In this document: piece by piece, positions 1 to 64,000 of the stretch
How positions within the stretch are numbered: position 1 is the first letter of the stretch
Layout: the number at the start of each line of letters is the position of its first letter
Assembly: GCA_947087275.1 (NCBI GenBank)
Contig: CAMUBZ010000001.1
Location: 62,001-126,000 of the forward strand
Reading direction: 5' to 3'
Origin: an uncultured Candidatus Saccharibacteria bacterium
Lineage (GTDB): Bacteria; Patescibacteriota; Saccharimonadia; Saccharimonadales; Saccharimonadaceae
DNA: 64,000 nucleotides
Translations under genes and position numbers: made by a program
Notes under the pieces: generated by a model
Seen by the model: only the letters and a program-made list of their open reading frames with translations
Told to the model about the DNA's origin: nothing
Databases searched by the model: none

Positions 1-464
1 GCGCCAGGAACTTTGCGCCGGACGACGCCAGAAAGATCGTAACCCACTAGCATATCGAGCGTTTGGCGGGCTTGCTGGGAATGTACCATATCCATGTCCA
101 CTCTGCGCGGGTGCTGGATGGCGTTTTCGAGGGCGGGTTTGGTAATTTCATGAAAAGTAATGCGGTTAGTGTTCTTGGGGAGTTTCAGAACTTCCATCAA
201 GTGCCAAGAAATCGCCTCACCTTCGCGGTCTTCATCCGTTGCGAGCCAGATGGTGTCGGCCTCGGCGGCGGCTTTTTTGAGCTCGTTGATGATTTTGGTG
301 TGGCCAGGGTCAATTTCATAAGTGACATCAAAAGTCTCTTTGTCGACTTTGGTGTCCTTGCGAATATGACCGACGGATGCCAAAACATGAAAATCCTTAC
401 CGAGATATTTCTCGATAGTGTGGGCTTTGGCTGGAGACTCGACGATCACTAGATTTTTTGGCAT
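1..464 (-). CDS. topA: DNA topoisomerase I, N-terminal part (runs off window)
   Basis: This is the first ~154 residues of type IA topoisomerase, which relaxes negative supercoils by cutting and rejoining one strand. The Toprim domain is visible: the N-terminal IVESPAKA motif with its conserved Glu, and DEDREGEAIS with the metal-binding Asp residues near residue 80; HEITKPAL follows at about 120. The gene continues left of base 1, so the active-site Tyr is not seen. The ATG at 464 follows a TATACT box by nine bases with no Shine-Dalgarno site, so the mRNA is nearly or fully leaderless. It lies downstream of, and on the same strand as, the large RNA candidate at 709-1233. Confidence 0.93.
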   Translation of the reverse strand, partial: MPKNLVIVESPAKAHTIEKYLGKDFHVLASVGHIRKDTKVDKETFDVTYEIDPGHTKIINELKKAAAEADTIWLATDEDREGEAISWHLMEVLKLPKNTNRITFHEITKPALENAIQHPRRVDMDMVHSQQARQTLDMLVGYDLSGVVRRKVPG

Positions 465-705
465 ATATTATCTAGTATAACATGAGTGTCAATATGTACC
501 GCTTAATCTTTTTGATAAAATTGCGATTTTAACGAGGATATGCTTGCTAATTTTTTTGATTTTGATATATGCTGAGGGCAGAGTAATGGGTGATGACGCC
601 TTTTTCGTAAATTAAGATGGAGGAAGGGAGGAAAGGTTTATGGTGATACACTTTAATTTGAAGCGGATCCATGTCTGCGTAACAATTATGCAGATAAAAA
701 TTATG

Positions 706-744
706 CAGATAAAAATTACTTTCGCCCGTAAAAGACGAAAGTAG
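706..744 (-). terminator. Rho-independent terminator of the large RNA
   Basis: A stem of eight pairs (arms TACTTTCG at 717-724 and CGAAAGTA at 736-743) with an 11-base loop is followed on the minus strand by AATTTTTATC. Beyond it a 15-base unit containing the T-run occurs twice in tandem (about 689-718). Confidence 0.6.
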
Positions 745-1233
745 ACAAACCTGATAATTCTACTTTAGCACTGATTTGAAAGTTTGGCAAGCAGGTTTGC
801 ATTGCCGGGGCTGCCCATTACTCGCAACGGTATTTAATAAATCATGAAAAGTTGAGGCCGTGACGGGCTTTTTGGCACTTGGGCGCCAAAAAGCCCCAGA
901 CAAGTAGGTAAGGGTGGGCATCACCTACGGGCATCAGGTTTCCCTGACGGTCTGGGGCTATTTGGCCCTATAACGCATCGTCGTCCGACTCCGGAAGGGT
1001 GTCCCGGAAGCGCGACCCACCTCACACAAACACGGGGCCCGCCGGTTATAGGGATTGCTATGCCTTCGAACTTGCCCTAAAAGTGGAGGTAATACTTACA
1101 GCCGGTAACCTTAGAAGAAATTATCGGCCCTAGGGATTTCAAAAGCACGCAATTTCGGTCAGCCTTGAGCAAGCTCTTAGCTAACGGAAATTATGATTTA
1201 TTTAGGTACAGTTGGAGTTAATAACCCTAACTG
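709..1233 (-). ncRNA. Large structured RNA candidate, unassigned
   Basis: The interval has no convincing ORF on either strand but has its own promoter and terminator on the minus strand: an extended -10 (TGTGCTATAAT, box at 1240-1245) and the hairpin at 706-744. Between them lie many exact complementary segments: CCCTATAAC/GTTATAGGG, CCCCAGAC/GTCTGGGG enclosing GTAGGT/ACCTAC and a CAGG-GAAA-CCTG tetraloop hairpin, GGGCTTTTTGGC/GCCAAAAAGCCC, and CTTCCGG/CCGGAG. It is richer in GC than the flanks. I looked for RNase P hallmarks (GAGGAAAGUCC, ACAGAA) and for a tmRNA acceptor/T-arm and tag and did not find them. A member of an orphan class such as raiA RNA is possible but unproven. It sits between divergent dprA and topA. 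Confidence 0.55.
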
Positions 1234-1261
1234 ATAAGCATTATAGCACACGAGGAAATAA

Positions 1262-2197
1262 ATGTCAATACTTTTTTCAAACTTTTTTCAAAAAATCAAC
1301 AGAATTGCACCTCAAGAGGCCGATTTTACAGAGGTGTTAGAGTCTATTGCGGTTAAGCCAAAAATATTATATTTTTATGGAAAAATGCCCGAAAATCGGT
1401 TAAAATCGGGATGCAAACAGGCAACAGAGAGACCAAAAACGATTGCAATTGTGGGGTCGCGTAAGCCAACCAAATATGGTGAAAATATTGCTTATAAATT
1501 GGCTTATGAAGCGGTAAAACGGGGTGCGGTGGTGGTTTCGGGGCTGGCATTTGGGATTGATTCGGTAGCACATCGGGCGGCGTTGGATGCGGGTGGAGTG
1601 ACTGTGGCGGTGCTAGGCACGCCGATTGATCAAGTGTATCCTAAGACACATCTTGGACTGGCAGAAAAGATTATTGCGTCGGGTGGATGCGTGATGAGCG
1701 AACTTGCACCAGGGGCGGAATTCTATCCGAAAACCAGCTTTTTGGAGCGGAATCGGTTGATTTCGGGATTGGCGGATGTGGTGGTGATTCCGGAAGCCGC
1801 TGAGCGGAGTGGATCGCTGAATACCGCGGCGCACGCTTTGGAGCAGGGGCGTGAGGTGTTTGCGGTGCCTGCAGATATTACTCGGCCATTGTCAATGGGG
1901 TGCAATCGTCTGATCCGCCAGGGAGCAACGCCACTATTGGGGATAAATGATGTGTTGGATATCCTATTCCCGCCGAAACGTAAGGTAAAATTGCATCAAG
2001 ATTCCCTGCCATTGGGTGATTCGCCAGTAGAAACGGTAATTTTGCAACTGTTAGCGACAGGGTTGCAGGAGGGTGAGCAGATTATGCAGCGTGGCTCCCT
2101 AGTGGTAGCGGAGTTTAATCAAGCGATGACGATGCTAGAGATCAAAAATCGGGTGGTGGCGCTTGGGGCAAATCGCTGGATGTTGAAATACAAATAG
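1262..2197 (+). CDS. dprA: DNA processing protein A
   Basis: DprA binds incoming single-stranded DNA during natural transformation and loads RecA. The 311-residue protein shows the Rossmann-like core: IVGSRKPTKYG near residue 62, VVSGLAFGIDSVAH near 90, PKTSFLERNRLISGL near 157, and SGSLNTAAHALEQGREVFAV near 180. The last ~60 residues look like the winged-helix domain common in this family. The N-terminal extension is short, without the SAM-like domain of longer homologues. ATG 1262 has a GAGGA site eight bases upstream. The gene starts within about 20 bases of the divergent RNA promoter, so the two may affect each other. Confidence 0.93.
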   Translation: MSILFSNFFQKINRIAPQEADFTEVLESIAVKPKILYFYGKMPENRLKSGCKQATERPKTIAIVGSRKPTKYGENIAYKLAYEAVKRGAVVVSGLAFGIDSVAHRAALDAGGVTVAVLGTPIDQVYPKTHLGLAEKIIASGGCVMSELAPGAEFYPKTSFLERNRLISGLADVVVIPEAAERSGSLNTAAHALEQGREVFAVPADITRPLSMGCNRLIRQGATPLLGINDVLDILFPPKRKVKLHQDSLPLGDSPVETVILQLLATGLQEGEQIMQRGSLVVAEFNQAMTMLEIKNRVVALGANRWMLKYK

Positions 2198-2238
2198 CGC
2201 CCCTCACCAGAAATTGGTTTGGGACGCATAAGGAGTCG

Positions 2239-2397
2239 CTAGGCGCGACTAGGAGCGGCGACAGCGGCGTCGATTGTGCAGAGAATGCAATAATAAGGGT
2301 CGTCGCGTAATAATTCTGCGATGAGCCGTAAATCAGATTCACGCTTGCTGTCCTGCATGTTGTGGGGTTGTGATACGGTGGTTTGCTGATTGGCCAT
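2239..2397 (-). CDS. Small protein of unknown function (52 aa)
   Basis: Hypothetical. The start at 2397 is chosen because a strong AAAGGAGG site lies five bases upstream; the longer open frame begins upstream of that site. The protein is hydrophilic at the N-terminus, has a central helix-like segment (ESDLRLIAELLRDD) and two Cys residues in YYCILCT. It is the second gene of a two-gene unit: the preceding ORF ends 11 bases before this start. Coding status rests on the ribosome site and position; no family was recognised. Confidence 0.5.
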   Translation of the reverse strand: MANQQTTVSQPHNMQDSKRESDLRLIAELLRDDPYYCILCTIDAAVAAPSRA

Positions 2398-2408
2398 GGT
2401 AACCTCCT

Positions 2409-2813
2409 TTAGGCTGCGGGTTGACGGTTTAGGCAAAGTTTGCCAGAGGTGCAAGTACAATAATTATAACGTAATTGTACTTGCGAGCAAAAATCTTTTG
2501 CTCGCTGCAATACCTTACGGACTTTCTTATTGGTCTTCCCATGTACTTGTAGATTGGTAATTTCGCCATTGAGAATGACATGTTCGCTGCTGTAGCGGTC
2601 GTATCTGCAACCATCGAACGAGATTTCTACTTCCATAGGGACGTTATTGAACTTCACGATAAAGGTACTGGCTTGGCGTGCAGCGCGATTAGGTATGCTC
2701 GTAGACTCTAAGATGTTTGCCCATTCTGGGCCGTGAGTGATTTTCAAGAAAATCGGGCTACGGGTAGCATGCGCCGAATTGTTAGGTGCTGCACTGGTAA
2801 CTATCGTATCCAT
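2409..2813 (-). CDS. Hypothetical 134-aa protein with C-terminal Cys cluster
   Basis: Not recognised. ATG 2813 is preceded by AAAGGAGG; an upstream ATG in the same frame overlaps the leader hairpin and lacks a site. The middle (residues ~45-95) reads like a small beta domain (FIVKFNNVPMEVEISFDG), and the end carries three closely spaced cysteines in YNYCTCTSGKLCLN. It is first in a two-gene unit with the 52-residue ORF. A long folded 5' leader and a strong promoter at 2917-2945 suggest regulated, possibly high, expression. Confidence 0.6.
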   Translation of the reverse strand: MDTIVTSAAPNNSAHATRSPIFLKITHGPEWANILESTSIPNRAARQASTFIVKFNNVPMEVEISFDGCRYDRYSSEHVILNGEITNLQVHGKTNKKVRKVLQRAKDFCSQVQLRYNYCTCTSGKLCLNRQPAA

Positions 2814-2945
2814 CGGTCTCCCCCTCCTTTCTTCTAAAATGTGCTGCAATAAGAAAAACCTCCACAGAGGTGTTCTTATTCTGTGTGAGATAAAATTACA
2901 ATCATCTCACTCTTCTATTGTAGCACAGATTTGCGTAAAAGTCAA
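2814..2945 (-). promoter_or_regulatory. Promoter and folded leader of the small-protein operon
   Basis: Minus-strand -35 TTGACT (2940-2945) and -10 TACAAT (2917-2922) are 17 bases apart; the -35 lies inside the pth stop codon region. The ~95-base leader holds two hairpins: GTGAGAT/ATCTCAC, and AATAAGAA...TTCTTATT enclosing ACCTC-TGTG-GAGGT. The second has a T-rich 3' arm and could act as an attenuator. Confidence 0.55.
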
Positions 2946-3457
2946 GAGAAATCGTCGATTTTGGTGGTAATTTCGGATAAAATTTGGGGTAACTCGGCCT
3001 TTTCTTCAGGGGTGAACTTACCCAGAACAAAGTCGACATCTCCAATCTTTTGACGGACGGCAGGATTGTTACTACCAATGCGTAGGCGGGGAAATTCGGT
3101 GGTGCCAAGGCGTTCGCTAATGGACTTGAGCCCGTTATTACCGCCAGATGAGCCTTTGGCACGGTAGCGTAAAGTGCCAAAAGGGAGGTCGAAATCGTCG
3201 CAAATGGCAAGGATATTCTCTGGTGGGATTTTGTAGAAGTGCATGAAAGCCTGGACGGCTTCGCCGGAATTATTGTAATAGTTTTGGGGTTTGATAAAAA
3301 GGCGGTTGTTATCTTTGAACCAGAGGGCGCCCATTTTGGGCTTTTGCCAATCAATATTATGGATTTTGGCGTAAAAGTCGAGCGCAAGGAAGCCAAAATT
3401 ATGCCGGGTGAAATTGTATTTGCTTTCGGGGTTGCCGAGACCGACGATGAGTTGCAT
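2942..3457 (-). CDS. pth: Peptidyl-tRNA hydrolase
   Basis: Pth releases peptides from prematurely dropped peptidyl-tRNA so the tRNA can be reused. The 171-residue protein has GLGNPE at residue 6, the catalytic His in TRHNFGF near residue 19, the Asn of NYYNNSGEA near 62, and the Asp in AICDDFDLPFG near 87; GSSGGNNGLKS follows. It is somewhat shorter at the C-terminus than typical homologues of about 190 residues. It is the last gene of a minus-strand operon: its start lies five bases past the stop of a GT2 gene. Confidence 0.95.
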   Translation of the reverse strand: MQLIVGLGNPESKYNFTRHNFGFLALDFYAKIHNIDWQKPKMGALWFKDNNRLFIKPQNYYNNSGEAVQAFMHFYKIPPENILAICDDFDLPFGTLRYRAKGSSGGNNGLKSISERLGTTEFPRLRIGSNNPAVRQKIGDVDFVLGKFTPEEKAELPQILSEITTKIDDFS

Positions 3458-3462
3458 GATGG

Positions 3463-4578
3463 TTAGTCTCGGCTATTATCTGAGTGTGCTTGTGAAAGTT
3501 GATCGATTTGTTCTGCAAGTTGTTGCTGTTTGAGGGTAATGGAGCGGAGTGCATGAATATTGCCGGTAGCGGAGCAATATACAGGCATGAAACGAAGCAG
3601 AAAACGTTTGATGCGGACGGGGCTGATGTAAAAATGGTTGGCGCTGATGCGTTTGATCCCTTCGGCGATAGTGGGGCTGGCATAAGCGAACTCTGAGGTG
3701 TGTTGCTGAATAAAATTGGTTGCCTTGGTGCGAGCAAGTTTGGCATTGGCACGAGTTTTGCTATTGTTGATAGCAAGGTTTTCGTAACTTTCAAATAAAC
3801 GCCAAAACAGCTGAGCGTGTTCGGCGAATATGTGATGCTTTTGCAGAAACTCGAAGTAATTAAACATGATATAGAGATGATCGATGGAATAGTCTTGGGC
3901 GGTTTTGGACGACCAAGTAGTAGACATGATACTCCCGCTGCGACGGATGTAATTATAGACGATTTCGTTGAGATAAAAAACGGTTTTGATCACGCTGAAA
4001 TAGGCGCAACAAAAGAAAGCGTCTTCGTAGCGTAGCCCAACTGGGAATTGAATGTCATATTGGTCAATGATAGATTTGCGAAAGATTTTGTTGACGGTGG
4101 CATAGTCAGTGTTGGTGACCAGGTCGTCGTTGATAGCGTGTAGACCAGAATATTTGAGTGCATAGTAGCCGTCGTCGCTGATTTTCATCTCTGGGTGGGC
4201 ATGATAAATGGTTTTGATACCACCAATGGCGAGGTCGGCGTTGCTGGTAGTGATAGCGTCGTAGAGGTGTGCGCAAGCCTCAGGTTCGTAATAATCGTCA
4301 CTATCACAAAACATGAGGTATGGAGCGAGGGCTTGAGCCATGCCGCGATTGCGTGAACCCGAAAGGCCGATATTCTCGGTGTTATGCAAGACGACAAAAC
4401 GCTTGTCTTTTTTGGCGTATTCGTCCAATAATTGTGGTGTTTGGTCGGTGGATTTGTCATCAACGCAAATCACTTGGATGTCGGTAAGAGTCTGTTGGGC
4501 GAGTGAATTGAGACATTGCTCGAGATATTTCTCAACATTGTAGGCAGTAACAATGATACTAATTTTGGGCTTTGTCAT
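3463..4578 (-). CDS. Family 2 glycosyltransferase
   Basis: A 371-residue GT-A fold transferase, expected to move a sugar from a nucleotide-sugar onto a cell-surface glycan. Visible motifs are ISIIVTAYNVEKYL at residue 5, VICVDDKSTDQT near 36, GLSGSRNRGM near 71 and the metal-binding FCDSDDYYEP near 90. The C-terminal 150 residues are helical without a clear membrane segment, so it is probably cytoplasmic or peripheral. It overlaps the upstream GT2 by 20 bases, which indicates translational coupling. Substrate cannot be told. Confidence 0.9.
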   Translation of the reverse strand: MTKPKISIIVTAYNVEKYLEQCLNSLAQQTLTDIQVICVDDKSTDQTPQLLDEYAKKDKRFVVLHNTENIGLSGSRNRGMAQALAPYLMFCDSDDYYEPEACAHLYDAITTSNADLAIGGIKTIYHAHPEMKISDDGYYALKYSGLHAINDDLVTNTDYATVNKIFRKSIIDQYDIQFPVGLRYEDAFFCCAYFSVIKTVFYLNEIVYNYIRRSGSIMSTTWSSKTAQDYSIDHLYIMFNYFEFLQKHHIFAEHAQLFWRLFESYENLAINNSKTRANAKLARTKATNFIQQHTSEFAYASPTIAEGIKRISANHFYISPVRIKRFLLRFMPVYCSATGNIHALRSITLKQQQLAEQIDQLSQAHSDNSRD

Positions 4579-5731
4579 GGTGTTGCTCCTGGGTGGTTTT
4601 TGAGTTAGGAATTTGATAGAGGCGGGCGATTTTGATTTCCAAAAGGGTGTTTTGGATGTCTAGATCGCGGATCACTTGTGCGAGTTCAAATTGTTTGCGA
4701 TACATTGGGCGAATGCGCATGAGGATTTTTTTGCCAATTTGGCGGAATTTTTGCTTGGAAGTGATTCTCTTGATGTGACAGATGACAGCAAAGTTGCCTT
4801 TGTGCAGGATGGTTTGGAGAAACTTCCATTTGTAAGGCTCAAAATAGGATTCGATCAAGAGATTGTCGCGAGCGGCTTGTTGATATTCGGTGCGGACCTG
4901 GTTGATAAATTCTGGCAAGAGTTTGGTTTTGAGGCGGAAAAAGTTCCAGCAATAGGCGCCAAACTTGGAAACCTCCATCGTTGGGGCTAGTTCGGTAAAT
5001 TTATGGTGCTTCTTGAGGAATTTTTCGATTTCTGCATATTCGTAACAAACATTCAGGACTTTACCCGGGTTGTTGATGGAGGAAGATTCATTATCGGTGC
5101 GGTAATGCAGGAATGCTTCGGGAGTAAGAAAGACTTTTTCCGCGCAAGCAAGAACCTTAAAATTAAAACCTGTGTCTTGATAGGAGGCGCCGGGTGTAGT
5201 CAGAAAATCGATCTGATTCTTGCGCAAAAAATCACGTTTGTAAATGGCTGCCCAAATGGATGGTGCTTGGTAGAAGAGCCACGAACGTTGGCGCGGGTTG
5301 ATAATCCTGCCAGTGTCTGGGGTATATAAGTAGACGTTTTTCTGATCCTTGCCGGCTTGGTTAAAATAATAGTTAGCGCGCACTACTTCGGCATCATAGG
5401 TGGAGGCGTAATCGTACATTTTTTCGAAGGCGTCGAGGTCAATATAATCATCTGGCTCGACGATAGCAATATATTCACCAGTGGCTTTTTTGAGGCCACG
5501 GTTCATACTGTCGCCATAGCCGGTGTTTTTCTTGTCGATAACTTTGATGCGACTATCGGATTTTTGAAACTCCTGGATAATAGCAGCAGAGCCATCGGAG
5601 GATCCGTCGTTGATGCAGATGATTTCAATATCGGTGAAAGTTTGATGGACGAGACTATCTAAACATTGACGGAGATAAGTTTCGACATTATAGATGGGTA
5701 CGAGTACGGAAATTTTGGGGGCTTTGCTCAC
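4559..5731 (-). CDS. Family 2 glycosyltransferase, GTG start
   Basis: 390 residues, paralogous in layout to the next gene: ISVLVPIYNVETYLRQC at residue 7, IICINDGSSDGS near 36, DSMNRGLKKATGEYIAIVEPDDY near 73-95 with the DxD-like EPDDY. The start is GTG at 5731, supported by AGAGGAG eight bases upstream. It heads the GT2-GT2-pth operon. Tandem GT2 genes of this style usually add consecutive sugars to an exopolysaccharide or teichoic-acid-like polymer; which one is unknown. Confidence 0.9.
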   Translation of the reverse strand: MSKAPKISVLVPIYNVETYLRQCLDSLVHQTFTDIEIICINDGSSDGSAAIIQEFQKSDSRIKVIDKKNTGYGDSMNRGLKKATGEYIAIVEPDDYIDLDAFEKMYDYASTYDAEVVRANYYFNQAGKDQKNVYLYTPDTGRIINPRQRSWLFYQAPSIWAAIYKRDFLRKNQIDFLTTPGASYQDTGFNFKVLACAEKVFLTPEAFLHYRTDNESSSINNPGKVLNVCYEYAEIEKFLKKHHKFTELAPTMEVSKFGAYCWNFFRLKTKLLPEFINQVRTEYQQAARDNLLIESYFEPYKWKFLQTILHKGNFAVICHIKRITSKQKFRQIGKKILMRIRPMYRKQFELAQVIRDLDIQNTLLEIKIARLYQIPNSKTTQEQHHDKAQN

Positions 5732-5784
5732 AATTACTCCTCTTTAGGTTTGACAGTCACTAAAAAACCTTAGTAATCAGATGA

Positions 5785-5861
5785 TGGTGGTCCCTGCTGG
5801 GCTCGAACCAGCGACCTTACGAATGTGAATCGTACGCTCTAGCCAACTGAGCTAAGGGACC
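5785..5861 (-). tRNA. tRNA-Val (CAC)
   Basis: Cloverleaf folds fully: acceptor GGTCCCT/AGGGACC, D-arm GCTC/GAGC, anticodon stem TACGA/TCGTA with loop TTCACAT (anticodon CAC, Val GUG), T-arm GCTGG/CCAGC with TTCGAGC. The 3' CCA is encoded (5785-5787). Confidence 0.95.
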
Positions 5862-5906
5862 AAGACAATCTGATTATTAAGGTCTATGTATGATATAATA
5901 GCATAG

Positions 5907-6953
5907 ATGAAGATAGATTTCCAGAAATTTGCAGACGAAAAAGCCGAAATTGAGGCGTTTTTGGCTGAGCCAGAGGCTTATATGGACCCGGATTTTGCAG
6001 CGAAGTCGCGACGGCTCTCTGAGATCAACGAGATTATGGATTTAGCAAAACAGATTGATCAGGCCAAGCAGAATCTTGAAGAAACAACCGAGTTGATCAA
6101 TGACCCAGAGTTAGGTGAGATGGCGCAAGAGGATGTGCGTGTACTGGGACTAAAGATAGACAGTTTGAATGCGGAATTGGAAGAAAAGTTGCTACCGCAT
6201 GATCCAGCAGATGACAGGTCAGCGATTATGGAAATTCGTGCTGGAGCGGGTGGCGATGAAGCCAGTTTGTTTGCGGGTGAGTTGTATCGAATGTACGCAC
6301 GCTATGCTGAGCGCCATGGTCTGAAGGTAGAACTTTTGAGCCAGAACGAGAATGAAGCTGGTGGGATGAAGGAAGTCGTGATTCGGGTGAGTGGTGAGAA
6401 ACCTTATGGACAGTTGAAATTTGAAGGCGGAGTGCATCGGGTACAACGGGTGCCAGTGACAGAAAGTCAGGGGCGGATTCATACTTCGACGGCCACAGTG
6501 GCGGTGCTACCGGAAGCGGCTGAAAGCGATATCGAAATTAAACCAGATGATCTCAGGATTGATATTTATCGTTCGGGTGGCCATGGCGGTCAGGGCGTGA
6601 ATACGACGGATTCGGCAGTGCGAATTACGCATTTACCGACTGGAATTATGGTAGCGATGCAGGATGAACGTAGTCAGCAACAGAATCGCGTGAAGGCAAT
6701 GGCGGTGCTCAGAAGTCGTTTGATGGAAAAAAAGAAGCAGGAAGAGATGGCGGCGGCAAGTGATGCGCGCAAATCTTTGATTGGTTCGGGTGACCGAAGT
6801 GAAAAGATTCGAACTTATAATTTTCCGCAGGACCGGATTACGGACCATCGGGTGCACTATTCGCGTTCTAATGTGAGCGCGGCGATGGACGGGGATATTG
6901 AGGATTTAATCAAAGAATTGACGCAGGCTGAACGCAAATTGCCAGAAGAATAG
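5907..6953 (+). CDS. prfA: Peptide chain release factor 1
   Basis: RF1 recognises UAA and UAG in the ribosomal A site and triggers peptide release. The 348-residue protein carries the codon-recognition tripeptide PVT in RVPVTESQGRIHTS (RF1 type, not the SPF of RF2) and the catalytic GGQ in SGGHGGQGVNTTDSAV near residue 222. The N-terminal helical domain and C-terminal SDRSEKIRTYNFPQ segment are normal. ATG 5907 lies seven bases after TATAAT (5894-5899) with no ribosome site, so it is predicted leaderless. In many bacteria prfA neighbours prmC, and prmC lies 1 kb downstream here. Confidence 0.97.
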   Translation: MKIDFQKFADEKAEIEAFLAEPEAYMDPDFAAKSRRLSEINEIMDLAKQIDQAKQNLEETTELINDPELGEMAQEDVRVLGLKIDSLNAELEEKLLPHDPADDRSAIMEIRAGAGGDEASLFAGELYRMYARYAERHGLKVELLSQNENEAGGMKEVVIRVSGEKPYGQLKFEGGVHRVQRVPVTESQGRIHTSTATVAVLPEAAESDIEIKPDDLRIDIYRSGGHGGQGVNTTDSAVRITHLPTGIMVAMQDERSQQQNRVKAMAVLRSRLMEKKKQEEMAAASDARKSLIGSGDRSEKIRTYNFPQDRITDHRVHYSRSNVSAAMDGDIEDLIKELTQAERKLPEE

Positions 6954-7002
6954 TATGGTATAATTGAAGGCGAGAAAATAGCCTAGTATTGGGGGTGGGA
7001 CA

Positions 7003-7368
7003 ATGAATAAAATAGCACATTTTGCAAGAAGTGAGTTGGGCAATATCCGAAGTGCAGTGACCATGGTGCAAGTAATCCGGTCTTTAGGCGAGTTGTCTTG
7101 GAATATGGGGCTGCTTTTGCTGACGATTGTTTGCATAGTCGTTATGATACTGATTGTGGTGTTATCGCCTTTGATAAGGATAATGCAAAGAATATCAGAA
7201 TGGCGTGAAGCTCTTTCGTTGATAGCTGTCTATACTTTGGTACTGTTGCTTGCACTATTGTTTTCGCCAGTGATTATCGTCGTGCTGGCAGTGGCACAAA
7301 TTGTGCATTGGTGTAAATACGGCAAAAACGATGATAACGGTATTAACGCTTGGCTTGACTATTATTAA
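7003..7368 (+). CDS. Small two-helix membrane protein, unknown
   Basis: 121 residues, no recognised family. Two hydrophobic segments at about residues 35-57 and 73-93 (runs such as LLLLTIVCIVVMILIVVL) separated by a short basic loop indicate a hairpin membrane protein; the C-terminus is polar (KYGKNDDNG). The promoter TATAAT lies in GGTATAATTG just after prfA and the leader ends in GGGGGTGGG before the ATG, so unlike prfA it uses a ribosome site. It and the next gene sit between prfA and prmC. Confidence 0.6.
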   Translation: MNKIAHFARSELGNIRSAVTMVQVIRSLGELSWNMGLLLLTIVCIVVMILIVVLSPLIRIMQRISEWREALSLIAVYTLVLLLALLFSPVIIVVLAVAQIVHWCKYGKNDDNGINAWLDYY

Positions 7369-7397
7369 CCTATAATTTTGGCTATTTTTCTCCCTGG

Positions 7398-7426
7398 AAT
7401 CCTCGTCGTAGTTTGACGGGGATTTT
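7398..7426 (+). terminator. Terminator after the 121-aa membrane protein
   Basis: Stem AATCC-CGTC against GACG-GGATT with a short loop followed by TTTTG. Confidence 0.5.
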
Positions 7427-7438
7427 GCCTGATAAGCA

Positions 7439-7467
7439 TTGACTTTTTGACGCAGGTGTGCTATAAT
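7439..7467 (+). promoter_or_regulatory. Sigma-70-type promoter
   Basis: TTGACT (7439-7444), 17-base spacer ending in TGTGC, TATAAT (7462-7467). One of at least seven promoters in the window with the same spacing and near-identical wording. It drives the 132-aa ORF. Confidence 0.8.
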
Positions 7468-7489
7468 GAGAGGACAGGGGGTGATATGA

Positions 7490-7888
7490 ATGATGAAAGC
7501 CATAGCAATAATTGTTGGTATGCTCATCGGTAGTTTTATAGTAAGTTTTGTGTTTTATATTTGTCGAGAGGCGAGAATTAGTCGGCGGATTTACCTAGAC
7601 CAGCTGTATAGGTTGGAATGGCAGATGCAAGGTGAGAGGAATAAGGAAAAACAATGGGCTATGTATTCCAAACTCAGAGAATACAAGAAACAGCCATATT
7701 GTGACTGGCTCCAAGTTTGCATGGGAGCAATATACTCGTCAACTAACCTGTTGGTCGACATCTTAATGATTATCGCGGTTGTAATTGTGACCATTATCGT
7801 GTTGGCGCTTGCGGGTATTCCACTGCTACTCATTAATTTGCTTCTTAGAATAGCAAGTAAGCATGAAACTGAAGATGACCGTCACTGA
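7490..7888 (+). CDS. Small membrane protein, unknown
   Basis: 132 residues with an N-terminal membrane segment (residues ~4-24, IAIIVGMLIGSFIVSFVFYI), a charged middle of about 60 residues, and a second long hydrophobic stretch (ILMIIAVVIVTIIVLALAGI) near residues 84-110. AGGGGG lies upstream of the ATG. No family recognised. Same membrane-charged-membrane pattern as the preceding gene although the sequences are not clearly alike. A terminator hairpin (GACCGTCAC/GTGGCGGTT, 7877-7902) overlaps the stop codon and abuts the next promoter. Confidence 0.6.
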   Translation: MMKAIAIIVGMLIGSFIVSFVFYICREARISRRIYLDQLYRLEWQMQGERNKEKQWAMYSKLREYKKQPYCDWLQVCMGAIYSSTNLLVDILMIIAVVIVTIIVLALAGIPLLLINLLLRIASKHETEDDRH

Positions 7889-7926
7889 ATATCGTGGCGG
7901 TTATTTTATGTTATAATATGGTGAAT

Positions 7927-8838
7927 ATGATGATTGAAGAGTGGCTGAAATGGGCAAAAAAACAAATTGCGGCGCTGGACGCTGAACTAATTGCTTTGGC
8001 AGTTTTTACACCAAAAGAGGCGGACCGAAGTTGGCTGGCGACGCATGATGTTGTAAAAATTACAACAAAAATGCAAGAAAAAGCCGATGAAATGGTACAA
8101 AAACGCGCCTCTGGTGTGCCACTGGCTTATATCTTGGGAGAAAAGGAGTTTTATGGGCGCCGGTTTGAGGTAAACTCAGATGTGTTAATTCCCCGCCCAG
8201 AGACGGAGACATTGATTGATTTGATTTGTGAACTACCTTTGCCAAAACAGCCGAGTTTTTTGGAAATTGGCACAGGTAGTGGATGTATTGCTGTGACGTT
8301 GGCTTTGGAATATCCGCAAAGTTATGTGTTGGCGACCGACGTGAGTGTAAAGGCGCTGGATGTGGCATACCAGAATGATATTATTCACGAGGGGCGGGTG
8401 GAATTTATCCAGTCGAATTTGTTGCGGGAAGTGCAGCCAGATGAAGGGCATTTTGATGTTTTGGTGGCGAATTTGCCATATGTGGATCCAGCGTGGGAGT
8501 GGTTGGACCAAAAGAGTCTGAGCCATGAGCCGAGCCGGGCACTGTATGTCAAACAAGATGGCGGCTTGGCATTGTATCATCGGCTATTTAAGGAACTGCG
8601 TTTGCGTCAGGGGCGAGGTGGTTTTGGGGTGGATTATGTGGTGGTGGAGGCTGACCCATGCCAGCATGCGGCTTTGATTCAGATGGCGGAGCGACAAGGA
8701 TTGATTGCGCTCAAGACGCAAGGTTTTGGTATAACTTTTGAACGGCGCCAACGTTATCAGGCGTGGCAGCGCATGCGAAAATTAGTGGATGTTGAAACGC
8801 GGTTGGCTGAAGCCAATAATCAAGACAATAATCACTAA
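7927..8838 (+). CDS. prmC: Release factor glutamine methyltransferase
   Basis: PrmC (HemK) methylates the Gln of the GGQ motif in release factors. In 303 residues it shows the helical N-domain, GVPLAYILGEKEFYGRRF, the SAM motif FLEIGTGSGCIAVTLAL near residue 115, and the substrate-binding motif as NLPY (VANLPYVDP) rather than the usual NPPY. The start at 7927 is chosen because TATAAT (7912-7917) lies nine bases before it; upstream in-frame codons would lie in the promoter. Its last 57 bases overlap the convergent membrane gene. A 19-base palindrome found three times in the window lies within it at 8049-8067. Confidence 0.93.
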   Translation: MMIEEWLKWAKKQIAALDAELIALAVFTPKEADRSWLATHDVVKITTKMQEKADEMVQKRASGVPLAYILGEKEFYGRRFEVNSDVLIPRPETETLIDLICELPLPKQPSFLEIGTGSGCIAVTLALEYPQSYVLATDVSVKALDVAYQNDIIHEGRVEFIQSNLLREVQPDEGHFDVLVANLPYVDPAWEWLDQKSLSHEPSRALYVKQDGGLALYHRLFKELRLRQGRGGFGVDYVVVEADPCQHAALIQMAERQGLIALKTQGFGITFERRQRYQAWQRMRKLVDVETRLAEANNQDNNH

Positions 8839-9567
8839 AAGACTAAATAATACTGGTAAAGCCACATTGGCAAACTTGAGTTTGTTACCGTGTTTGTCGA
8901 GTTCGACATGGATTTGCAAATAGGCATAAGTGAGGACAGACAAAACTAGGCTGAGTTGTGATAAACAAATGCCGGTACTGCCGATGGTGTAAATGATGAG
9001 CCAAGAATAAGATAGCCAAGATACTTCGGCAAAAACTAAGCCACAGACTAGTGAGATGAAGGCGGCGTCGTGATCGCCGTTTTGGACAAGGACGTGGTTG
9101 GAAGCGGCATAGCCAATAAGGAAGCCGGCGATGACAAGGATGGCGGAATCGGTGATGGCGGCAAAAATGCTGGCGGCTGTGGTGCCGAGCAAGACAGCAA
9201 TGACCGATTGCAGAATATTGGAATTAAGCGATGAGCGGGGCTTGATAAAGATTAGCCAGACAGCATAAGCAATCATGAGGGCAATATGCACGGGGAGTAG
9301 TGTGGTGCCGGCAGCATAAGCTAGAAGTACGAAGCTGACGCCAACGATAAAATCAACTAGACTGGAGCGGATATTGAGGAGCCAATAGCGATGGTTGACG
9401 GCAAAAATACGCCATTTGGAAATGACAACAAGCACAAGACCAATGATGCAGTTGCCAGTAATAAGGGTGGCACCAATCGAAGCGACCGCTAGCAAAAGGT
9501 TAAGAATGACATGCAAAAATGAACTGACAATGTTGCGGCTTTTGCGGATGAAAATATAATCAGCCAT
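8782..9567 (-). CDS. Polytopic membrane protein, unknown
   Basis: 261 residues, about seven to eight hydrophobic segments with short loops (for example HVILNLLLAVASIGATLITG, FIVGVSFVLLAYAAGTTLLP, VALPVLFSLLVIIVLIIGF at the end). No catalytic motif seen. The start at 9567 follows TATAAT by eight bases; the longer frame would begin inside the -10 box. The 3' end overlaps prmC convergently. A small integral membrane protein of unknown role, well conserved features not recognised. Confidence 0.65.
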   Translation of the reverse strand: MADYIFIRKSRNIVSSFLHVILNLLLAVASIGATLITGNCIIGLVLVVISKWRIFAVNHRYWLLNIRSSLVDFIVGVSFVLLAYAAGTTLLPVHIALMIAYAVWLIFIKPRSSLNSNILQSVIAVLLGTTAASIFAAITDSAILVIAGFLIGYAASNHVLVQNGDHDAAFISLVCGLVFAEVSWLSYSWLIIYTIGSTGICLSQLSLVLSVLTYAYLQIHVELDKHGNKLKFANVALPVLFSLLVIIVLIIGFSQPRFNIH

Positions 9568-9626
9568 ATGTGACAATTATAGCAAAAGTTTTGTGTGTAG
9601 TAAAATAATTGTGCTATAATGAAAGA

Positions 9627-10268
9627 ATGGAATCAAAACCAAAATTTTTTCAAAAACATCCACTACTAAAAGATATCTTGAGTTTGGCGGTCTTTGTGGC
9701 CTGTGTGATTGGTGGGACGGTGGTGCTGAATGCTTTTGTCTTCCGTTCATATAATGTGGTGGGGCAGAGTATGGAAAATACTTTTCATAATGATGATCGT
9801 GTGATTGTGAATCGGCTGCCGGTGACTTGGGCGCATTTCTTGGGACAAGAATATGTGCCGGAGCGTGGCGACGTGATTGTGTTTGCGAATGGAGCAGCAG
9901 ATGGCCCGTTGACTTGTGGTGTGCCAGACGGCAAGGTGGACCAGTATATCATCAAGCGGGTGATTGCATTTCCGGGCGAGCGCGTAACGGTAAAAGACGG
10001 TGTGTTGATGGTCTATAATGATGAGCACCCAGAGGGTTTCTCGCCAGATGATGACACCCGGGTAGATGAGAATAATGGACCCAAGAAATATAGTTCGGGC
10101 GAGGTAGACATGGTAGTCCCGGAAGGTGAGTTGTTTGTGGCGGGTGACAACCGTGAAGGTTCGCATTCGTTTGACTCGCGTTCTGGGCTCGGGACAGTGC
10201 CATATTGTCGCATTATTGGGCCAGTGGCACTACGGATTTATCCGTTTGACCAAGTGCGGTTGTTCTAG
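9627..10268 (+). CDS. lepB: Signal peptidase I
   Basis: Membrane serine protease that removes signal peptides from exported proteins. 213 residues: one N-terminal membrane segment (~residues 14-36), catalytic Ser in NVVGQSMENTF near residue 46, box with RGDVIVF, catalytic Lys in YIIKRVIAFPGE near 110, and GDNREGSHSFDSR near 175. ATG 9627 is exactly six bases after TATAAT (9615-9620), a leaderless start; the in-frame ATG upstream is inside the promoter. It probably processes the many secreted proteins encoded in this window. Confidence 0.96.
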   Translation: MESKPKFFQKHPLLKDILSLAVFVACVIGGTVVLNAFVFRSYNVVGQSMENTFHNDDRVIVNRLPVTWAHFLGQEYVPERGDVIVFANGAADGPLTCGVPDGKVDQYIIKRVIAFPGERVTVKDGVLMVYNDEHPEGFSPDDDTRVDENNGPKKYSSGEVDMVVPEGELFVAGDNREGSHSFDSRSGLGTVPYCRIIGPVALRIYPFDQVRLF

Positions 10269-10322
10269 TATAATTCTCACAGTTGTGGGCCGTACTTTTG
10301 AGAGAAGGGAGATGGTGAATGT

Positions 10323-11270
10323 ATGTATGGACAAGCAATACGGTGGAAGATACCGGGGCGGCAGCGAAAGATTTTGGCGTTTTCGGATTTACACTTTTGC
10401 GATAAGGTAGCAGGGCGCAGAACTAAAGTTATTTTGTCGATTTTGAAGCGGGTGTGTCAAACCGAAAGGATTGATTATATTTTCTTTTTGGGAGATTTGA
10501 TTAACTCGTTGGATGTATTGAATGATACGGTTTTGAGGGCGGAACTACGCGAGTTTTTGGAGGCCTTGGCGGAAATAGCGCCGCTGATTATCGTGACGGG
10601 TAATCATGATTTGAGTTATTATACGGCCGGTGCTACCAAAGGTATAATGTTCCCAGATCAGTGGTATCGGTGGGTGAGTACGTTGATGTATAACGAGCGC
10701 ATCCATGTTTTAGATGCGATGTTGGGAAGTGAACGGATGATCTTTGATGATGGTGTGATGCGTGTGTTGGGAATGAGTTTGCCGGACGTATGTTATCCAA
10801 CAACGGTATGTCAGGGGCATGATTCGGTTAAAGCGTTTCGGGAATATGCAGAACAAGTACTACCAGAGTTGACGAAGGTGAAAGACCGAGAATATTATCT
10901 GCTGTTACATAATCCGCAGTTCTTGGAGGATGTAGACCTAGACTCGCAGATTGCAGTATTGGCGGGGCATATGCACAATGGCTTGGTGCCACCGGTTTTG
11001 GATGAGGCGACACGGTTTACGAGTCGGGGGCTTGTGGGTCCAGGCTATTATGACCGCAAAGGGCGTAAGCATAGTTATGTGCCTTTTTCTAAGGGCGCAA
11101 GGTACTATCCGCGGATGGGGCGACCATGGTTGACACTGAATGCCTGTACGCATCTGCCACCAGAGAGTTGGCTGTGGAACTTTGACTGGATCTTCCCTGC
11201 GCTGAGTTATGCTGTAATTACTGGTGACGGGGCAGAAATGGAGTGGTCGAGTCGGTATTTCCGGTGTTGA
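10323..11270 (+). CDS. Calcineurin-like metallophosphoesterase
   Basis: 315 residues with the dimetal motifs of the family in order: FSDLHF (residue ~20), FLGDLIN (~56), VTGNHDLSYY (~92), LLHNPQ (~197), LAGHMHNG (~213). No signal peptide or membrane helix, so cytoplasmic. Family members cleave phosphomonoesters or diesters; YaeI-like phosphodiesterases are similar in motif layout, but the substrate here is unknown. The promoter is TATAAT just after lepB; a purine-rich GGAGATGGTG lies before the ATG. Ends in TGA. Confidence 0.85.
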   Translation: MYGQAIRWKIPGRQRKILAFSDLHFCDKVAGRRTKVILSILKRVCQTERIDYIFFLGDLINSLDVLNDTVLRAELREFLEALAEIAPLIIVTGNHDLSYYTAGATKGIMFPDQWYRWVSTLMYNERIHVLDAMLGSERMIFDDGVMRVLGMSLPDVCYPTTVCQGHDSVKAFREYAEQVLPELTKVKDREYYLLLHNPQFLEDVDLDSQIAVLAGHMHNGLVPPVLDEATRFTSRGLVGPGYYDRKGRKHSYVPFSKGARYYPRMGRPWLTLNACTHLPPESWLWNFDWIFPALSYAVITGDGAEMEWSSRYFRC

Positions 11271-11304
11271 GTGATGTTCTCTGTTGTAATTTATCTGTAG
11301 ACAG

Positions 11305-11337
11305 ATAAGACCGCATGTTGGTGCGGTCTTATAAAAT
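11305..11337 (+). terminator. Terminator after the phosphoesterase
   Basis: Eleven-pair stem ATAAGACCGCA/TGCGGTCTTAT with a six-base loop, followed by AAAAT; the T-run is weak. Confidence 0.5.
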
Positions 11338-11350
11338 AGTCATTAAACTA

Positions 11351-11379
11351 TTGACAAAAAGTAAGTTCTGTGATACAAT
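11351..11379 (+). promoter_or_regulatory. Promoter of the 257-aa orphan gene
   Basis: TTGACA (11351-11356), 17-base spacer ending TGTGA, TACAAT (11374-11379). Confidence 0.75.
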
Positions 11380-11421
11380 GGTGGTGAGAAGTAATTTTCT
11401 ATGTTTATAGGAGGGATAAAG

Positions 11422-12195
11422 ATGGATGTTAGATCTTTACAAGAACAAATGGTGCAAAAATATCATGAACGGCTGAGGCAATTAGTGGTTGCCGAATATC
11501 GACGGGATGTGAATGATGCGGTGCTTTGCGGGTTGGATGAGGCAGTTATAATCCTCTCTGAGGAACAAAAAGTATCTGTTATAGCACAGTCGATTGTGGT
11601 GCAACTGGAATGGTTGGGTACCACGAGATACCTTGTTGGTAATGTATTAGATTTGGATACGATACCTTATACGCGCAGGGCGACCGATGCTTTACTTGGT
11701 ACTTTGAGTTCGCAGGACGATGCCTTGTTTCGCAAGGTGGTGGGGCTCTTAGACCAGTTGGCGCATGTTCGCAATATTCAACAAGAGTTGACTGAGATGA
11801 AAAAATCGTGTGTCAGTAAACTGTACTGGGAGATATTTCGGGACAGGGACCATCATTCGCCATCTGTGAAAGGAGTACTTCTACAACAGTTAGAGTGTAC
11901 GGTTTCTCTGATACCCGGGACGTTGGGGTATACATTAGTGCAACAGCGTAGGCAGTTAGGTGATCTGTTTCCGGAAATGAACAATGAGGAGCTGAGGCGT
12001 AAGTTGGCTGGATGTCGTTGCAACTTGCTTGCGGATGTGAGTCCATCTCAGATGGACGATTTTAAGGATAAAATCGTCCGGATAGCACGTCATGTAATGG
12101 CAGATAGTTCAGCAGATGAATTGATAAGTGGGACTAGGGAAACTGTTTTACGTAATGCCGACGCAGTGGCGAAAGAGACGTTCACGCAGATATGA
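11422..12195 (+). CDS. Hypothetical soluble protein (257 aa)
   Basis: Not recognised. ATG 11422 is preferred over 11401 because GGAGGG lies six bases before it. The protein is predicted soluble and mostly alpha-helical, with charged amphipathic stretches (MVQKYHERLRQLVVAEYRRD; QQELTEMKKSCVSKLYWEIF) and no membrane segment. It is a single-gene unit with its own promoter and strong terminator, in an orphan-gene setting next to the palindromic cassette locus. No neighbour suggests a function. Confidence 0.65.
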   Translation: MDVRSLQEQMVQKYHERLRQLVVAEYRRDVNDAVLCGLDEAVIILSEEQKVSVIAQSIVVQLEWLGTTRYLVGNVLDLDTIPYTRRATDALLGTLSSQDDALFRKVVGLLDQLAHVRNIQQELTEMKKSCVSKLYWEIFRDRDHHSPSVKGVLLQQLECTVSLIPGTLGYTLVQQRRQLGDLFPEMNNEELRRKLAGCRCNLLADVSPSQMDDFKDKIVRIARHVMADSSADELISGTRETVLRNADAVAKETFTQI

Positions 12196-12205
12196 TATGA
12201 AGCAC

Positions 12206-12243
12206 AAAAAGCACGGATTAGATAAGATTGTCCGTGCTTTTTA
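12206..12243 (+). terminator. Strong terminator
   Basis: AAAAAGCACGGA (12206-12217) and TCCGTGCTTTTT (12231-12242) form a 12-pair stem ending in a T-run. It ends exactly where the left terminal repeat of the cassette locus begins. Confidence 0.8.
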
Positions 12244-12453
12244 CATACCTAATACAGTACTAAGGCAGCGGAGGGGGAAAGCGTAGTAACGTCCACCATA
12301 CCCATTCGTATCTGACGGATTGACGTTGGTACTCCCAAAATTAAAATCGTACATAAGAGTACTAATATAAGCACGCGCAGATAAATAAAAGCCACCTTGG
12401 CTGGGTGCATTGAGACGTCCAGCAATAAGATATAAGAACCCGCTGCGCACGAA
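12241..12453 (-). pseudogene. Promoterless 3' cassette of a surface-domain gene, left copy
   Basis: Read from 12453 leftwards the frame gives FVRSGFLYLIAGRLN... through GGRYYAFPLRCLSTVLGM and a TAA stop. Its end (AFPLRCLSTVLGM) is identical to the right copy and the middle differs. The pattern VRSG...G..L...S..GGFYLS...PLRC resembles the C-terminal end of the Fibrobacter-type major paralogous domain (FISUMP), a family named from memory of its consensus. There is no start codon with a ribosome site, no promoter and no N-terminal part, so this is a silent gene end, not a working gene. The final ~42 bases form the left arm of the terminal inverted repeat. Confidence 0.7.
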
Positions 12454-12792
12454 AAGAAGCGATCTTTACCTTATCACTTTTTATTTTTCGATAAGGCAAG
12501 ATGATTCAAATAACAGAGGTAGAGCAAAAATTTTACCTTATCAAATTTTAAAAAACGATAAGGTCTTCGTGCGCAGCGGGCGTATATTCTTGACCGGTGT
12601 CGATGGTGTCTTAGAATACACTACGGTACGTGGTTACGGCTGGTCTTCGCGCAGTGCTACGTATGCATCTTCCATTTCTGCTGGTGCTTATTATCTTAGA
12701 GTTGAGCCAGCAGTTGTCATACCATCAAACGGACCATACGATCGCTACAACGCTTTTCCCCTCCGCTGCCTTAGTACTGTATTAGGTATGTA
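12242..12792. repeat. Palindromic locus with two head-to-head C-terminal cassettes
   Basis: Outer inverted repeat: 12242-12284 against 12750-12792, identical over the first ~35 bases with two or three mismatches later; these encode the shared C-terminus. Inner inverted repeat: 15 bases at 12439-12453 against 12566-12580, encoding FVRSG. Between the inner repeats are two 30-base dyads of the form ACCTTATC-N14-GATAAGGY at 12468-12497 and 12535-12564. The variable cassette bodies lie between inner and outer repeats. No target-site duplication and no transposase are visible. Confidence 0.75.
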
Positions 12793-12793
12793 G
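12566..12793 (+). pseudogene. Promoterless 3' cassette of a surface-domain gene, right copy
   Basis: From 12566 the frame reads FVRSGRIFLTGVDGVLEY... WSSRSATYASS ... DRYNAFPLRCLSTVLGM and TAG. It shares the first five and last thirteen residues with the left cassette while the 50-odd residues between differ at most positions. An open frame extends left into the centre but runs through the dyad and the antisense of the other cassette, so it is not credible as a protein start. As with the left copy, no promoter or ribosome site. Likely a donor or remnant of a full-length secreted protein elsewhere in the genome. Confidence 0.7.
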
Positions 12794-12847
12794 GAGTATG
12801 ATAATCTGCCCCTAGTTTTATGCGTTGAATTGTGTTATAATTACAGA

Positions 12848-13846
12848 ATGGACAATATCTGGAATAAGTTACTGCATGGCTTTACGATTTTGGCGCCGAT
12901 GGAAGGTGTGACGGATGTGATTTTTCGTCAGGTAGTGGCGAAGGCGGGGCGGCCAGATTTATTCTTTACAGAGTTTACGAATGTTTCGAGTTTTGCTTCA
13001 GAAAAAGGGCGGGCGAACGCCTTGGAGCGGTTGGAAGTGGTAGAATCGGACGCGCCCATAGTAGCTCAGATTTGGGGGAAAAATCCGGAACATTTTGCGG
13101 AATTGGCGGGGGCGTTGGAAGGTTTGGGCTTTGCTGGATTAGATATTAACATGGGCTGCCCGGATCGACACGTGAATGCGGCTGGAGGGGGCGCGGCGAT
13201 GATTCGGACGCCGGAGTTGGCGGTGGAATGTTTGAACCAAGCACGGCAGGCGACGAAGTTGCCGGTTTCGGTTAAAACGCGGCTGGGGTATACCTATGTG
13301 GATGAATATCGCACTTGGTTGCCGACTCTACTCAAAGAACATCCAGCGGCACTCACGGTACATCTTAGAACGCGCAAAGAAATGTCAAAAGTCCCGGCGC
13401 ATTTTGAGTTGATCCCGGAGATTGCGGGGCTGCGTAAAGCATTCTCTCCAGAGACGAAGTTGGTGATTAATGGTGATATTAAAGGTTTGGCGCAGGCGCG
13501 CGAGTTGACTGTGAAACATCCGCAAGTGGATGGCTGGATGATTGGGCGGGGCGTGTTTGAGAATCCGTATTGTTTTACAGATCATCAGGCGACGCGGGCA
13601 GAGTTGTTAAACTTATTAAATTATCATTTGGATTTGTTTGACGCAAAAGATGCGGAGTTGAAGTTGCAGCGGGCGCAGGCTTTGAGTGAAGGCGGAGATA
13701 TGGAGGTACGTGGGTTGGCGTTTGAGCCGCTGAAGCGATTTTTCAAGGTATATCTACACTCGTTCCCTGGCGCCAGTGACCTTAGGACAAAGTTGATGGA
13801 ATGCAAAAATACGGTTGAGGTACGGCGAATCTTGGCAGAGAGATAA
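12848..13846 (+). CDS. dus: tRNA-dihydrouridine synthase
   Basis: FMN enzyme reducing specific uridines in the tRNA D-loop. The 332-residue TIM barrel shows LAPMEGVTDVIFR at residue 14, DINMGCPDRHVNAAGGGAAM near 100 with the catalytic Cys of GCP, SVKTRLGY near 145, LTVHLRTR near 172 and VINGDI near 210, followed by GWMIGRGVFENPY. The GGGAAM wording after GCP is closest to the DusC style. ATG 12848 is exactly six bases after TATAAT (12836-12841): leaderless. Convergent with der. Confidence 0.93.
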   Translation: MDNIWNKLLHGFTILAPMEGVTDVIFRQVVAKAGRPDLFFTEFTNVSSFASEKGRANALERLEVVESDAPIVAQIWGKNPEHFAELAGALEGLGFAGLDINMGCPDRHVNAAGGGAAMIRTPELAVECLNQARQATKLPVSVKTRLGYTYVDEYRTWLPTLLKEHPAALTVHLRTRKEMSKVPAHFELIPEIAGLRKAFSPETKLVINGDIKGLAQARELTVKHPQVDGWMIGRGVFENPYCFTDHQATRAELLNLLNYHLDLFDAKDAELKLQRAQALSEGGDMEVRGLAFEPLKRFFKVYLHSFPGASDLRTKLMECKNTVEVRRILAER

Positions 13847-15268
13847 TTATTTGCCTTTGCGCTCGGCTTGAGGTTGGTCGTTGCGATAGCTAAACATAAT
13901 TGGTGTTCCAACAAAAGGATATTTTTCGCGGATTTTGCGTTCAAGGAAGCGTTTGTAGGACCAGTGCAAAAGCCCCAGATCGCGGCCATGCACGACGAAC
14001 CAAGGTGGGCAAGTGTCGGTCTGGACGATGTATTTGAGTTTGGGCTTGGTGTTTTTGAGCCCGGCAGGTGGATGCTCGATGACGGCTTCGCTAAGGATTT
14101 TGTTGAGATCAGAAGTTTTGATTTCTAAATGACGTGTGGTGTCGATTTCGGTGGCGAGTTCAAAGAGTTTGGTGACGTTTTGGCCGGTTTCACTGCTGGT
14201 GATAAGTACTGGAGCGTAGGGCAAGAAATTGAAGTCGTATTCAAGTTTATCGAGAATTTCGTCGGTGCTATCGACCAAGTCGGTCTTGGTGAGTACGACA
14301 ATGATTCCCTTGCCAGCTTCAATGATTTGTCCGGCGAGAGTTTGGTCGAGTTTGGAATGTGGCTCGGTGGCGTCGACGAGCAGGGCGCAAATGTCGGCTT
14401 CCTCGATGGCGGCTAGCGTGCGGAGGGCGGAGAATTTCTCGATGCCAACTTCGCGTTTGCCGGGTTTGCGCAGACCGGCGGTGTCGAGAATTTCTAGCGT
14501 GCGGCCATGATAACGAACTTCAACGCGATTGATGTCGCGAGTGGTGCCTTGGCGCGAGCTGACAATGGCTTGTTGTTTTTGACCTAAAGAATTAAACAGG
14601 CTGGATTTGCCAACATTTGGGCGACCAATGAGGGCGATTTTTAAATTATCTTGTGCCGGCGATCGGGTTTCACTCTTTTCAAGAGGCGCGTTCGTGACGC
14701 CCGTCGTTACGGGGTCACGCCGCTCTTCCTCGGCCGAGCCTCCGGATCCTCTTGAGAAAGAGTGAATCCCACTCCCAGTGCGGAGATTTTTTAAAATCGC
14801 GCTTTTGAGGTCTTTGATTCCTTGGCCAGTGGTGGCAGAAATGCGAAAAGTGGCATCAGGCTTGATACCAAGGCGGAGAAATTCCTCATCGGGAAGGCTT
14901 TCGCCAAGGTCGGACTTATTGAGCAGTAGAAAAACCGGCTTACGAGATTTGAGGGCGTTTTTGGCAATTTGTTTGTCTTTGTCATCAAGATATTTAGAAG
15001 AATCCAGGGTGAGCAAAATCAGATCTGCACTTTCGATGGCGTCGGCAATTTGGTCTTGAATACCGGCTTCAAAATCGTCGTCTGGGTCTTTGAGGCCAGC
15101 CGTATCAATCAACAAAAAACGATCGTCGATGCGCGCCATGACGTTATCGCGGGTGGTGCCCTCTTCACGGGCGACGATAGCGATATTTTTGTGCGCAAAA
15201 CGATTAAGTAGGCTGGATTTTCCAGCATTAGTTTGACCAATGAGTGCAACAATCGGAAGTTTTTTCAT
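13847..15268 (-). CDS. der: Ribosome assembly GTPase Der (EngA)
   Basis: Tandem-GTPase needed for large-subunit assembly. 473 residues: G domain 1 with GQTNAGKSS (usually GRPNVGKSS), DTAGLKD and LNKSDL; G domain 2 with GRPNVGKSSLFNSL near residue 215, DTAGLRKPGK and LTKTDL; and the C-terminal KH-like domain. The linker between the two G domains is lengthened by ~38 residues rich in S, G, R, E encoded by a palindromic insertion at 14666-14769. Expressed from TTGACT-17-TATAAT (15291-15319, minus) with a short leader, so not leaderless. The altered first P-loop keeps the GxxxxGKS pattern. Confidence 0.95.
   Translation of the reverse strand: MKKLPIVALIGQTNAGKSSLLNRFAHKNIAIVAREEGTTRDNVMARIDDRFLLIDTAGLKDPDDDFEAGIQDQIADAIESADLILLTLDSSKYLDDKDKQIAKNALKSRKPVFLLLNKSDLGESLPDEEFLRLGIKPDATFRISATTGQGIKDLKSAILKNLRTGSGIHSFSRGSGGSAEEERRDPVTTGVTNAPLEKSETRSPAQDNLKIALIGRPNVGKSSLFNSLGQKQQAIVSSRQGTTRDINRVEVRYHGRTLEILDTAGLRKPGKREVGIEKFSALRTLAAIEEADICALLVDATEPHSKLDQTLAGQIIEAGKGIIVVLTKTDLVDSTDEILDKLEYDFNFLPYAPVLITSSETGQNVTKLFELATEIDTTRHLEIKTSDLNKILSEAVIEHPPAGLKNTKPKLKYIVQTDTCPPWFVVHGRDLGLLHWSYKRFLERKIREKYPFVGTPIMFSYRNDQPQAERKGK
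14666..14769. repeat. Palindromic element inserted in frame in der
   Basis: Arms at 14666-14687 and 14748-14769 are inverted copies with two mismatches in about 21 bases (CACTCTTTTCAAGAGG against CCTCTTGAGAAAGAGTG). Inside are further dyads (GTGAC/GTCAC; CTCGGCCGAG). It encodes the linker between the two GTPase domains without disturbing the frame, in the manner of Rickettsia palindromic elements. Confidence 0.6.
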
Positions 15269-15290
15269 AATAAATATACCTTATCTTTCC

Positions 15291-15319
15291 ATTATATCAC
15301 AGATTTGTCAAAAAGTCAA
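15291..15319 (-). promoter_or_regulatory. Promoter of der
   Basis: Minus strand TTGACT (15314-15319), 17-base spacer TTTTGACAAATCTGTGA, TATAAT (15291-15296). Confidence 0.75.
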
Positions 15320-15373
15320 TAGATTTTGGCAGAATCTGACAAAATTATCACAGAAATATGCTATAATTATGAC

Positions 15374-17644
15374 ATGACAGGTCAGAAACGCAAAAAGCGT
15401 GAAATTGTAATTGATTTTAATAAATTTTTCTCGAGAAATTGGCATTTTATTGTGGTGCTGATTTTTGGGGCAATTTTGAGCGTGGGGGTGTGGGCAATGT
15501 CGTCACAGATTATGACGGGCTATGATTATGCGTTTCATGTGACGCGATTACAAAGTGCGTCCAAAGGTTGGGCAAACGGTCAGATTGTGCCACAGGTGGA
15601 TCCAGATACTTTGGGTGGTTTTGGCTATGCTTATAATCTGTTCTATGGGCCGCTCTTGACGTATGTGGCAGCGGGGTTACAGGCCTTGATTGGATTATGG
15701 CCAGTGGCGATTAATTTGGTATTGGTGATTTGCTTGATTGGCTCTGGCCTGACGATGTGTTATGCGATGACCAAGATTAGCAAGAACAAGGTGCTGGCGG
15801 CAATGGTGTCAGTGTTCTATATGGCGGCGCCATATGTGCTAAACAACCTTTATGCGCGGATGGCTTTGGGCGAGGTGGCGGCTTCTGTGGTGGCACCGAT
15901 TTTGCTTTTGGGGCTATACCAGTTAACGGTAGGTGAGAAACATGCCGCGCGCAGTATTGCTTTGTCGGCAGCGATGTTGGTGCTATCGCATAGTTTGTCG
16001 GCAATGCTGTTTGCGTTGATGGCAGCGCTCTATGTGTTGTTTAATTTGCGCAAGATTGTGAATTGGGAAAATATCTGGCGGATGGTGTTAGGGGTGATGG
16101 TGGCGCTTGGTCTGACGGCGTTCTTTACTTTGCCGCTGCTAGAGGCAAAGATGACGGATAGTTATGGGGTATTTGATGCGGGGTATTCGGATGTGTACTT
16201 TGGAGCAAATGCACGCAGTATGAATGATCACCGGATTTGGCCACAGCAACTGCTAGTTATGGATTATACAGGAAAAGTGAATGCTGAGGGCTTAGGTGGT
16301 GAATTTGGGGTGACACTAGGCGTGATTGCGTTGGTAGGGTTGTTGGGCTTTTGGTTTGTGCGTCGCCGGATTGAAGATGAAAATCAAAGGCGCTTTGCGA
16401 CGTCGCTATATATTATAGCGGTGCTAGCGATTTTGCTAGCACTTCCGATTGTGAATTGGTATTATATGCCGGGAATTATGTGGCAGATGCAGTTTCCGTG
16501 GCGGTCACTTTCGGTGTCGGCGCTGTGCTTGGCGGTGGTATCAGGATATACGATTTATGGTTTGATACGTGGATTATCGGACGAAAAGCAGCGAGTGGCA
16601 ATGGTGCTTATGAGTTTGCTGGCGGTATACTTTGTGATGCCTCTGATTTTGCCGCGGGCAGATCGTCATAAGGACCTGGAACAAGTGGCAGAAGATCCGG
16701 TGGTGATGGGTTGGGAGGCGGAATATGCGCCGATGCAGTTATTGTGCTCACCGGATGTAGAAGAGGATACAGCGCAAGGATATGCTTGTAGTTTGAGCCG
16801 GATCCGGGAGATTTTGGCGGAGCGGGGTGATGAGATTCGAGTGGTATCTGGCGACGTGATGCTACAACAAGCCAACAAGAATGGTCTGAAAGTTAATATG
16901 ACTTTGATTAATTCGGACGATGAAGATGCAATGGTGGAGCTGCCAATGATTTATTATCCGGGTTATCAGGCAGAATTGGATGGGATGGCTTTGCAAGTGA
17001 ATCCGTCGCATGAATATGGCTTGGTGACGGTGACAGTGCCGGCAGGAGCAACGGGTGAGATTAAAGTGTGGTATGGGTTAAGTTTGGCAACGCAAGTTGG
17101 CGGGTTGATTTCTGTGACAACGCTGGGGCTAAGTGTCATTTGGCTTATAACATCTGGGATTATTGATCATAACAAGCGTAAGAAGCAGGCAGAAATGTCG
17201 CGATTAATGGATTCGGTGCGTGAGGTGGTGGAAGATGACATCTTGGAAGCGGAGTTTAACCGTGAGGCAGATAAGGAAGCAATTTTGGCTAGTCTGGGTG
17301 AGCCAGTAGCACCAGCGATGCCGGTGATGACCCCGCCAGACTTGCCAGTGCCACAGCCGGTTGCGCCAGAGATGACTTCAAGTGCCATGGAGGATGAGGT
17401 GGTAGCTGAGGCGGCACCAAAACCAAAACGTACACGTAAAACCGCGGCAAAAGCTAAATCTGCGAGTACCCGCAGTACAAAGTCGGCGAGCGCTACTACC
17501 AAGGCGGCTAAAGCCAAAACTACGCGTGCGACGACCAAAAAGACCACGGCAAAGTCAGCCAAGACGAAGGCTAGTGGTGACGCTCCACGGCGAACAACGA
17601 CCACGCGAGTGCGAACGGTAAAAAGTGATGAATTGGAGGACTAA
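15374..17644 (+). CDS. Large polytopic membrane protein with histone-H1-like tail
   Basis: 756 residues. About 12-13 membrane helices fill residues ~20-430, with a first loop MTGYDYAFHVTRLQSA like that of GT-C-type or YfhO-like membrane proteins (DxxxHxxR pattern), then an outer beta domain (~430-590), a last helix (~600) and a cytoplasmic tail. The tail's final ~80 residues are repeats of Lys, Ala, Thr, Ser, Arg (TRKTAAKAKSASTRS and similar) as in bacterial histone-H1-like proteins. The ATG is six bases after TATAAT (15362-15367). A GT2 follows with overlapping stop/start, so the pair probably modifies surface lipids or polymers. Function inferred only. Confidence 0.75.
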   Translation: MTGQKRKKREIVIDFNKFFSRNWHFIVVLIFGAILSVGVWAMSSQIMTGYDYAFHVTRLQSASKGWANGQIVPQVDPDTLGGFGYAYNLFYGPLLTYVAAGLQALIGLWPVAINLVLVICLIGSGLTMCYAMTKISKNKVLAAMVSVFYMAAPYVLNNLYARMALGEVAASVVAPILLLGLYQLTVGEKHAARSIALSAAMLVLSHSLSAMLFALMAALYVLFNLRKIVNWENIWRMVLGVMVALGLTAFFTLPLLEAKMTDSYGVFDAGYSDVYFGANARSMNDHRIWPQQLLVMDYTGKVNAEGLGGEFGVTLGVIALVGLLGFWFVRRRIEDENQRRFATSLYIIAVLAILLALPIVNWYYMPGIMWQMQFPWRSLSVSALCLAVVSGYTIYGLIRGLSDEKQRVAMVLMSLLAVYFVMPLILPRADRHKDLEQVAEDPVVMGWEAEYAPMQLLCSPDVEEDTAQGYACSLSRIREILAERGDEIRVVSGDVMLQQANKNGLKVNMTLINSDDEDAMVELPMIYYPGYQAELDGMALQVNPSHEYGLVTVTVPAGATGEIKVWYGLSLATQVGGLISVTTLGLSVIWLITSGIIDHNKRKKQAEMSRLMDSVREVVEDDILEAEFNREADKEAILASLGEPVAPAMPVMTPPDLPVPQPVAPEMTSSAMEDEVVAEAAPKPKRTRKTAAKAKSASTRSTKSASATTKAAKAKTTRATTKKTTAKSAKTKASGDAPRRTTTTRVRTVKSDELED

Positions 17645-18585
17645 TGAAAAAGTTGATTTCGATTGTAGCTCCCTGTTATAACGAAGAGCCTGCCTTGAAA
17701 CCGTTTTATGAAGCGGTGAATAAGGTGAGTCAAGAAATGTCGAGCGTAGACTTTGAGTTTGTCTTTGTAGACGACGGCAGTCGTGACGGTACACTGTGCG
17801 AAATTGAAAGATTGCGCGCTCAAGATGAACGAGTAAAATTCGTGAGTTTTTCGCGGAATTTTGGTAAAGAAGCAGCGATCTTGGCGGGGTTGGACTATGC
17901 GCAAGGCGATTATGTAGCAACGATGGATGCGGACTTGCAGGATCCACCAGCACTTTTGCCGGCAATGTATGATGCGGTGAAGACGGGCGAATATGATTGT
18001 GTGGCTACGCGTCGAGTAAACCGCGAAGGCGAGCCGCCAATCCGCAGTTTCTTTGCGCGGATGTTCTATCGTTTAATCAATAAGATGTCGAAAATCGAAA
18101 TGGTGGATGGCGCGCGCGATTATCGTCTAATGACGCGACAAATGGTGGATGCGGTGGTTTCGATGCGAGAGTACAACCGTTATTCCAAGGGTTTGTTTAG
18201 CTTTGTCGGGTTTAAGACGAAGTGGATTGAGTACAAGAACGTACAGCGGGTGGCCGGAGAGACACATTGGTCATTTTGGAAGTTGTTTGTGTATGCGATT
18301 GACGGGATTTGTGCTTTTTCTACCGTGCCTTTGGTGATGGCGGCGGTGTTGGGTTTGATTTTCTGTGTACTGGCGTTTATTTTGATAATTGTGATTGTGA
18401 TTAAGACTTTGTTGTATGGCGATCCGGTGGGCGGCTGGCCGAGCACGATTTGCGTGATCTTGATGGTAGGAGGCTTGCAACTGTTGGCACTGGGGATTAT
18501 CGGTGAATACTTAGCCAAGACTTATCTTGAGACTAAACATCGCCCAATTTATATCGTGAAGTGTACTGAAAAAGACAAAAAATAG
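17644..18585 (+). CDS. Membrane-bound family 2 glycosyltransferase (GtrB/DPM1-like)
   Basis: Likely makes a polyprenyl-phosphate sugar that is then used on the outer face of the membrane. 313 residues: ISIVAPCYNEEPAL at residue 5, FVFVDDGSRDGT near 40, FSRNFGKEAAILAGLDYA near 70, TMDADLQDPP near 96, and two C-terminal membrane helices (~230-255 and ~265-290). The start overlaps the upstream stop by one base after a GGAGG site, so it is translated with the GT-C-like membrane protein, a standard pairing in which the membrane protein uses the lipid-linked sugar. Confidence 0.9.
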   Translation: MKKLISIVAPCYNEEPALKPFYEAVNKVSQEMSSVDFEFVFVDDGSRDGTLCEIERLRAQDERVKFVSFSRNFGKEAAILAGLDYAQGDYVATMDADLQDPPALLPAMYDAVKTGEYDCVATRRVNREGEPPIRSFFARMFYRLINKMSKIEMVDGARDYRLMTRQMVDAVVSMREYNRYSKGLFSFVGFKTKWIEYKNVQRVAGETHWSFWKLFVYAIDGICAFSTVPLVMAAVLGLIFCVLAFILIIVIVIKTLLYGDPVGGWPSTICVILMVGGLQLLALGIIGEYLAKTYLETKHRPIYIVKCTEKDKK

Positions 18586-18607
18586 TCAGTTTAGTATATA
18601 ATGGTGA

Positions 18608-18652
18608 ATGACAGTTTGTACTGTAGAAAATGTAAAGGGGGTGATGTTTTGA
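18608..18652 (+). CDS. Possible 14-codon leader peptide
   Basis: ATG 18608 is five bases after TATAAT (18597-18602); the frame reads MTVCTVENVKGVMF and its TGA (18650-18652) overlaps the TTG start of the next gene (18649-18651). AAGGGGG for the next gene lies inside it. A leaderless short ORF coupled to the VanZ-like gene is plausible but unproven. Confidence 0.35.
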   Translation: MTVCTVENVKGVMF

Positions 18653-19113
18653 GAAAAAAGATTATAATGATATTCTCGGCAATTTTGATGTTGGCGACGC
18701 TGGTGGCAATCTGGCGGTTCTCGGCGCAAAGTGCGGCTGATTCAAGTGCTTTGAGTGGATATCTGGCAGAGATAATTAACGACAATCCGTGGCTGAATCA
18801 GGTGATGGATGTGGATATCCTAGAAGCGATTTTGCGGAAACTAGCGCATGGTTTTGTCTACCTGATTTTGGGCATTGGCATGACGGGCGTGATGGTTATG
18901 CAGCCGATGAGGTTGACGTTGCTACTGGTGCCACTGACGGGAATATTCTTTGCGGCACTTGATGAATTGCATCAGAGTTTTGTGCCAGGCCGCGGGCCGG
19001 CAGTGCGTGATGTGCTGATTGATGCTGTGGGTGTGTGCCTTGGGATGTTCCTAATGATGCTGCTACGTCAAATTTATCGTCATTTTTCTCGAAAAAGAAT
19101 CCTGGCAAGATAA
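18649..19113 (+). CDS. VanZ-like membrane protein, TTG start
   Basis: 154 residues, four membrane helices, and the VanZ family signature RKLAHGFVYLILG near residue 65 and ALDELHQSFVPGRGPAVRDVLIDAVG near 100-125. VanZ proteins give low-level teicoplanin resistance in enterococci; most homologues have no known role. The TTG start is chosen because AAGGGGG is seven bases upstream and the protein then begins with a normal basic-hydrophobic N-terminus (RKKIIMIFSAILM); the longer frame would start inside the -10 box. A terminator overlaps the stop region. Confidence 0.8.
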   Translation: MRKKIIMIFSAILMLATLVAIWRFSAQSAADSSALSGYLAEIINDNPWLNQVMDVDILEAILRKLAHGFVYLILGIGMTGVMVMQPMRLTLLLVPLTGIFFAALDELHQSFVPGRGPAVRDVLIDAVGVCLGMFLMMLLRQIYRHFSRKRILAR

Positions 19114-19129
19114 AATTGCCGGGATTTTT
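19098..19129 (+). terminator. Terminator of the VanZ-like gene
   Basis: AATCCTGGCAA/TTGCCGGGATT stem followed by TTTTTG; the stem includes the last codons and stop. Confidence 0.75.
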
Positions 19130-19166
19130 GAGTTTTTACAAAAATTTGTGTTATAATAATAGTATT

Positions 19167-19243
19167 GGTTCCGTCGTCTAGTGGTCTAGGACGTCTGGTT
19201 CTCATCCAGAAAATCGCGGGTTCGACTCCCGCCGGAATCACCA
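19167..19243 (+). tRNA. tRNA-Glu (CTC)
   Basis: Acceptor GGTTCCG/CGGAATC, anticodon stem TCTGG/CCAGA with loop TTCTCAT (anticodon CTC), T-arm GCGGG/CCCGC with TTCGACT, encoded CCA. Promoter TATAAT lies about 13 bases upstream. Confidence 0.95.
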
Positions 19244-19376
19244 GGCCATTTTATCTTTGATTTGTCAAGGGTAAGGTGGCTTGGTTTTTTTGTGCGTAAA
19301 AGAACTCCAGGCTTTTGTGTAAACAAGCCTGGAGTATGCTCTTAAATCGGTTACCATACAGATGGTAAGAAAATGC

Positions 19377-19718
19377 CTAGGCATTTTCTGTGTAGGTTTT
19401 ACGTGCGGCTGTTCTGAGTTCTTCCCATTTTTCTTTGGCGTGTCTGGGATAGTCCCAATTGCTGAACGGCACATAGAAACTGTCTTCATGGTAGCCGTAG
19501 TCGGCCAGAGTCTTCACTACATCATCAGTATAAGGCGTGACGTACATCTGGTCGCCACAAATGAACGCAACAGTAGAGTTATTGATGGCAAAGCGGCTAT
19601 CAAACTCTGATACAATATGGGACACATGTAAGGTTGCGCTTTCGCAGAACTGCGGAAAATAGGTAATCATTCCGTCGCACACCGCTATACTATTGGATAA
19701 TAAAGTTGAGTGATCCAT
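19377..19718 (-). CDS. Hypothetical protein (113 aa) behind a regulated leader
   Basis: Not recognised. 113 residues, no membrane segment or signal peptide; moderately acidic with several aromatic residues (DYGYHEDSFYVPFSNWDYP). The start at 19718 has a very strong GAGGAGG site six bases upstream. What is notable is the 160-base leader whose upstream copy of the complementary sequence can hide this site (see the next entry). It is a single-gene unit between tRNA-Glu and the DUF3048 gene. Confidence 0.6.
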   Translation of the reverse strand: MDHSTLLSNSIAVCDGMITYFPQFCESATLHVSHIVSEFDSRFAINNSTVAFICGDQMYVTPYTDDVVKTLADYGYHEDSFYVPFSNWDYPRHAKEKWEELRTAARKTYTENA

Positions 19719-19915
19719 ACTTCCTCCTCGTTTAAAGTCCGTCGACTATAAGATAAGGCCACGGGTTTCGCGGCTGGCTCTAGCGATAAGTTTTACAGCC
19801 AAAGCAAGCCGCGAAAATGCGAGGAGGAATGTATAAGAAAACCGATTTATTACGAATTGCGAACCTAATTTGTAGGTTATACTACCATTGTAGCATACTT
19901 ATTGAATTTTGTCAA
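19719..19915 (-). promoter_or_regulatory. Promoter and SD-sequestering leader
   Basis: Minus-strand TTGACA (19910-19915), 17-base spacer, TACAAT (19887-19892). In the transcript TTCCTCCTCG (19829-19820) is followed ~90 bases later by the exactly complementary CGAGGAGGAA (19730-19721), which contains the ribosome site. Between them is a stem TTTCGCGGCT/AGCCGCGAAA. The 10-pair helix would block translation; another fold would free it. Confidence 0.65.
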
Positions 19916-19929
19916 TGCTCTTTGTGATC

Positions 19930-21204
19930 TTAGTACTCGATGCGGCCATATTGAGGAATGGCGGCAATCCAAACTTGGCCGGGGACAAATTGGATGGTGC
20001 TGCCTTCGGCGTCACGGAAGACAATCTGGCTGGATTGGGCAGATTTGGTCCAAGTGCCCTCAATGGCTTGGCCGTTTTGGAAAATAGTGGCTGGGCCAGT
20101 ACCGATGGTGGTGATGGCTTCGTGATAGCCGTCGGTGTCGGTGCGCTCTTGGACGACCATGGCGATCACTACGCTCGGTGCGAGCTGGACTGGGTCACCA
20201 CACTGGGTTTTAGTGTTAGGCTCGGCGATATTGGCTGGGCATTCGTAGGAAGTGTGGGGCTCACCGCTAGCATAGAATCGGAAGTATTTGTTGGTGGCAG
20301 GATCATAGTTGTAAACGGTGTTGAAAGTTTGGGAAGCGCCAAATTGCAAGTTGATGGTGTCGACGATTTCGACAATACAATCTTCGCTGTCGGCGCAGGC
20401 GTCACGTTCGGCGATGATATCTGCGGTTTCGTCTGGCGTAAGACGTGGGAAGACTTTGGGGTTAGAAGTGGTGTAACCCTGAGTTTCGTTGAACTGGGCA
20501 AGGTTGGCTGGAGAAGTGAAGAGATTGTTCCACATACGGCCACTGCCCTCTTCGCGCCACATGTAGACATTGCTTTCGTCGAGATCGCGTTGTCCGCCGC
20601 GACGGATGTCGGCTAAGGCTTCATCGGAGCCACCAGAGTGTACGACGGTACAATCAAATGGTGTGTCCCAGTCGAGGTAATAGGAGCGCAAAGAGCGGAT
20701 AGGCCCAATAACGCCGACGGTGGGGTTTTGGAAGACGGCGGCGAAGCGAGTGATTCCACGTTCGGCGATGGCTTCAAAGACAACTGCCGCTTGGCCGAGG
20801 CCAGCTTGCGGGCGGCCGCCGTCGGTGCCGTTGGGGATTTGCACACAGTAGGTTGGACTATTATTGAGGCTGGCGTCGGAAATTTCTTCGCCGGTGAGGA
20901 GGCTGTAGACTGGCTCAGGGAAATCTGGGCTACCTACACTCACAGAATTATTAGGGTCGGTTTGGAAGAAAGTGAAGTAAATAAAAACTCCAGCGCCGGC
21001 AGCGATAAAAATAAAGAGTAAAATCAGAACCCAGAGAAAGACTTTTTGACCGGTGGTGCGAGGCTTGCGGGCTTTTTTGTGCGGTTTTGTTTGAGTCTTG
21101 GTTGTGGGCTCTGGTGTTGTGTCAATAGCGTCTTTGGTGGCTGACTTGGTAGCGGGCGTAGGTTTATCTTTGGTGGTTTCCGGCCGCGGTGTTTTTGGGC
21201 TCAT
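19930..21204 (-). CDS. DUF3048 (YerB-like) membrane-anchored protein
   Basis: 424 residues: a Thr/Lys/Pro-rich cytoplasmic N-terminus (~50 residues), one membrane helix (VFLWVLILLFIFIAAGAGVF, ~55-78), then an outer DUF3048 domain recognised by RPQAGLGQAAVVFEAIAERGITRF near residue 128 and IGPIRSLRSYY near 165. The family is found in Gram-positive bacteria as YerB; its biochemical role is not established. Six cysteines in the outer part could form disulfides. AGAGGAG precedes the ATG by eight bases. Confidence 0.8.
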   Translation of the reverse strand: MSPKTPRPETTKDKPTPATKSATKDAIDTTPEPTTKTQTKPHKKARKPRTTGQKVFLWVLILLFIFIAAGAGVFIYFTFFQTDPNNSVSVGSPDFPEPVYSLLTGEEISDASLNNSPTYCVQIPNGTDGGRPQAGLGQAAVVFEAIAERGITRFAAVFQNPTVGVIGPIRSLRSYYLDWDTPFDCTVVHSGGSDEALADIRRGGQRDLDESNVYMWREEGSGRMWNNLFTSPANLAQFNETQGYTTSNPKVFPRLTPDETADIIAERDACADSEDCIVEIVDTINLQFGASQTFNTVYNYDPATNKYFRFYASGEPHTSYECPANIAEPNTKTQCGDPVQLAPSVVIAMVVQERTDTDGYHEAITTIGTGPATIFQNGQAIEGTWTKSAQSSQIVFRDAEGSTIQFVPGQVWIAAIPQYGRIEY

Positions 21205-21250
21205 AGAAATAACTCCTCTTAGTTCCCTCTATTTTAGCATAAAGGTTATA

Positions 21251-21277
21251 AAAAAGATACCCAGCCGAGGGCTGGGC
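21251..21277 (-). terminator. Terminator of the 205-aa gene
   Basis: CCCAGCC/GGCTGGG stem with a three-base loop, then TATCTTTTTT on the minus strand. Confidence 0.8.
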
Positions 21278-21282
21278 GGAGA

Positions 21283-21900
21283 TTAGGCCGGGACATTGTT
21301 TGCCTTGGCCGTTTGAGATGTGGGAAAAGATGTGGTTGTTTTGAGAAGTATATCGGAATTTTCGATGATGATCTGGCGCTGATAAATGCATTCCCGCCAG
21401 AGTTCGGGAATGGCAGCCTCGGAGATATTGAGAATCCAAATGTCTTGCCCGGCGCCATTATCACATTGGTTTTTACTGAATGCGATAGCCTGGCGGGCAC
21501 GCAAAATGTCACCATCAACTCCTCGTCGAAACCAGTTTTGGGTTTGGTCCCAATACGCCACGGCTAGCATATGCTGCGCCTGTGTAATATCGCCAAAGGC
21601 AAAATAAGCCTCTGCTCTTTTGTTGGCACTATAAAAATCACCAAACCATGCTTGCACGTGCAAGCAATCGGCACCGGTGCCGATTGCGACGGAAAACCGT
21701 GTATCGGTGATGCAGAATGGTTGCGTGGGTAATATAGGGTTGCCGTTTTTGAAGAGTGGTAAACTTTTTCGCACTTTAGCCGAAAGTTTGAAATCGCCGT
21801 ACTGGTAATAGTCTTTAACTAAAAAATGATGACCAGTATCAGTGATTTTGTGCTTGGGATAAAACTTTTGGATTTCTTCCAATGTAAAATCTTTTTCCAT
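21283..21900 (-). CDS. Hypothetical soluble protein (205 aa)
   Basis: Not recognised. The start at 21900 is chosen because AAAAGGAGC lies seven bases upstream; the longer frame begins in the leader. No signal peptide or membrane helix. The first ~90 residues are beta-rich (FLVKDYYQYGDFKLSAKVRKS), the rest helical with WNFRR-like aromatic/basic patches. It is a single-gene unit with its own promoter, folded leader and terminator, like the orphan genes at 2.4, 11.4, 19.4 and 47.3 kb. Confidence 0.6.
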   Translation of the reverse strand: MEKDFTLEEIQKFYPKHKITDTGHHFLVKDYYQYGDFKLSAKVRKSLPLFKNGNPILPTQPFCITDTRFSVAIGTGADCLHVQAWFGDFYSANKRAEAYFAFGDITQAQHMLAVAYWDQTQNWFRRGVDGDILRARQAIAFSKNQCDNGAGQDIWILNISEAAIPELWRECIYQRQIIIENSDILLKTTTSFPTSQTAKANNVPA

Positions 21901-22010
21901 GTAAGGTGCTCCTTTTGCAAAATTTGAGGTTTGGATACCTCGGACTAGGTCTTTTACGTACAAAAAGACCCCATATTATCCATTATAGCACAGATTTGTC
22001 AAAAAGTCAA
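21901..22010 (-). promoter_or_regulatory. Promoter and folded leader of the 205-aa gene
   Basis: TTGACT (22005-22010), 17-base spacer, TATAAT (21982-21987) on the minus strand. The ~75-base leader has hairpins GGTCTTTT/AAAAGACC and GAGGT/ACCTC before the ribosome site. Confidence 0.65.
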
Positions 22011-22017
22011 TGGTTAT

Positions 22018-23457
22018 CTAGGCGTTTTCGATGGCGGTGACGGTTTGGCGGAGGCGGGCTAAACTAACATCTTTGCCGAGAACCTCGAGAGTGAGGTGTA
22101 AAGCAGGGCTAAAGGGCGCATAAGACAACGCGATGCGTATTAGTGAGAAGAGTTCGGCGGGCTTGCGACCGGTTTCGGTTAGAAGTTGGTTGAGCGCATC
22201 TTGCAGGGCGTCAGCATTCCAAGGAGTGTTTTCGAGTTTCTCGGCAGTAAGTTGGAGCCAGGCGCTGAGGTCTTCTTCGGCAAATTTTTTGAGGAATTTG
22301 TTACCAGTGATCATGCTGAGATCAATTTCTGGGTCAGCAAAGAAATAGGTGGTCATCGTGCGCAAATCGGAAAGAGTTTTGAGGCGGTCATAGATAATGG
22401 CAAGCACCTGCTGGCGATAACTATCTTCATATGGCGCGGCGGATTCGGGCCAGTAGCCGAGTGTGCGGGGATAAAAAGTGTCAATTCCCTGTTCGTCGAT
22501 GAGTTTGCGAATCCATTGGCCATTCATCCAAAGGATCTTGGTTTCGTCGAAGCGAGCACCAGAAGTTTGGATGCGGTCGGTTGAGAAGGCTTGGATGAGT
22601 TGGTTTTTGGAGTAGATTTCCTCTTCGGTGCCGTCGTTCCAACCGAGGCAGGCGAGATAATTGAGCAAAGCCTCGGGCAAGATACCGTCGTCGCGATATT
22701 CGGTGACGGATTTGGCGCCATCGCGTTTGCCGAGCTTTTTGTTGCCGGTGGGGGCAAGAATGTGGGGCAAGGAGATGAGTTTGGGAATTTCTAGATCGAG
22801 TGCTTCGTAAAGCGCAAGATAATTAGGTGTGCTGGAAAGGTATTCGACACCACGACAAATGTGGGTAACGCCCATGGTGGCGTCATCGACGATGTGGGCA
22901 AAATTGTAAGTGGGCAAGCCGTCGGCCTTGATGAGGATAATGTCGTCTTGGACTTCGGGACCGGCGGTCATATCGCCCATGACTTCGTCGTGCCAGTGGC
23001 GGACTTTGGGATCAGCCTTGAAACGTAGTGGCAGGCCTTCGTGCCACTCTGGAGGATTTGCGGGACGGAAATTGCGATAGAGATAAGGGATTTTCTTAGC
23101 AGTGCATTCGTCGCGGTAAGATTGAATTTGCTCGCTGCTAGTGTCGTCAGCGTAGGCGCGCCCCATAGTGATGAGTTTGTTAGCCCATTCGTGGTAAATG
23201 GCTTTGCGTTCGCTCTGGAAATAAGGCTCGGATGGACCACCGACAATGGGGCCTTCGTCCCATTCTAGACCGAGCCATTTGAGGGTATCTTCGATGAGTT
23301 CGGTGGCTCCCTCGACATAGCGGGCTTGGTCGGTGTCTTCGATGCGAAGGATAAAATTACCGCCGTTTTGGCGCGCTAAAAGATAAGGGTAAATAGCGCT
23401 ACGGACATTACCAATATGAATATAGCCCGTAGGACTAGGAGCAAAACGTGTTTTCAT
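22018..23457 (-). CDS. gltX: Glutamyl-tRNA synthetase
   Basis: Charges tRNA-Glu (and possibly tRNA-Gln) with glutamate. 479 residues: FAPSPTGYIHIGNVRSA at residue 4 carries the HIGH-type motif, RIEDTDQARY follows, GVTHICRGVEYL near 195, and the KMSKS-type motif is KKLGKRDGAKS near 245. The C-terminal helical anticodon-binding domain is complete. ATG 23457 is exactly six bases after TATAAT: leaderless. A gatCAB operon, which would settle whether it is non-discriminating, is not in this window. Confidence 0.95.
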   Translation of the reverse strand: MKTRFAPSPTGYIHIGNVRSAIYPYLLARQNGGNFILRIEDTDQARYVEGATELIEDTLKWLGLEWDEGPIVGGPSEPYFQSERKAIYHEWANKLITMGRAYADDTSSEQIQSYRDECTAKKIPYLYRNFRPANPPEWHEGLPLRFKADPKVRHWHDEVMGDMTAGPEVQDDIILIKADGLPTYNFAHIVDDATMGVTHICRGVEYLSSTPNYLALYEALDLEIPKLISLPHILAPTGNKKLGKRDGAKSVTEYRDDGILPEALLNYLACLGWNDGTEEEIYSKNQLIQAFSTDRIQTSGARFDETKILWMNGQWIRKLIDEQGIDTFYPRTLGYWPESAAPYEDSYRQQVLAIIYDRLKTLSDLRTMTTYFFADPEIDLSMITGNKFLKKFAEEDLSAWLQLTAEKLENTPWNADALQDALNQLLTETGRKPAELFSLIRIALSYAPFSPALHLTLEVLGKDVSLARLRQTVTAIENA

Positions 23458-23475
23458 GAATCTATTATAACACTT

Positions 23476-25296
23476 TTAGAGAGAAGTGACGATACTGCGG
23501 ACTTGTTTCTTGGTGAGGACGGCACTACTGGAAGTGATTTTGTAGAGGACGCCGCCGTTGACCCACGCTGCGTTGGAAGTGGCGTCAGAAATGTAGATGG
23601 TAATTCCCTGTTCGTGGGTGGTAGTGTAATCGTCATCCCAAGTTGGTTCGACATAGTTGCGGAGTAAAGCGGCGCTGTCCCAGGAGGATTTTTCTTCGAC
23701 GAGCGTAAAAGAAGCGCCGTCGGGGCCGTCAAACGTGAGAGTGATTTTGCCGTTTTCGGAAGTGATGTCACCAAGTGAATAGTCACGTGGAATATATGAG
23801 GGGTAGGAGGCTTGGATTCCGGTTTGCATAGCGGCGACACGGACGGAGATGTCAGGGATGTTGGAGCCAACAACGTAGATAATTGCAGCGACGCAAGCAG
23901 CGGCACAAGTGAAGGCGACGGCAAAATGGCGGGCGCGGAAGCGTTTGCGTGGCATGGCGGCAGCGCGAGCCTTGGTTTTGCGGTTTTGTTCTTCGTCCAT
24001 GGTGGCGACGGAATGTAAGGCTTGCTCAATAGCGCGGTTTTTGAGTTCTTCGGGGCTGGCGCTACGGGAGACATTGCGACGGGCCATGGCAGGTCTCTGC
24101 ATATTGTTTGTGTTGCGTACCATGGGGCGGACAGTGGCTGGACGCTTGGCGGCTGGGGTGGCAGCTTTTTTGCGGCTGGCGGCCATAACTTTGGCAGATG
24201 ATTTGGTGACTTTGGCGGCAGCGCGATTAGCCTTGGCGGGGAGAGAGACTTTGACAGCGGTATTGGCCTTTTTGGCGTTCTCTTCCTGGACCTTGGTGGA
24301 TTTCATGGCGATATTAACGAACTTTTCGATGGTATCGCCGAGTTCTTTCATTTCGGGGGAGTCGTGATTGGTTTTGATGTTCTCGGCAAAGGCTTTGAGG
24401 GAGGCGACTTGCTCGGAGACTTGAGCGGGGTCGGTCGCGACGCGAATGGAAGCGATGGCTTCGGAGGCGGCAGTAGCAATCGCATCGACGGATGCACCCA
24501 CCGAAGCGTCGAGCGTCGCGACCGCAGGCGCTTCGGTCATGGTGGAGGAATCGGCTGGCATGGTCTCGGAGGCAATGGCATAGTTAGCATAATTGTCGCC
24601 ATATTCCTTGACCGAAGCGCCTAAACTGGCGGCAGCGTAGTCGGCAGCAATGTTCATGGCGAGAGCATCCATATCAACTGGTGTGGCTGGTGATTCTGGC
24701 ATGGTTGGCATATCGGTGGCTGCCGACGGCTCAGGCATATTGCTCTGAGCGGGCACGCCAGACATCATGCTGGCTGGATTGTAAATGGATTGCGTGTTGG
24801 AGAAAGGATTAAAGGCGGTGGAACTATTGTAGTTATCTGGCGTGCCTAACGCTGCCGCCAGAGCCTCAGTTTCACTAAGGGAAGGTGTAGGGTTGGACAT
24901 CATCGGTTGTGTAGTATACGCTTCAGGATTAGACATTGCTGGTTGAGCAATATTAGCATCGGCTGGTGCCATACCGAATTCTACAACATTAGGATAAAGC
25001 GTAACCTGGTTGGACTCGGCAAGGATACGAGCCGCTTCGGCCTCTTCCTTGGCAAGACGTTCGGCTTCGGCTGCACGAGCGGCCTCAAAATCGGCAGCAT
25101 GCACTCGTAAGTTAACTAAGCGTGAAGGAGTGGAAACGGTATCATTGCGAGAAGTATGCGCGTTACGCGCTGCTTCTTCGACGGCGGCGTTCATGGGACG
25201 GCGGACATAGCGACGATTGAGCGTAGTAGAAGATTGAGTAAGACGATGAGTGGACGCACTGGACCGCCCAGCAGACTCAACTTGAATTTTACTCAT
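23476..25296 (-). CDS. Single-pass envelope protein with Ala/Met-rich cytoplasmic region and DUF4367-like outer domain
   Basis: 606 residues. A coiled-coil-like segment (AARAAEAERLAKEEAEAARI, ~70-90), a long low-complexity stretch rich in A, M, S, P, T, a helical segment (~260-330), a basic Ala/Lys region, one membrane helix (FAVAFTCAAACVAAIIYVVG, ~455-475), then a ~130-residue outer domain ending the protein (YIPRDYSLGDITSENGK...). The outer part resembles DUF4367/RsgI-type sensor or anchoring domains. ATG 25296 with GAGGAG upstream is preferred to the TTG at 25302. Probably a cell-envelope protein with a large inside part; role unknown. Confidence 0.65.
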   Translation of the reverse strand: MSKIQVESAGRSSASTHRLTQSSTTLNRRYVRRPMNAAVEEAARNAHTSRNDTVSTPSRLVNLRVHAADFEAARAAEAERLAKEEAEAARILAESNQVTLYPNVVEFGMAPADANIAQPAMSNPEAYTTQPMMSNPTPSLSETEALAAALGTPDNYNSSTAFNPFSNTQSIYNPASMMSGVPAQSNMPEPSAATDMPTMPESPATPVDMDALAMNIAADYAAASLGASVKEYGDNYANYAIASETMPADSSTMTEAPAVATLDASVGASVDAIATAASEAIASIRVATDPAQVSEQVASLKAFAENIKTNHDSPEMKELGDTIEKFVNIAMKSTKVQEENAKKANTAVKVSLPAKANRAAAKVTKSSAKVMAASRKKAATPAAKRPATVRPMVRNTNNMQRPAMARRNVSRSASPEELKNRAIEQALHSVATMDEEQNRKTKARAAAMPRKRFRARHFAVAFTCAAACVAAIIYVVGSNIPDISVRVAAMQTGIQASYPSYIPRDYSLGDITSENGKITLTFDGPDGASFTLVEEKSSWDSAALLRNYVEPTWDDDYTTTHEQGITIYISDATSNAAWVNGGVLYKITSSSAVLTKKQVRSIVTSL

Positions 25297-25403
25297 TAAC
25301 AATAACTCCTCATCGTACTTTTGCTTATATCTATTATAACTTCAAGCGGGATAAAAAAGCAAGAGCAAAATTATGTGTAAAATATGCTATAATATACAAT
25401 GAT

Positions 25404-26942
25404 ATGGATTTTGAAGAACGTGAAAAACAACGACGTCGACAACTGATTAAGGTAATTATTGCTGAGGTGGGCATGGCGATTTCGGTGCTTGCGATTGTGG
25501 TGGTGGCGACTTTGGCGGCAATGGGTTTTTTTGTTACTAGTAGTGGCAAAATTGAGCAGTCTGGATTGGTGCAAATTCACTCGATGCCGAATGGAGCGAC
25601 GGTAGAGATTGATGGTAGTACGGTATTTTCGCGTACGAATTTGAGTCGGAGTTTGACCCCGGGGGAGCATAGTATTAAGCTGTCACGTGATGGCTATGAT
25701 TCTTGGCAAAGAACAATCAAAATGTCTTCTGGTATGCTTTTGCGCTTGTATTATCCGCGTTTGTTTTTGCTAAACCGGAAACCAGAAGTTGCTTTGCACT
25801 TAGAAAAAAGTCTAGAATTTTATTTGCCATCAAATGATCAAACCTATATATTATATGCCGCAGCAGATAGTGCGGTGTGGAATGTGATTAATATTCGAGA
25901 CGATGAGCCCAAAGTGACGCAGCTGGATTTGAGTACGATTTTGCCAGGAGTGACGGAGGGTAAGTTTTTGGGCAAAGTAGAAAGTTTGAAATGGAACAAT
26001 AATAGTGATAGTGTGTTGGCGAAAATTGCTTACGAAGATCAAGCAGAATGGATTTTGATTAACTTGAAGGATACCAAACAGAGTTTGAACTTGACACGAA
26101 CGTTTGGCTTGGAGTTTACGCAGGTAGAGATGATTGATGATGGGGCGGCGCAGCTGTTTGCTTTAGAAAATCAGCATCTTAGGCGGATTAACACCGGGGA
26201 TCAGTCGATTTCGCGGGTGTTGCTGCATAATGTGCTGAGTTTTGCGAACAGCAAGACGAATGTGATTTATGTAATGTCGCAAGTTACTGAGGAAGAGACG
26301 GAAAAAGTGGTTGGCGTGTATCGTGATGGCGAGAAAGGTGGCACCACGCTAGTAAAGGCCTCCAATAATGCCGTCGTGACAGTGGCATTGACACGATATT
26401 ATGACGAAGATTACTTAGCTTACGCGATTAATAATGAGCTAAGTGTGTATTATGGGGCGTTGCCAACATATCGGGAAGATGCTCAGAACACAGACTTTTC
26501 GAGCCTCAAAACTTTGATGGACAAAGTGAAGTTGCAGACTGCGCCAACGCAGTTTAGTTTGAGCCCAGAAGGTGAATATATTATCGCTTCACGAGGGCGG
26601 CAATTTACGGTAGTGGATTTGGAGATGGGAGAACTGATTGAGTATGAAGCCATGGCTTCGGATTTGGCCTGGTTAGACGAAGCGATGTTGACGGCGGTGG
26701 TGGACGATGCGCTATGGGTGTGGGATTTTGATGATGGTAATCGACGCGAAATGGTGCGTTATGTGGCGGATACCGATGATACGGATGATGAGAATATTGT
26801 TGAGCATGAAGCGATTACGACGATTTCTCGTACAAAATTAGCGAATTATCCGGCGGTGATTTCTGACAATAATAAATGGATGTATTATTTGACCGAAACT
26901 AAGACTGGTTTGGCGTTGACGCGTGAGCGGATTCGCGATTAG
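25404..26942 (+). CDS. PEGA-domain membrane-anchored protein with beta-propeller-like body
   Basis: 512 residues: short basic N-terminus, one membrane helix (~20-45), a PEGA domain (SMPNGATVEIDGSTV ... LTPGEHSIKLSRDGYDSW, ~55-110), then a repetitive beta-rich body with WNNNSDSVLAKIAYED, LSPEGEYIIASR and ISDNNKWMYYL segments like propeller blades. PEGA domains are surface modules of S-layer-associated or envelope proteins. TATAAT ends ten bases before the ATG, with no ribosome site. Divergent from the DUF4367-like gene and convergent with the sortase. Confidence 0.75.
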   Translation: MDFEEREKQRRRQLIKVIIAEVGMAISVLAIVVVATLAAMGFFVTSSGKIEQSGLVQIHSMPNGATVEIDGSTVFSRTNLSRSLTPGEHSIKLSRDGYDSWQRTIKMSSGMLLRLYYPRLFLLNRKPEVALHLEKSLEFYLPSNDQTYILYAAADSAVWNVINIRDDEPKVTQLDLSTILPGVTEGKFLGKVESLKWNNNSDSVLAKIAYEDQAEWILINLKDTKQSLNLTRTFGLEFTQVEMIDDGAAQLFALENQHLRRINTGDQSISRVLLHNVLSFANSKTNVIYVMSQVTEEETEKVVGVYRDGEKGGTTLVKASNNAVVTVALTRYYDEDYLAYAINNELSVYYGALPTYREDAQNTDFSSLKTLMDKVKLQTAPTQFSLSPEGEYIIASRGRQFTVVDLEMGELIEYEAMASDLAWLDEAMLTAVVDDALWVWDFDDGNRREMVRYVADTDDTDDENIVEHEAITTISRTKLANYPAVISDNNKWMYYLTETKTGLALTRERIRD

Positions 26943-26945
26943 CAC

Positions 26946-28274
26946 TTAATTACCAAAGATGCCATTCCAGAGGTTTTCGAAGAAGGATGGTTCGTTGGCA
27001 GGCATAGCATCGTCGCTGGTGCTAGGAGTTTCTTCTGGGAGACTTGGCTCGGCAACATTGTCGCTGCTATAGGCAGGGCTGATTTGTTCGGCGCTAATGA
27101 GTAGGCGGTAGCGCGAAGTGCCAAGCGGGGTGCAGGTGATTAAGGTGAGCATGGGGCGATCGGTATCGTAAATTAGGGCGGCAACATCAGTTGGCTCTAC
27201 GACTTTGCTGCTGGTCATTTGATAAGTGTAGCGGACAGATTCGTAGTTGATGTAAATAAGGTCGCCAACTTCAAGACGTTCTAGTCCGGAGAAGATAAAC
27301 TTGTAGGGATTACTACTATAAATATCGCCGGCAGAGTGACCGGAGATGGCAAGATTGCCAATTTGCCCGGGTAAGGCATTAGCCCCAGGAATGGAAAACT
27401 GGGCAACGCCTTGGTTCATGGCAGTGTTGACTTCGGATGTACTGATGCCAAAGGCGACGGGTACGTCAACATTGAGTTTGGGAATAATTAGGCGGGGTTC
27501 TGGTGAGACAGGCTGTGTGATACTAGGATCAACGGCTGTTAGGCTGGTATTGACAGAGCCAGTGTCGGGGGAAATGTAGGCCATAATTGGCGCAAAGATA
27601 CGGCGATTGTATTGTAAAAATAGCGCTACTAGAACAATAATGGCAAAGATAATGATGGGTGTAAGATGTCGCAAGTTGCGTTTGCGCTCGGTGGCGCCTG
27701 TAGCGATGCGCTCAGTCTTCATTTTTTCGGTTTCGAGATAGGTTTGGGCGGCTTTGGCATAGTATTCACTATAATAGTTTTTGTAGTAATCTTGCCAAGC
27801 CGAATGATATTTTTGCCATTCTTCAGAAATGGCTTCTTGGTTGACTGGCGTATCTTTGAGCGCACTGGGTGTTTCCGCTACGTTGTAATTGGTTTCGCCA
27901 ACATAAGTTTGTGGTTCGGCAGGGGCAGTATAAGAAGTTTCAGTTGGTGTGGCGTAATCTTGCTGGTAGTTGGTAGAGCTGGCTGGAGTTGATCCCTGAC
28001 TATAGACTGGAGTGCGTTGATATTCGGCGGTGGGATAGTTGATATTGCTATGTGACCAGTCGGGCTGGACTGGTTGAGGCTGAGAAGTGGTTTCGTTGAA
28101 ACGATTGGTGTGGCGCTCGCGGTTTTTGATTAAGCGCTCGCGAGAACTAGCGGGAAGATTGCGCAGATTTTCAACGGTTGAAGAATAGACCGCAAGTACT
28201 TTCTTGCGGGCAATTTCGGCTGCAGTCTGACGTTGCCGATCTGAGGAAGATAGCCCACCGTTTTCTGAATCCAT
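26946..28274 (-). CDS. Sortase-family transpeptidase with long N-terminal cytoplasmic region
   Basis: Sortases cleave and attach surface proteins covalently. 442 residues: ~200 polar residues including a Tyr-rich WQDYYKNYYSEYY segment, one membrane helix (PIIIFAIIVLVALFLQYN, ~208-228), then the sortase barrel with catalytic His in AISGHSAG (~312), Cys in LTLITCTPLG (~385) and Arg in SRYRLLI (~393). The layout fits class E/F-like sortases. No LPXTG substrate was seen in this window. ATG 28274 is nine bases after TATAAT. The unusually long cytoplasmic part is shared in style with the neighbour at 23.5 kb. Confidence 0.88.
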   Translation of the reverse strand: MDSENGGLSSSDRQRQTAAEIARKKVLAVYSSTVENLRNLPASSRERLIKNRERHTNRFNETTSQPQPVQPDWSHSNINYPTAEYQRTPVYSQGSTPASSTNYQQDYATPTETSYTAPAEPQTYVGETNYNVAETPSALKDTPVNQEAISEEWQKYHSAWQDYYKNYYSEYYAKAAQTYLETEKMKTERIATGATERKRNLRHLTPIIIFAIIVLVALFLQYNRRIFAPIMAYISPDTGSVNTSLTAVDPSITQPVSPEPRLIIPKLNVDVPVAFGISTSEVNTAMNQGVAQFSIPGANALPGQIGNLAISGHSAGDIYSSNPYKFIFSGLERLEVGDLIYINYESVRYTYQMTSSKVVEPTDVAALIYDTDRPMLTLITCTPLGTSRYRLLISAEQISPAYSSDNVAEPSLPEETPSTSDDAMPANEPSFFENLWNGIFGN

Positions 28275-28323
28275 ATAATTTTTATTATATCACATAAAAG
28301 TGTGTTATAATAGAATTACAAAC

Positions 28324-28410
28324 GGGCGAGTGGCGGAATTGGTAGACGCGCTAGACTCAAAATCTGGTTCTCGCAAGGGAGTGAGGGTTCGATTCCCTCC
28401 CCGCCCACCA
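28324..28410 (+). tRNA. tRNA-Leu (CAA)
   Basis: Class II tRNA with long variable arm. Anticodon stem CTAGA/TCTGG with loop CTCAAAA (anticodon CAA), T-arm GAGGG/CCCTC with TTCGATT, encoded CCA. The acceptor stem has one A-C mismatch at pair 6. Confidence 0.92.
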
Positions 28411-28450
28411 ATAAAATAACCTTGATTATATGTCAAGGTTATTTTATTGG
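28408..28450. terminator. Bidirectional terminator after tRNA-Leu
   Basis: Perfect 18-base inverted repeat (28408-28425 against 28433-28450) that takes in the tRNA CCA end; A/T-rich outer arms give a T-run for both directions. Confidence 0.75.
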
Positions 28451-28477
28451 TATAATTAGGCAGGTACAAACCCGATT

Positions 28478-29566
28478 TCAACGGAAGAGTTGGACGGCAT
28501 AAGTGGCGCCTTGGAAACGGTAGAAACCGATACCAATTTTGGTGAATGCGGTATCAATCATATTAGCGTAATGCCCGGCGGAATTGCGCCAGATTTTGGC
28601 CATTGCGGTACCATTGGCAGAAGAACTATAAGCGATATTTTCACCGTAGAATCCAGAAATCCCAAGTTCGCTGGTGATTCCCCAGATACTATTACCATTG
28701 GGACGCTGATGCGCAAAGACATTAGACCAAGCCATTTCGATAGCGCGGATTTCGGCTGCAGTGGTGAGATCTTCGTCTAGGGTGAGTGGTGTGGCGCCGA
28801 CTTCAGTACGGTAACTGTTTGTAGCAGTAAGGATTTGGTTAATATTGGTACGCTCGGCAGATTTTTGCTGAATAGCCTCAGATTTGATTTGGGCGGTGGT
28901 GCCGTTGTAACCGGAATAATCACATTTGTTGTAGGTGCTGGTACTATTGAGCTTTTTGCTGCCGTCGCTATACAAATCGTAAATGACTTTTTTCTCGGTC
29001 CAGCACGATGTCCCATACTTACTGACGACATTAGACTTGGTGACATCTTCAATATATTTAACAAAAGTGGGTGCAGGAGTGTTGGTCGTGGGTTGCGTAG
29101 TGTTGGTATTGGTGTTTGACGTGGAGGAGTTAGTAGTTGGCTTTTTGGTGGAGACGCTTGGCACTGTGGTATTGGTGGATTGATTGGTGCTAGTGGTTTT
29201 GTTGGAAGTTGAAGTAGAATTATTAGCAGTGTCTTTGCTACCTTCCGTGCTTGTTTCAGTTGTGTCCGTTTTACTCTCAGAGTTTTCTGTCGTCTGGGCG
29301 ATTTCGACTGGCTTATAAACTGTCACTTCGTCCGCAGAGTTATTTGTTGCAACGTCAGTGCTAGACTCGCTAATCTTTGGTAAACACAGAATACTGATGG
29401 CGGTGGTACCGGCAATGATTAGTAAGCCAATGATGATGGCAGTAATGATCGCAATTTGATTACGGTGTGATGTATGTTGCTTTGTAGCCTGAGGTGGGCT
29501 TACGGCTTGAGTTTTTGTAGATTTAGTAGTATTGGTTTTGGAATTACTTTTGCTCTTATTTGCCAT
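28478..29566 (-). CDS. CAP/SCP-domain secreted protein
   Basis: 362 residues: basic N-terminus, one membrane helix (IAIITAIIIGLLIIAGTTAI, ~38-58), ~120 residues of Ser/Thr/Asn linker, and a C-terminal CAP domain with TATNSYRTEVGATPLTLD, AIEMAWSNVFAHQRPNGN, YGENIAYSS and WRNSAGHYANMI, carrying the His/Glu residues of the SCP cavity. CAP proteins in bacteria are extracellular, of varied or unknown function. Start 29566 has GAGGAG seven bases upstream; the longer frame begins inside that site. No LPXTG end, so it is anchored by its N-terminal helix. Confidence 0.85.
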   Translation of the reverse strand: MANKSKSNSKTNTTKSTKTQAVSPPQATKQHTSHRNQIAIITAIIIGLLIIAGTTAISILCLPKISESSTDVATNNSADEVTVYKPVEIAQTTENSESKTDTTETSTEGSKDTANNSTSTSNKTTSTNQSTNTTVPSVSTKKPTTNSSTSNTNTNTTQPTTNTPAPTFVKYIEDVTKSNVVSKYGTSCWTEKKVIYDLYSDGSKKLNSTSTYNKCDYSGYNGTTAQIKSEAIQQKSAERTNINQILTATNSYRTEVGATPLTLDEDLTTAAEIRAIEMAWSNVFAHQRPNGNSIWGITSELGISGFYGENIAYSSSANGTAMAKIWRNSAGHYANMIDTAFTKIGIGFYRFQGATYAVQLFR

Positions 29567-29624
29567 TTTGGCTCCTCGCATAGTAGAGTTAATTTTCTTT
29601 ATTATACCACAAATCTACGAATAT

Positions 29625-29652
29625 AAAAATCCCCTCGTTTGAGGGGATTTTT
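29625..29652. terminator. Bidirectional terminator
   Basis: AAAAATCCCCTC/GAGGGGATTTTT with a four-base loop between two minus-strand genes. Confidence 0.8.
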
Positions 29653-29666
29653 GGTAACCGAATAAA

Positions 29667-30374
29667 TTATTGGTTGATGACGAGAGATTTCATGATTTCT
29701 TCGCCAACTTTACCCCATTCGCCGCGCATGTCATCAAGACAGTTGAAGGAAATAACAGCAAGTTTGCCGTCATAGGAGAAGAAGATCATGTGATTGAAGA
29801 TGTCTTCGTCGGTATAGTCGGTAACCATTTTGATTTCGCCAACTTTGTGGCCGTTGACTTCGTAAGATCGGGTCTTGATGTCTTTGGCTTCGGCAGCATC
29901 AAAGACTTGTTCCATGGCGTCGAGGTAGGTTTCGATCTGCTCGTTGCTCAGGGCATTTTCTGGTTTGCTGAGAGCAAGGTTGACAGTGTTGTCTTTGTTG
30001 GTGAGAACTAGATCTGGAGCATCGCTAGTACCGTAGTCTTCGGCGATTTGCTCAGCGCTCATTGTAGTGAATTCGGCTGGAGCCAAAAGTTTGTAATTGA
30101 AACCATCAAGAGAGACATATTTGGCGTCAATTTTGTTACCTTTGCCGTTTTCGAGGACTTGGGCAGTTTCGGTCTTATCGTCTTCCTTCTTGCCTTCGTC
30201 GTCTTTGTTGCCGGTGAGCTGGATAATGCAAAAGATAGCGCCAGCGATAATTACGGCGGCGACGATAATGCCGATGATAACTTTCCATGGGAAATTATTG
30301 GTTGATTTTGCAGTTGCTTTGGCTGGTTTGGTATCTTGAGCCTTAGCAGTGGTTGTTTTGCGTGCTTCTGCCAC
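29667..30374 (-). CDS. Membrane-anchored lipoprotein-like protein, GTG start
   Basis: 235 residues, family not recognised. Lys/Ala/Thr-rich cytoplasmic start, one membrane helix (VIIGIIVAAVIIAGAIFCII, ~32-52), an acidic Asp/Glu/Lys linker, and a ~160-residue outer domain with LDGFNYKLLAPAEFTTM and a conserved-looking end (FFSYDGKLAVISFNCLDD). The GTG at 30374 has AAAGGAG six bases upstream and an upstream TACAAT box. The outer domain resembles PsbP/DUF-type small surface domains in shape only. Belongs to the run of single-pass envelope proteins from 23.5 to 30.4 kb. Confidence 0.6.
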   Translation of the reverse strand: MAEARKTTTAKAQDTKPAKATAKSTNNFPWKVIIGIIVAAVIIAGAIFCIIQLTGNKDDEGKKEDDKTETAQVLENGKGNKIDAKYVSLDGFNYKLLAPAEFTTMSAEQIAEDYGTSDAPDLVLTNKDNTVNLALSKPENALSNEQIETYLDAMEQVFDAAEAKDIKTRSYEVNGHKVGEIKMVTDYTDEDIFNHMIFFSYDGKLAVISFNCLDDMRGEWGKVGEEIMKSLVINQ

Positions 30375-30413
30375 GATAAACTCCTTTTACTTAACTTATG
30401 TTTATTGTAGCAG

Positions 30414-31313
30414 TTATTTGGATTTGTGACAATGCTGATGTGCGTGAGTATGTGGAAGTGAGGTTTCTAATTTGCAAGTTTCTTCGTTGCAATGTTCTGT
30501 AGGGCTTTCCATTTCTATAGTGCTGTGTGCGATGTGGTGTTCTGCGAGTTCGGCTTTGATTTGCTGCTTTAATTTTGCATTAGGCGTTGCGGTAACGACG
30601 TGTAATGTAGCGTAATTATGAAAGCCGTCGAGGCTCCAGACATGTAGGTGATGAATATCCTTGACATCAGGTACCATCAGAAGATGTTCTTTGATGTCGC
30701 CCAGCGAAATTCCGGTTGGAGTCTTTTCTAGGAACACGTTGAGGATAGAAAGGAAGTTACTAAAAGCCTGTTTGAGGATAAAGAGTGCAACCAAAATTGA
30801 GAGGATTGGGTCGATGTAGGTAATATCGGTGAAGCGCATAATGATGGCTCCAATCAAAACCACAGCCCAGCCAAGAACATCTTCGAGCATATGTAAGTTG
30901 ACGGATTTTTGATTGAGCGAGCCTTTGTCGCGGGTGATGTAGGCGGCGAGAAAGTTGATTACAACGCCGATAATGGCGAGAACGATCATACCGTTATAGT
31001 TGATTTCTGCTGGGTTAAAAATTCGTATAATGGCGCTAGCGATGACGAATACTGAGCCAAAAAGTAAGATGAGTGTCGTAATCATACCGCCAACGAGGGA
31101 GTAGCGAATGTAGCCATAAGTATAGTTGGCGTCGGGGTGTTTGGTGCTTTTCTTTTCGAGAAAATAAGAAATACCAATGCTGATGGCGTCGCCGAGGTCA
31201 TGAATGGCGTCAGACATGATGGCCGTACTATTGGTGAAGGCTCCGCCGATGAATTCGTAAATTGAGAACCCAAGGTTGAGCAAAAAAGCGATTAAGATTT
31301 TATTTTTGGACAT
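30414..31313 (-). CDS. Cation diffusion facilitator (zinc/cadmium-type exporter)
   Basis: Proton-coupled divalent metal exporter of the inner membrane. 299 residues: six helices, metal-site motifs SDAIHDLGD (~35) and HMLEDVLG (~140), cytoplasmic domain with HHLHVWSLDG (~225), and a His-rich C-terminus HTHAHQHCHKSK after a CNEETC pair. This resembles ZitB/CzcD. A 19-base palindrome (31342-31360) lies 30 bases upstream of the start and could be an operator, but copies also occur in unrelated places. Confidence 0.92.
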   Translation of the reverse strand: MSKNKILIAFLLNLGFSIYEFIGGAFTNSTAIMSDAIHDLGDAISIGISYFLEKKSTKHPDANYTYGYIRYSLVGGMITTLILLFGSVFVIASAIIRIFNPAEINYNGMIVLAIIGVVINFLAAYITRDKGSLNQKSVNLHMLEDVLGWAVVLIGAIIMRFTDITYIDPILSILVALFILKQAFSNFLSILNVFLEKTPTGISLGDIKEHLLMVPDVKDIHHLHVWSLDGFHNYATLHVVTATPNAKLKQQIKAELAEHHIAHSTIEMESPTEHCNEETCKLETSLPHTHAHQHCHKSK

Positions 31314-31341
31314 AAAAAGTTTCCTGATATTTAGGTATAAG

Positions 31342-31360
31342 TGTTGTAGAAATTACAACA
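31342..31360. promoter_or_regulatory. 19-bp palindrome, copy 2 of 3
   Basis: TGTTGTAGAAATTACAACA. Same design as 8049-8067 (inside prmC) and 61181-61199 (between convergent genes). Here it lies just upstream of the metal exporter. Confidence 0.5.
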
Positions 31361-31433
31361 TGTTGCAAGATAGGTCCATAAAATCATTGTCGCTGACGGT
31401 GACTGACAAACTTCTAACTTAGAGTATAGCGGA

Positions 31434-31973
31434 TTAATGTTGAGATTGCAAGTAGCGGAGGTAATAATTCCAACAAACTGGCTTGTCGGTAATGCTGGCA
31501 GTGTCGTTTGTGATGAAATTCGCAAAGTCGTCAACACTAATCCAATTGACTTCTTGGACTTCTTCGGGCTGTAATTTGATTTGCGAGGGATCTAAGTCGA
31601 GATGCGTAACGAAGTAATCGTTGAAGTGACGGTTGATGATATTTCCTTCGATGTTTTCTGAAGTTGAACTGCCGATGTGAAGCAAATCTTGAGGTTGGAG
31701 TATGATACCGAGTTCTTCTTTGGCTTCGCGTAGGGCGGCTTGGTACCCAAATTCGCCAGCGTCCACGTGCCCACCAACAGCAACATCCCACATATCGGGC
31801 CACATCTTCTTGGATTTGCTACGTTTTTGTAATAGGACCTTTTGGCCATCGGTACTTACAATAAAAACTACAATGGCGCGATGCCAGAGCCCTTGATTAT
31901 GGCACTCGCTACGAGTGGCGGTTTGACCAGTAAAACCGCCGTGTTGATCCAAGACATCGAACTTTTCTTCCAT
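31434..31973 (-). CDS. NUDIX hydrolase (IPP-isomerase-like layout)
   Basis: 179 residues with the NUDIX box spread over GGHVDAGEFGYQAALREA-KEELG (residues ~65-88), preceded by RAIVVFIV and WPDMWDVAVGG as in isopentenyl-diphosphate isomerase-like NUDIX proteins. Hydrolyses a nucleoside-diphosphate-linked substrate; identity unknown. The ATG lies exactly six bases after TATAAT. Divergent from a paralogous NUDIX gene: the two -10 boxes lie in one near-palindrome (31977-32004). Confidence 0.88.
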   Translation of the reverse strand: MEEKFDVLDQHGGFTGQTATRSECHNQGLWHRAIVVFIVSTDGQKVLLQKRSKSKKMWPDMWDVAVGGHVDAGEFGYQAALREAKEELGIILQPQDLLHIGSSTSENIEGNIINRHFNDYFVTHLDLDPSQIKLQPEEVQEVNWISVDDFANFITNDTASITDKPVCWNYYLRYLQSQH

Positions 31974-32087
31974 ACCATAATTATAGCATGGTATAATTAT
32001 GGTAATGTAACTTTGGAGAGATTATGGATTTAAGGCTAGCCTTATTTTCTACAGTGGGTAGAAAATATAAGTCGTTAGGGGGCGTCA

Positions 32088-32633
32088 ATGACTGAATTGA
32101 TTGATGTTTTGGATGAAAACGGGATTAAAACCGGGCGTGTGGCGACGCGTGATGAAGTGCATCGTGAGGGGCTGTGGCACCGTTGTATTGTGGTGGCGAT
32201 TATTAATGATAAGAATGAGATTTTGCTACAGCAACGTAGCCACAATAAGAAAAAGAATCCCGATATGTGGGACATATCGGCTGCTGGACATATTTCGGCG
32301 GGCCAAGATTCCCTGTCAGCAGCCGCACGAGAGATAAATGAAGAAGTCAGTGTGGATTTGGGGCGGCATGTGGACATTAGCGATTTTCGTTATATGTTTT
32401 GTTTTAGGAAAGAACAAGTAATTGACGAAGGATATATTGATCGTCAGTTTTTTGATTTCTTTATTTTGCGCCAACCGAATTTGACTTTGGAAAAAGTGAA
32501 GATGCAAGAGAGTGAAGTGCAAGCAGTAAAACTCTGTACGATGTCGGAGTTGCGGACGCTAATTGAGAATCATGAACTTGTAGAACGTGATGCGGTATAT
32601 GCTGCGTTGGAAAATTATATTTTTAACATTTAG
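32088..32633 (+). CDS. NUDIX hydrolase, first gene of accessory operon
   Basis: 181 residues, ~40% alike by eye to the divergent NUDIX protein in the first 90 residues ([30 protein letters not shown]). NUDIX box [22 protein letters not shown] at ~64-86, with REINEEV for metal binding. GGGGGC lies upstream of the ATG. It opens a run of eight close or overlapping genes ending at 36594. The pair probably arose by duplication and inversion. Confidence 0.88.
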
Positions 32634-32644
32634 GATGGCGTGAA

Positions 32645-32905
32645 ATGAACGAGGTAAAAATTAAGCATATTTATAAACATTTTAAGGGTGACTTGTATCT
32701 TGTGGAGGACGTTGCGATACATAGCGAGACGAAAGAAAAGTATGTTGTATATCGGGCGCTGTATGGTGACAATGAATTATATATTCGCCCGTACGACATG
32801 TTTGTTTCTGAAGTTGACCACGAAAAATATCCTGAAGTGGCGCAGCAATATCGCTTTGAATTGCAGGATATTAGAAGCGTGCATGAAGGAAGAGAGGTAA
32901 AATGA
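32645..32905 (+). CDS. DUF1653-family small protein
   Basis: 86 residues. [38 protein letters not shown]... [11 protein letters not shown] matches the DUF1653 pattern (a small all-beta domain) as I know it. Function unknown; such genes often sit beside NUDIX hydrolases. Its stop overlaps the next start by four bases (ATGA). Confidence 0.8.
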
Positions 32906-33564
32906 AGCGTGTAATTTTGACTGGTGCAAGTGATGGACTGGGGAGGGCTTTTGGTAAGAAATGTGTAGAATGTGGAGTTGAGGTGGTTGCGTTGTGTCGT
33001 ACGGAGCCGGATTATCCATGTGTATTCTTGCCGACGGATTTGATGGACGAATCGTCGATGAAAGAGACTTGCGACAAGATTCGTAAAGAATTCTCGGGTT
33101 TTGATGCTTTGATTAATTGCGCTGGTATTCAAAAGGTGCAGGAAAATGGTGAGGTGGACTATGGGGATATGGAAGAACTATTTCGCGTTAATACATTGGC
33201 GCCGATTTTTCTGACGTCGGAATTGTTTGGGTGTATCGAAGAATCTGGTGCTGATATTTTGAATGTGGGTTCAACTTGTGGGACTAAGCCAGGTTATCAA
33301 GGTGAAGTTGCTTATACAACATCAAAGTGGGGTTTGTGTGGTACGAGTTATACTTTGCAAAGTGAACTCAAGGCGACTGATTGTCGCGTAATCCAATTTA
33401 ATCCTGGCGGCATGAATACGCGGATTAAAGCGAAAGATACTGGCATCGAAGTTACTGATCCAGAGAATTGGATGAAACCAGAAGATGTCGCTGACGTGAT
33501 GCTCTATGTTTTGAATTTGCCAAAGCAGTTGGAAGTAAGTGAAATAACTATAAACCGAAAGTAG
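32902..33564 (+). CDS. Short-chain dehydrogenase/reductase
   Basis: 220 residues: NAD(P)-binding [12 protein letters not shown] at residue 6, INCAGIQ near 73, catalytic Ser in LNVGSTCG near 116 and YTTSKWG (Tyr, Lys) near 134, then FNPGGMNT. A complete classical SDR of unknown substrate. Overlaps DUF1653 upstream; seven bases separate it from the next gene. Confidence 0.9.
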
Positions 33565-33570
33565 GTAGAA

Positions 33571-34134
33571 ATGCAAGAAAATTATTTTTTGATTCATGGA
33601 AGTTTTGGTAGCCCGTTTGTGAATTGGCTGCCGTGGCTACATAAAGAATTGCGTAAGCGTAGCAAAGAAGTCTATACGCCAGATTTTCCGACGGGCATTG
33701 GATTTCAGAATTATGAAAATTGGTCAAAATTATTGAAAGTATATTTAGATGCTGGCCTGATTACGGAAAACACGATTATCTTTGCACATTCGATTGCGCC
33801 GGTTTTTATTTGTAAATTCTTGGTTGAGAACAAAGTGCAGGTAAAAAAGTTGGTGTTTGTCTGTGGATTTAACAACTATCTTGGTATTGACGAAGATTAT
33901 GATAGTGTGAATCGCGGAATGTATTTTGAGAATTTGGGCGATGTGAAAAAGTATTGTGATGAGATAGTTTGTTTCTATACTAAGAATGATCCATATGTGA
34001 GTTATGAAGCAGAAAAGAAATTTGCGGATGCAGTGGCGACATGGCAAATCGTGATTGATGATGGTGGGCACCTAAACTCGGAAAGTGGCTATCGGGAATT
34101 TCCGGAATTATTAGAATTTGTGGAGGAGGAATGA
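33571..34134 (+). CDS. Serine hydrolase, RBBP9/YdeN-like
   Basis: 187 residues, alpha/beta-hydrolase fold: LIHGSFGSP at residue 7, nucleophile in IFAHSIAPVF (~72, AHSIA in place of GxSxG), Asp in TKNDPYVS (~147) and His in DDGGHLN (~168). Cytoplasmic. The natural ester substrate is unknown. Overlaps the next start by four bases. Confidence 0.85.
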   Translation: MQENYFLIHGSFGSPFVNWLPWLHKELRKRSKEVYTPDFPTGIGFQNYENWSKLLKVYLDAGLITENTIIFAHSIAPVFICKFLVENKVQVKKLVFVCGFNNYLGIDEDYDSVNRGMYFENLGDVKKYCDEIVCFYTKNDPYVSYEAEKKFADAVATWQIVIDDGGHLNSESGYREFPELLEFVEEE

Positions 34135-35048
34135 ATTTATATGTCTATGGGCTAGAGGCCGATTTTGCTAAAGAACAAAAAGAGCTGCTAGATAGTAAGT
34201 TTACAAAAGTTATCTTTTTGGATAAAGCGGATTATGATTTGGTGATGCAAGATAATGAGCCGAAAGTGATTGCCGCTGATCCAGATATTACTGGCTGGAA
34301 TATTCCGAATGAGACTATTGCGCAGATCCCAAATTTGAAGGCGATTTGTTTGCAGACGACTGGTTATGAATGGGTTGATGGTGCTTATTGTTGTGAACAT
34401 GATATTGCTGTGACCAATGTGCCGCATTATGCTAGTGTGTCGGTGGCAGAGAAATGTGTGTTTATGGCGTTGGCCTTAGCTAAACGATTCCCTTTGTATT
34501 TGCGTGAGGGTGGAATGAGCTATGCGCCAGAGTTTATTGGCGATGAGATGTGGGATAAGCCGACGGATATTATTGGCTTTGGTGAAATTGGGCATGCCTT
34601 GGCGCGTCGGTTGGAAGGATTGGTTGGAAACAAGGAAATTTGTTATTATTCACACAATCAAAATGATCCGGAATTTCATTATTGGCCGTTTGAGGATATG
34701 CTAGAAAAATCGGAATTTATGTTTGTGACGATTTCTAAAAATCCGGAAAGCCTTGCGCTCTTTGACGATCTATCAAAGTTTAATAAAAAGATGAAAGTGG
34801 TTGTGATATCGAATGGCTTTGAAGAAGTGACGAAGCGTTTGGTAGAAAAGTGTGAAGCGGGCGAACTAGGTGGAGTGGCCTTTGAAAGTGATGATCCAGA
34901 AATTCTGCATCACGAGTATAAAACTAATATTTTTGTGACGCCGCATAATGCGCACTGCTCCAAAGAAGCACTGGCGAGAATGTTCGAAATTTGGACAGAG
35001 ACAATGATATCTGTGGCAGATGAAAAAGTTATTAACCAAGTGAATTGA
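34131..35048 (+). CDS. D-isomer 2-hydroxyacid dehydrogenase
   Basis: 305 residues: N-terminal substrate half with ICLQTTGYEWVD, NAD-binding IIGFGEIGHALARRL near residue 145, catalytic-type Glu/His pair near the end with TPHNAHCSKEAL (~280). The usual Arg near 230 (ISNG... region) is not obvious, so activity on a standard 2-keto acid is not certain. Overlaps the upstream gene and the putative TTG of the next. Confidence 0.85.
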   Translation: MNLYVYGLEADFAKEQKELLDSKFTKVIFLDKADYDLVMQDNEPKVIAADPDITGWNIPNETIAQIPNLKAICLQTTGYEWVDGAYCCEHDIAVTNVPHYASVSVAEKCVFMALALAKRFPLYLREGGMSYAPEFIGDEMWDKPTDIIGFGEIGHALARRLEGLVGNKEICYYSHNQNDPEFHYWPFEDMLEKSEFMFVTISKNPESLALFDDLSKFNKKMKVVVISNGFEEVTKRLVEKCEAGELGGVAFESDDPEILHHEYKTNIFVTPHNAHCSKEALARMFEIWTETMISVADEKVINQVN

Positions 35049-35056
35049 GGAGGAAA

Positions 35057-35692
35057 ATGAAATTTACTAAATTAGAGCATTCGGGCTGTGTGATAGAAAA
35101 AGATGGTGCTAGGATTGCCTGTGACCCGGTGGAATTTGAGGTAAGTTTGCCAGAACTAGATAACGTGGTGGCGCTCGTAATTACGCATAAACATGGCGAT
35201 CATTTACAGCCGGAAAAGATTGCGGCGATTTTGGATCGGAATCCGGGTGTACGGATTTTTACGCCTGTAGATACTGCATCAGACATTCCGAATGCGGAAA
35301 CTGTAAAGAACGGTGACGTTATAAATGTGGGTGGATTTGAGCTGCGATTTTTTGGCGAAAATCATGCGGCGATTGTCCCGGGTAAAATTCCCTGTCAAAA
35401 TATTGGCGTGGTGATTGATGGTAAGATTGCGAACCCGGGTGATTCGTTTGATATGCCAAATGGTGTGGTGCAGCCAGAGATTTTGTTGGTGCCTAGTAGT
35501 GCACCGTGGTGTAAAGTTTGTGAAGGTATGGAGTATATCAAGTTGATTCAACCTAAACTTGTGGTTCCGGTACATAATGCAGTGCTTTCGGAACTTGGTA
35601 ATGGGTTTAATAACAATTGGCTTAGAGTAGCCTGTGAAGAAGTGGGTGCAGAGTTGGCGCCGCTGAAAATTGGAGAAAGTGTGGAGATATGA
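35057..35692 (+). CDS. Metallo-beta-lactamase-fold hydrolase, UlaG-like
   Basis: 211 residues. Start 35057 is chosen because GAGGAGG ends four bases before it; an upstream TTG would include that site. Motifs: LEHSGCVI at the start, ITHKHGDHLQPEK (HxHxDH metal motif, ~48), NHAAIVPG (~100), NPGDSFDMP (~132) and VPVHN (~178). UlaG-like proteins hydrolyse lactones or phosphoesters; substrate here unknown. Overlaps the next gene by four bases. Confidence 0.85.
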   Translation: MKFTKLEHSGCVIEKDGARIACDPVEFEVSLPELDNVVALVITHKHGDHLQPEKIAAILDRNPGVRIFTPVDTASDIPNAETVKNGDVINVGGFELRFFGENHAAIVPGKIPCQNIGVVIDGKIANPGDSFDMPNGVVQPEILLVPSSAPWCKVCEGMEYIKLIQPKLVVPVHNAVLSELGNGFNNNWLRVACEEVGAELAPLKIGESVEI

Positions 35693-36168
35693 AGTTTGCT
35701 TTAAGGCCAGCTAAAGAAGAAGATTTAAAACCGCTGGCTATAATTTATACAGGACTATATCGTGATTCGGCTTTGGGTGAAGAGTGGACTCCAGAGACAG
35801 CATATCAGCTTTTGCGGTTTTTCTATAATGCGCATCCGGATATATTTGTAGTAGCTGAAGAGGGGCAAAAAGTGGTTGGCGCTATTATGTCATTGGTTAA
35901 GCCATGGCACGATGGTAATCGTTTGGTTGAAACTGAAGTTTTTGTTGATACTCAGTATCAACAAAATGGCATAGGTACTGCCTTGTTCTGTGAGCATTTT
36001 TGGTTAGCAATATATAATTACGATGCTAAAGTGATTGAAGCACATACTTATGAGGAGAGTGATGGTCATCCCCTGAATTGGTATAAGAAACAGGGGTATG
36101 AGGTCGTAGACGACTGGTTTGTGATTAATGGGGATATTCGTGCACTTTATGATTATCTTGTAAATTAA
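35689..36168 (+). CDS. GNAT-family N-acetyltransferase
   Basis: 159 residues with the acetyl-CoA site EVFVDTQYQQNGIGTALFCEHF (Q/R-x-x-G-x-G/A, ~83-104) and the C-terminal NWYKKQGYEVVDDW. Acceptor unknown. Ordered, tight placement in the accessory operon. Confidence 0.85.
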   Translation: MKFALRPAKEEDLKPLAIIYTGLYRDSALGEEWTPETAYQLLRFFYNAHPDIFVVAEEGQKVVGAIMSLVKPWHDGNRLVETEVFVDTQYQQNGIGTALFCEHFWLAIYNYDAKVIEAHTYEESDGHPLNWYKKQGYEVVDDWFVINGDIRALYDYLVN

Positions 36169-36186
36169 AAATATTGAAGGGAAAAT

Positions 36187-36594
36187 ATGCAAGAAACATT
36201 TAATTATCTAAAGTCTTTGGAAGTGAATTTTGTAGCAACGCGAATGGGTGATAGCGTAAGCTGCCGTCCATTTGGTGACCCAGTATGGTTTGATGATAAA
36301 ATTTATATGTTGACGCATGCACACAAAGAAGTGGCTAAACAACTAGCGGATGATAATCGTGTATGCATTGTGGCTTATAATCCAAATAAAGAGAACTGGA
36401 TGCGGATATTCTGCGAAGTGGTTGATGATAGTGAAAATGTGCCAGCAAAACAGGCAATTATCAACGAGTTCGATTGGGCGGAGGAATCTGGCTATACTCT
36501 GGATAATCCAGAGTTCAAATGTTACTATCTCGCAAATGCAAAAGTTGAAATTCGCGACAGTGAAGGTGAAATTTTGGTTAATTATACTTTCTAA
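36187..36594 (+). CDS. Pyridoxamine-5'-phosphate-oxidase-family flavoprotein
   Basis: 135 residues, split-barrel FMN-binding fold: NFVATRMGDSVSCRPFGDPVW at ~16-36, ADDNRVCIVAYN near 55, ending EILVNYTF. These small PPOX-class proteins are usually not true PdxH. Last gene of the operon; its stop abuts the stop of the convergent TfoX-N gene (no intergenic terminator seen). Confidence 0.85.
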   Translation: MQETFNYLKSLEVNFVATRMGDSVSCRPFGDPVWFDDKIYMLTHAHKEVAKQLADDNRVCIVAYNPNKENWMRIFCEVVDDSENVPAKQAIINEFDWAEESGYTLDNPEFKCYYLANAKVEIRDSEGEILVNYTF

Positions 36595-36891
36595 CTATTT
36601 CTTTAAATCATCATAAGCATTTGTAATAATTGTTTGTATTTGGCTGAGGTTATTAAAATCCGTGATGTGGTACATAGTGCGTTTGGCGCTAGCGTAGGGG
36701 ATTTCTTCGGGTAGACCGCAACTTGTATTGCTATCGGATTTTTTGATGAGTAAGCGATTATCGTAGATGCCACCGACCAAGACGCCGTTATGATAGAGTA
36801 AAAATTCTCCCATCATAGGGCGCACAGTAAAGTCGCCAATGGGTGCAAGTTTTTCTAAAATTTGATTGCATTCTGCTTTGCTGGTAGTCAT
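36595..36891 (-). CDS. TfoX N-terminal domain protein
   Basis: 98 residues: FTVRPMMGEFLLYHNGVLVGGIYDNRLLIK is the TfoX-N core. In Gammaproteobacteria TfoX regulates competence, but stand-alone N-domains like this are widespread with unknown role. AAAGGAG is six bases before the ATG. Given dprA in the same window a competence link is tempting but not supported. Confidence 0.85.
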   Translation of the reverse strand: MTTSKAECNQILEKLAPIGDFTVRPMMGEFLLYHNGVLVGGIYDNRLLIKKSDSNTSCGLPEEIPYASAKRTMYHITDFNNLSQIQTIITNAYDDLKK

Positions 36892-36902
36892 AGTTAACTC
36901 CT

Positions 36903-37118
36903 TTATTTTTGTTGAATGGTTGATTTACCCATAATATGATTACGTACGCGTACGTAATCAGTAGCCTGGACTTTGGCATCGCGGTTGACGTCGGCGGCTT
37001 GGAGACTGGCCCCGCTGAGTCGACTCTTGCCCATGATGTGATTGCGAATTTTGACATAATCGGTGGCCTGAATAGCACCGTCACCGTTGACATCGCCTAG
37101 AATTAAGACAATATATGA
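36903..37118 (-). pseudogene. Dockerin-like domain, out of frame with the M6 peptidase
   Basis: The frame 37118-36903 reads ...LILGDVNGDGAIQATDYVKI then a second DVNRDAKVQATDYVRV repeat, each followed by RNHIMGK: two F-hand calcium-binding repeats of a type I dockerin. It begins in the frame -1 to the M6 peptidase, which stops at 37103-37105 just where this domain begins; a TAG at 37119-37121 blocks read-in from upstream. No own start codon with a ribosome site. It is probably the original C-terminus of the peptidase cut off by a small deletion or frameshift (or a sequencing error). Confidence 0.75.
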
Positions 37119-39448
37119 CTACTAGAGTTTTGGAAATTAAGCAATGATACACCCTTAATGGATGCGAGAGTGGTACGCAATACACTGATGTCTGTACCAA
37201 GGCTGAATCCGGTAAGGTAACTTTGGGTTTTGGTAAGGCCGAGTTTTCGTAAGACTTCGGCTTCGGTGATGCTGGGCTCGGGGGTGGGTGTTGGTGCTGG
37301 ATCGGGAGCATGGTCTGGTTGAGAAGAGCTAGTAGCAGTGATTCCCTGTAATAACTTGGTGGAAGGTTGCGTGATTTGGTTGGTGGCAAGATTGTAGGCG
37401 CCGCCAACACTAGGTATAGTGGGATTAATGTCGGCATTATAGCTAACGTTTTGTGGAACTTGATAGGTATTTTCATTGGCAATATATTGGATACCAATAA
37501 ACCCACCAACATAGTTATCGCCAGTAATTTTGCCGGTGGCTTGGCTGTTGCTGATTTTGGCGTTTTGATTGCGACCAATAAACCCGCCAAGATTACTTTG
37601 GCCAGTGACGGTTAAAGCGGAAGAGCAATTATTAATAACGACAGTCTCACTAACATCACCAATAAAACCGCCCGTAGCGACGGTTGTGATGCCAAGGAAT
37701 GGAGCAGCATTGGTGACGCTGCCAGACAACAAGTGCACATTAGTGACTGTGACATTCTCTGCAAATGATGCTAACCCGCCCAGTGTATTGCCGTTGGTTG
37801 GTTTAACGACTAAGTTTTTGATTTGAAGATTGGTGAGGCTGGTGGGAGAATTATAGCCGCCTAAAAAACTAAATATACCATGCCCACTAGTGGAAATATT
37901 ACTTATTGTATGATTTTGTCCGTCAAGGTGACCGTAAAAATTTATTTTAGAATATTCTAAGTTGTCAAAATCTAAGTCATTTGTGAGCTGATAATATTTG
38001 CCCTTGGTGTCACCGTTCATAAGGTAGAGGAAATCGGTGGTGCTAGTGATTTGATAAGGATGACTGGCGGTACCATCGCCAGCAATTTGCGGAAAAGTTA
38101 CGTCAAAGGTAATAGAATCATTAGTTTGGGCAGTAACTGTGATAACCAAGCCGGAGTTGGAACCGTCGCTATAATATATTGTTTGATTGTCGAAGTCATT
38201 ACTATTGCTAAGGCTCTTGCCCAAGGTCGGACGAGAGGAATTGAGCGGGGCTTGAGCTAAATTTCCCTGGCCAGCTCCAAGCGTAGTTTCTTCTGGGCGG
38301 AAGATAAAAACGTAGTCACCGCCCATGGATGCATAATCTTTGTTGACGCGATAAACGATAATTCCTTGGTCTTGGCCGGCGAATCCCTCACGTGCGTCAT
38401 GTGGGGTATAATATTCGACAACAAAGTATTCGTTCTTGGTGGTATTGGGCTGGAGCATGACGGCGCGTTGTTCGTTTCGGTCGATGAACTGTGGTGCAGT
38501 AACGGTGAGGTTGCTAGTAGACTGCGTAATAACTGGTAATGGGCTATGCCAGTTGGTATCTTGGCGATATTCGCTGGTGAAATAGGCTAAGAAATTTTGG
38601 GGATTGGAAGAGGTGGTTTGACCCATGATGTCGTAGACTCCGACTGGCTTTCCAGTGGCAGTATGTGAGCGATAGAGATCTTGAAATCCTAAGATATGCC
38701 CAAGTTCATGGGTGACAGTACCGTAACCGCCAGTATCAAGCGAAAAAGTGCCATATTTGGTGATATTCCCGTCGTGATAAATTAGGCAATAAGCAGAGAT
38801 ATCATGGCTGAGAATTTGTGCAGTAATATCGCCGTTGTTGGTGCGAGCGTGTGGCCAAAAAATGCTATCAGTGGGGACGGGGATATTGGTAGTGTTTTCG
38901 ATAAAAAGTGTGACAGCGTCGATTTTGCCGTCGTTATCAGAATCTAGGTCGGTTAAGGTTAGGCCTTGGTTTGTAATTTGTGTAGAAACGGCAGCAATTG
39001 CATTATTAACAAGCTCGGTTTCGCGAGCAGATTTATCATTGGCGTTGTAGCCGATTGAATTATCATTACTTTTTGGCAGATAATAATCCATTGGTTGCGC
39101 ATCTTGATAAACAAAAAATTTGGTGACGATCGAAAGTTGGCCATAACTTTGAGTTTCGTAATATTTTTTGATAGAGGGCACAGAAATTTCACCAGCGGAA
39201 GTTTGCATAGTGATTGGTTGGTCGGCGTTGAGTAATTTTTCGGCATTAGCAAGACTGTCGGCATCGTCGATGTGCAAAGTATTACGGGTATCGCTGTCGG
39301 CAAATTTGATAAGAATGCCGATATTGGTAATCTTGCGTTGCGTAGTGGCGAGCGTATTGCTGATGTGGGATGTAAATAAACTGTAGATTGCAAAAACAAG
39401 ACTAGTTAAACAAAGAATTTTGGTAAGGGTTTTAATGTGATGTTTCAT
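37103..39448 (-). CDS. Secreted M6-type metallopeptidase with GLUG repeats
   Basis: 781 residues: signal peptide (~1-34), propeptide-like region, M6 (immune-inhibitor-A-like) catalytic domain with zinc motif TVTHELGHILGFQDLY (~245-260) and YDIMGQTTSS, beta domain, then a region of GLUG-type repeats (NLGGFIGRNQNAKISNS; NYVGGFIG, ~560-680), a Pro/Asp/Thr linker, and a short final domain (FSLGTDISVLRTTLASIKG) that usually precedes a dockerin. The frame stops before the dockerin repeats found just downstream. It overlaps the next upstream gene by 17 bases. Likely a surface or secreted protease acting on host or partner proteins. Confidence 0.85.
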   Translation of the reverse strand: MKHHIKTLTKILCLTSLVFAIYSLFTSHISNTLATTQRKITNIGILIKFADSDTRNTLHIDDADSLANAEKLLNADQPITMQTSAGEISVPSIKKYYETQSYGQLSIVTKFFVYQDAQPMDYYLPKSNDNSIGYNANDKSARETELVNNAIAAVSTQITNQGLTLTDLDSDNDGKIDAVTLFIENTTNIPVPTDSIFWPHARTNNGDITAQILSHDISAYCLIYHDGNITKYGTFSLDTGGYGTVTHELGHILGFQDLYRSHTATGKPVGVYDIMGQTTSSNPQNFLAYFTSEYRQDTNWHSPLPVITQSTSNLTVTAPQFIDRNEQRAVMLQPNTTKNEYFVVEYYTPHDAREGFAGQDQGIIVYRVNKDYASMGGDYVFIFRPEETTLGAGQGNLAQAPLNSSRPTLGKSLSNSNDFDNQTIYYSDGSNSGLVITVTAQTNDSITFDVTFPQIAGDGTASHPYQITSTTDFLYLMNGDTKGKYYQLTNDLDFDNLEYSKINFYGHLDGQNHTISNISTSGHGIFSFLGGYNSPTSLTNLQIKNLVVKPTNGNTLGGLASFAENVTVTNVHLLSGSVTNAAPFLGITTVATGGFIGDVSETVVINNCSSALTVTGQSNLGGFIGRNQNAKISNSQATGKITGDNYVGGFIGIQYIANENTYQVPQNVSYNADINPTIPSVGGAYNLATNQITQPSTKLLQGITATSSSQPDHAPDPAPTPTPEPSITEAEVLRKLGLTKTQSYLTGFSLGTDISVLRTTLASIKGVSLLNFQNSSSHILS

Positions 39449-40247
39449 GAGATTTGGCGGAGGTTTTAGATTTAGGCTTGTCTGCTGGTTTGGCTTGTGT
39501 GTCGCGTTTGGATAGTAGATAAATTAGCGCAATAAAAGTACCAAGGAATAGGAGTGCAAAGATTCCGGCGATAATCCAGGCGATTGTATTGGAGGTGGCA
39601 TATTTGGTACAAGGGTCACTTGGGATGACTTCTGATTCTTCGGTGGGATCGATAACTTCGTCAATAACTTCTGCGTCAGTGTCTTCGGAGGGTGTTTCTG
39701 GTTCGGTTTTGTTTTCGGTTTCGACATTAGCGTCATCTTCGGGCTTGGTAGTTGGCTCGGAATTTGTATTTGTAGGTTTGGTAGTAGAGTCCTGGTTGGT
39801 GGTTGGTTTGGACGTAGAAGTATTATTTGTGCTGGTGTTTGGCTGGTTGGTATTAGGTTTGGTTTCGGTGGGTTGGCTGGGCGCAACTATGTTAACAGAA
39901 GTAGTGCGTGCACCAGGTTTGTATTCATTAGCGTCGGAATCGGAGAAGCCGGTTTCGGGTGTGGCGGTGACTGTAACTGTTCCGCTATTCCCTGCCGTAA
40001 TAGTGACAGTCTGGTAATTCTCTTCCACCCAAACGGCGGTTTGGGTGGCGGTACCGCCCACAACTTTGATATTGACGCGGCCAATACAATCTCCACCTAC
40101 GGAAACTGAAAAAGTGTCGCCAGGTGCGACTTGTTTGACGGATGAGGTCATATTGAATGAAGTGGCAAAAGTGGGCAAAGAAAATGCAAGTGTATTGCAA
40201 ATTAGGCTAAAGATAATAAAAAGTTTGGCAAAAAATTTAGTCTTCAT
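39432..40247 (-). CDS. Membrane-anchored surface protein with cohesin-like beta domain
   Basis: 271 residues: signal peptide (~1-29), a ~90-residue beta domain (SSVKQVAPGDTFSVSVGG ... GTVTVTATPETGFSDSD), a long Asn/Thr/Pro/Glu stalk, one C-terminal membrane helix (IAWIIAGIFALLFLGTFIAL, ~228-248) and a Lys-rich cytoplasmic tail. VAPGDTFSVSV resembles the start of cohesin or related Ig-like modules, though shorter than a full cohesin. Adjacent to a dockerin-bearing peptidase, it is a candidate docking partner that holds the enzyme on the cell. First gene of the two-gene unit. Confidence 0.65.
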   Translation of the reverse strand: MKTKFFAKLFIIFSLICNTLAFSLPTFATSFNMTSSVKQVAPGDTFSVSVGGDCIGRVNIKVVGGTATQTAVWVEENYQTVTITAGNSGTVTVTATPETGFSDSDANEYKPGARTTSVNIVAPSQPTETKPNTNQPNTSTNNTSTSKPTTNQDSTTKPTNTNSEPTTKPEDDANVETENKTEPETPSEDTDAEVIDEVIDPTEESEVIPSDPCTKYATSNTIAWIIAGIFALLFLGTFIALIYLLSKRDTQAKPADKPKSKTSAKSHETSH

Positions 40248-40302
40248 AGTTATATTGTAATATATTTATTCTTCATATACAACTGTAATGTCATCATCGA
40301 TG

Positions 40303-40518
40303 TTAGTTTTTTTGTGATGCCGTAACTTCGTCATCAGCGATAATATCTTTGTGTCCGACCAGGGCGGCGTAGGGTGAAAATTGAGCGGCGCGTTCTTGGG
40401 TACTCATAGGATTTTGCGCGTGTGGGCGTTTGTGGTGCAAGATGTCGGAGTAATCTTCTGGCTTGCGTATTGGAGATGAAGGATGATAGTTGGTGAGATC
40501 GGCAGTATTAGTACTCAT
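40303..40518 (-). CDS. YolD-like small protein
   Basis: 71 residues with MSTQERAAQFSPYAALVGHKD, the YolD-type core seen in proteins encoded beside Y-family polymerases in Firmicutes. Overlaps the UmuC gene by four bases (ATGA), so it is co-translated. Probably modulates the polymerase. Confidence 0.8.
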   Translation of the reverse strand: MSTNTADLTNYHPSSPIRKPEDYSDILHHKRPHAQNPMSTQERAAQFSPYAALVGHKDIIADDEVTASQKN

Positions 40519-41993
40519 GCCTTGTGCCCTCCGATTTGTTGATGGCGTGAACGGCCAGTAGCGCCGTCTTCAAAATTAAAACCACGTAAGATGGAATTCT
40601 TGCCGTAACGCTCGCGGATGTCTAAAATGGCTTTTTGAATGCGGTGTTCTTTTTTGAGGTTTTGTAGTTCTGTTGCTTTTTGACGTTCAAGTTCGGTATA
40701 GTTAGTGAAAAAATCGGTTTGAGTTGGAGTATGATCCTGTACTATAGCCTGGCTGGATGGCATTAAGTCGTTGGCGCAGACGGTAACTTTGCGAATTGTG
40801 TATTTTGAGTTGACCTTGGTGTCGTAAAGTTGTAAGAGCCCGGCGATGATTAACTTGGCGGAGGAGGTGGTGAGGTCGAGATGAATGGAGCCTTGCATGG
40901 GTTTGGGTACACGACGGCCATAGTGATCGGTGACGCTATGTGGAGATCGATTTTCGCGATCATAATTGATGTATAAACTCAGATGGTTGGTGAGGTAGCC
41001 TTTTTGTGCAAGTTCAAGAGCTAAGTTTTCGGCCATTTCTTTGACGATGGTGCGGGCTTTAGTAAAATTGTAAGGACACGACAGCACTTGCCCTGAACTG
41101 AGACTTTTGGTTTTGGGTGAATGTTGTTTGACGTCGGGAATAGTGACGCATTCATAGCCCCAAGCGTGGTCGATGAGTAATTCGGCGTTGATACCAAAGA
41201 GGTCATAAAGTAACTTGGGGTTTTGTAAGGAGCAACGCGCAATGTCGCCCATGGTGTGCAGATTGTGATTAGTAAGACGTTTGGCGTAGCCACGTCCAAC
41301 GCGCCAAAAATCGGTGATGGGTGTATGGGCCCAAAGTTGTTCGCGAAAGGCGTGCTCATCTAAGTTTGCGATGCGGACGCCTGCGGAATTAGGTTTGGCA
41401 TGTTTGGCCATAATATCCATAGCGACTTTGGCAAGAAACATATTGGTACCGATGCCGGCGGTGGCGGTGATGCCGGTGGCTTGGTAGACTTCAGTAACCA
41501 TGTTGGTGACAAAATCTTCGGCGGTGCAATGCTGCATTTTGAGATAACTCGTGATGTCGCAGAAGACCTCGTCGATTGAATAAGCAAAGATATCTTCTGG
41601 TGCAACGTGACGCAAATAAACGTTGTAAATTTTGGAACTGTATTCAAGGTAATATTTCATGCGTGGCGGTGCGATGATAAAATCCAACTCGAGATTAGGG
41701 TTGTGGAGAAGTTCGGAATTATTAGTGGATTTATCAAGAAAAATTCCGAGGGGAGTTTTGGTTTTGCGTGCGGCGTTGATTTCGCGGACTTTTTCGTTAA
41801 CTTGGAAAAGTCGGGCGCGTCCAGGTAAACCATAGGATTTGAGTGATGGTGAAACGGCAAGGCAAATAGTTTTGTCGGTACGTGACTGGTCGGCCACGAC
41901 GAGATTGGTGGTGAGCGGATCCAAGCCGCGTTCGTTGCATTCGACGGACGCGTAGAAAGATTTGAGATCAATTGCCGCAAAAACTCGTTCCAT
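40515..41993 (-). CDS. Y-family DNA polymerase (UmuC/DinB type)
   Basis: Error-prone polymerase for lesion bypass. 492 residues: FAAIDLKSFYASVEC at residue 4 (catalytic Asp), SPSLKSYGLPGRARLF, AYSIDEVFCDIT near 140 (catalytic DE), GIGTNMFLAKVAMD near 178, then thumb and little-finger domains, and a helical end. The layout (SPSLKSYG.. ) is of the UmuC-like proteins of Firmicutes. TATAAT ends eight bases before ATG 41993. Paired with YolD. Confidence 0.9.
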   Translation of the reverse strand: MERVFAAIDLKSFYASVECNERGLDPLTTNLVVADQSRTDKTICLAVSPSLKSYGLPGRARLFQVNEKVREINAARKTKTPLGIFLDKSTNNSELLHNPNLELDFIIAPPRMKYYLEYSSKIYNVYLRHVAPEDIFAYSIDEVFCDITSYLKMQHCTAEDFVTNMVTEVYQATGITATAGIGTNMFLAKVAMDIMAKHAKPNSAGVRIANLDEHAFREQLWAHTPITDFWRVGRGYAKRLTNHNLHTMGDIARCSLQNPKLLYDLFGINAELLIDHAWGYECVTIPDVKQHSPKTKSLSSGQVLSCPYNFTKARTIVKEMAENLALELAQKGYLTNHLSLYINYDRENRSPHSVTDHYGRRVPKPMQGSIHLDLTTSSAKLIIAGLLQLYDTKVNSKYTIRKVTVCANDLMPSSQAIVQDHTPTQTDFFTNYTELERQKATELQNLKKEHRIQKAILDIRERYGKNSILRGFNFEDGATGRSRHQQIGGHKA

Positions 41994-42024
41994 ATACATA
42001 TATTATATATGGTAAAATTGGGAT

Positions 42025-42597
42025 ATGGAACAGGACACAGATTATAAATTATTTTTGGGTAAATATCCACAGGGTGGGAAGTTCAATCGTGTGCATGCGA
42101 TTTTGTTGACGGCTGATGGCCGTGTACTATTGCGTTATAAAAATGGTGAGCCAAGGATTACTGGTGGTAGGATTGACGCAGATGATCAAAATCTGGAAGC
42201 GGCCCTCAGGCGTGAGATTGTGGAAGAATTAAATTGTGAAATTGATCGGTGTGACTATCTTGGATATTTGGAAGTCGACAAGCGACGGTATTATGACGCG
42301 ATTGGCGTGAAAGCTGAGGAGATGGATGGTGATATGTACTGGGCGCGGATGGTGGCACGCGTGAGCAAAATTTTGCCACCAAAACCCGACCCAGATCGTG
42401 AAGGTAACTGGATTTATGGACGGGTGCTGGCGCCACGAGAAATTGCCTATGAAGAAATGGCAAAGACTCCTGTTTTTGGGCAAAGCAATGCGAAACTTTT
42501 GGACGCGGCTTATAAAGTGGCACGTGAAAAAGAATATTTTACAGAATTGCCGAGCAAAGAATACGAAACACTAAATGTGGAATCGCGCGATAAATAA
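42025..42597 (+). CDS. NUDIX hydrolase
   Basis: 190 residues with NUDIX box GGRIDADDQNLEAALRRE then IVEELNCEI (residues ~47-73). Different in sequence from the two NUDIX proteins at 31-32 kb. A TAAAAT box ends six bases before the ATG, another leaderless candidate. Divergent from umuC; convergent stop abuts the ABC permease stop. Confidence 0.88.
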   Translation: MEQDTDYKLFLGKYPQGGKFNRVHAILLTADGRVLLRYKNGEPRITGGRIDADDQNLEAALRREIVEELNCEIDRCDYLGYLEVDKRRYYDAIGVKAEEMDGDMYWARMVARVSKILPPKPDPDREGNWIYGRVLAPREIAYEEMAKTPVFGQSNAKLLDAAYKVAREKEYFTELPSKEYETLNVESRDK

Positions 42598-43839
42598 TTA
42601 TTTTTCTTTGTAAGTTTTGATGATGTCTCCCAGACTCATTTTGGTGCCGTAATTAAGAATGGCGTTGCTATAAATTTTGATGGCGACGTGTGCGATGATG
42701 GCGCAAGTGGCAATCAAGATGACGATTGAGAGTAGAACTTCCCAGCCACTGGCGATACCCATCATAACACGAAGCGGCATGCAAAATGGTGATGAGATAG
42801 GCAAAAGTGCGGCGAAAAGGTTGAGATTGCCAGTGGGATTGGTGAGGGTGAAGTAAGCGAGATAGAAGCCAATCATGGTAATGATGGCGATGGGCGTGTT
42901 GGCGGACTGGATGTCTTCGGGTTTGCTAACGGTGGAGCCAGTGAGGGCGTACATAAGGGCATAGGCAAAATAGCCAAGAATAAAGTAGACAATCATGATG
43001 ACTGCAAGATATGGCGTGAAACTAGATAGGTCGAAGAGGTTGCTCAGTAGTTCGCTATCCAAGAACGAGTAAGCACTAATAATGGCGACTACGGCGAACA
43101 AAACAATTTGCATGAGGCCGACTAGACCGATACCGATAGTTTTCCCAAGGACAATGGTACGTGGGCTGGTAGACGTAACCAAGGTCTCCATGATTTTGGA
43201 TGTCTTTTCGATGGTGATAGAGCTGGAAACTTGGTAAGCGCAAAAGTAAATTGCAAAGAAAAGTACGCAGGACAACATCATCATGACAAAGATGTTGCCG
43301 CCGACTTCTTGAGTTTCGGTTTGCTCGATATTGAGCTCAAAATTCGGTGAGATTTGTGCAAGTTGATTGGCGGATAAGTCGAGTTTTTGGATTTGGAGAC
43401 CAACATAGAGGCTGTTTAAAGTATCCAAGACGGCAGTGGGTGGTGTGGCGGTAGCAGAGTTCTTGACGATATAATTGAGGGTAATGTCCGTTTCTGATTC
43501 GCGGTTGATAATGATAGCCGAAGAGACTTCGTCGTTATTGACCTTGTTTTTGATGTCTTCGGCGTTCAATGTGGAAATGTCGAATTTGTAGCCAAGATTA
43601 TTGTCACTTTGATTGAGGATTTCTAGTGCGCCATTATAAAGATTGTCTGGGTCGGACAGAATCATCGTGTCGCTGAGATCGCCACCACTGATGCTGTTGA
43701 TAAAATTTGGAATGTTAAATCCGAGGACGATGAGGACGACGATAATGACTGTAGAAATGCGGAACGACTTGCGACTAAGAATGTCGCGCATGGTAAATTT
43801 AATAACAGTGAGAATATCGTGAAAATTATTTGATTTCAT
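42598..43839 (-). CDS. ABC-2 exporter permease (NatB-like)
   Basis: 413 residues: one N-terminal helix (~25-48), ~150-residue extracytoplasmic domain, then five C-terminal helices (for example MMMLSCVLFFAIYFCAYQVS; GLVGLMQIVLFAVVAIISAY) as in NatB/YhaP sodium or drug exporters. Overlaps the ATPase gene by 14 bases, so the pair forms one exporter. Transported substrate unknown. Confidence 0.85.
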   Translation of the reverse strand: MKSNNFHDILTVIKFTMRDILSRKSFRISTVIIVVLIVLGFNIPNFINSISGGDLSDTMILSDPDNLYNGALEILNQSDNNLGYKFDISTLNAEDIKNKVNNDEVSSAIIINRESETDITLNYIVKNSATATPPTAVLDTLNSLYVGLQIQKLDLSANQLAQISPNFELNIEQTETQEVGGNIFVMMMLSCVLFFAIYFCAYQVSSSITIEKTSKIMETLVTSTSPRTIVLGKTIGIGLVGLMQIVLFAVVAIISAYSFLDSELLSNLFDLSSFTPYLAVIMIVYFILGYFAYALMYALTGSTVSKPEDIQSANTPIAIITMIGFYLAYFTLTNPTGNLNLFAALLPISSPFCMPLRVMMGIASGWEVLLSIVILIATCAIIAHVAIKIYSNAILNYGTKMSLGDIIKTYKEK

Positions 43840-44728
43840 TGTTGGCTCCTACCTTTTCAATAAAGATGTCATTGAGAGTTGGTTTCATAATTTCAAATTT
43901 GTTGATTTGGACTTTATGATCGACTAATTTTTGTAATAACTCGTGCGCGGACTTTTCGTCGGTGATTTTGAGCGTGTATTGGTTGTTTTTGGAATTTTCG
44001 ATTTTAAAGTTTTTGAGATGCTGGTCAATACTTTCGTTTGTGTCGATTTGGACACGATTGGCAGGGTAGGTGGATTTGATGTCTTTGAGATTCCCTTGCA
44101 AAACGGCTTTGCCGCGATTAAGAATGAGAATGTCGGTACAAAATTCTTCGATTGTGGCCATTTGGTGAGCGGACATAATCACGAATTTGCCTTGGCGTAC
44201 AAGGTCGATGATAATGTTTTTGAGAATGTCAGTATTGACGGGGTCAAGCCCGCTAAATGGTTCGTCCAAAACTACTAAATCTGGATCGTGGATGACGGCG
44301 GTCATGAATTGAATTTTTTGTTGGTTGCCTTTGGAAAGTTTTTCTGCGGGTTGCTCGAGATATTCTTCGACTTTGAGGCGTTTGGCCCATTTTTGGATGG
44401 CAGAGGTGGCGGATTCGCGCGACATGCCTTTGAGTTCAGCGAAGTACATTAGCTGGTCGAAAATTTTGACTTTGGGGTAAACGCCACGTTCTTCGGGCAG
44501 GTAGCCGAAATTGACAGTTTTGCGATCGACTGGTGCGCCATTCCAGGTGATTTCACCACTGTCTTTGGTGATGATACCAAGTAGCATGCGGATGGTAGTA
44601 GTTTTGCCAGCACCGTTGGTGCCGAGTAGTCCATAGACTCCGGGTTGGTCGAGCGTAAGGGAGATTTTGTCTACCACACGTTTGCCAGCGAAGGTTTTGG
44701 AAACATCTTTGAGAATTAAACCAGACAT
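43826..44728 (-). CDS. ABC exporter ATPase (NatA-like)
   Basis: 300 residues: Walker A GTNGAGKTT (~36), signature LSKGNQQKIQ (~133), Walker B DLVVLDEPFSGLD (~152), switch His in MSAHQMA (~187), then a ~90-residue C-terminal regulatory part. AGAAAGGA lies six bases before the ATG. Its promoter has a run of ten C between -35 and -10 (see 44753-44783), which may switch expression on and off. Confidence 0.92.
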   Translation of the reverse strand: MSGLILKDVSKTFAGKRVVDKISLTLDQPGVYGLLGTNGAGKTTTIRMLLGIITKDSGEITWNGAPVDRKTVNFGYLPEERGVYPKVKIFDQLMYFAELKGMSRESATSAIQKWAKRLKVEEYLEQPAEKLSKGNQQKIQFMTAVIHDPDLVVLDEPFSGLDPVNTDILKNIIIDLVRQGKFVIMSAHQMATIEEFCTDILILNRGKAVLQGNLKDIKSTYPANRVQIDTNESIDQHLKNFKIENSKNNQYTLKITDEKSAHELLQKLVDHKVQINKFEIMKPTLNDIFIEKVGANNEIK

Positions 44729-44752
44729 AAAATCCTTTCTGTATTTATGTTC

Positions 44753-44783
44753 ATTATATCATGGGGGGGGGGCGTTTTTACAA
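44753..44783 (-). promoter_or_regulatory. Promoter with C10 homopolymer in the spacer
   Basis: Minus strand: TTGTAA (44778-44783), a 19-base spacer containing ten consecutive C, then TATAAT (44753-44758) 24 bases before the ATPase start. The spacing is two bases over the 17 used at other promoters here; slippage of two C would restore it. Confidence 0.6.
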
Positions 44784-44785
44784 GA

Positions 44786-45547
44786 CTAATCTAAGTCGAT
44801 ACCACGCTTCAGTAAATGCGCATTGAGCGTGTAGAGTCCGGCGATGTAAACTGCGTAGACAATGGCGCCGGCGGTGAGCAAGTTCTGCATAATATTGAGG
44901 TCTGGAATAATGGTGCTGCTGTCGAAAAGCCAGGATAAATTGCTGTCAAAACAGCTCCAGATAAAGGCAAGGACAATGGTAAGAACATTTGCTATGACAA
45001 AGATGCCAAAGCCAAAGACCACAGAGAGTGCAATTTTGTTGTAGTTAAATTTGTGCCCGATGATTACTCCGCTAATGCCACATTGCATGACAAAAACGAT
45101 TTCGAGATAAAAGACGAGGATGATTTGAAAGGTAAGAGCGAGGCTATTGTTGATGAAATCAGGAAGATTGAGCGCTGCGCCATAAGCCAAGACGATAGCG
45201 ATGACGCCAATAATGACTATGGTGAGGCTAGTGATGAGCGCAGTGAGAAATTTGGAAAGGAGTAGGGTATTGCGCGAAACTGGTAGAGTATTCATGAGAT
45301 AGCCACGGTCGCCGTAAAGGTTTTGGCGGAAATAGGCCCAAATATTCATGGCATTGTTGATGATAGCACCAAGGCTAAAACCGACAGTGGTGCCGCGGAA
45401 AAACTCGCGACAGAAGAAAGTGAAACCGTTGGTGTCGATGGCGTCGAAGTAATGAGATAGAAACATGCTGACAATGACGATACCGTAGAAGATGCTTAAT
45501 GGTTTGTAGATGGCTTTGAGGTCGTATTTTAATAATTTTCCTAACAT
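44786..45547 (-). CDS. ABC exporter permease subunit
   Basis: 253 residues, six membrane helices with LLKYDLKAIYKPLSIFYGIV at the start, as in ABC-2-type permeases paired with YtrB-like ATPases. The start at 45547 follows AAAGGGA; an upstream ATG would include that site. Third gene of a GntR-ATPase-permease operon. Substrate unknown; YtrA-type operons respond to cell-wall antibiotics in Bacillus. Confidence 0.8.
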   Translation of the reverse strand: MLGKLLKYDLKAIYKPLSIFYGIVIVSMFLSHYFDAIDTNGFTFFCREFFRGTTVGFSLGAIINNAMNIWAYFRQNLYGDRGYLMNTLPVSRNTLLLSKFLTALITSLTIVIIGVIAIVLAYGAALNLPDFINNSLALTFQIILVFYLEIVFVMQCGISGVIIGHKFNYNKIALSVVFGFGIFVIANVLTIVLAFIWSCFDSNLSWLFDSSTIIPDLNIMQNLLTAGAIVYAVYIAGLYTLNAHLLKRGIDLD

Positions 45548-45561
45548 AATTCCCTTTCTCA

Positions 45562-46284
45562 TTATTTAATATTGGCTTTAAAAGTTTGGCGAAAAATTTC
45601 GTCGATGGAGGTGTGATGTTGGTCACGTAAATTATCAGCGCTGTCTTCAAGGACGATTTTGCCTTGGTCGATAAAAATGACTTCGTCCAAAATACGTTCG
45701 ATGTCCGCGATGAGGTGGGTGGAAATAAGTACGCTCGAGCCAGCGCAGAAATTGGAAAGGATAGTGTCGAGAATGTAGTCACGAGTGGCGGGGTCGATGC
45801 CGCCGAGTGGTTCGTCCAAAATATAAAGTTTGGCATTGCGGCTCATGACGAGAATGAGTTGCAGTTTTTCTTGCATGCCTTTGCTCATTTTGGTGATTCT
45901 AGAATCTGGGTCAAGGTTGAGTTCTTGGACTAACTGTTCGGCTTTTGTTGGGTCGAAATCGGCATAAAATTCACTGAAGAACTTGATGGATTGACGAATA
46001 GTCATAGTTTTGTCGAGATAGGTACGTTCGGGGAGATAAGAAATGATGTTTTTGCTGTGAATACCAACAGACTGATTGTCAATTAGGATTTCGCCAGACG
46101 ATGGTGTGACAAGGCCGTTAATGATTTTGATAAGGGTACTTTTGCCGGCGCCATTGCGTCCGAGTAGGCCAATGATTTTGCCCTCGGGAATAGTTAAGTT
46201 GATATTATTGAGAATGGTATGACCACTAAACGATTTGCTGAGATTCTTGCATTTGACGATGGTTTTGGTGCGAGATTTGCTCAT
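45562..46284 (-). CDS. ABC transporter ATPase
   Basis: 240 residues: Walker A GRNGAGKST (~42), SYLPERTYLD, signature MSKGMQEKLQ (~134), Walker B LYILDEPLGGID (~153), ISTHLIAD (~185). Overlaps the GntR gene by four bases and nearly overlaps the permease. Energises the permease at 44786-45547. Confidence 0.9.
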   Translation of the reverse strand: MSKSRTKTIVKCKNLSKSFSGHTILNNINLTIPEGKIIGLLGRNGAGKSTLIKIINGLVTPSSGEILIDNQSVGIHSKNIISYLPERTYLDKTMTIRQSIKFFSEFYADFDPTKAEQLVQELNLDPDSRITKMSKGMQEKLQLILVMSRNAKLYILDEPLGGIDPATRDYILDTILSNFCAGSSVLISTHLIADIERILDEVIFIDQGKIVLEDSADNLRDQHHTSIDEIFRQTFKANIK

Positions 46285-46649
46285 AATTTTTTACCTCCTT
46301 TGGATAAAATTTTTAAAATTGTGGGTTGGTCGATGCCGAGGGATTGCATTTCGGCGAGAAAAGTTTGAATTTTGCTGGTGGCGAATTTCTCGCGATGTTT
46401 TTGTAGCCGTTTGCGGTCGGTGGTGACGAATTTGCCGTTGGTACGTTCGGTGTAGATGAGTTTGAGATCTTCGAGTTCGGTGAGCGCGCGTTGCATGGTG
46501 TTGGGATTGACTTTGGCTGCTAGCGCTAAATCGCGCACGGAGGGGAGACGCTCGCCGGGTGGAACCTTGCCTGAGATAATATATAGTTCAAGTTGTTCAA
46601 CAAGCTGGATGTAGATGGGGCGATTGCTATCAAATTTGAAATTTATCAT
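46281..46649 (-). CDS. GntR-family regulator, YtrA type
   Basis: 122 residues: wHTH domain with PIYIQLVEQLELYIISGKV and LPSVRDLALAAKVNPNTMQR, then LIYTERTNGKFV, followed by a short dimerisation helix of the YtrA subgroup. It heads the ABC operon. A dyad ATTGTATTA-N6-TAATACAAT (46648-46671) covers its start codon and ribosome site, with TTGACA-17-TATCAT upstream, so self-repression is likely. Confidence 0.9.
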   Translation of the reverse strand: MINFKFDSNRPIYIQLVEQLELYIISGKVPPGERLPSVRDLALAAKVNPNTMQRALTELEDLKLIYTERTNGKFVTTDRKRLQKHREKFATSKIQTFLAEMQSLGIDQPTILKILSKGGKKL

Positions 46650-46671
46650 TGTATTATTTCCTTAATACAAT
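46648..46671. promoter_or_regulatory. Probable GntR/YtrA operator
   Basis: Perfect 9-base arms with a 6-base centre at the transcription start and start codon of the GntR gene; promoter TTGACA with 17-base spacer and TATCAT lies immediately upstream on the minus strand. Confidence 0.7.
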
Positions 46672-46738
46672 GATATGGTGTAATGAACGGCTTGTCAAGG
46701 ACTTTTTAGAATAAACATAAGCGTGGTATAATACAGTC

Positions 46739-47284
46739 ATGAATGCATGGATGATAATTTTAATCGAAGGCTTGGCAATTTCGATGCTAGGCTCAATTCT
46801 GCACTTTACTTATGCGTGGAGTGGACGGAACAAATTTGTGGCGATTTTTTCGGCGGTAAATGAGAGCACTTGGGAACATATAAAGTTGGCGTTATCGGGA
46901 ATTTTTGTGTGCACGCTGGTTGATGTGTGGTGGCTAGGTGATAATCCAAATTATTGGTTCGCGAAGAGTATGTCTTTCTTGGTGCCAGTGTTGGTAATCC
47001 CGGTGCTATTTTATGGTTATCGGGCGGTTTTGAAAGTAAAATCATGCTTGCCGATTGATATTACTATTTTCTTTATTGCGAGTTTTGCAAGTAGTGCGGC
47101 GTTTGTAGGGATGCTAGAGTTGGCGCCGATGGGTGAGGCGGGCGAAATTGCGAGTATGATTATTAGTGTGATTGTACTGACGATGTATCTATCTTTGACG
47201 CAGTTTCCGTTACATAATTTCTTGTTTCGCGACCCGATCACGGGTAAGTATGGCTACGATGGTCACCGTATTAGAAAGATTTGA
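46739..47284 (+). CDS. Six-helix membrane protein, DUF6512-like
   Basis: 181 residues, five to six helices. GSILHFTYAWSGRNKFVAIFSAVNESTWEHIKL near residues 17-50 fits the DUF6512 pattern as I remember it (small integral membrane proteins of unknown role). ATG is exactly six bases after TATAAT: leaderless. Divergent from the GntR operon with about 67 bases between promoters. Confidence 0.75.
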   Translation: MNAWMIILIEGLAISMLGSILHFTYAWSGRNKFVAIFSAVNESTWEHIKLALSGIFVCTLVDVWWLGDNPNYWFAKSMSFLVPVLVIPVLFYGYRAVLKVKSCLPIDITIFFIASFASSAAFVGMLELAPMGEAGEIASMIISVIVLTMYLSLTQFPLHNFLFRDPITGKYGYDGHRIRKI

Positions 47285-47285
47285 A

Positions 47286-47319
47286 CAAAAATGGCCGTCA
47301 CGATGTTGCTGTGACGGCC
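47286..47319 (-). terminator. Terminator of the GNAT gene
   Basis: GGCCGTCAC/GTGACGGCC stem; on the minus strand it is followed by ATTTTTG. Confidence 0.7.
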
Positions 47320-47346
47320 GAAATATAGTTGATAGTTACATGCTGG

Positions 47347-47970
47347 TTATCTGATATTGTTCTCCAGCGTATAAATTTCCACCTCCGGCTCTCCCGGACG
47401 ATTAAAACCGTAGCTCTTGCTGATAATTTCAAAGCCCATAGATTTGTATAATTTTAAGGCTTTGGTATTTTCAACCAGACAGTCTAACCGAATCGTGGAA
47501 ATATTGTTGTTGCGCATGCGCTCAATATAACTACCGAGCAATTCTGAAGCAATACTTTTGTTTCTCAGGAGCGGGTCTACGCACAGGCCGATAATCATGG
47601 CGGTGTCTTCCGGGATGCTTTGACGCTCGGCAACTACCTTGGAAAGGTAGTTTTTGAAGACAAATTGTGACCGCTTGTCTTCAAAAACTGAGTAGTCAAA
47701 CTTTACATTGGTTCTTGCGTCCAGTGATACCAAGACACCCAGAGGATTAGTATGGCCATACCTTCTTGCAACGTAAATATTGCGATGAAAGAAAATAAAG
47801 CCTTTTGCACACATCCACGGAACGATTAAGTCCGCGAATTCTTTGTCGGTATCACGCCAAGCCGGATAGATATGCTCGTCAGTACCGTAAATAAGTTGTG
47901 CTACCTGCTGAAGATGTTCGGCGCCCTTTCCTGCTCGATTAAAAGTGAGTTCAGATGCACTAAATGCCAT
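47347..47970 (-). CDS. GNAT-family acetyltransferase
   Basis: 207 residues. The start at 47970 is preferred because GGAGG lies seven bases upstream. Acetyl-CoA site GLCVDPLLRNKSIASELLGSYI (~120-142) and NTKALKLYKSMGFEIISKSYGF near 170. Acceptor unknown; RimI-like or small-molecule. Has the stereotyped promoter (48045-48073) and a leader hairpin (GCGTA...TACGC), as do the orphan genes of the window. Confidence 0.8.
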   Translation of the reverse strand: MAFSASELTFNRAGKGAEHLQQVAQLIYGTDEHIYPAWRDTDKEFADLIVPWMCAKGFIFFHRNIYVARRYGHTNPLGVLVSLDARTNVKFDYSVFEDKRSQFVFKNYLSKVVAERQSIPEDTAMIIGLCVDPLLRNKSIASELLGSYIERMRNNNISTIRLDCLVENTKALKLYKSMGFEIISKSYGFNRPGEPEVEIYTLENNIR

Positions 47971-48044
47971 ATGGTTACCTCCATAAATAAAAGATTTGGC
48001 GCGTAAAACTATCAAAATTGATAATGTACGCACCCTGTTCTTTC

Positions 48045-48073
48045 ATTATAGCACAGTATATCAAAAAAGTCAA
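48045..48073 (-). promoter_or_regulatory. Promoter of the GNAT gene
   Basis: TTGACT (48068-48073), 17-base spacer ending TGTGC, TATAAT (48045-48050), minus strand. Confidence 0.75.
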
Positions 48074-48112
48074 CTGTTTTAGTGAAAAACAGTTGACTTG
48101 AGGATGATAAGA

Positions 48113-49099
48113 TTATTTATCCCAGTCGAAACCTTCACCAAAGTGACCGTAACGAGCGGTGGGCTCGTAGATTGGGCGTTTGAGATCAAGGGCTTTGATG
48201 ATTCCCTGCGGGGTGAGGTCGTAGCCGGTGATCTCTTCGGCTTGGCCGTCGATGATGACAGTACGCTCGAGCGGGTCGGCGTGGCCAATAGCATAGGCGA
48301 GGCGAACAAAGACTTCTTTGGCCTGGCGTTTGCGGAGATAGTCGACGGCGATACGACGAGCCATGTAGGCGGCAGAACGGTCGACTTTGCTTGGGTCTTT
48401 GCCGGAGAAAGCGCCACCGCCAATTGGAATGCGTGGGCCGTAGTTATCAACGATGAGTTTGCGACCAGTGAGACCAGTGTCGGCTTCGAACCCGCCTTGG
48501 TGCCAATCGCCAGCAGGGTTGAGATGAAGTTCAATCTCGCCGACTTCTGGATCAGCTTCAAGGTGTTGGTCGGTAATAAATTGTTCGACGAGGGACTTGA
48601 GTTCGTCGCGGCTCGTGTTTTGGAAACTGGCGACGATTGAACTGACATAAGGGCCGTGCAGGGTGACTTGAGTCTTGCCGTCATAAGGATGCTTGGCATA
48701 GATAAACTGATTGAGGCGGCGCGAAAGGATAACTTCGCGGGGGAGCATTTCGGGGGTTTCGGCGGTGGCATAGCCGATCATGATGCCTTGGTCGCCAGCG
48801 CCGCCGACATCGACGCCTTGGGCGATTTCGGGGCTTTGCTGGACGAGATTGGACATAACCTTCATTTGATCGCCAGCAATGCGATGAACAATGGCGTCGA
48901 TATTAATATCCGTGGCGGTGGAAGTGACTTCGCCGGTGACGAAGACTTGGCCATGACCGCCACACACTTCCACTGCCACGCGAGCGTTGGGATCTTGTGT
49001 GAGATAAGCATCTAATACGGCGTCTGAAATTTGATCACAGAGTTTATCTGGGTGCCCGGGCGAGACGCTTTCGGCCGTGCGATAAAAATTATTTTCCAT
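48113..49099 (-). CDS. metK: S-adenosylmethionine synthetase, short form
   Basis: Makes SAM from Met and ATP. 328 residues against 380-400 in most bacteria. Motifs kept: SVSPGHPDKLCDQISDAV (~12), GGAGDQGIMIGYA (~98), HGPYVSSIV (~148), GLTGRKLIVDNYG (~208) and GGGAFSGKDPSKVDRSAAYM (~225). The missing part lies mainly in the central domain between residues ~125 and 190 and at the C-terminus. TATACT ends exactly six bases before the ATG. The promoter mirrors that of the divergent GT4 gene. Confidence 0.95.
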   Translation of the reverse strand: MENNFYRTAESVSPGHPDKLCDQISDAVLDAYLTQDPNARVAVEVCGGHGQVFVTGEVTSTATDINIDAIVHRIAGDQMKVMSNLVQQSPEIAQGVDVGGAGDQGIMIGYATAETPEMLPREVILSRRLNQFIYAKHPYDGKTQVTLHGPYVSSIVASFQNTSRDELKSLVEQFITDQHLEADPEVGEIELHLNPAGDWHQGGFEADTGLTGRKLIVDNYGPRIPIGGGAFSGKDPSKVDRSAAYMARRIAVDYLRKRQAKEVFVRLAYAIGHADPLERTVIIDGQAEEITGYDLTPQGIIKALDLKRPIYEPTARYGHFGEGFDWDK

Positions 49100-49229
49100 A
49101 ATACTAGTATAGCATATTTAGTATTTCTAACGCCATCCGGTGAGTCTCTCCTCATCTAAAGAATCGGACCCGGCTCAGCCGAGAAATGATGGCTTATAGA
49201 AACACTAAATATGCTATACTAGAATCATG
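49097..49229. repeat. Mirror-image promoter region between metK and GT4
   Basis: 26-base inverted repeat 49104-49129 against 49197-49222 with one mismatch; similarity runs on to both start codons and inward to GCCATC/GATGGC. Each arm holds a TATACT box six bases from an ATG. Confidence 0.75.
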
Positions 49230-50444
49230 AAAATCGCGATTTTTACGGATATTTATGCGCCATGGGGATCGGGCGGAATTGCGTCGTCAATCAAGGCGCA
49301 GAAAATGGAACTCGAAAAATTAGGCCACGAAGTGACGGTGTTTTGCCCAGGTTTTGACGCGCGCGAGAAAAACGTTGTGAACGTGCCGAGCCATCGCTGG
49401 TTACGGATTAATAAATCCGTAGTTTCCAAGCGTCCGACGGTAGTGGAAGAGTTTGTGTTACAGAAGTTCCCAGATTTTGCGGAATTTGATGTGGTGCATG
49501 TGCACTATGAAGCAAGTTGTAGTTTGGCGGGGGTGCGGTTGGCGCGACGGTTTGGTTTGCCACTGGTACAGACGATGCACGGGCGCGAGGATATGGCGAT
49601 TGCGATTAATATTCCACATCCATGGAAATATATTACAGCGAGTTTGATGAATCACATGCACGCTAAATATTTACCACATCGGCTGAAAATTAAGCGAGAT
49701 AAATTCCAGGCACTGACGCGGGCGCGAGCAAAAATGTGGGAGTTGATGGTGAATCAAGCAAATTATGCGGATGTGATGATTGTGCCGTCAAACCATTTTG
49801 CACGGAAGTTGGAACATTATGGCGTGACACGACCGTTTGTGCAGGTTTCGAATGGGGTGTCGGCGGAACTGGTGCAAGAAGAATTTGCACAACGGAAGTT
49901 GGAAGAGGGCGCGGTGCTGAAAATGATTTGGAATTCGCGCTTATCACACGAGAAGCGAATTTTGCCGTTCTTGCAGGCTGTGGCGATGTTGAAGCGACCA
50001 TATTTGCTATATGTGTATGGTGACGGCAATGATATGAAAGCGGCGAAAAGGTATGCTAAAAAGCACGATTTGAAAGTGAAGTTTTATGGTATGCAGAGAC
50101 GCGAGAAAATTATGCGAACGATGGCAGAGGCTCACCTAAGTATTTTGGCATCGTACAATTTTGATAACCAGCCGATGACTTTGCTGGAAGCAGAAGCCAC
50201 GGGCTTGCCGGTGTTTTTCTGTGATCCAAATATGCTAGAAATTGTGCCGAGCGAAAGTTATATTATCGCGGGTGGACCAGAGCCAGTAGCAATGGCGATT
50301 GCGTTGGACAACTTTGAAAGCGCGACGATTGCCAAAATGAGCAAGCAGATGCTAAAGCATCGGGCGGAAGTGCTACAAGAGGCACAAATTGCGGATTTGC
50401 TGGGGGCTTATGAAATGGCGACGCAGAAACGTCCGCAAGATTAG
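49227..50444 (+). CDS. Family 4 glycosyltransferase
   Basis: 405 residues, GT-B fold: IAIFTDIYAPWGSGGIASSI at the start, VVHVHYEASCSLAGVRLARRFGLP near 90, SNHFARKLEHYGV near 190, LKMIWNSRLSHEKRILPFL near 230, NFDNQPMTLLEAEATGLPVFF near 305 (E-x7-E-like). Probably adds hexose to a lipid or surface glycan. TATACT ends six bases before ATG: leaderless. Related in layout to the GT4 at 59.9 kb. Confidence 0.9.
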   Translation: MKIAIFTDIYAPWGSGGIASSIKAQKMELEKLGHEVTVFCPGFDAREKNVVNVPSHRWLRINKSVVSKRPTVVEEFVLQKFPDFAEFDVVHVHYEASCSLAGVRLARRFGLPLVQTMHGREDMAIAINIPHPWKYITASLMNHMHAKYLPHRLKIKRDKFQALTRARAKMWELMVNQANYADVMIVPSNHFARKLEHYGVTRPFVQVSNGVSAELVQEEFAQRKLEEGAVLKMIWNSRLSHEKRILPFLQAVAMLKRPYLLYVYGDGNDMKAAKRYAKKHDLKVKFYGMQRREKIMRTMAEAHLSILASYNFDNQPMTLLEAEATGLPVFFCDPNMLEIVPSESYIIAGGPEPVAMAIALDNFESATIAKMSKQMLKHRAEVLQEAQIADLLGAYEMATQKRPQD

Positions 50445-51268
50445 TGCATGAGAATTGCAGCAGTCGTAGCAGCGAAGTTTTGTTTGGGGTTGTAGAGATT
50501 GAGAGCGGTGACACGAGCGGCAAGCTGACCGGACCATAACGAAATTGGCGAATAATCAGTATCGACAAGATGGGTGGTGGAAACTTCTCCGCCCTGAGCG
50601 ACAATGATATTGTCTTGATGGAAAGTGAGCAAAGTGGCAGGATAAGTGAGAGTAAACTTGTGTAAAGTCTCGAGCGTAGGAATGAGAGGCTGAGATAAGA
50701 GAATCATGCGTGGATAATAAATTGCGCGGAAAAGTTTTTGCAGTTGCGCCATGGAAGCAATAATGATAGTGTTGGGGCGGCTCAGCCAACGGCCAGCCTC
50801 GGAGGCGAGCAAGTCGATACTGTCGCGAGCTAGGACTAATAAATTGGGCAGAGTTTCGTCTTGCGGCATAGAACTCGCGATGGCGTCGGAAAGAGCGACG
50901 GCGGTGGCGGAATTGCGAGAGAGATCGCCAATGATAAGGGTGGCACCTGGGCTGGAGACGGCAAGTTCGAGTTGACGAGATTTGGCAAAAGAGCCACTTT
51001 CGGTGGAGGGGAGAAAATCAAGGTTAGGCAGGGGCGGAAGTTTGCCACGCAAAGCATCGGGCAAAACAGTAGTGAGAGTTTTGATGGGAAAAGTTTGGTT
51101 GATGAATTCGGAAATACGTACGACGGTGGAGAAATTTTGGCTATTGCCGCCCACAACGGCGATGTGGCCAGTTTTTTGCTCTGGTATATTCCAAAGTAAA
51201 TTATCAAAAAGGGGCTGAGATTGTTTGTGCCAGTAGGATAAGTCGGAACTGATATTTGCGAAGGCCAT
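50441..51268 (-). CDS. Protein with NAD(P)HX dehydratase/ribokinase-like fold
   Basis: 275 residues; GHIAVVGGNSQNFST near 35 and GATLIIGDLSRNSATA near 105 resemble the nucleotide-site motifs of ADP-dependent NAD(P)H-hydrate dehydratase (ribokinase-like), but the catalytic Asp of GPGLG-type motifs is not evident, so activity is uncertain. The start at 51268 is two bases after the xth stop, so it is co-translated. Overlaps the GT4 stop convergently by four bases. Confidence 0.55.
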   Translation of the reverse strand: MAFANISSDLSYWHKQSQPLFDNLLWNIPEQKTGHIAVVGGNSQNFSTVVRISEFINQTFPIKTLTTVLPDALRGKLPPLPNLDFLPSTESGSFAKSRQLELAVSSPGATLIIGDLSRNSATAVALSDAIASSMPQDETLPNLLVLARDSIDLLASEAGRWLSRPNTIIIASMAQLQKLFRAIYYPRMILLSQPLIPTLETLHKFTLTYPATLLTFHQDNIIVAQGGEVSTTHLVDTDYSPISLWSGQLAARVTALNLYNPKQNFAATTAAILMH

Positions 51269-51270
51269 GA

Positions 51271-52077
51271 TTATTGCTGGGGGAATTCTAGTTCTATTGA
51301 TATGGGGCAGTGGTCGGAGCCCATGAGATGGTCGTGAATTTCGGCAGATTTGAGGTAAGGCAGGAGACGTGGCGAGACGAAGAAATAGTCGATACGCCAC
51401 CCGATGTTACGTTCGCGGCAGTGTGACCAGTGTGACCACCAAGTGTATTTTTGCTGGCTGGGATAAAAATGACGGAAAGTGTCGACAAAACCGGCGGCGA
51501 TGAGATTTTTGATTCCCTGGCGTTCTTCTTGAGTGAAGCCAGCGTTATGTTCGTTATCTTGGGGTCTGGCGAGATCGAGAGGAGTGTGGGCAGCGTTGAA
51601 ATCGCCACAGACGATGACAGGTTTGTGGGCTTCGAGGGCTTGGAGAAAACGCAGAAAGGCCGGATCCCACAAATCTTCGCGGAGTTTGAGGCGGGAGAGA
51701 TCGCGCTTGCTGTTGGGGGTGTAGACATTGACAAGATAAAACTGCGGAAATTCTATGGTCTGTACGCGACCCTCGGAGAGTGGGCTGCCGTAACGATCTT
51801 CGTCCCAAAGGTAGCCGCTGCGAATGTCTTCGGTGAAATTATTAAAGACATTGACAGGTTGTATTTTGGTGAAAGTGGCAGTGCCAGAATAACCGGCGCG
51901 TTCGGCGCTGTTCCAGAGTTCGAGGTAGGCGGGGTAGTCGACTTCGGCCTGGCCGGGCTTGGCCTTGGTTTCTTGGATGCAGAGGATATCGGGTTGTTCG
52001 GAATTTAGCAGTTCGTCTAGGGCGCCCTTTTTGAGGACGGAGCGGATGCCGTTGACATTCCAGGAATAAATGCGCAT
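51271..52077 (-). CDS. xth: Exodeoxyribonuclease III
   Basis: AP endonuclease and 3'-exonuclease for base-excision repair. 268 residues: WNVNGIRSV (~6), ILCIQETKAK (~32, metal Glu), LVNVYTPNS (~117), VCGDFNAAHTPLD (~158), RIDYFFVS (~232) and GSDHCPISI (~255). Starts one base after the smpB stop. Confidence 0.96.
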   Translation of the reverse strand: MRIYSWNVNGIRSVLKKGALDELLNSEQPDILCIQETKAKPGQAEVDYPAYLELWNSAERAGYSGTATFTKIQPVNVFNNFTEDIRSGYLWDEDRYGSPLSEGRVQTIEFPQFYLVNVYTPNSKRDLSRLKLREDLWDPAFLRFLQALEAHKPVIVCGDFNAAHTPLDLARPQDNEHNAGFTQEERQGIKNLIAAGFVDTFRHFYPSQQKYTWWSHWSHCRERNIGWRIDYFFVSPRLLPYLKSAEIHDHLMGSDHCPISIELEFPQQ

Positions 52078-52078
52078 A

Positions 52079-52492
52079 TTAGTATCTCCCTCTTTCTAGA
52101 TCCCGTTTTTTGATGGTTTCGCGCTTGTCGTATTTTTTCTTGCTCTTGCCGGTGGCTATGACGAGTTTGATGTAGCGGCCGCCAGCGAGCAGGCGCACGG
52201 GCACGAGTTGATAGCCGTCTTGCTTGGCGCGCATGAGACTTAGGATTTGTTTGCGCGTGGCCAGGAGTTTGATGTTGCGCTCGGTATCAGCGCCGAGGGT
52301 GAGGTTGTTAAGCCATAATTCCCCGTTTTTGACGGTGACAAAAGAGCCTTTGAGCTGAACGTGATGATCGCGAATCAAGCGAACTTCGGGGCCAGAAAGC
52401 AACATACCGCAAGACAATTCCTCGCCGAGTTGATAATCATAATGCGCGCGGCGGTTGACGGTGACGGAGGCTGGCTTTTTTGGCTTCTTCAT
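52079..52492 (-). CDS. smpB: SsrA-binding protein SmpB
   Basis: Delivers tmRNA to stalled ribosomes. 137 residues: NRRAHYDYQLGEELSCGMLL (~13), GPEVRLIRDHHVQLKGSFV (~34), RNIKLL, and basic tail KKKYDKRETIKKRDLERGRY. TATAAT ends exactly six bases before the ATG: leaderless. First gene of smpB-xth-kinase-fold operon. No tmRNA gene was found near it. Confidence 0.96.
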   Translation of the reverse strand: MKKPKKPASVTVNRRAHYDYQLGEELSCGMLLSGPEVRLIRDHHVQLKGSFVTVKNGELWLNNLTLGADTERNIKLLATRKQILSLMRAKQDGYQLVPVRLLAGGRYIKLVIATGKSKKKYDKRETIKKRDLERGRY

Positions 52493-52499
52493 GGGTATA

Positions 52500-52690
52500 T
52501 TATAGCATGGATGAATGAGTAATACCTACAAAAGGACGAATCGATACGACTACTATAAGAGGTTGACTATATTGGACGACACCTCCGTCAATACGACGAC
52601 CAGTACAAGATTATTGAGATACGAGGCGACAGAGCTGTGCTATCTGCGAGAGTGTAAGTATGGGCGGCTATGAATGTGAAGGATATTGAA
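52500..52690 (+). other. Intergenic stretch with a possible decayed gene end
   Basis: No ORF with a start. On the plus strand a frame from about 52550 to 52653 reads EVDYIGRHLRQYDDQYKII then EIRGDRAVLSARV and stops; the wording hints at the end of a RelE/ParE-like or nuclease gene but is too short to assign. It borders the restriction island. Confidence 0.25.
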
Positions 52691-52700
52691 AGAGTGTAAG

Positions 52701-53411
52701 TTATTCTTTTTTCGAGATTTCTATTGCTACATTATAAACTTCATTCAGTAGCTTATCAGGGCAATCCACAAAATCGCATTGGCTAACAAGATCTAGAAGT
52801 TTAGTTAAGAAATAAGCGAACGCATTAGTAAGATTATGGATCGTGCTATTGACTGCGTCTTCTTGTACTTCAATCAACACCCCAGTAAAATTAGGGTGGG
52901 TATGGTAACAAAGCATGGCATACATTGGCTGTAGGTCTGGAAAAATCTTTTCAATACGCTCCGTCGTATCTACTCCGAGACGCCCTACTTTACGCATTAA
53001 ATCGGCAACTTCCTTGGAGTTCTCGGGTGTATTCTCCCGGGTGTTGTAGAGCTCAATCGCCTTACAATAATTCTTTTGTCCACCAAAGAATTGCTTGGCA
53101 CCCTTAGGCCGGCTGGAAATATAAGCCAAATCTGCCACGCCTTCCATACAGAAACGAGCTTGATAATAAAGTGGTTTTTGACAGTTTAATATAGTGTGGT
53201 CGTCGCTAGTTACTACACAGTTGAGGCAAGCTAGAGCCTCATGAGAGATAATAGGAAACATACCAGCAAGAGCACGTCCGTATGTTTTACCTTCTGGTAT
53301 TTTGGATACATTTTGTTCAATACTATTGTATATTTTGATTGCGGCCGTTTCGTAAGCTTTATATAACTTGAGTGCTAGGTTACGATATTTTTCATTATTC
53401 TTTTCTGTCAT
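52701..53411 (-). CDS. Hypothetical protein, DUF5677-like
   Basis: 236 residues, all-helical by eye, no membrane segment. RFCMEGVADLAYISSR near 92 and YHTHPNFTGVL near 168 recall DUF5677-type proteins (arginine-bearing helix, late HxHP-like motif), a group found in defence and stress loci. TATAAT at 53434-53439, minus strand, gives it its own promoter. It lies at the left edge of the restriction island but is separated by a hairpin, so it may be a passenger. Confidence 0.6.
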   Translation of the reverse strand: MTEKNNEKYRNLALKLYKAYETAAIKIYNSIEQNVSKIPEGKTYGRALAGMFPIISHEALACLNCVVTSDDHTILNCQKPLYYQARFCMEGVADLAYISSRPKGAKQFFGGQKNYCKAIELYNTRENTPENSKEVADLMRKVGRLGVDTTERIEKIFPDLQPMYAMLCYHTHPNFTGVLIEVQEDAVNSTIHNLTNAFAYFLTKLLDLVSQCDFVDCPDKLLNEVYNVAIEISKKE

Positions 53412-53451
53412 AACTACAAAGTCCTTTCAAAACCATTATATCATTTCAGCC

Positions 53452-53478
53452 ATGGAGGACGACTTTGTCGTCCTCCAT
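53452..53478. terminator. Perfect hairpin bounding the restriction island
   Basis: ATGGAGGACGAC/GTCGTCCTCCAT, 12 pairs, 3-base loop. No T-run on either side, so termination is uncertain; 53480-53550 beyond it holds further partial GCGAGCGAGGC-type repeats and no gene. Confidence 0.45.
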
Positions 53479-53554
53479 AAAACAGCGAGCGAGGCGAAGT
53501 CAGACGCCGACGAGCCGTCTCTAGGCGTATGACAAGCCTCACGAGCGAGTAAAA

Positions 53555-54070
53555 CTATTTCAGAGCACCACGATCCACTCCATTAAGCCCCATATCTTTT
53601 CTATATTTACGGGTATTCTCAATCTCAGCCTGTAACTTACCGACATTTTTGATATACTTTACTCGACCATCTTGCGAGATATGCCTAGTGCTAAGGCCTC
53701 TCGCAAAACTCTGCCCCTTTATGGACGATAGTGCTTTCTGTCTATTTTCATGTTGAATGCGTATCGCAAGCTTAGAACTAGTCAGATATTGACGTTTTAG
53801 GCTCTCTACTTTAATTTTATCCATGGCATATGTGCCAATATAACGAAGTATCTCTTCAAAATTTAATTCTGGATTTACGATATAGGTAATTTGACGATTA
53901 TTATGTACATGTCTAAGAAAAATCTTCTTACGTAATCCAATATAGATCGCTTTTTCGGTTTTTGATGAGTTGCCAAATTTCTCATATAATTCTGTCTCAC
54001 TAATCCAGGGTTTTCTAATAATGGTGTCATAAATATCTCTGCGTCTTTGTATATTCGGTCCACAAGTCAT
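53555..54070 (-). CDS. Hypothetical protein of the restriction island (171 aa)
   Basis: Not recognised. Very basic. The first ~70 residues look like a helix-turn-helix (PWISETELYEKFGNSSKTEKAIYIGLRKKIF), so it may bind DNA, followed by a helical basic region (KRQYLTSSKLAIRIQHENRQKAL). Its start lies four bases past the stop of the methylase-like gene, so it belongs to the same operon. Could be a specificity or control subunit. Confidence 0.6.
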   Translation of the reverse strand: MTCGPNIQRRRDIYDTIIRKPWISETELYEKFGNSSKTEKAIYIGLRKKIFLRHVHNNRQITYIVNPELNFEEILRYIGTYAMDKIKVESLKRQYLTSSKLAIRIQHENRQKALSSIKGQSFARGLSTRHISQDGRVKYIKNVGKLQAEIENTRKYRKDMGLNGVDRGALK

Positions 54071-54073
54071 ATT

Positions 54074-55039
54074 TCATGCTCTCCTTATTAAGGAATAGAA
54101 TGGTACAGGTTTTTCTGTTTCCCAGTCCATAACCTTCACTTTCTTGCCATTATGAAGTTTTGGATTACCTTTAAGGCAGCCTTCACAGACTCTTTTCTTC
54201 ACAATGTCTTTTTCGCCTAACATTTTTAGTAAACCAGGAGCTTCACTCACCACCTCTTCAGTATGCTTACAACTCATGGGAATGACATATTTGAGTCCGT
54301 CCATTTGGAAAATGTTCCAAGAAATTATTATAGCAATTTCTCGTAGTAGTTCTAGTTTTTCTGTATCAAGCTCCAATTTTAAGTCTATCATGTGTTTTGG
54401 AAACTTTTCATTAAAATAGTCTATGAAAGTGTATAAAAGATTTTCTCGTGCTATTAGCAGGCTATCGCCTTGCCATTCGTATCCATAAGACGACTTAAAA
54501 GCTACTTTAGCCCACTCTAGCCAATCTTCAATATCGTCGCAGTATTCGGAAACAACTTGTAATTTACGGTCAAGAAAACCGACACGATTTTTTAAGTTCA
54601 AAACCTTTGTTCCGTTCAGAGCGTTGTAACGGTTTACGATAAAAGGTGCCTCACCACAGGTAATTTCTAATCTTTTTTCGCTAATATAGTCTTTCCAGTT
54701 ATCGTCCTCAGACGGCCAATGCCCAAGTTTCCAGTCAATCTGTTTATTCATTTGATAAACGATACTCTTCGGGGTAAATACCTCAGCCTTATCATGTGTG
54801 CGATATTTTTGTTCTTCCTTAGTCTTCGATATTCTTGGCTGAATTAAAAATGTATTGTCACCAGTAATGTCGGCTAACTCAATTTCGCTATTAGCGGCAT
54901 GATTTTTATACGAATTAGTAGCCCAAAGTATGTTATGTGTCTTTGTTCTAGTAGTCCTCGTGCGATCAATTAATAAGTTCTCAAGAAGTTTATTATGCCG
55001 ACGAATATCATTCTCTAGAATATCAACTGGCTGCGACAT
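54074..55039 (-). CDS. Restriction-modification methylase-like subunit M
   Basis: 321 residues. HNILWATNSYKNHAAN near 36, IQPRISKTKEEQKYRTHDKAEVFTP near 68-93, and ITCGEAPFIVNRYNA near 127 match the recurring pattern of proteins annotated restriction endonuclease subunit M (motif X-like TPxxIV and motif I-like CGEAPF). No NPPY/DPPY motif IV is present; IISWNIFQMDGL sits near where it would be expected. A CxxC-type pair (CEGCLKG) near 285. Lies six bases after the large gene and is probably a partner of it. Confidence 0.75.
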   Translation of the reverse strand: MSQPVDILENDIRRHNKLLENLLIDRTRTTRTKTHNILWATNSYKNHAANSEIELADITGDNTFLIQPRISKTKEEQKYRTHDKAEVFTPKSIVYQMNKQIDWKLGHWPSEDDNWKDYISEKRLEITCGEAPFIVNRYNALNGTKVLNLKNRVGFLDRKLQVVSEYCDDIEDWLEWAKVAFKSSYGYEWQGDSLLIARENLLYTFIDYFNEKFPKHMIDLKLELDTEKLELLREIAIIISWNIFQMDGLKYVIPMSCKHTEEVVSEAPGLLKMLGEKDIVKKRVCEGCLKGNPKLHNGKKVKVMDWETEKPVPFYSLIRRA

Positions 55040-55045
55040 AAGGAA

Positions 55046-58000
55046 TTATGCTCCCAAGAAATGACGCTCTTCGTCCGTAATACCGTATTTCTCAAAAAGC
55101 TGGCTGTCGATATCTTCAAGCGACTTGCTCCAGTCTATATCTGAGCTATCGGTAAAATCTTGGTCTGGAATTACAAAACCGAATGAAGAGCTACGATTGG
55201 GTTCCTGTAACAAAAGAGCACAGAAGAAATTTGTTTGAGTATATTTCAAAAAGTTAAGACATTCATTTTTGCTATTCGACATGAATAATGCTAATCTACT
55301 ACGACCAAAAGCAGAATTATTAGGTAGAAGTTCAGTTAATTCCTGAACACGTCGTTTAATGTTACTAATTGAGGCCTCTCCTGAAACAAAAGATTTTTTA
55401 GGGTAAGCTGATGTTGTAACTACCTTAAACTGTTCTATATACTCTCGACCCTTCGGTAGGTTATTGACATCAGTCCAATACCATTGAGCTCTTCCTGCTG
55501 AACCAGATTTATCATTTGTAAGCAATCGGACTGGATACTCCCAATCTGTTTCATTGTTCGAAACTTTGTCTGGATTTAGCTCTACGAAGTTAGATTCGAT
55601 CCCAAAAAACCCTTTTCTAACCCTATTGTTTAGCCGTTTTTTGCCTAGTTTCTTATTTATACCTAAAGATATCGGGTTAGGTACAAGCGATTCCCAATCT
55701 GCGGCATTGACAGTGGCTCGCTCATCCGTATAAATGCGATTCGAGTACGTGTAAGTCAAATGAGTATTATTCATATCCCGAAAGACAACTGAAACACCAG
55801 CCGATAGATTAGCACTTGTTCCAAAAATTGGCTGCGGCTCCTTGTCTGTTCGATACCAAGCACGTCTATCAGTAGTACCTTCATAGGCATCAATTGAAAT
55901 TGTATGTCCGTCGCTGAGTATTTTTCTACCGAGACCACCTAAACGATCTGGAGCGTCAAACCACCCGCCGAATGGGTAAATCAAACTAATCAGCCCTCCT
56001 AGCTCGTCGGCACGTTCTTGAAAAAATTGATAGATCCAGTTAGAATTACTTTGTGTTTGGGTTTCTGTTTTTCCTACTGTTTCCTGGTATGGCGGATTAC
56101 CTACTACGGCGTCAAACTTCAACATATCTGCTCCTTCTAAGCCAAATTCATTGACTAATTCTTTGTTAAGGTTAAAATCTTTATCCTTTAATTTTTCGAT
56201 TAGTTCTGGGATATAGATAACGTTCGTCTTCGCTCCAGTGTAGCCTGCGAGAGTGCGTTCGGTAATCGTTTTCGCCATAGGGCTTTTCGTCAATACGTAG
56301 ATATTACGAACCAAAATCTTATCCCACAATTTACGAAACACGTCTTCTTCACTTCCTCGGCCACTACTGATAGCTCTGTTTAGAGCCTGGCTGTAAAAAT
56401 TGTAGGCACAGAGTAGGGGGTAGAGACCAGATTTACTATTTATCTCTAATACTCGGGCGTTTTCATCATTCCAGATTTTCGTCACTTCGCCTTTATCTTC
56501 CCAGTTTGGCAAGCCAAGCTTTTCGCCTTTTTTATCGACGTCTTCGTCGAGCTCAATAATGTGATTAAAGTCAGCTCCGCCCAAGGTAGAACTAATATGT
56601 GAATTAACTACTTTCCATGGAGTAAGGACGGTTTCCTTATCAGGGTTCTTAAATGTCTTAAAAATCTCGCCAATCTCAACGACACGTTCGCTCGGAGCGA
56701 GTAGGTCTGCCGCTAAAGCACGTAAGCGAATCTCAATACCAGCACCAATAAAGACTTCATCGTCATAATACTTAGCAAACTTTGTGCGGAGCATATCTTT
56801 TGTTACGCCCTTGGGCATAAACTCTGCCCAAGATTCGTCATCAACGTTCTCAATAAATTGCTCGAGCGAGATTTCTTCGTCAGCTCGGATTTCGTGACCA
56901 TTCTGATCAACTTTACAGCCATAAATCAGCATTGGCATACGAATAGAAACGCCACGTAAAATACTGATTCGAGTTTTGCGTTGCTCGGCAATTTCACGTT
57001 TGCGACGTAGTAACTCCTGTTCTTCGGGCGCAAGCTCTCGTTTCTCCCGTTTTTTCTTCTCGGCCTGTTCGGCCTGTTCGTATTCCTCCTCCGTAAAACC
57101 GTTGTCCGCCATTTTAATTTTGTTTTCATCTTTGACTCCGCTAGACTGCCCGACAATTTTGTTCAGTTCGGCAAAGTCCGCTAATTCTTCGTCAGTACAA
57201 TGAGAGAGATTTTCCAGATTATATAGCCGAGTGTCGTCAAACCCGTTACGAGTAACTTTTTGAATAGCGATACGCTTGATAGCCTGAAGTAGCCTCTGCG
57301 TAGAAAACTCTTTCATTTGGCCGTCTGTCGCCGAAATCACTGGGCAGAAATTGAGAAACTTACCCGTAGCCTCCTTCACCTCTTCTTTAGTCGGAGTTTT
57401 CTTTTTGATATTCATGGTTTCGGCGATAACATTCAACGTGCGGTCAGGAGCAAAATCGAACACGAAACACTCTGTCTTGAGCCTACCCTCATACTCCCAA
57501 GGAGTTTGGGCTCGGAAGATCGTTTGAAGATAGGTACTAGCGGAACTAGTATTGCTTAGCATAAAGACCGCTGACCACTCTGGTACTGAGACACCACGTG
57601 TCATTTTGCCGCAGGAAATCGTAATTGAATATGAACTTAGCGGGTCATCTGTAATGGCTTTCTTAACAAGTTTACGAGATTCTTTCTCGGCAACCTCCTC
57701 GTTGCCGTCGCCAGCCACATTTGCCACATTAAAAATCCGTTTTCCAGCATTATCACACATACCAAAAATCGTGTGCCGTTCGAGCAATTTCTCTAAAGCA
57801 CGAGCCTCTTTGACACCAGGGACGATCCAAAGAGTATGTCGCAAATTATTACGATAGCCTGACGTGGAATAAGGGAAATTACTGTCGGACGGCGTAGTGA
57901 TTAGATCTAAAAACTGATAAACATATTTCTCATGAATAAAGTTACCATCATTATCAGTACGGAAAAACTCTTTGAAGTTAAAAGCTTTGTCATAAAGAGT

Positions 58001-59134
58001 ACCAAATTCACTGGTCGCAAGGTATTTGTCCAGTTCATATGTAAAAATAGAAAGCCTCGGTAGTTTATAATAAGGGTTTGGCTCATCGGGATACAAGGTG
58101 TCCCACTCGGACTTGAGCTTTTGCTCCGCTGTATAGTCCCATGAGAAAATCTCGCTGTCATCATAATCTTCGAGTAAGTTAAATGGTGTACCAGATAGCA
58201 TGAGTGTGAAATCACGCTTAATTTGGCTAATTATTTCGTCGGCTAGAGTGGTTTTAACACCCTCGTCCGCCTCGTCCACAATGAGCATATCCCAATCTTC
58301 TCGAAGAATGGCTAGCTTTTCTGGAGACTTTACCTGATGACGCAAGTATTGAATTGAGGCGAAATATACAAATGGATTAGCACAAGTGCCATCAGGCTTA
58401 CGGATACAGCGATTTTGTAAAGTAGTAATATCCTCACCTTTGCTACGTGATCCAAAACTATAATCTGTATCAGCGAACAAGGCATTAAAATCCTTGAACC
58501 AATCATCATTTACTTCAGGACGGTGAGTGATAATCAAGACCTTGCCGTAATTTTTCTGTCGAGCAATTTCGAGGGCAGTAATGGTTTTGCCGAAACGCAT
58601 TTTAGCGTCCCATAAAAAGTGTTTTTTGCCTTTCTCGATAGCGGCAAGAGTTTGCTTAATGGCCTCAGTTTGCGAACCCTTACGAAAGATAACCTTTGTT
58701 TTTTCTTCAATAATTTCATTAGGATTAAGAGATTTACGCCCTTCCTGAACGGCTTTGAAAGCGTTCTCTACGGTTTCGACAGAAGTCGCAAACCATTCAC
58801 CGTTATGTTTTTCTTCAGTGTGCTGGATTTTAGCAAAACCTGAACGTTGTAAGACATCATGGACGTCATAATCCATAAAAGACTTGCCATCATTCTTGAT
58901 GGCAAGTCGAGCAAATTCGAGGTTATAAGGAATATCGGCAGTACTAAGCTGATCTTTAATACGCTCACGAGCAGCGTTTTCTATCGCCTTCGTTGCATCT
59001 TCGGCACGAGCATAATCGGAAAGTCTAATACTGGCCTTACCAACCTTTAAGTGGTCAGTATGAGAAGTGACCGTCGGTAGCGAATAAGCATATATGATAA
59101 TATACTCGCCAATATTGTAATCATATTTACTCAT
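55046..59134 (-). CDS. Single-chain nuclease-helicase-adenine methyltransferase (restriction-modification)
   Basis: 1362 residues. Residues ~7-35 (GEYIIIYAYSL ... LKVGKASI) look like a GIY-YIG/T5orf172 nuclease; ~175-560 a superfamily 2 helicase with Walker A DAKMRFGKT (~177-185), DEAD box IVDEADEG (~285-292) and SAT-like LSGTPF; ~690-730 a charged coiled coil; ~850-1150 an N6-adenine methylase with LTPWKVVNSH (motif X), VLEINSKSGLYPLL (motif I) and VVGNPPYQE (motif IV, ~1010); the rest may read the target sequence. This order (nuclease first, methylase later) is like Type ISP/Type IIG single-chain enzymes. Long structured leader upstream. Confidence 0.85.
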   Translation of the reverse strand: MSKYDYNIGEYIIIYAYSLPTVTSHTDHLKVGKASIRLSDYARAEDATKAIENAARERIKDQLSTADIPYNLEFARLAIKNDGKSFMDYDVHDVLQRSGFAKIQHTEEKHNGEWFATSVETVENAFKAVQEGRKSLNPNEIIEEKTKVIFRKGSQTEAIKQTLAAIEKGKKHFLWDAKMRFGKTITALEIARQKNYGKVLIITHRPEVNDDWFKDFNALFADTDYSFGSRSKGEDITTLQNRCIRKPDGTCANPFVYFASIQYLRHQVKSPEKLAILREDWDMLIVDEADEGVKTTLADEIISQIKRDFTLMLSGTPFNLLEDYDDSEIFSWDYTAEQKLKSEWDTLYPDEPNPYYKLPRLSIFTYELDKYLATSEFGTLYDKAFNFKEFFRTDNDGNFIHEKYVYQFLDLITTPSDSNFPYSTSGYRNNLRHTLWIVPGVKEARALEKLLERHTIFGMCDNAGKRIFNVANVAGDGNEEVAEKESRKLVKKAITDDPLSSYSITISCGKMTRGVSVPEWSAVFMLSNTSSASTYLQTIFRAQTPWEYEGRLKTECFVFDFAPDRTLNVIAETMNIKKKTPTKEEVKEATGKFLNFCPVISATDGQMKEFSTQRLLQAIKRIAIQKVTRNGFDDTRLYNLENLSHCTDEELADFAELNKIVGQSSGVKDENKIKMADNGFTEEEYEQAEQAEKKKREKRELAPEEQELLRRKREIAEQRKTRISILRGVSIRMPMLIYGCKVDQNGHEIRADEEISLEQFIENVDDESWAEFMPKGVTKDMLRTKFAKYYDDEVFIGAGIEIRLRALAADLLAPSERVVEIGEIFKTFKNPDKETVLTPWKVVNSHISSTLGGADFNHIIELDEDVDKKGEKLGLPNWEDKGEVTKIWNDENARVLEINSKSGLYPLLCAYNFYSQALNRAISSGRGSEEDVFRKLWDKILVRNIYVLTKSPMAKTITERTLAGYTGAKTNVIYIPELIEKLKDKDFNLNKELVNEFGLEGADMLKFDAVVGNPPYQETVGKTETQTQSNSNWIYQFFQERADELGGLISLIYPFGGWFDAPDRLGGLGRKILSDGHTISIDAYEGTTDRRAWYRTDKEPQPIFGTSANLSAGVSVVFRDMNNTHLTYTYSNRIYTDERATVNAADWESLVPNPISLGINKKLGKKRLNNRVRKGFFGIESNFVELNPDKVSNNETDWEYPVRLLTNDKSGSAGRAQWYWTDVNNLPKGREYIEQFKVVTTSAYPKKSFVSGEASISNIKRRVQELTELLPNNSAFGRSRLALFMSNSKNECLNFLKYTQTNFFCALLLQEPNRSSSFGFVIPDQDFTDSSDIDWSKSLEDIDSQLFEKYGITDEERHFLGA

Positions 59135-59372
59135 TGTTTGAAGCCTCGTTTAAGTTTGAACAGGACTGTCGAGGCTATAACAAAAATACAGCCACGTACA
59201 GGCTGTTCAAACTTTTCGTAGCTAAAGGCTTCAAACCTAAGTACTAGTACGTGGCTGTACCTTTAGTTTGAAATGGAGCTATAACACTCCAGTCCCTTAG
59301 CTAAAAATTAATTTTTGAAAAGTTTGAACAATTCTATTATACTACGAAAACGGAGGATTAGCAACCTTAATA
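59135..59372 (-). promoter_or_regulatory. Promoter and repeat-rich leader of the restriction operon
   Basis: Minus strand TTGCTA (59367-59372), 17-base spacer, TATAAT (59336-59341), then a ~195-base leader. The leader has six TTTGAAC/GTTCAAA-type boxes in both directions, a 13-base inverted pair GTTCAAACTTTTC/GAAAAGTTTGAAC, and a 13-base stem TACAGCCACGTAC/GTACGTGGCTGTA followed by TTTTTG, which would act as an attenuator. No ORF in it. Confidence 0.65.
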
Positions 59373-59401
59373 AAAATCAAAAAGTGTTAAGGTCTTGATT
59401 C
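59372..59401. promoter_or_regulatory. 30-bp dyad site I, beside the restriction promoter
   Basis: ACCTTAAT-N14-GTTAAGGT. It abuts the -35 of the restriction operon. Same 8-14-8 geometry as site II. Confidence 0.55.
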
Positions 59402-59430
59402 CAAAATAACAGTGGTGAAGTCGTTTTGCT

Positions 59431-59460
59431 ACCTTAACAAATTTTAAAATTTGTTAAGGT
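59431..59460. promoter_or_regulatory. 30-bp perfect palindrome site II, MerR operator
   Basis: ACCTTAAC-N14-GTTAAGGT, perfectly self-complementary across all 30 bases, ending four bases before the TATAAT (59465-59470) of the MerR gene. Placement over the -35/spacer is typical of MerR control. Confidence 0.75.
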
Positions 59461-59477
59461 ATAGTATAATTAGAGCA

Positions 59478-59900
59478 ATGGAACAAGAAACGACTTTTTG
59501 TACAATTCAACAGGCTAGCGCACAACTTGGTGTTGCTGGACATGCTCTCCGTCGCCTCTGCAACTCCGGCTTGATTCCGAACGTGCGTCGCAATAGCTAT
59601 GGCTTTCGCGTGTTGGAGGATTGGCAGATCGATTACGCGCGGACAATCTTGGGCCTGAGGCAGGCTGGGCTAAGTCAAGCGGAGTTGAAGCAATATACCC
59701 GGCTGTTTCGCCAGGGCAAAGATACACTGGCGGAGCGCAAAGCAATGCTGGAGACGCAGAAGCGTCAGTTGTGGCAAGAATTGGAAGATCGCCAGCAGGG
59801 GATAGATTTTTTGGAACGGCAGGCGGAGTTGATTGACCAAGAACTAACCAAAGGTCAGGAACGAACTATGGGTCAGGAATTGCCTAAGGAGCAAAATTAG
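59478..59900 (+). CDS. MerR-family regulator
   Basis: 140 residues: N-terminal wHTH (TIQQASAQLGVAGHALRRLCNSGLIP, ~9-34; VLEDWQIDYARTILGLRQAGLSQAEL, ~46-71) and a long dimerisation coiled coil, with a short Glu/Gln/Lys tail and no metal-binding Cys cluster. TATAAT lies seven bases before ATG 59478: leaderless; the in-frame upstream codons are in the promoter. Directly precedes a GT4, four bases apart. It probably represses or activates its own operon through the palindrome, and perhaps the divergent restriction operon. Confidence 0.85.
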   Translation: MEQETTFCTIQQASAQLGVAGHALRRLCNSGLIPNVRRNSYGFRVLEDWQIDYARTILGLRQAGLSQAELKQYTRLFRQGKDTLAERKAMLETQKRQLWQELEDRQQGIDFLERQAELIDQELTKGQERTMGQELPKEQN

Positions 59901-59903
59901 CCG

Positions 59904-61169
59904 ATGCGTATCGCGATTACTTCAGATTTGTATTACCCTATGACTAATGGCGTGGCGGTGTTTGCCAATAATCTAGCCAAGGGTTTGGCTAAGCAAGGTC
60001 ACGAGGTGCTGGTGATTTGCCCGAGTTTCACGGGTAAGCAGCACCGCGAGAAACGTGATGGTGTGATTACGTGGTATCTGCGCTCGATTCGGTTCCCCTT
60101 TTATCCTGACCAAATCAACGAGGTGCCGGAGGGCAAAGAATTCCTGGGGATGCCGTTGCCGCGGCTGGCGTACCGCCATGGTCTCTGGATTACGGTGGAT
60201 CCGTATCCGGCGATGAAAAAGATCCTCAACCGGTTTCGGCCGGATGTGATTCACTTGCAAACGGCGGAGATGGTGGCGATTGCGACGCGGCGTTATGCCA
60301 AGAAATATGATATTCCGCTGGTGTCGACGGGGCATGCTTATCCCGACAATATCACTAGTCAGCTCAAGATTCTCAAGCCAATCAAGCGGCCGCTGGATGC
60401 GATTTTGCGGACTTATATGGCAAGTTTCCTCAAGCATTCGGAATACGCTACGATGCCGACGGAGATGGCGATTGATGATCTGGTGCCCAAGAAGCGCAAG
60501 CATTTTCAGGTGACGGTGGAGCCGTTGTCGAATGGGGTGGATTTGGCGCAGTTTGGGCCCAAGAAGGCGCCAGCGCGGATTTATCGTAAATATCATTTGC
60601 CCAAAGACAAGCCGTTGATTCTCTATGTGGGTCGGGTAGATCCAGAAAAAAGTATTAGCAATGTGGCATCAGCGTTTGCGGCGACGCTAGAGAAGGTGCC
60701 AGAAGCCAAATTGGTGATTGTGGGCGACGGCACGGATCGGCGGCATTTGCAGGATTTGGCGCGGGCGCTAGGTATAGAAAAATCCGTGATCTTCCCTGGC
60801 CGGATTTATCCGCCGGATATTATGGAAGTGTATCGTACGGCGACGATGTTTGCTACGGCGAGCGAGACCGAGACGCAGGGGATTGTGTTGATTGAGGCGG
60901 CAGCCACTGGATTGCCATTAGTAGCAGTGGATGCTGGGGCGGTGCGTGAACTATGCCAGCATAAAAAGAATGGTATTTTGTGCCATCCGGGTGATGTCGC
61001 GGAGATGACGGACGCGATGGTAAAATTGCTCAAAAATCCTGAACTGTGTGAGCGTTATGGTAAAGAGAGTCTCGAAGTGGCAAAAATGCACGATCTTAAT
61101 CGTACTTTGCAGCGGTTTGTGGAGATCTATCAAGAAGCAATCAAATTAAAACAAGAAAAAATCGACTAA
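59904..61169 (+). CDS. Family 4 glycosyltransferase (diacylglycerol glucosyltransferase-like)
   Basis: 421 residues: IAITSDLYYPMTNGVAVFANNL at 3, VIHLQTAEMVAIATRRYAKK near 115, STGHAYPDN near 140, LSNGVDLAQF near 208, ILYVGRVDPEKSISNVASAF near 235, IFPGRIYPPDIMEVY near 292, and ETETQGIVLIEAAATGLPLVA near 315 (E-x7-E). Similar to enzymes making glucosyl-diacylglycerol. AAGGAG about 11 bases upstream within the MerR gene end. Ends near the third copy of the 19-bp palindrome. Confidence 0.9.
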   Translation: MRIAITSDLYYPMTNGVAVFANNLAKGLAKQGHEVLVICPSFTGKQHREKRDGVITWYLRSIRFPFYPDQINEVPEGKEFLGMPLPRLAYRHGLWITVDPYPAMKKILNRFRPDVIHLQTAEMVAIATRRYAKKYDIPLVSTGHAYPDNITSQLKILKPIKRPLDAILRTYMASFLKHSEYATMPTEMAIDDLVPKKRKHFQVTVEPLSNGVDLAQFGPKKAPARIYRKYHLPKDKPLILYVGRVDPEKSISNVASAFAATLEKVPEAKLVIVGDGTDRRHLQDLARALGIEKSVIFPGRIYPPDIMEVYRTATMFATASETETQGIVLIEAAATGLPLVAVDAGAVRELCQHKKNGILCHPGDVAEMTDAMVKLLKNPELCERYGKESLEVAKMHDLNRTLQRFVEIYQEAIKLKQEKID

Positions 61170-61180
61170 ATTAGAATAAA

Positions 61181-61199
61181 TGTTGTGAAATTTACAACA
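61181..61199. repeat. 19-bp palindrome, copy 3 of 3
   Basis: TGTTGTGAAATTTACAACA, with AAATAA/TTTATC extending the arms; it lies between convergent genes and may also act as a weak terminator. Confidence 0.5.
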
Positions 61200-61200
61200 T

Positions 61201-61965
61201 TTATCTCTGCAAGAATTCCAAAATAAGTTCAGCAGTTTCGTGGGGCTTTTCGTAATTATGTAGATGACCGGAACCTGGGATGAGCTTGAGGTCGGATTGG
61301 AGCCGCTCGGCAAGGTGACGAGCTTGTTTTTGTGGGACTAGGCGATCTTTGGCACCGGCAATGAGCAAAGTCTCTTGATTGGGTAAGAAATCTTGAACGC
61401 CATAATGCGTGGAAAATTTGGTGGCAGCAGCCATGGCGGCGCGTGAGGGTGGCAAATCTTCGCTGCAAGCATGCGTGAGATCTAGGGTTTGACGGAAAAG
61501 TTCTTTGCTTTTGGGAACAAAAAGATAGCGTGTGGTGATATAATCGACAATATTGCGTGGCACAATGCTGGCAAGTGGTGCTACAAGCGCAAAGGGCCAA
61601 GCGGTTTTGGTGGGGATAGGTGAAAGGAGTACGAGTTTTTGGTTGACGAGTTCAGGATAAAACTTGGCGGTAGCGGATACCACGACCGAACCCATAGAGT
61701 GCCCAATTAAAACCGGGCGTTGCAGCTGCTGCTTGCGGATGTAGTTGGCAAGATACCTGGCATATGCTTTGGGCTGGTAGGCTTCTAATTCCCCGGCGCC
61801 AGCGAAGGGTGGAATAGCCGGTAGATGAACTTGATAGCCGGCTTGGCGCAAATCCTCCGTAATAGTCTCTAATCCAAGTGGTGAGCCACGAAAACCATGC
61901 ACCAAAACAACGCTTGGTTTGGTATGCGGTGCTAGTACAGTGGCGTCTTGACGCAACTGTGACAT
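61201..61965 (-). CDS. Alpha/beta-hydrolase (esterase/lipase-like)
   Basis: 254 residues: LVHGFRGSPLGLETI near 21 (oxyanion), nucleophile in LIGHSMGSVVV near 91, Asp in AGAKDRLVP near 208 and His in GSGHLHNYEKP near 235. No signal peptide. Monoacylglycerol lipase or carboxylesterase type; substrate unknown. Starts two bases after the glutaredoxin stop, so co-translated. Confidence 0.88.
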   Translation of the reverse strand: MSQLRQDATVLAPHTKPSVVLVHGFRGSPLGLETITEDLRQAGYQVHLPAIPPFAGAGELEAYQPKAYARYLANYIRKQQLQRPVLIGHSMGSVVVSATAKFYPELVNQKLVLLSPIPTKTAWPFALVAPLASIVPRNIVDYITTRYLFVPKSKELFRQTLDLTHACSEDLPPSRAAMAAATKFSTHYGVQDFLPNQETLLIAGAKDRLVPQKQARHLAERLQSDLKLIPGSGHLHNYEKPHETAELILEFLQR

Positions 61966-61967
61966 CG

Positions 61968-62198
61968 CTAGGCTGCTGCCTTGGACTGTTGGCTGTCGCG
62001 ATAATCTGCCAGGGCGGCTTTGAGGGCATGGCGGTCAAAGCCAACAATGCGCTCACCGTTGATTTCGGTGACGGGCACAGCGCTGATGTCTGGCATTGTA
62101 GTTGCATCGATTTCTTCGTATTCGACGCCTTGCTCGTCAAGCCATTCCATGACGACATGACACCAAGGGCAAGTTGAGGTAGTATATACTTTTATCAT
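61968..62198 (-). CDS. Glutaredoxin/mycoredoxin-like protein
   Basis: 76 residues with the thioredoxin-fold redox motif TCPWC at 9-13 (CPWC, mycoredoxin/NrdH-like), SAVPVTEING (cis-Pro) near 40 and VGFDRHAL. Reduces disulfides in the cytoplasm. TATAAT lies 11 bases before the ATG. Confidence 0.88.
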   Translation of the reverse strand: MIKVYTTSTCPWCHVVMEWLDEQGVEYEEIDATTMPDISAVPVTEINGERIVGFDRHALKAALADYRDSQQSKAAA

Positions 62199-62210
62199 AT
62201 CTATATGATA

Positions 62211-63401
62211 TTATATCTTTTTGGCAGCGTCAAGTTGAGGATCGCGGTTGTTATTGGCGTCATCATAGGTGAGTTCAACTTCAATATCTGGCTTGATTCC
62301 CTCTTGGTTGATGCTAGTGCCTTTGGGGGTATGCCAACTAGCGGTGGTGACTTTGAGGAGTGTATTACCGGAGAGATCAATCAAAGTTTGTACAACCCCT
62401 TTACCATAGGTGGTTTCGCCAAGAATCTTGGCTTTGTCATAATCTTTGAGTGCGCCCGCGACGATTTCGGAGGCCGAGGCGGTACTACCGTTGACTAAGA
62501 CTACAGTGGGCATATCGGCTAGAACGGCTTGGTTGCGGTTGGCGTAGGTGGGCGTGGTCTTACCCTTAGAAACTTGGTTCAAGACGACGTCGCCGTTAAT
62601 CCAGAGTGAGAGGACGTCTTTGGCGGCAGAGACATAACCCCCGCCATTGCCGCGCAAATCAAGAATTACTTTTTGGACATTTTTGGCCTTAAATTCGTCA
62701 TTGACGATCTTTTGGAGTTTGGCGCCGGTGTCAGTATCGAAGCGTGAGATGGTGATAATGGCCGTTTTGTCTTCGTAGGTGACGTAAACAGAGACATTGT
62801 TGATAGGCTCGCGGGTGAGAGTAAATTCTTTCTCTACGCCATCGCGAACGACGGTGAGTTTCACCTTGGTACCGCTGGCGCCACGGAGTTTGGAGGCAAT
62901 AGCCTCAGTAGATTCAGCGTATACTTCTTCGCCATCAACTTTATAGATAATATCTCCCGCCTGGACACCGGCTTTGCCGGCAGGATTATCAGGCAGGGTG
63001 CGAATAATGCGCACATAGCCATCACGTAGACCCATTTCTACGCCAATGCCAGAGCCAACATCGCCATGGAGTTCAGCTTCATATTCTTTAGCCTCTTCTG
63101 CGTCCATGTATGCGGTGTATTTGTCGCCAGCAGCCGCCACGAGGCCCTTTTTGGCGCCTTCAATGAGGGTGTTTTTGTCTAAATCGCCGTCAAAATTGGC
63201 GGCTAGAGTATTATAAACTTCGTCAAGCGCCGACCAGTCGTTACTAACGCTAGAATAAGAATTAATGCCAAGATACGGGAGAATGTTGGGTGCAATCTTG
63301 TTCCATCCAGTTCCAATAAAAAATCCAACTACTAAAGTAATAACACCTGTGATGATTGCGCCACCCAGGCTAACTTGTTTTTCTTCCCATTGTTTTGCCA
63401 T
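62211..63401 (-). CDS. S41 C-terminal processing peptidase
   Basis: 396 residues: N-terminal membrane helix (~12-32), PDZ domain (GVEMGLRDGYVRIIRTL... KAGVQAGDIIYKVDGEEV, ~110-190), protease core with DLRGNGGGYVSAAKDV near 245, catalytic Ser in NGSTASASEIVAGAL near 295 and Lys in TTYGKGVVQTL near 325. Trims exported proteins outside the membrane. TACAAT ends exactly six bases before the ATG: leaderless. Confidence 0.94.
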   Translation of the reverse strand: MAKQWEEKQVSLGGAIITGVITLVVGFFIGTGWNKIAPNILPYLGINSYSSVSNDWSALDEVYNTLAANFDGDLDKNTLIEGAKKGLVAAAGDKYTAYMDAEEAKEYEAELHGDVGSGIGVEMGLRDGYVRIIRTLPDNPAGKAGVQAGDIIYKVDGEEVYAESTEAIASKLRGASGTKVKLTVVRDGVEKEFTLTREPINNVSVYVTYEDKTAIITISRFDTDTGAKLQKIVNDEFKAKNVQKVILDLRGNGGGYVSAAKDVLSLWINGDVVLNQVSKGKTTPTYANRNQAVLADMPTVVLVNGSTASASEIVAGALKDYDKAKILGETTYGKGVVQTLIDLSGNTLLKVTTASWHTPKGTSINQEGIKPDIEVELTYDDANNNRDPQLDAAKKI

Positions 63402-63431
63402 GAGTCTATTGTAGCACAGAAAATGGGAGTT

Positions 63432-64000
63432 TTACCACTTCTTTTGGTCGAGATGGATGTAACGATAGGCAGCAGGGTTAACGTTGTAGCGTGCACCAAA
63501 GTCACCCGGGAGGCCACTCTTGGAGCTGCTAGGGTTATTATACTCGCTAAGGTTGATAGTGCCGTTAGCATTAACACTCTCAACCCACATTACGTGGCCA
63601 TAGATACCAGAAGTGCTGTAAGCAATCGTATGAGGTGCGGGATGATTATCAACTACATAGCCGAGACGGCTAGCCGTATTGCCCCAGTTTTTGGCGTCTC
63701 CCCAAGACGAAATGTAGATACCAAAATATTCTTGAGCCTTCCAACCGGCATAACTGGTACACTGACAAACATAGCCACCAACTACAATATAGCCAACGTT
63801 GTCGCGGGGGCAACGGTCGGCATAAGGGTATGAGTTGTAGCCTTCGCCAACCACACCACCGGTGTTATACTTGGCGATTTCGGCAGCGATTTCTTGTTGC
63901 ATGGTCTCGCGTGCCGCAGCGGCATCGCGTTCGTAGGCGGCGCTGTCGTTTTCGTATTTGGCAATGAGATTGTTTTGATAGTTGCGCTTAGCGGTGATTT
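63432..64000 (-). CDS. CHAP-domain peptidoglycan hydrolase, C-terminal part (runs off window)
   Basis: The frame is open to base 64000, so the start lies outside. The visible ~188 residues have a coiled-coil end (LIAKYENDSAAYERDAAAAR) and a CHAP domain with the catalytic Cys in GYVCQCTSYAGWKA, His in IYGHVMWVESVN and a following NLSEYNN. This layout (coiled coil plus CHAP) is that of PcsB-like amidase/endopeptidases acting in cell division. Ends with a short YIHLDQKKW tail. Confidence 0.88.
   Translation of the reverse strand, partial: ITAKRNYQNNLIAKYENDSAAYERDAAAARETMQQEIAAEIAKYNTGGVVGEGYNSYPYADRCPRDNVGYIVVGGYVCQCTSYAGWKAQEYFGIYISSWGDAKNWGNTASRLGYVVDNHPAPHTIAYSTSGIYGHVMWVESVNANGTINLSEYNNPSSSKSGLPGDFGARYNVNPAAYRYIHLDQKKW

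Follow-up and report, generated by a model that had tools for sequence, protein, structure and literature searches.

Silent C-terminal cassettes scattered through a Saccharibacteria genome suggest a replaceable end for a FISUMP-domain protein

Silent-cassette variation is known from animal pathogens, and the shufflon (Rci/pilV) carries alternative C-terminal ends in opposite orientation. In Anaplasma phagocytophilum, whole variable regions from approximately 100 silent copies of msp2/p44, dispersed in a small genome, are inserted via conserved 5′ and 3′ regions, and the donor repertoires themselves recombine (PMC11946796). Partial copies of an expressed surface gene are scattered in the minimal genome of Mycoplasma genitalium (MgPar and mgpB-mgpC), where recombination has been proposed to occur as crossover and possibly also as gene conversion (PMC2169797), and in Borrelia the promoterless silent vls cassettes, which are contiguous and approximately 90% identical, feed one expression site and recombine segmentally (PMC11499132). 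Among the Patescibacteria, retroelements (DGRs) are known to diversify the C-terminal part of proteins, the variable domains being C-type-lectin folds (PMC8144416). No report of silent-cassette variation in Saccharibacteria or other Patescibacteria was found in the open-access literature, and a 2024 paper on a patescibacterium states that antigenic variation of its surface proteins 'remains to be seen' (PMC11809585).

Here we describe what appears to be such a system in an uncultured Candidatus Saccharibacteria bacterium, represented by a fragmentary MAG (G000; 829 kb, 15 contigs, 91% complete). The window, meaning the whole stretch of 64,000 nucleotides that was analysed, contains a single cassette pair, whereas the system itself is genome-wide. 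At this locus two gene ends, 12241-12453 on the minus strand and 12566-12793 on the plus strand, lie with their 5′ ends facing each other, and its features are as follows.

12241-12453, minus strand: left silent cassette, FVRSG...AFPLRCLSTVLGM, stop (profile match C1:74244-74453:-)
12566-12793, plus strand: right silent cassette, FVRSG...AFPLRCLSTVLGM, stop (profile match C1:74566-74790:+)
12439-12453, minus strand: 5′ constant block of the left cassette (TTCGTGCGCAGCGGG, VRSG), inner inverted repeat
12566-12580, plus strand: 5′ constant block of the right cassette, inner inverted repeat
12242-12291, minus strand: 3′ constant block of the left cassette, arm of the outer inverted repeat
12743-12792, plus strand: 3′ constant block of the right cassette, arm of the outer inverted repeat
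12454-12565, no strand: spacer separating the paired cassettes
12469-12496, no strand: dyad 1, CCTTATC-N14-GATAAGG, role unknown
12536-12563, no strand: dyad 2, CCTTATC-N14-GATAAGG, role unknown

Both reading frames terminate in AFPLRCLSTVLGM and a stop, and both are interpreted, from sequence comparison, as the promoterless C-terminal end of a FISUMP-type protein. As an earlier note on this DNA had described, the pair is framed by nested inverted repeats, the outer one of 50 nt at 94% identity and the inner one, TTCGTGCGCAGCGGG, of 15 nt at 100%. They are not due to chance, because the 50-nt end has dozens more copies in the same genome, in which 92 profile matches were found. The 5′ block is present at nearly all cassettes. 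The constant ends reported in that note were borne out, but its 42-base 3′ block is nearer 50 nt and the genome-wide 5′ core is GTGCGCAGCGG. The dyads between the cassettes are AT-rich, and the 126 nt at 12440-12565 (the spacer with both dyads, plus the left 5′ block) are 98% identical to C11:20896-21021; the cassette bodies of the two loci differ. Among the stretches read, the dyad repeat occurs at cassette loci only. On one side of the pair lie a 264-aa ORF without a named family and then a terminator-like hairpin (12206-12242); the other neighbour is a tRNA-dihydrouridine synthase-like gene. A promoter scan of 11.9-13.0 kb returned four weak matches, compared with 2.1 ± 1.4 in shuffles.

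Some 80-90 silent cassettes are dispersed in intergenic positions across 12 contigs of G000. Sampling of the stretches around matches to the 3′ block, together with the contig ends, yielded 74 ends and 63 complete cassettes, and a profile built from the latter gave its 92 matches in the genome (81 at 68 bits or more), nearly all of them open and without stops. All 63 cassettes are open in frame, while any other frame is open in 0-1 of them; because they had been picked by an in-frame motif, the profile search is the fairer test of openness, and it agrees. A cassette is 65-78 codons long and consists of a 5′ block (VRSG codons), a variable body of approximately 45-60 codons and a 3′ block of approximately 45-50 nt (FPLRC..., stop, TAGGAG), the consensus being FVRSG, a variable body with WSSR...AYxLxF...VxPS, and R..AFPLRCLSTVLGM, with RSG and RCLSTVL invariant. 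Across approximately 70 copies the blocks are near-invariant while the bodies vary, being only approximately 63% alike in nucleotides and differing throughout, with length changes; a lack of other copies in the genome, which would have refuted the earlier proposal of variable cassettes, is thus not what was found. The 86 places taken for statistics sum to 17.5 kb, or 2.1% of the genome. Close neighbours form divergent pairs in 25 of 35 cases (binomial p ~1e-8 against one in four), although tandem and convergent neighbours also occur, and the spacing within pairs ranges from less than 10 to more than 1400 nt. The 3′ block is absent from IMG/VR.

Several further observations concern the cassettes of this genome. 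The 3′ block often lies within approximately 30 nt of the TATAAT-like box of the next gene or of a terminator hairpin (e.g. at C2:109671, C2:119549, C11:29348 and C6:6231), the cassettes filling the intergenic space tightly. Approximately a dozen cassettes combine the usual 5′ block with a second type of 3′ block, CTCCGCTGCCTT...GCCGCGGGGGTGCCGATCTTT, that does not preserve the reading frame (e.g. C9:17616-17807+, L035; C7:44094-44288-, L071; C5:180-386-, L066; C3:61113-61298+, L027); this is perhaps a second class of cassette or of recipient. A loose pattern search for it returned mostly chance matches, which were excluded from the counts. At C1:33807-34027 (L015) a 3′ block runs directly into a cassette body, the two meeting at a short word common to both, GCAGCGG; the junction looks like the product of microhomology-based recombination between two cassettes.

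The nature of the encoded protein was inferred from relatives, which were fetched by sequence and are uncultured Candidatus Saccharibacteria MAGs. Their full-length proteins indicate that a cassette is the counterpart of the final 65-78 codons of a FISUMP-domain protein, and the cassettes are predicted to encode the C-terminal end of a secreted member of this type. The complete gene with the same ends, for which the earlier note had called, was found in two of them: in G024 as an ORF of 609 aa with a hydrophobic signal-like start, ending in PLYFVRSG...FGFPVRCLVY (L040:1456-3285), and in G085 as an ORF ending in PLYFVRSG...IGFPLRCLARQ (L107:5001-6683). The G085 protein passes the cut-off of the NCBIfam FISUMP model TIGR02145 (49.7 bits against 41.65), the G024 protein falls below it (34.5 bits), and with Pfam PF09603 both L107 and L106 score below the cut-off. 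The window cassettes alone match no family model, and cassette C3:78679-78834 matches PF09603 only weakly (12.2 bits, positions 139-186 of 187), yet the place of the cassette at the protein end is clear because the full-length relatives carry both blocks there. Structure prediction failed for the L107 domain (pLDDT 40) and gave a modest model for the FISUMP domain of L114 (pLDDT 58, pTM 0.64). With this model Foldseek found no PDB match at E ≤ 0.001, a sequence search of the PDB gave no relative, and VIA-align returned a weak list (Z 2-3) of mostly C-type-lectin-like domains, the C-terminal domain of Legionella Lcl first, so that a lectin-like fold is weakly suggested by the model and is no more than a lead.

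The recipient in G000 itself is inferred to be the ORF C13:12569-14007, which is homologous to those genes and leaves its contig approximately 25-30 codons before the expected FVRSG, that is, before the variable part. A homologue in the sister species (81% identical) and three of the further homologues also stop at contig ends in the same stretch. Contigs break there as expected of a repeated or a mixed locus, and MAG assemblies cannot tell which. Several contig ends of G000 (C2 5′ and C4 3′, C3 3′ and C10 3′, C13 3′ and C6 3′) lie inside identical cassette bodies or the recipient, so that the assembly is interrupted by cassettes and the expression site is concealed; contig C6 ends in a copy that starts at a motif matching the QLPT of the recipient and is common to the end of C13. 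Other candidate recipients were rejected: two long ORFs with cassettes in G084 (C19:5891 and C5:42330) are read-through into the next gene, and the other full-length FISUMP genes of G000 lack the constant end.

Evidence for exchange between silent and complete copies comes most directly from G024, in which the last 212 nt of the full-length gene are identical to the silent cassette C19:7842-. The match opens with the very first base of the 5′ block and closes within the 3′ block, and the sequences upstream are unrelated. The proposal of silent donors that exchange a C-terminal FISUMP end with a complete gene is supported by this identity, which is the sole one found between donor and recipient, in a MAG listed at 7% contamination. 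The end of the G085 recipient has no twin among the 77 ends of that genome that were read, itself included, approximately half of the repertoire. Further supporting exchange, in nine pairs of G000 loci the two members are 90-100% identical over the whole cassette, from one block to the other, and have nothing in common beyond it, and only three matches, all short and weak, cover part of a cassette; C3:53864/C3:54270 was dropped from the twin pairs as the same DNA seen twice. At 15 cassette ends that are syntenic between G000 and its sister species G084, mean flank identity is 85% and mean body identity 62.9%, compared with 63.7 ± 1.0 for permuted pairs (p = 0.79), so the bodies are no more alike than random cassettes. 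The loci have thus been kept between the two species and their contents replaced.

The blocks vary from species to species. The 5′ block is GTGCGCAGCGG in G000 and G084, GTCCGTAGCGG in G024 and GTTCGCAGCGG in G085, and the 3′ block has LSTVLGM, LSTVLDM, LVY and LARQ in G000, G084, G024 and G085, respectively; within a species they are common to the cassettes and, where it is complete (G024 and G085), to the recipient, a pattern of concerted evolution. In G085, donors C12:7159- and C2:35058- have in common an upstream stretch of at least approximately 150 nt that resembles the recipient, with one difference in the printed stretch, and their bodies diverge exactly at the 5′ block. The longer donors of this genome, C12:7159- (L195), C23:322- (L203) and C2:35058- (L189), start near the QLPT motif of the recipient.

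We consider it probable, with good confidence, that the cassettes form a silent, genome-wide archive of variant 3′ ends that enter the full-length FISUMP gene or genes by RecA-type cassette replacement. The archive would serve one or a few full-length, secreted FISUMP-domain proteins, and a cassette, having no promoter or start of its own, would be expressed only on replacing the corresponding end of a full-length gene. Replacement would take place between the two constant blocks and move the body whole, the bodies being too unlike one another for recombination inside them, and silent loci would also trade cassettes among themselves, each position being kept as its content turns over. The most likely route would be homologous recombination of the RecA type (gene conversion or double crossover) on short homologies. 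A recA gene is present in G000, in which no reverse transcriptase (PF00078) was matched, at 91% completeness and with controls that did match, and in which the single tyrosine recombinase is nearest XerD/XerC but below their equivalog cut-offs; the absence of the one and the Xer-like nature of the other favor RecA-type replacement. The survey of recombinases covered the tyrosine type, and serine recombinases were outside it. The weak point of the RecA-type replacement is that the 5′ homology at most loci is approximately 11-15 bp, which is short for RecA, a problem eased by the longer 5′ homology of some donors; in addition, the replacement model leaves the origin of divergent pairs in intergenic sites unexplained. 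What is inferred includes the direction and rate of transfer, dependence on RecA, display at the cell surface, and any part played in binding to the host or in evading immunity or phage; the antigenic or adhesin variation put forward in the earlier note is likewise a functional inference. Exchange itself is inferred from comparison of MAGs, with switching, expression, surface display and function not shown.

It is unlikely that the cassettes instead move by site-specific exchange, in which a recombinase would cut at the 5′ and 3′ blocks and the cassette would move as a unit. Such exchange would fit three observations: every twin is sharply bounded at its two blocks, the 5′ block is too short for homologous recombination to proceed easily, and the Xer-like recombinase gene sits between two cassette loci (C2:110067-110603). 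Sharp boundaries are, however, also expected if homology is confined to the blocks, the homology of some donors to the recipient extends further upstream of the block, and the lone tyrosine recombinase, nearest XerD/XerC, is far below the integron and invertase cut-offs; XerD/XerC is needed by every genome for chromosome resolution. The dyads, which the earlier note had put forward as possible recombinase sites, are not general, since they or the surrounding repeat occur at approximately 7 of approximately 40 cassette loci and so are not needed at most of them. The recA gene (C5:47311-48093) lies approximately 300 nt from a cassette; the nearness of either gene may be chance, given the cassette density. 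Of the named systems, an integron was rejected on the score of the sole tyrosine recombinase (125.6 against a cut-off of 265 for TIGR02249), and a shufflon because the loci are dispersed over 12 contigs and the 5′ blocks lie inside the pair and not at its outer side.

Dispersed intergenic positions, and divergent arrangement of 25 of the 35 close neighbours with the same sequence at both outer ends, would also suit a MITE-like mobile element that has the 3′ blocks as terminal inverted repeats and happens to carry a gene end. We regard this as very unlikely, because G000 and a sister species have some positions in common but with different content, whereas a transposing element would do the reverse, neighbours can be tandem or convergent at widely differing spacing, and the 3′ block is coding and is the end of the recipient itself in relatives; it may still describe how the cassettes first spread. 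That they are functionless, decaying fragments of an old multigene family is scarcely credible: the cassettes are truncated and promoterless, and some relatives hold dozens of full-length paralogues (G077), but this reading is already contradicted by the open frames of almost all copies, the near-invariant blocks beside variable bodies, the turnover of content at fixed loci and the cassette of G024 that equals the end of an intact full-length gene. Diversification of the protein end by a retroelement, with the cassettes as template copies, is as good as ruled out even though Patescibacteria commonly carry DGRs, which diversify lectin-like C-termini (PMC8144416), for the bodies differ throughout and in length, not at template adenines, and no reverse transcriptase was found; membership of this class was rejected on that account, and it stands contradicted unless the gene lies in the missing 9% of the genome.

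RecA-type replacement from a silent archive, as favored here, would work most like msp2/p44, judging by analogy. Three tests of this likeness can be stated. The first, numerous donors that lack a promoter and combine constant flanks with a variable middle, is passed in G000; the second, an expression site with a complete gene that has the same flanks, is passed in G024 and G085, the candidate of G000 being cut by the contig end; and the third, an expressed end equal to a silent donor elsewhere, is passed in G024 (212 nt), with no such donor found for G085 among the 77 ends read. The cassettes described here nonetheless belong to an unrelated protein in another phylum, a donor is no more than the final 65-78 codons, has a much shorter 5′ block and is often one of a divergent pair, and neither the expression site nor switching has yet been observed. 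Mycoplasma genitalium has nine MgPar loci with long partial copies, in contrast to the 80-90 short, discrete cassettes here, and unlike vls cassettes those of G000 are dispersed, approximately 63% alike and moved whole. In a shufflon the segments cluster beside their gene and each end has its recombination repeat on the outer, 5′ side, whereas here the 5′ blocks point inward and the loci are dispersed. In comparison with DGRs, the variants are stored and not made by mutagenesis.

Among 60 genomes of the genus, profile matches range from none to at least 99, and among 149 genomes drawn across the order more than two matches were found only in members of this genus, indicating that large archives are a feature of some species of one genus. 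G084 has 95 matches and G085 has 148, and the 84 matches of G066 are all in short frames. In G077, of the same genus, the 58 matches are mostly in full-length FISUMP genes of approximately 600 codons, and a multigene family of this kind is an alternative state to the silent archive.

If the archive is what we suggest, a reduced genome devotes 2% of its length to variants of one protein end, an investment that makes the protein a likely point of contact with the host, the immune system or phage, and the system would allow a direct examination of the way in which ultrasmall epibionts deal with a change of host. Like some animal pathogens, the bacterium is apparently able to alter its surface through genetic cut-and-paste, and the same system may also explain the assembly breaks at the recipient gene. 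Surface display and a selecting partner are inferences that rest on the signal-like start of the protein, its assignment to FISUMP and the epibiotic habit of cultured Saccharibacteria relatives, which live attached to other bacteria (PMC12206443). It is possible, though we hold this only tentatively, that an epibiont diversifies its recognition protein from approximately 80-150 scattered cassettes under selection by its bacterial host (or phage) and not by animal immunity, perhaps making use of the very lectin-like slot that is the target of retroelements in other lineages. Were this true, silent-cassette variation would have been turned to the recognition of one bacterium by another.
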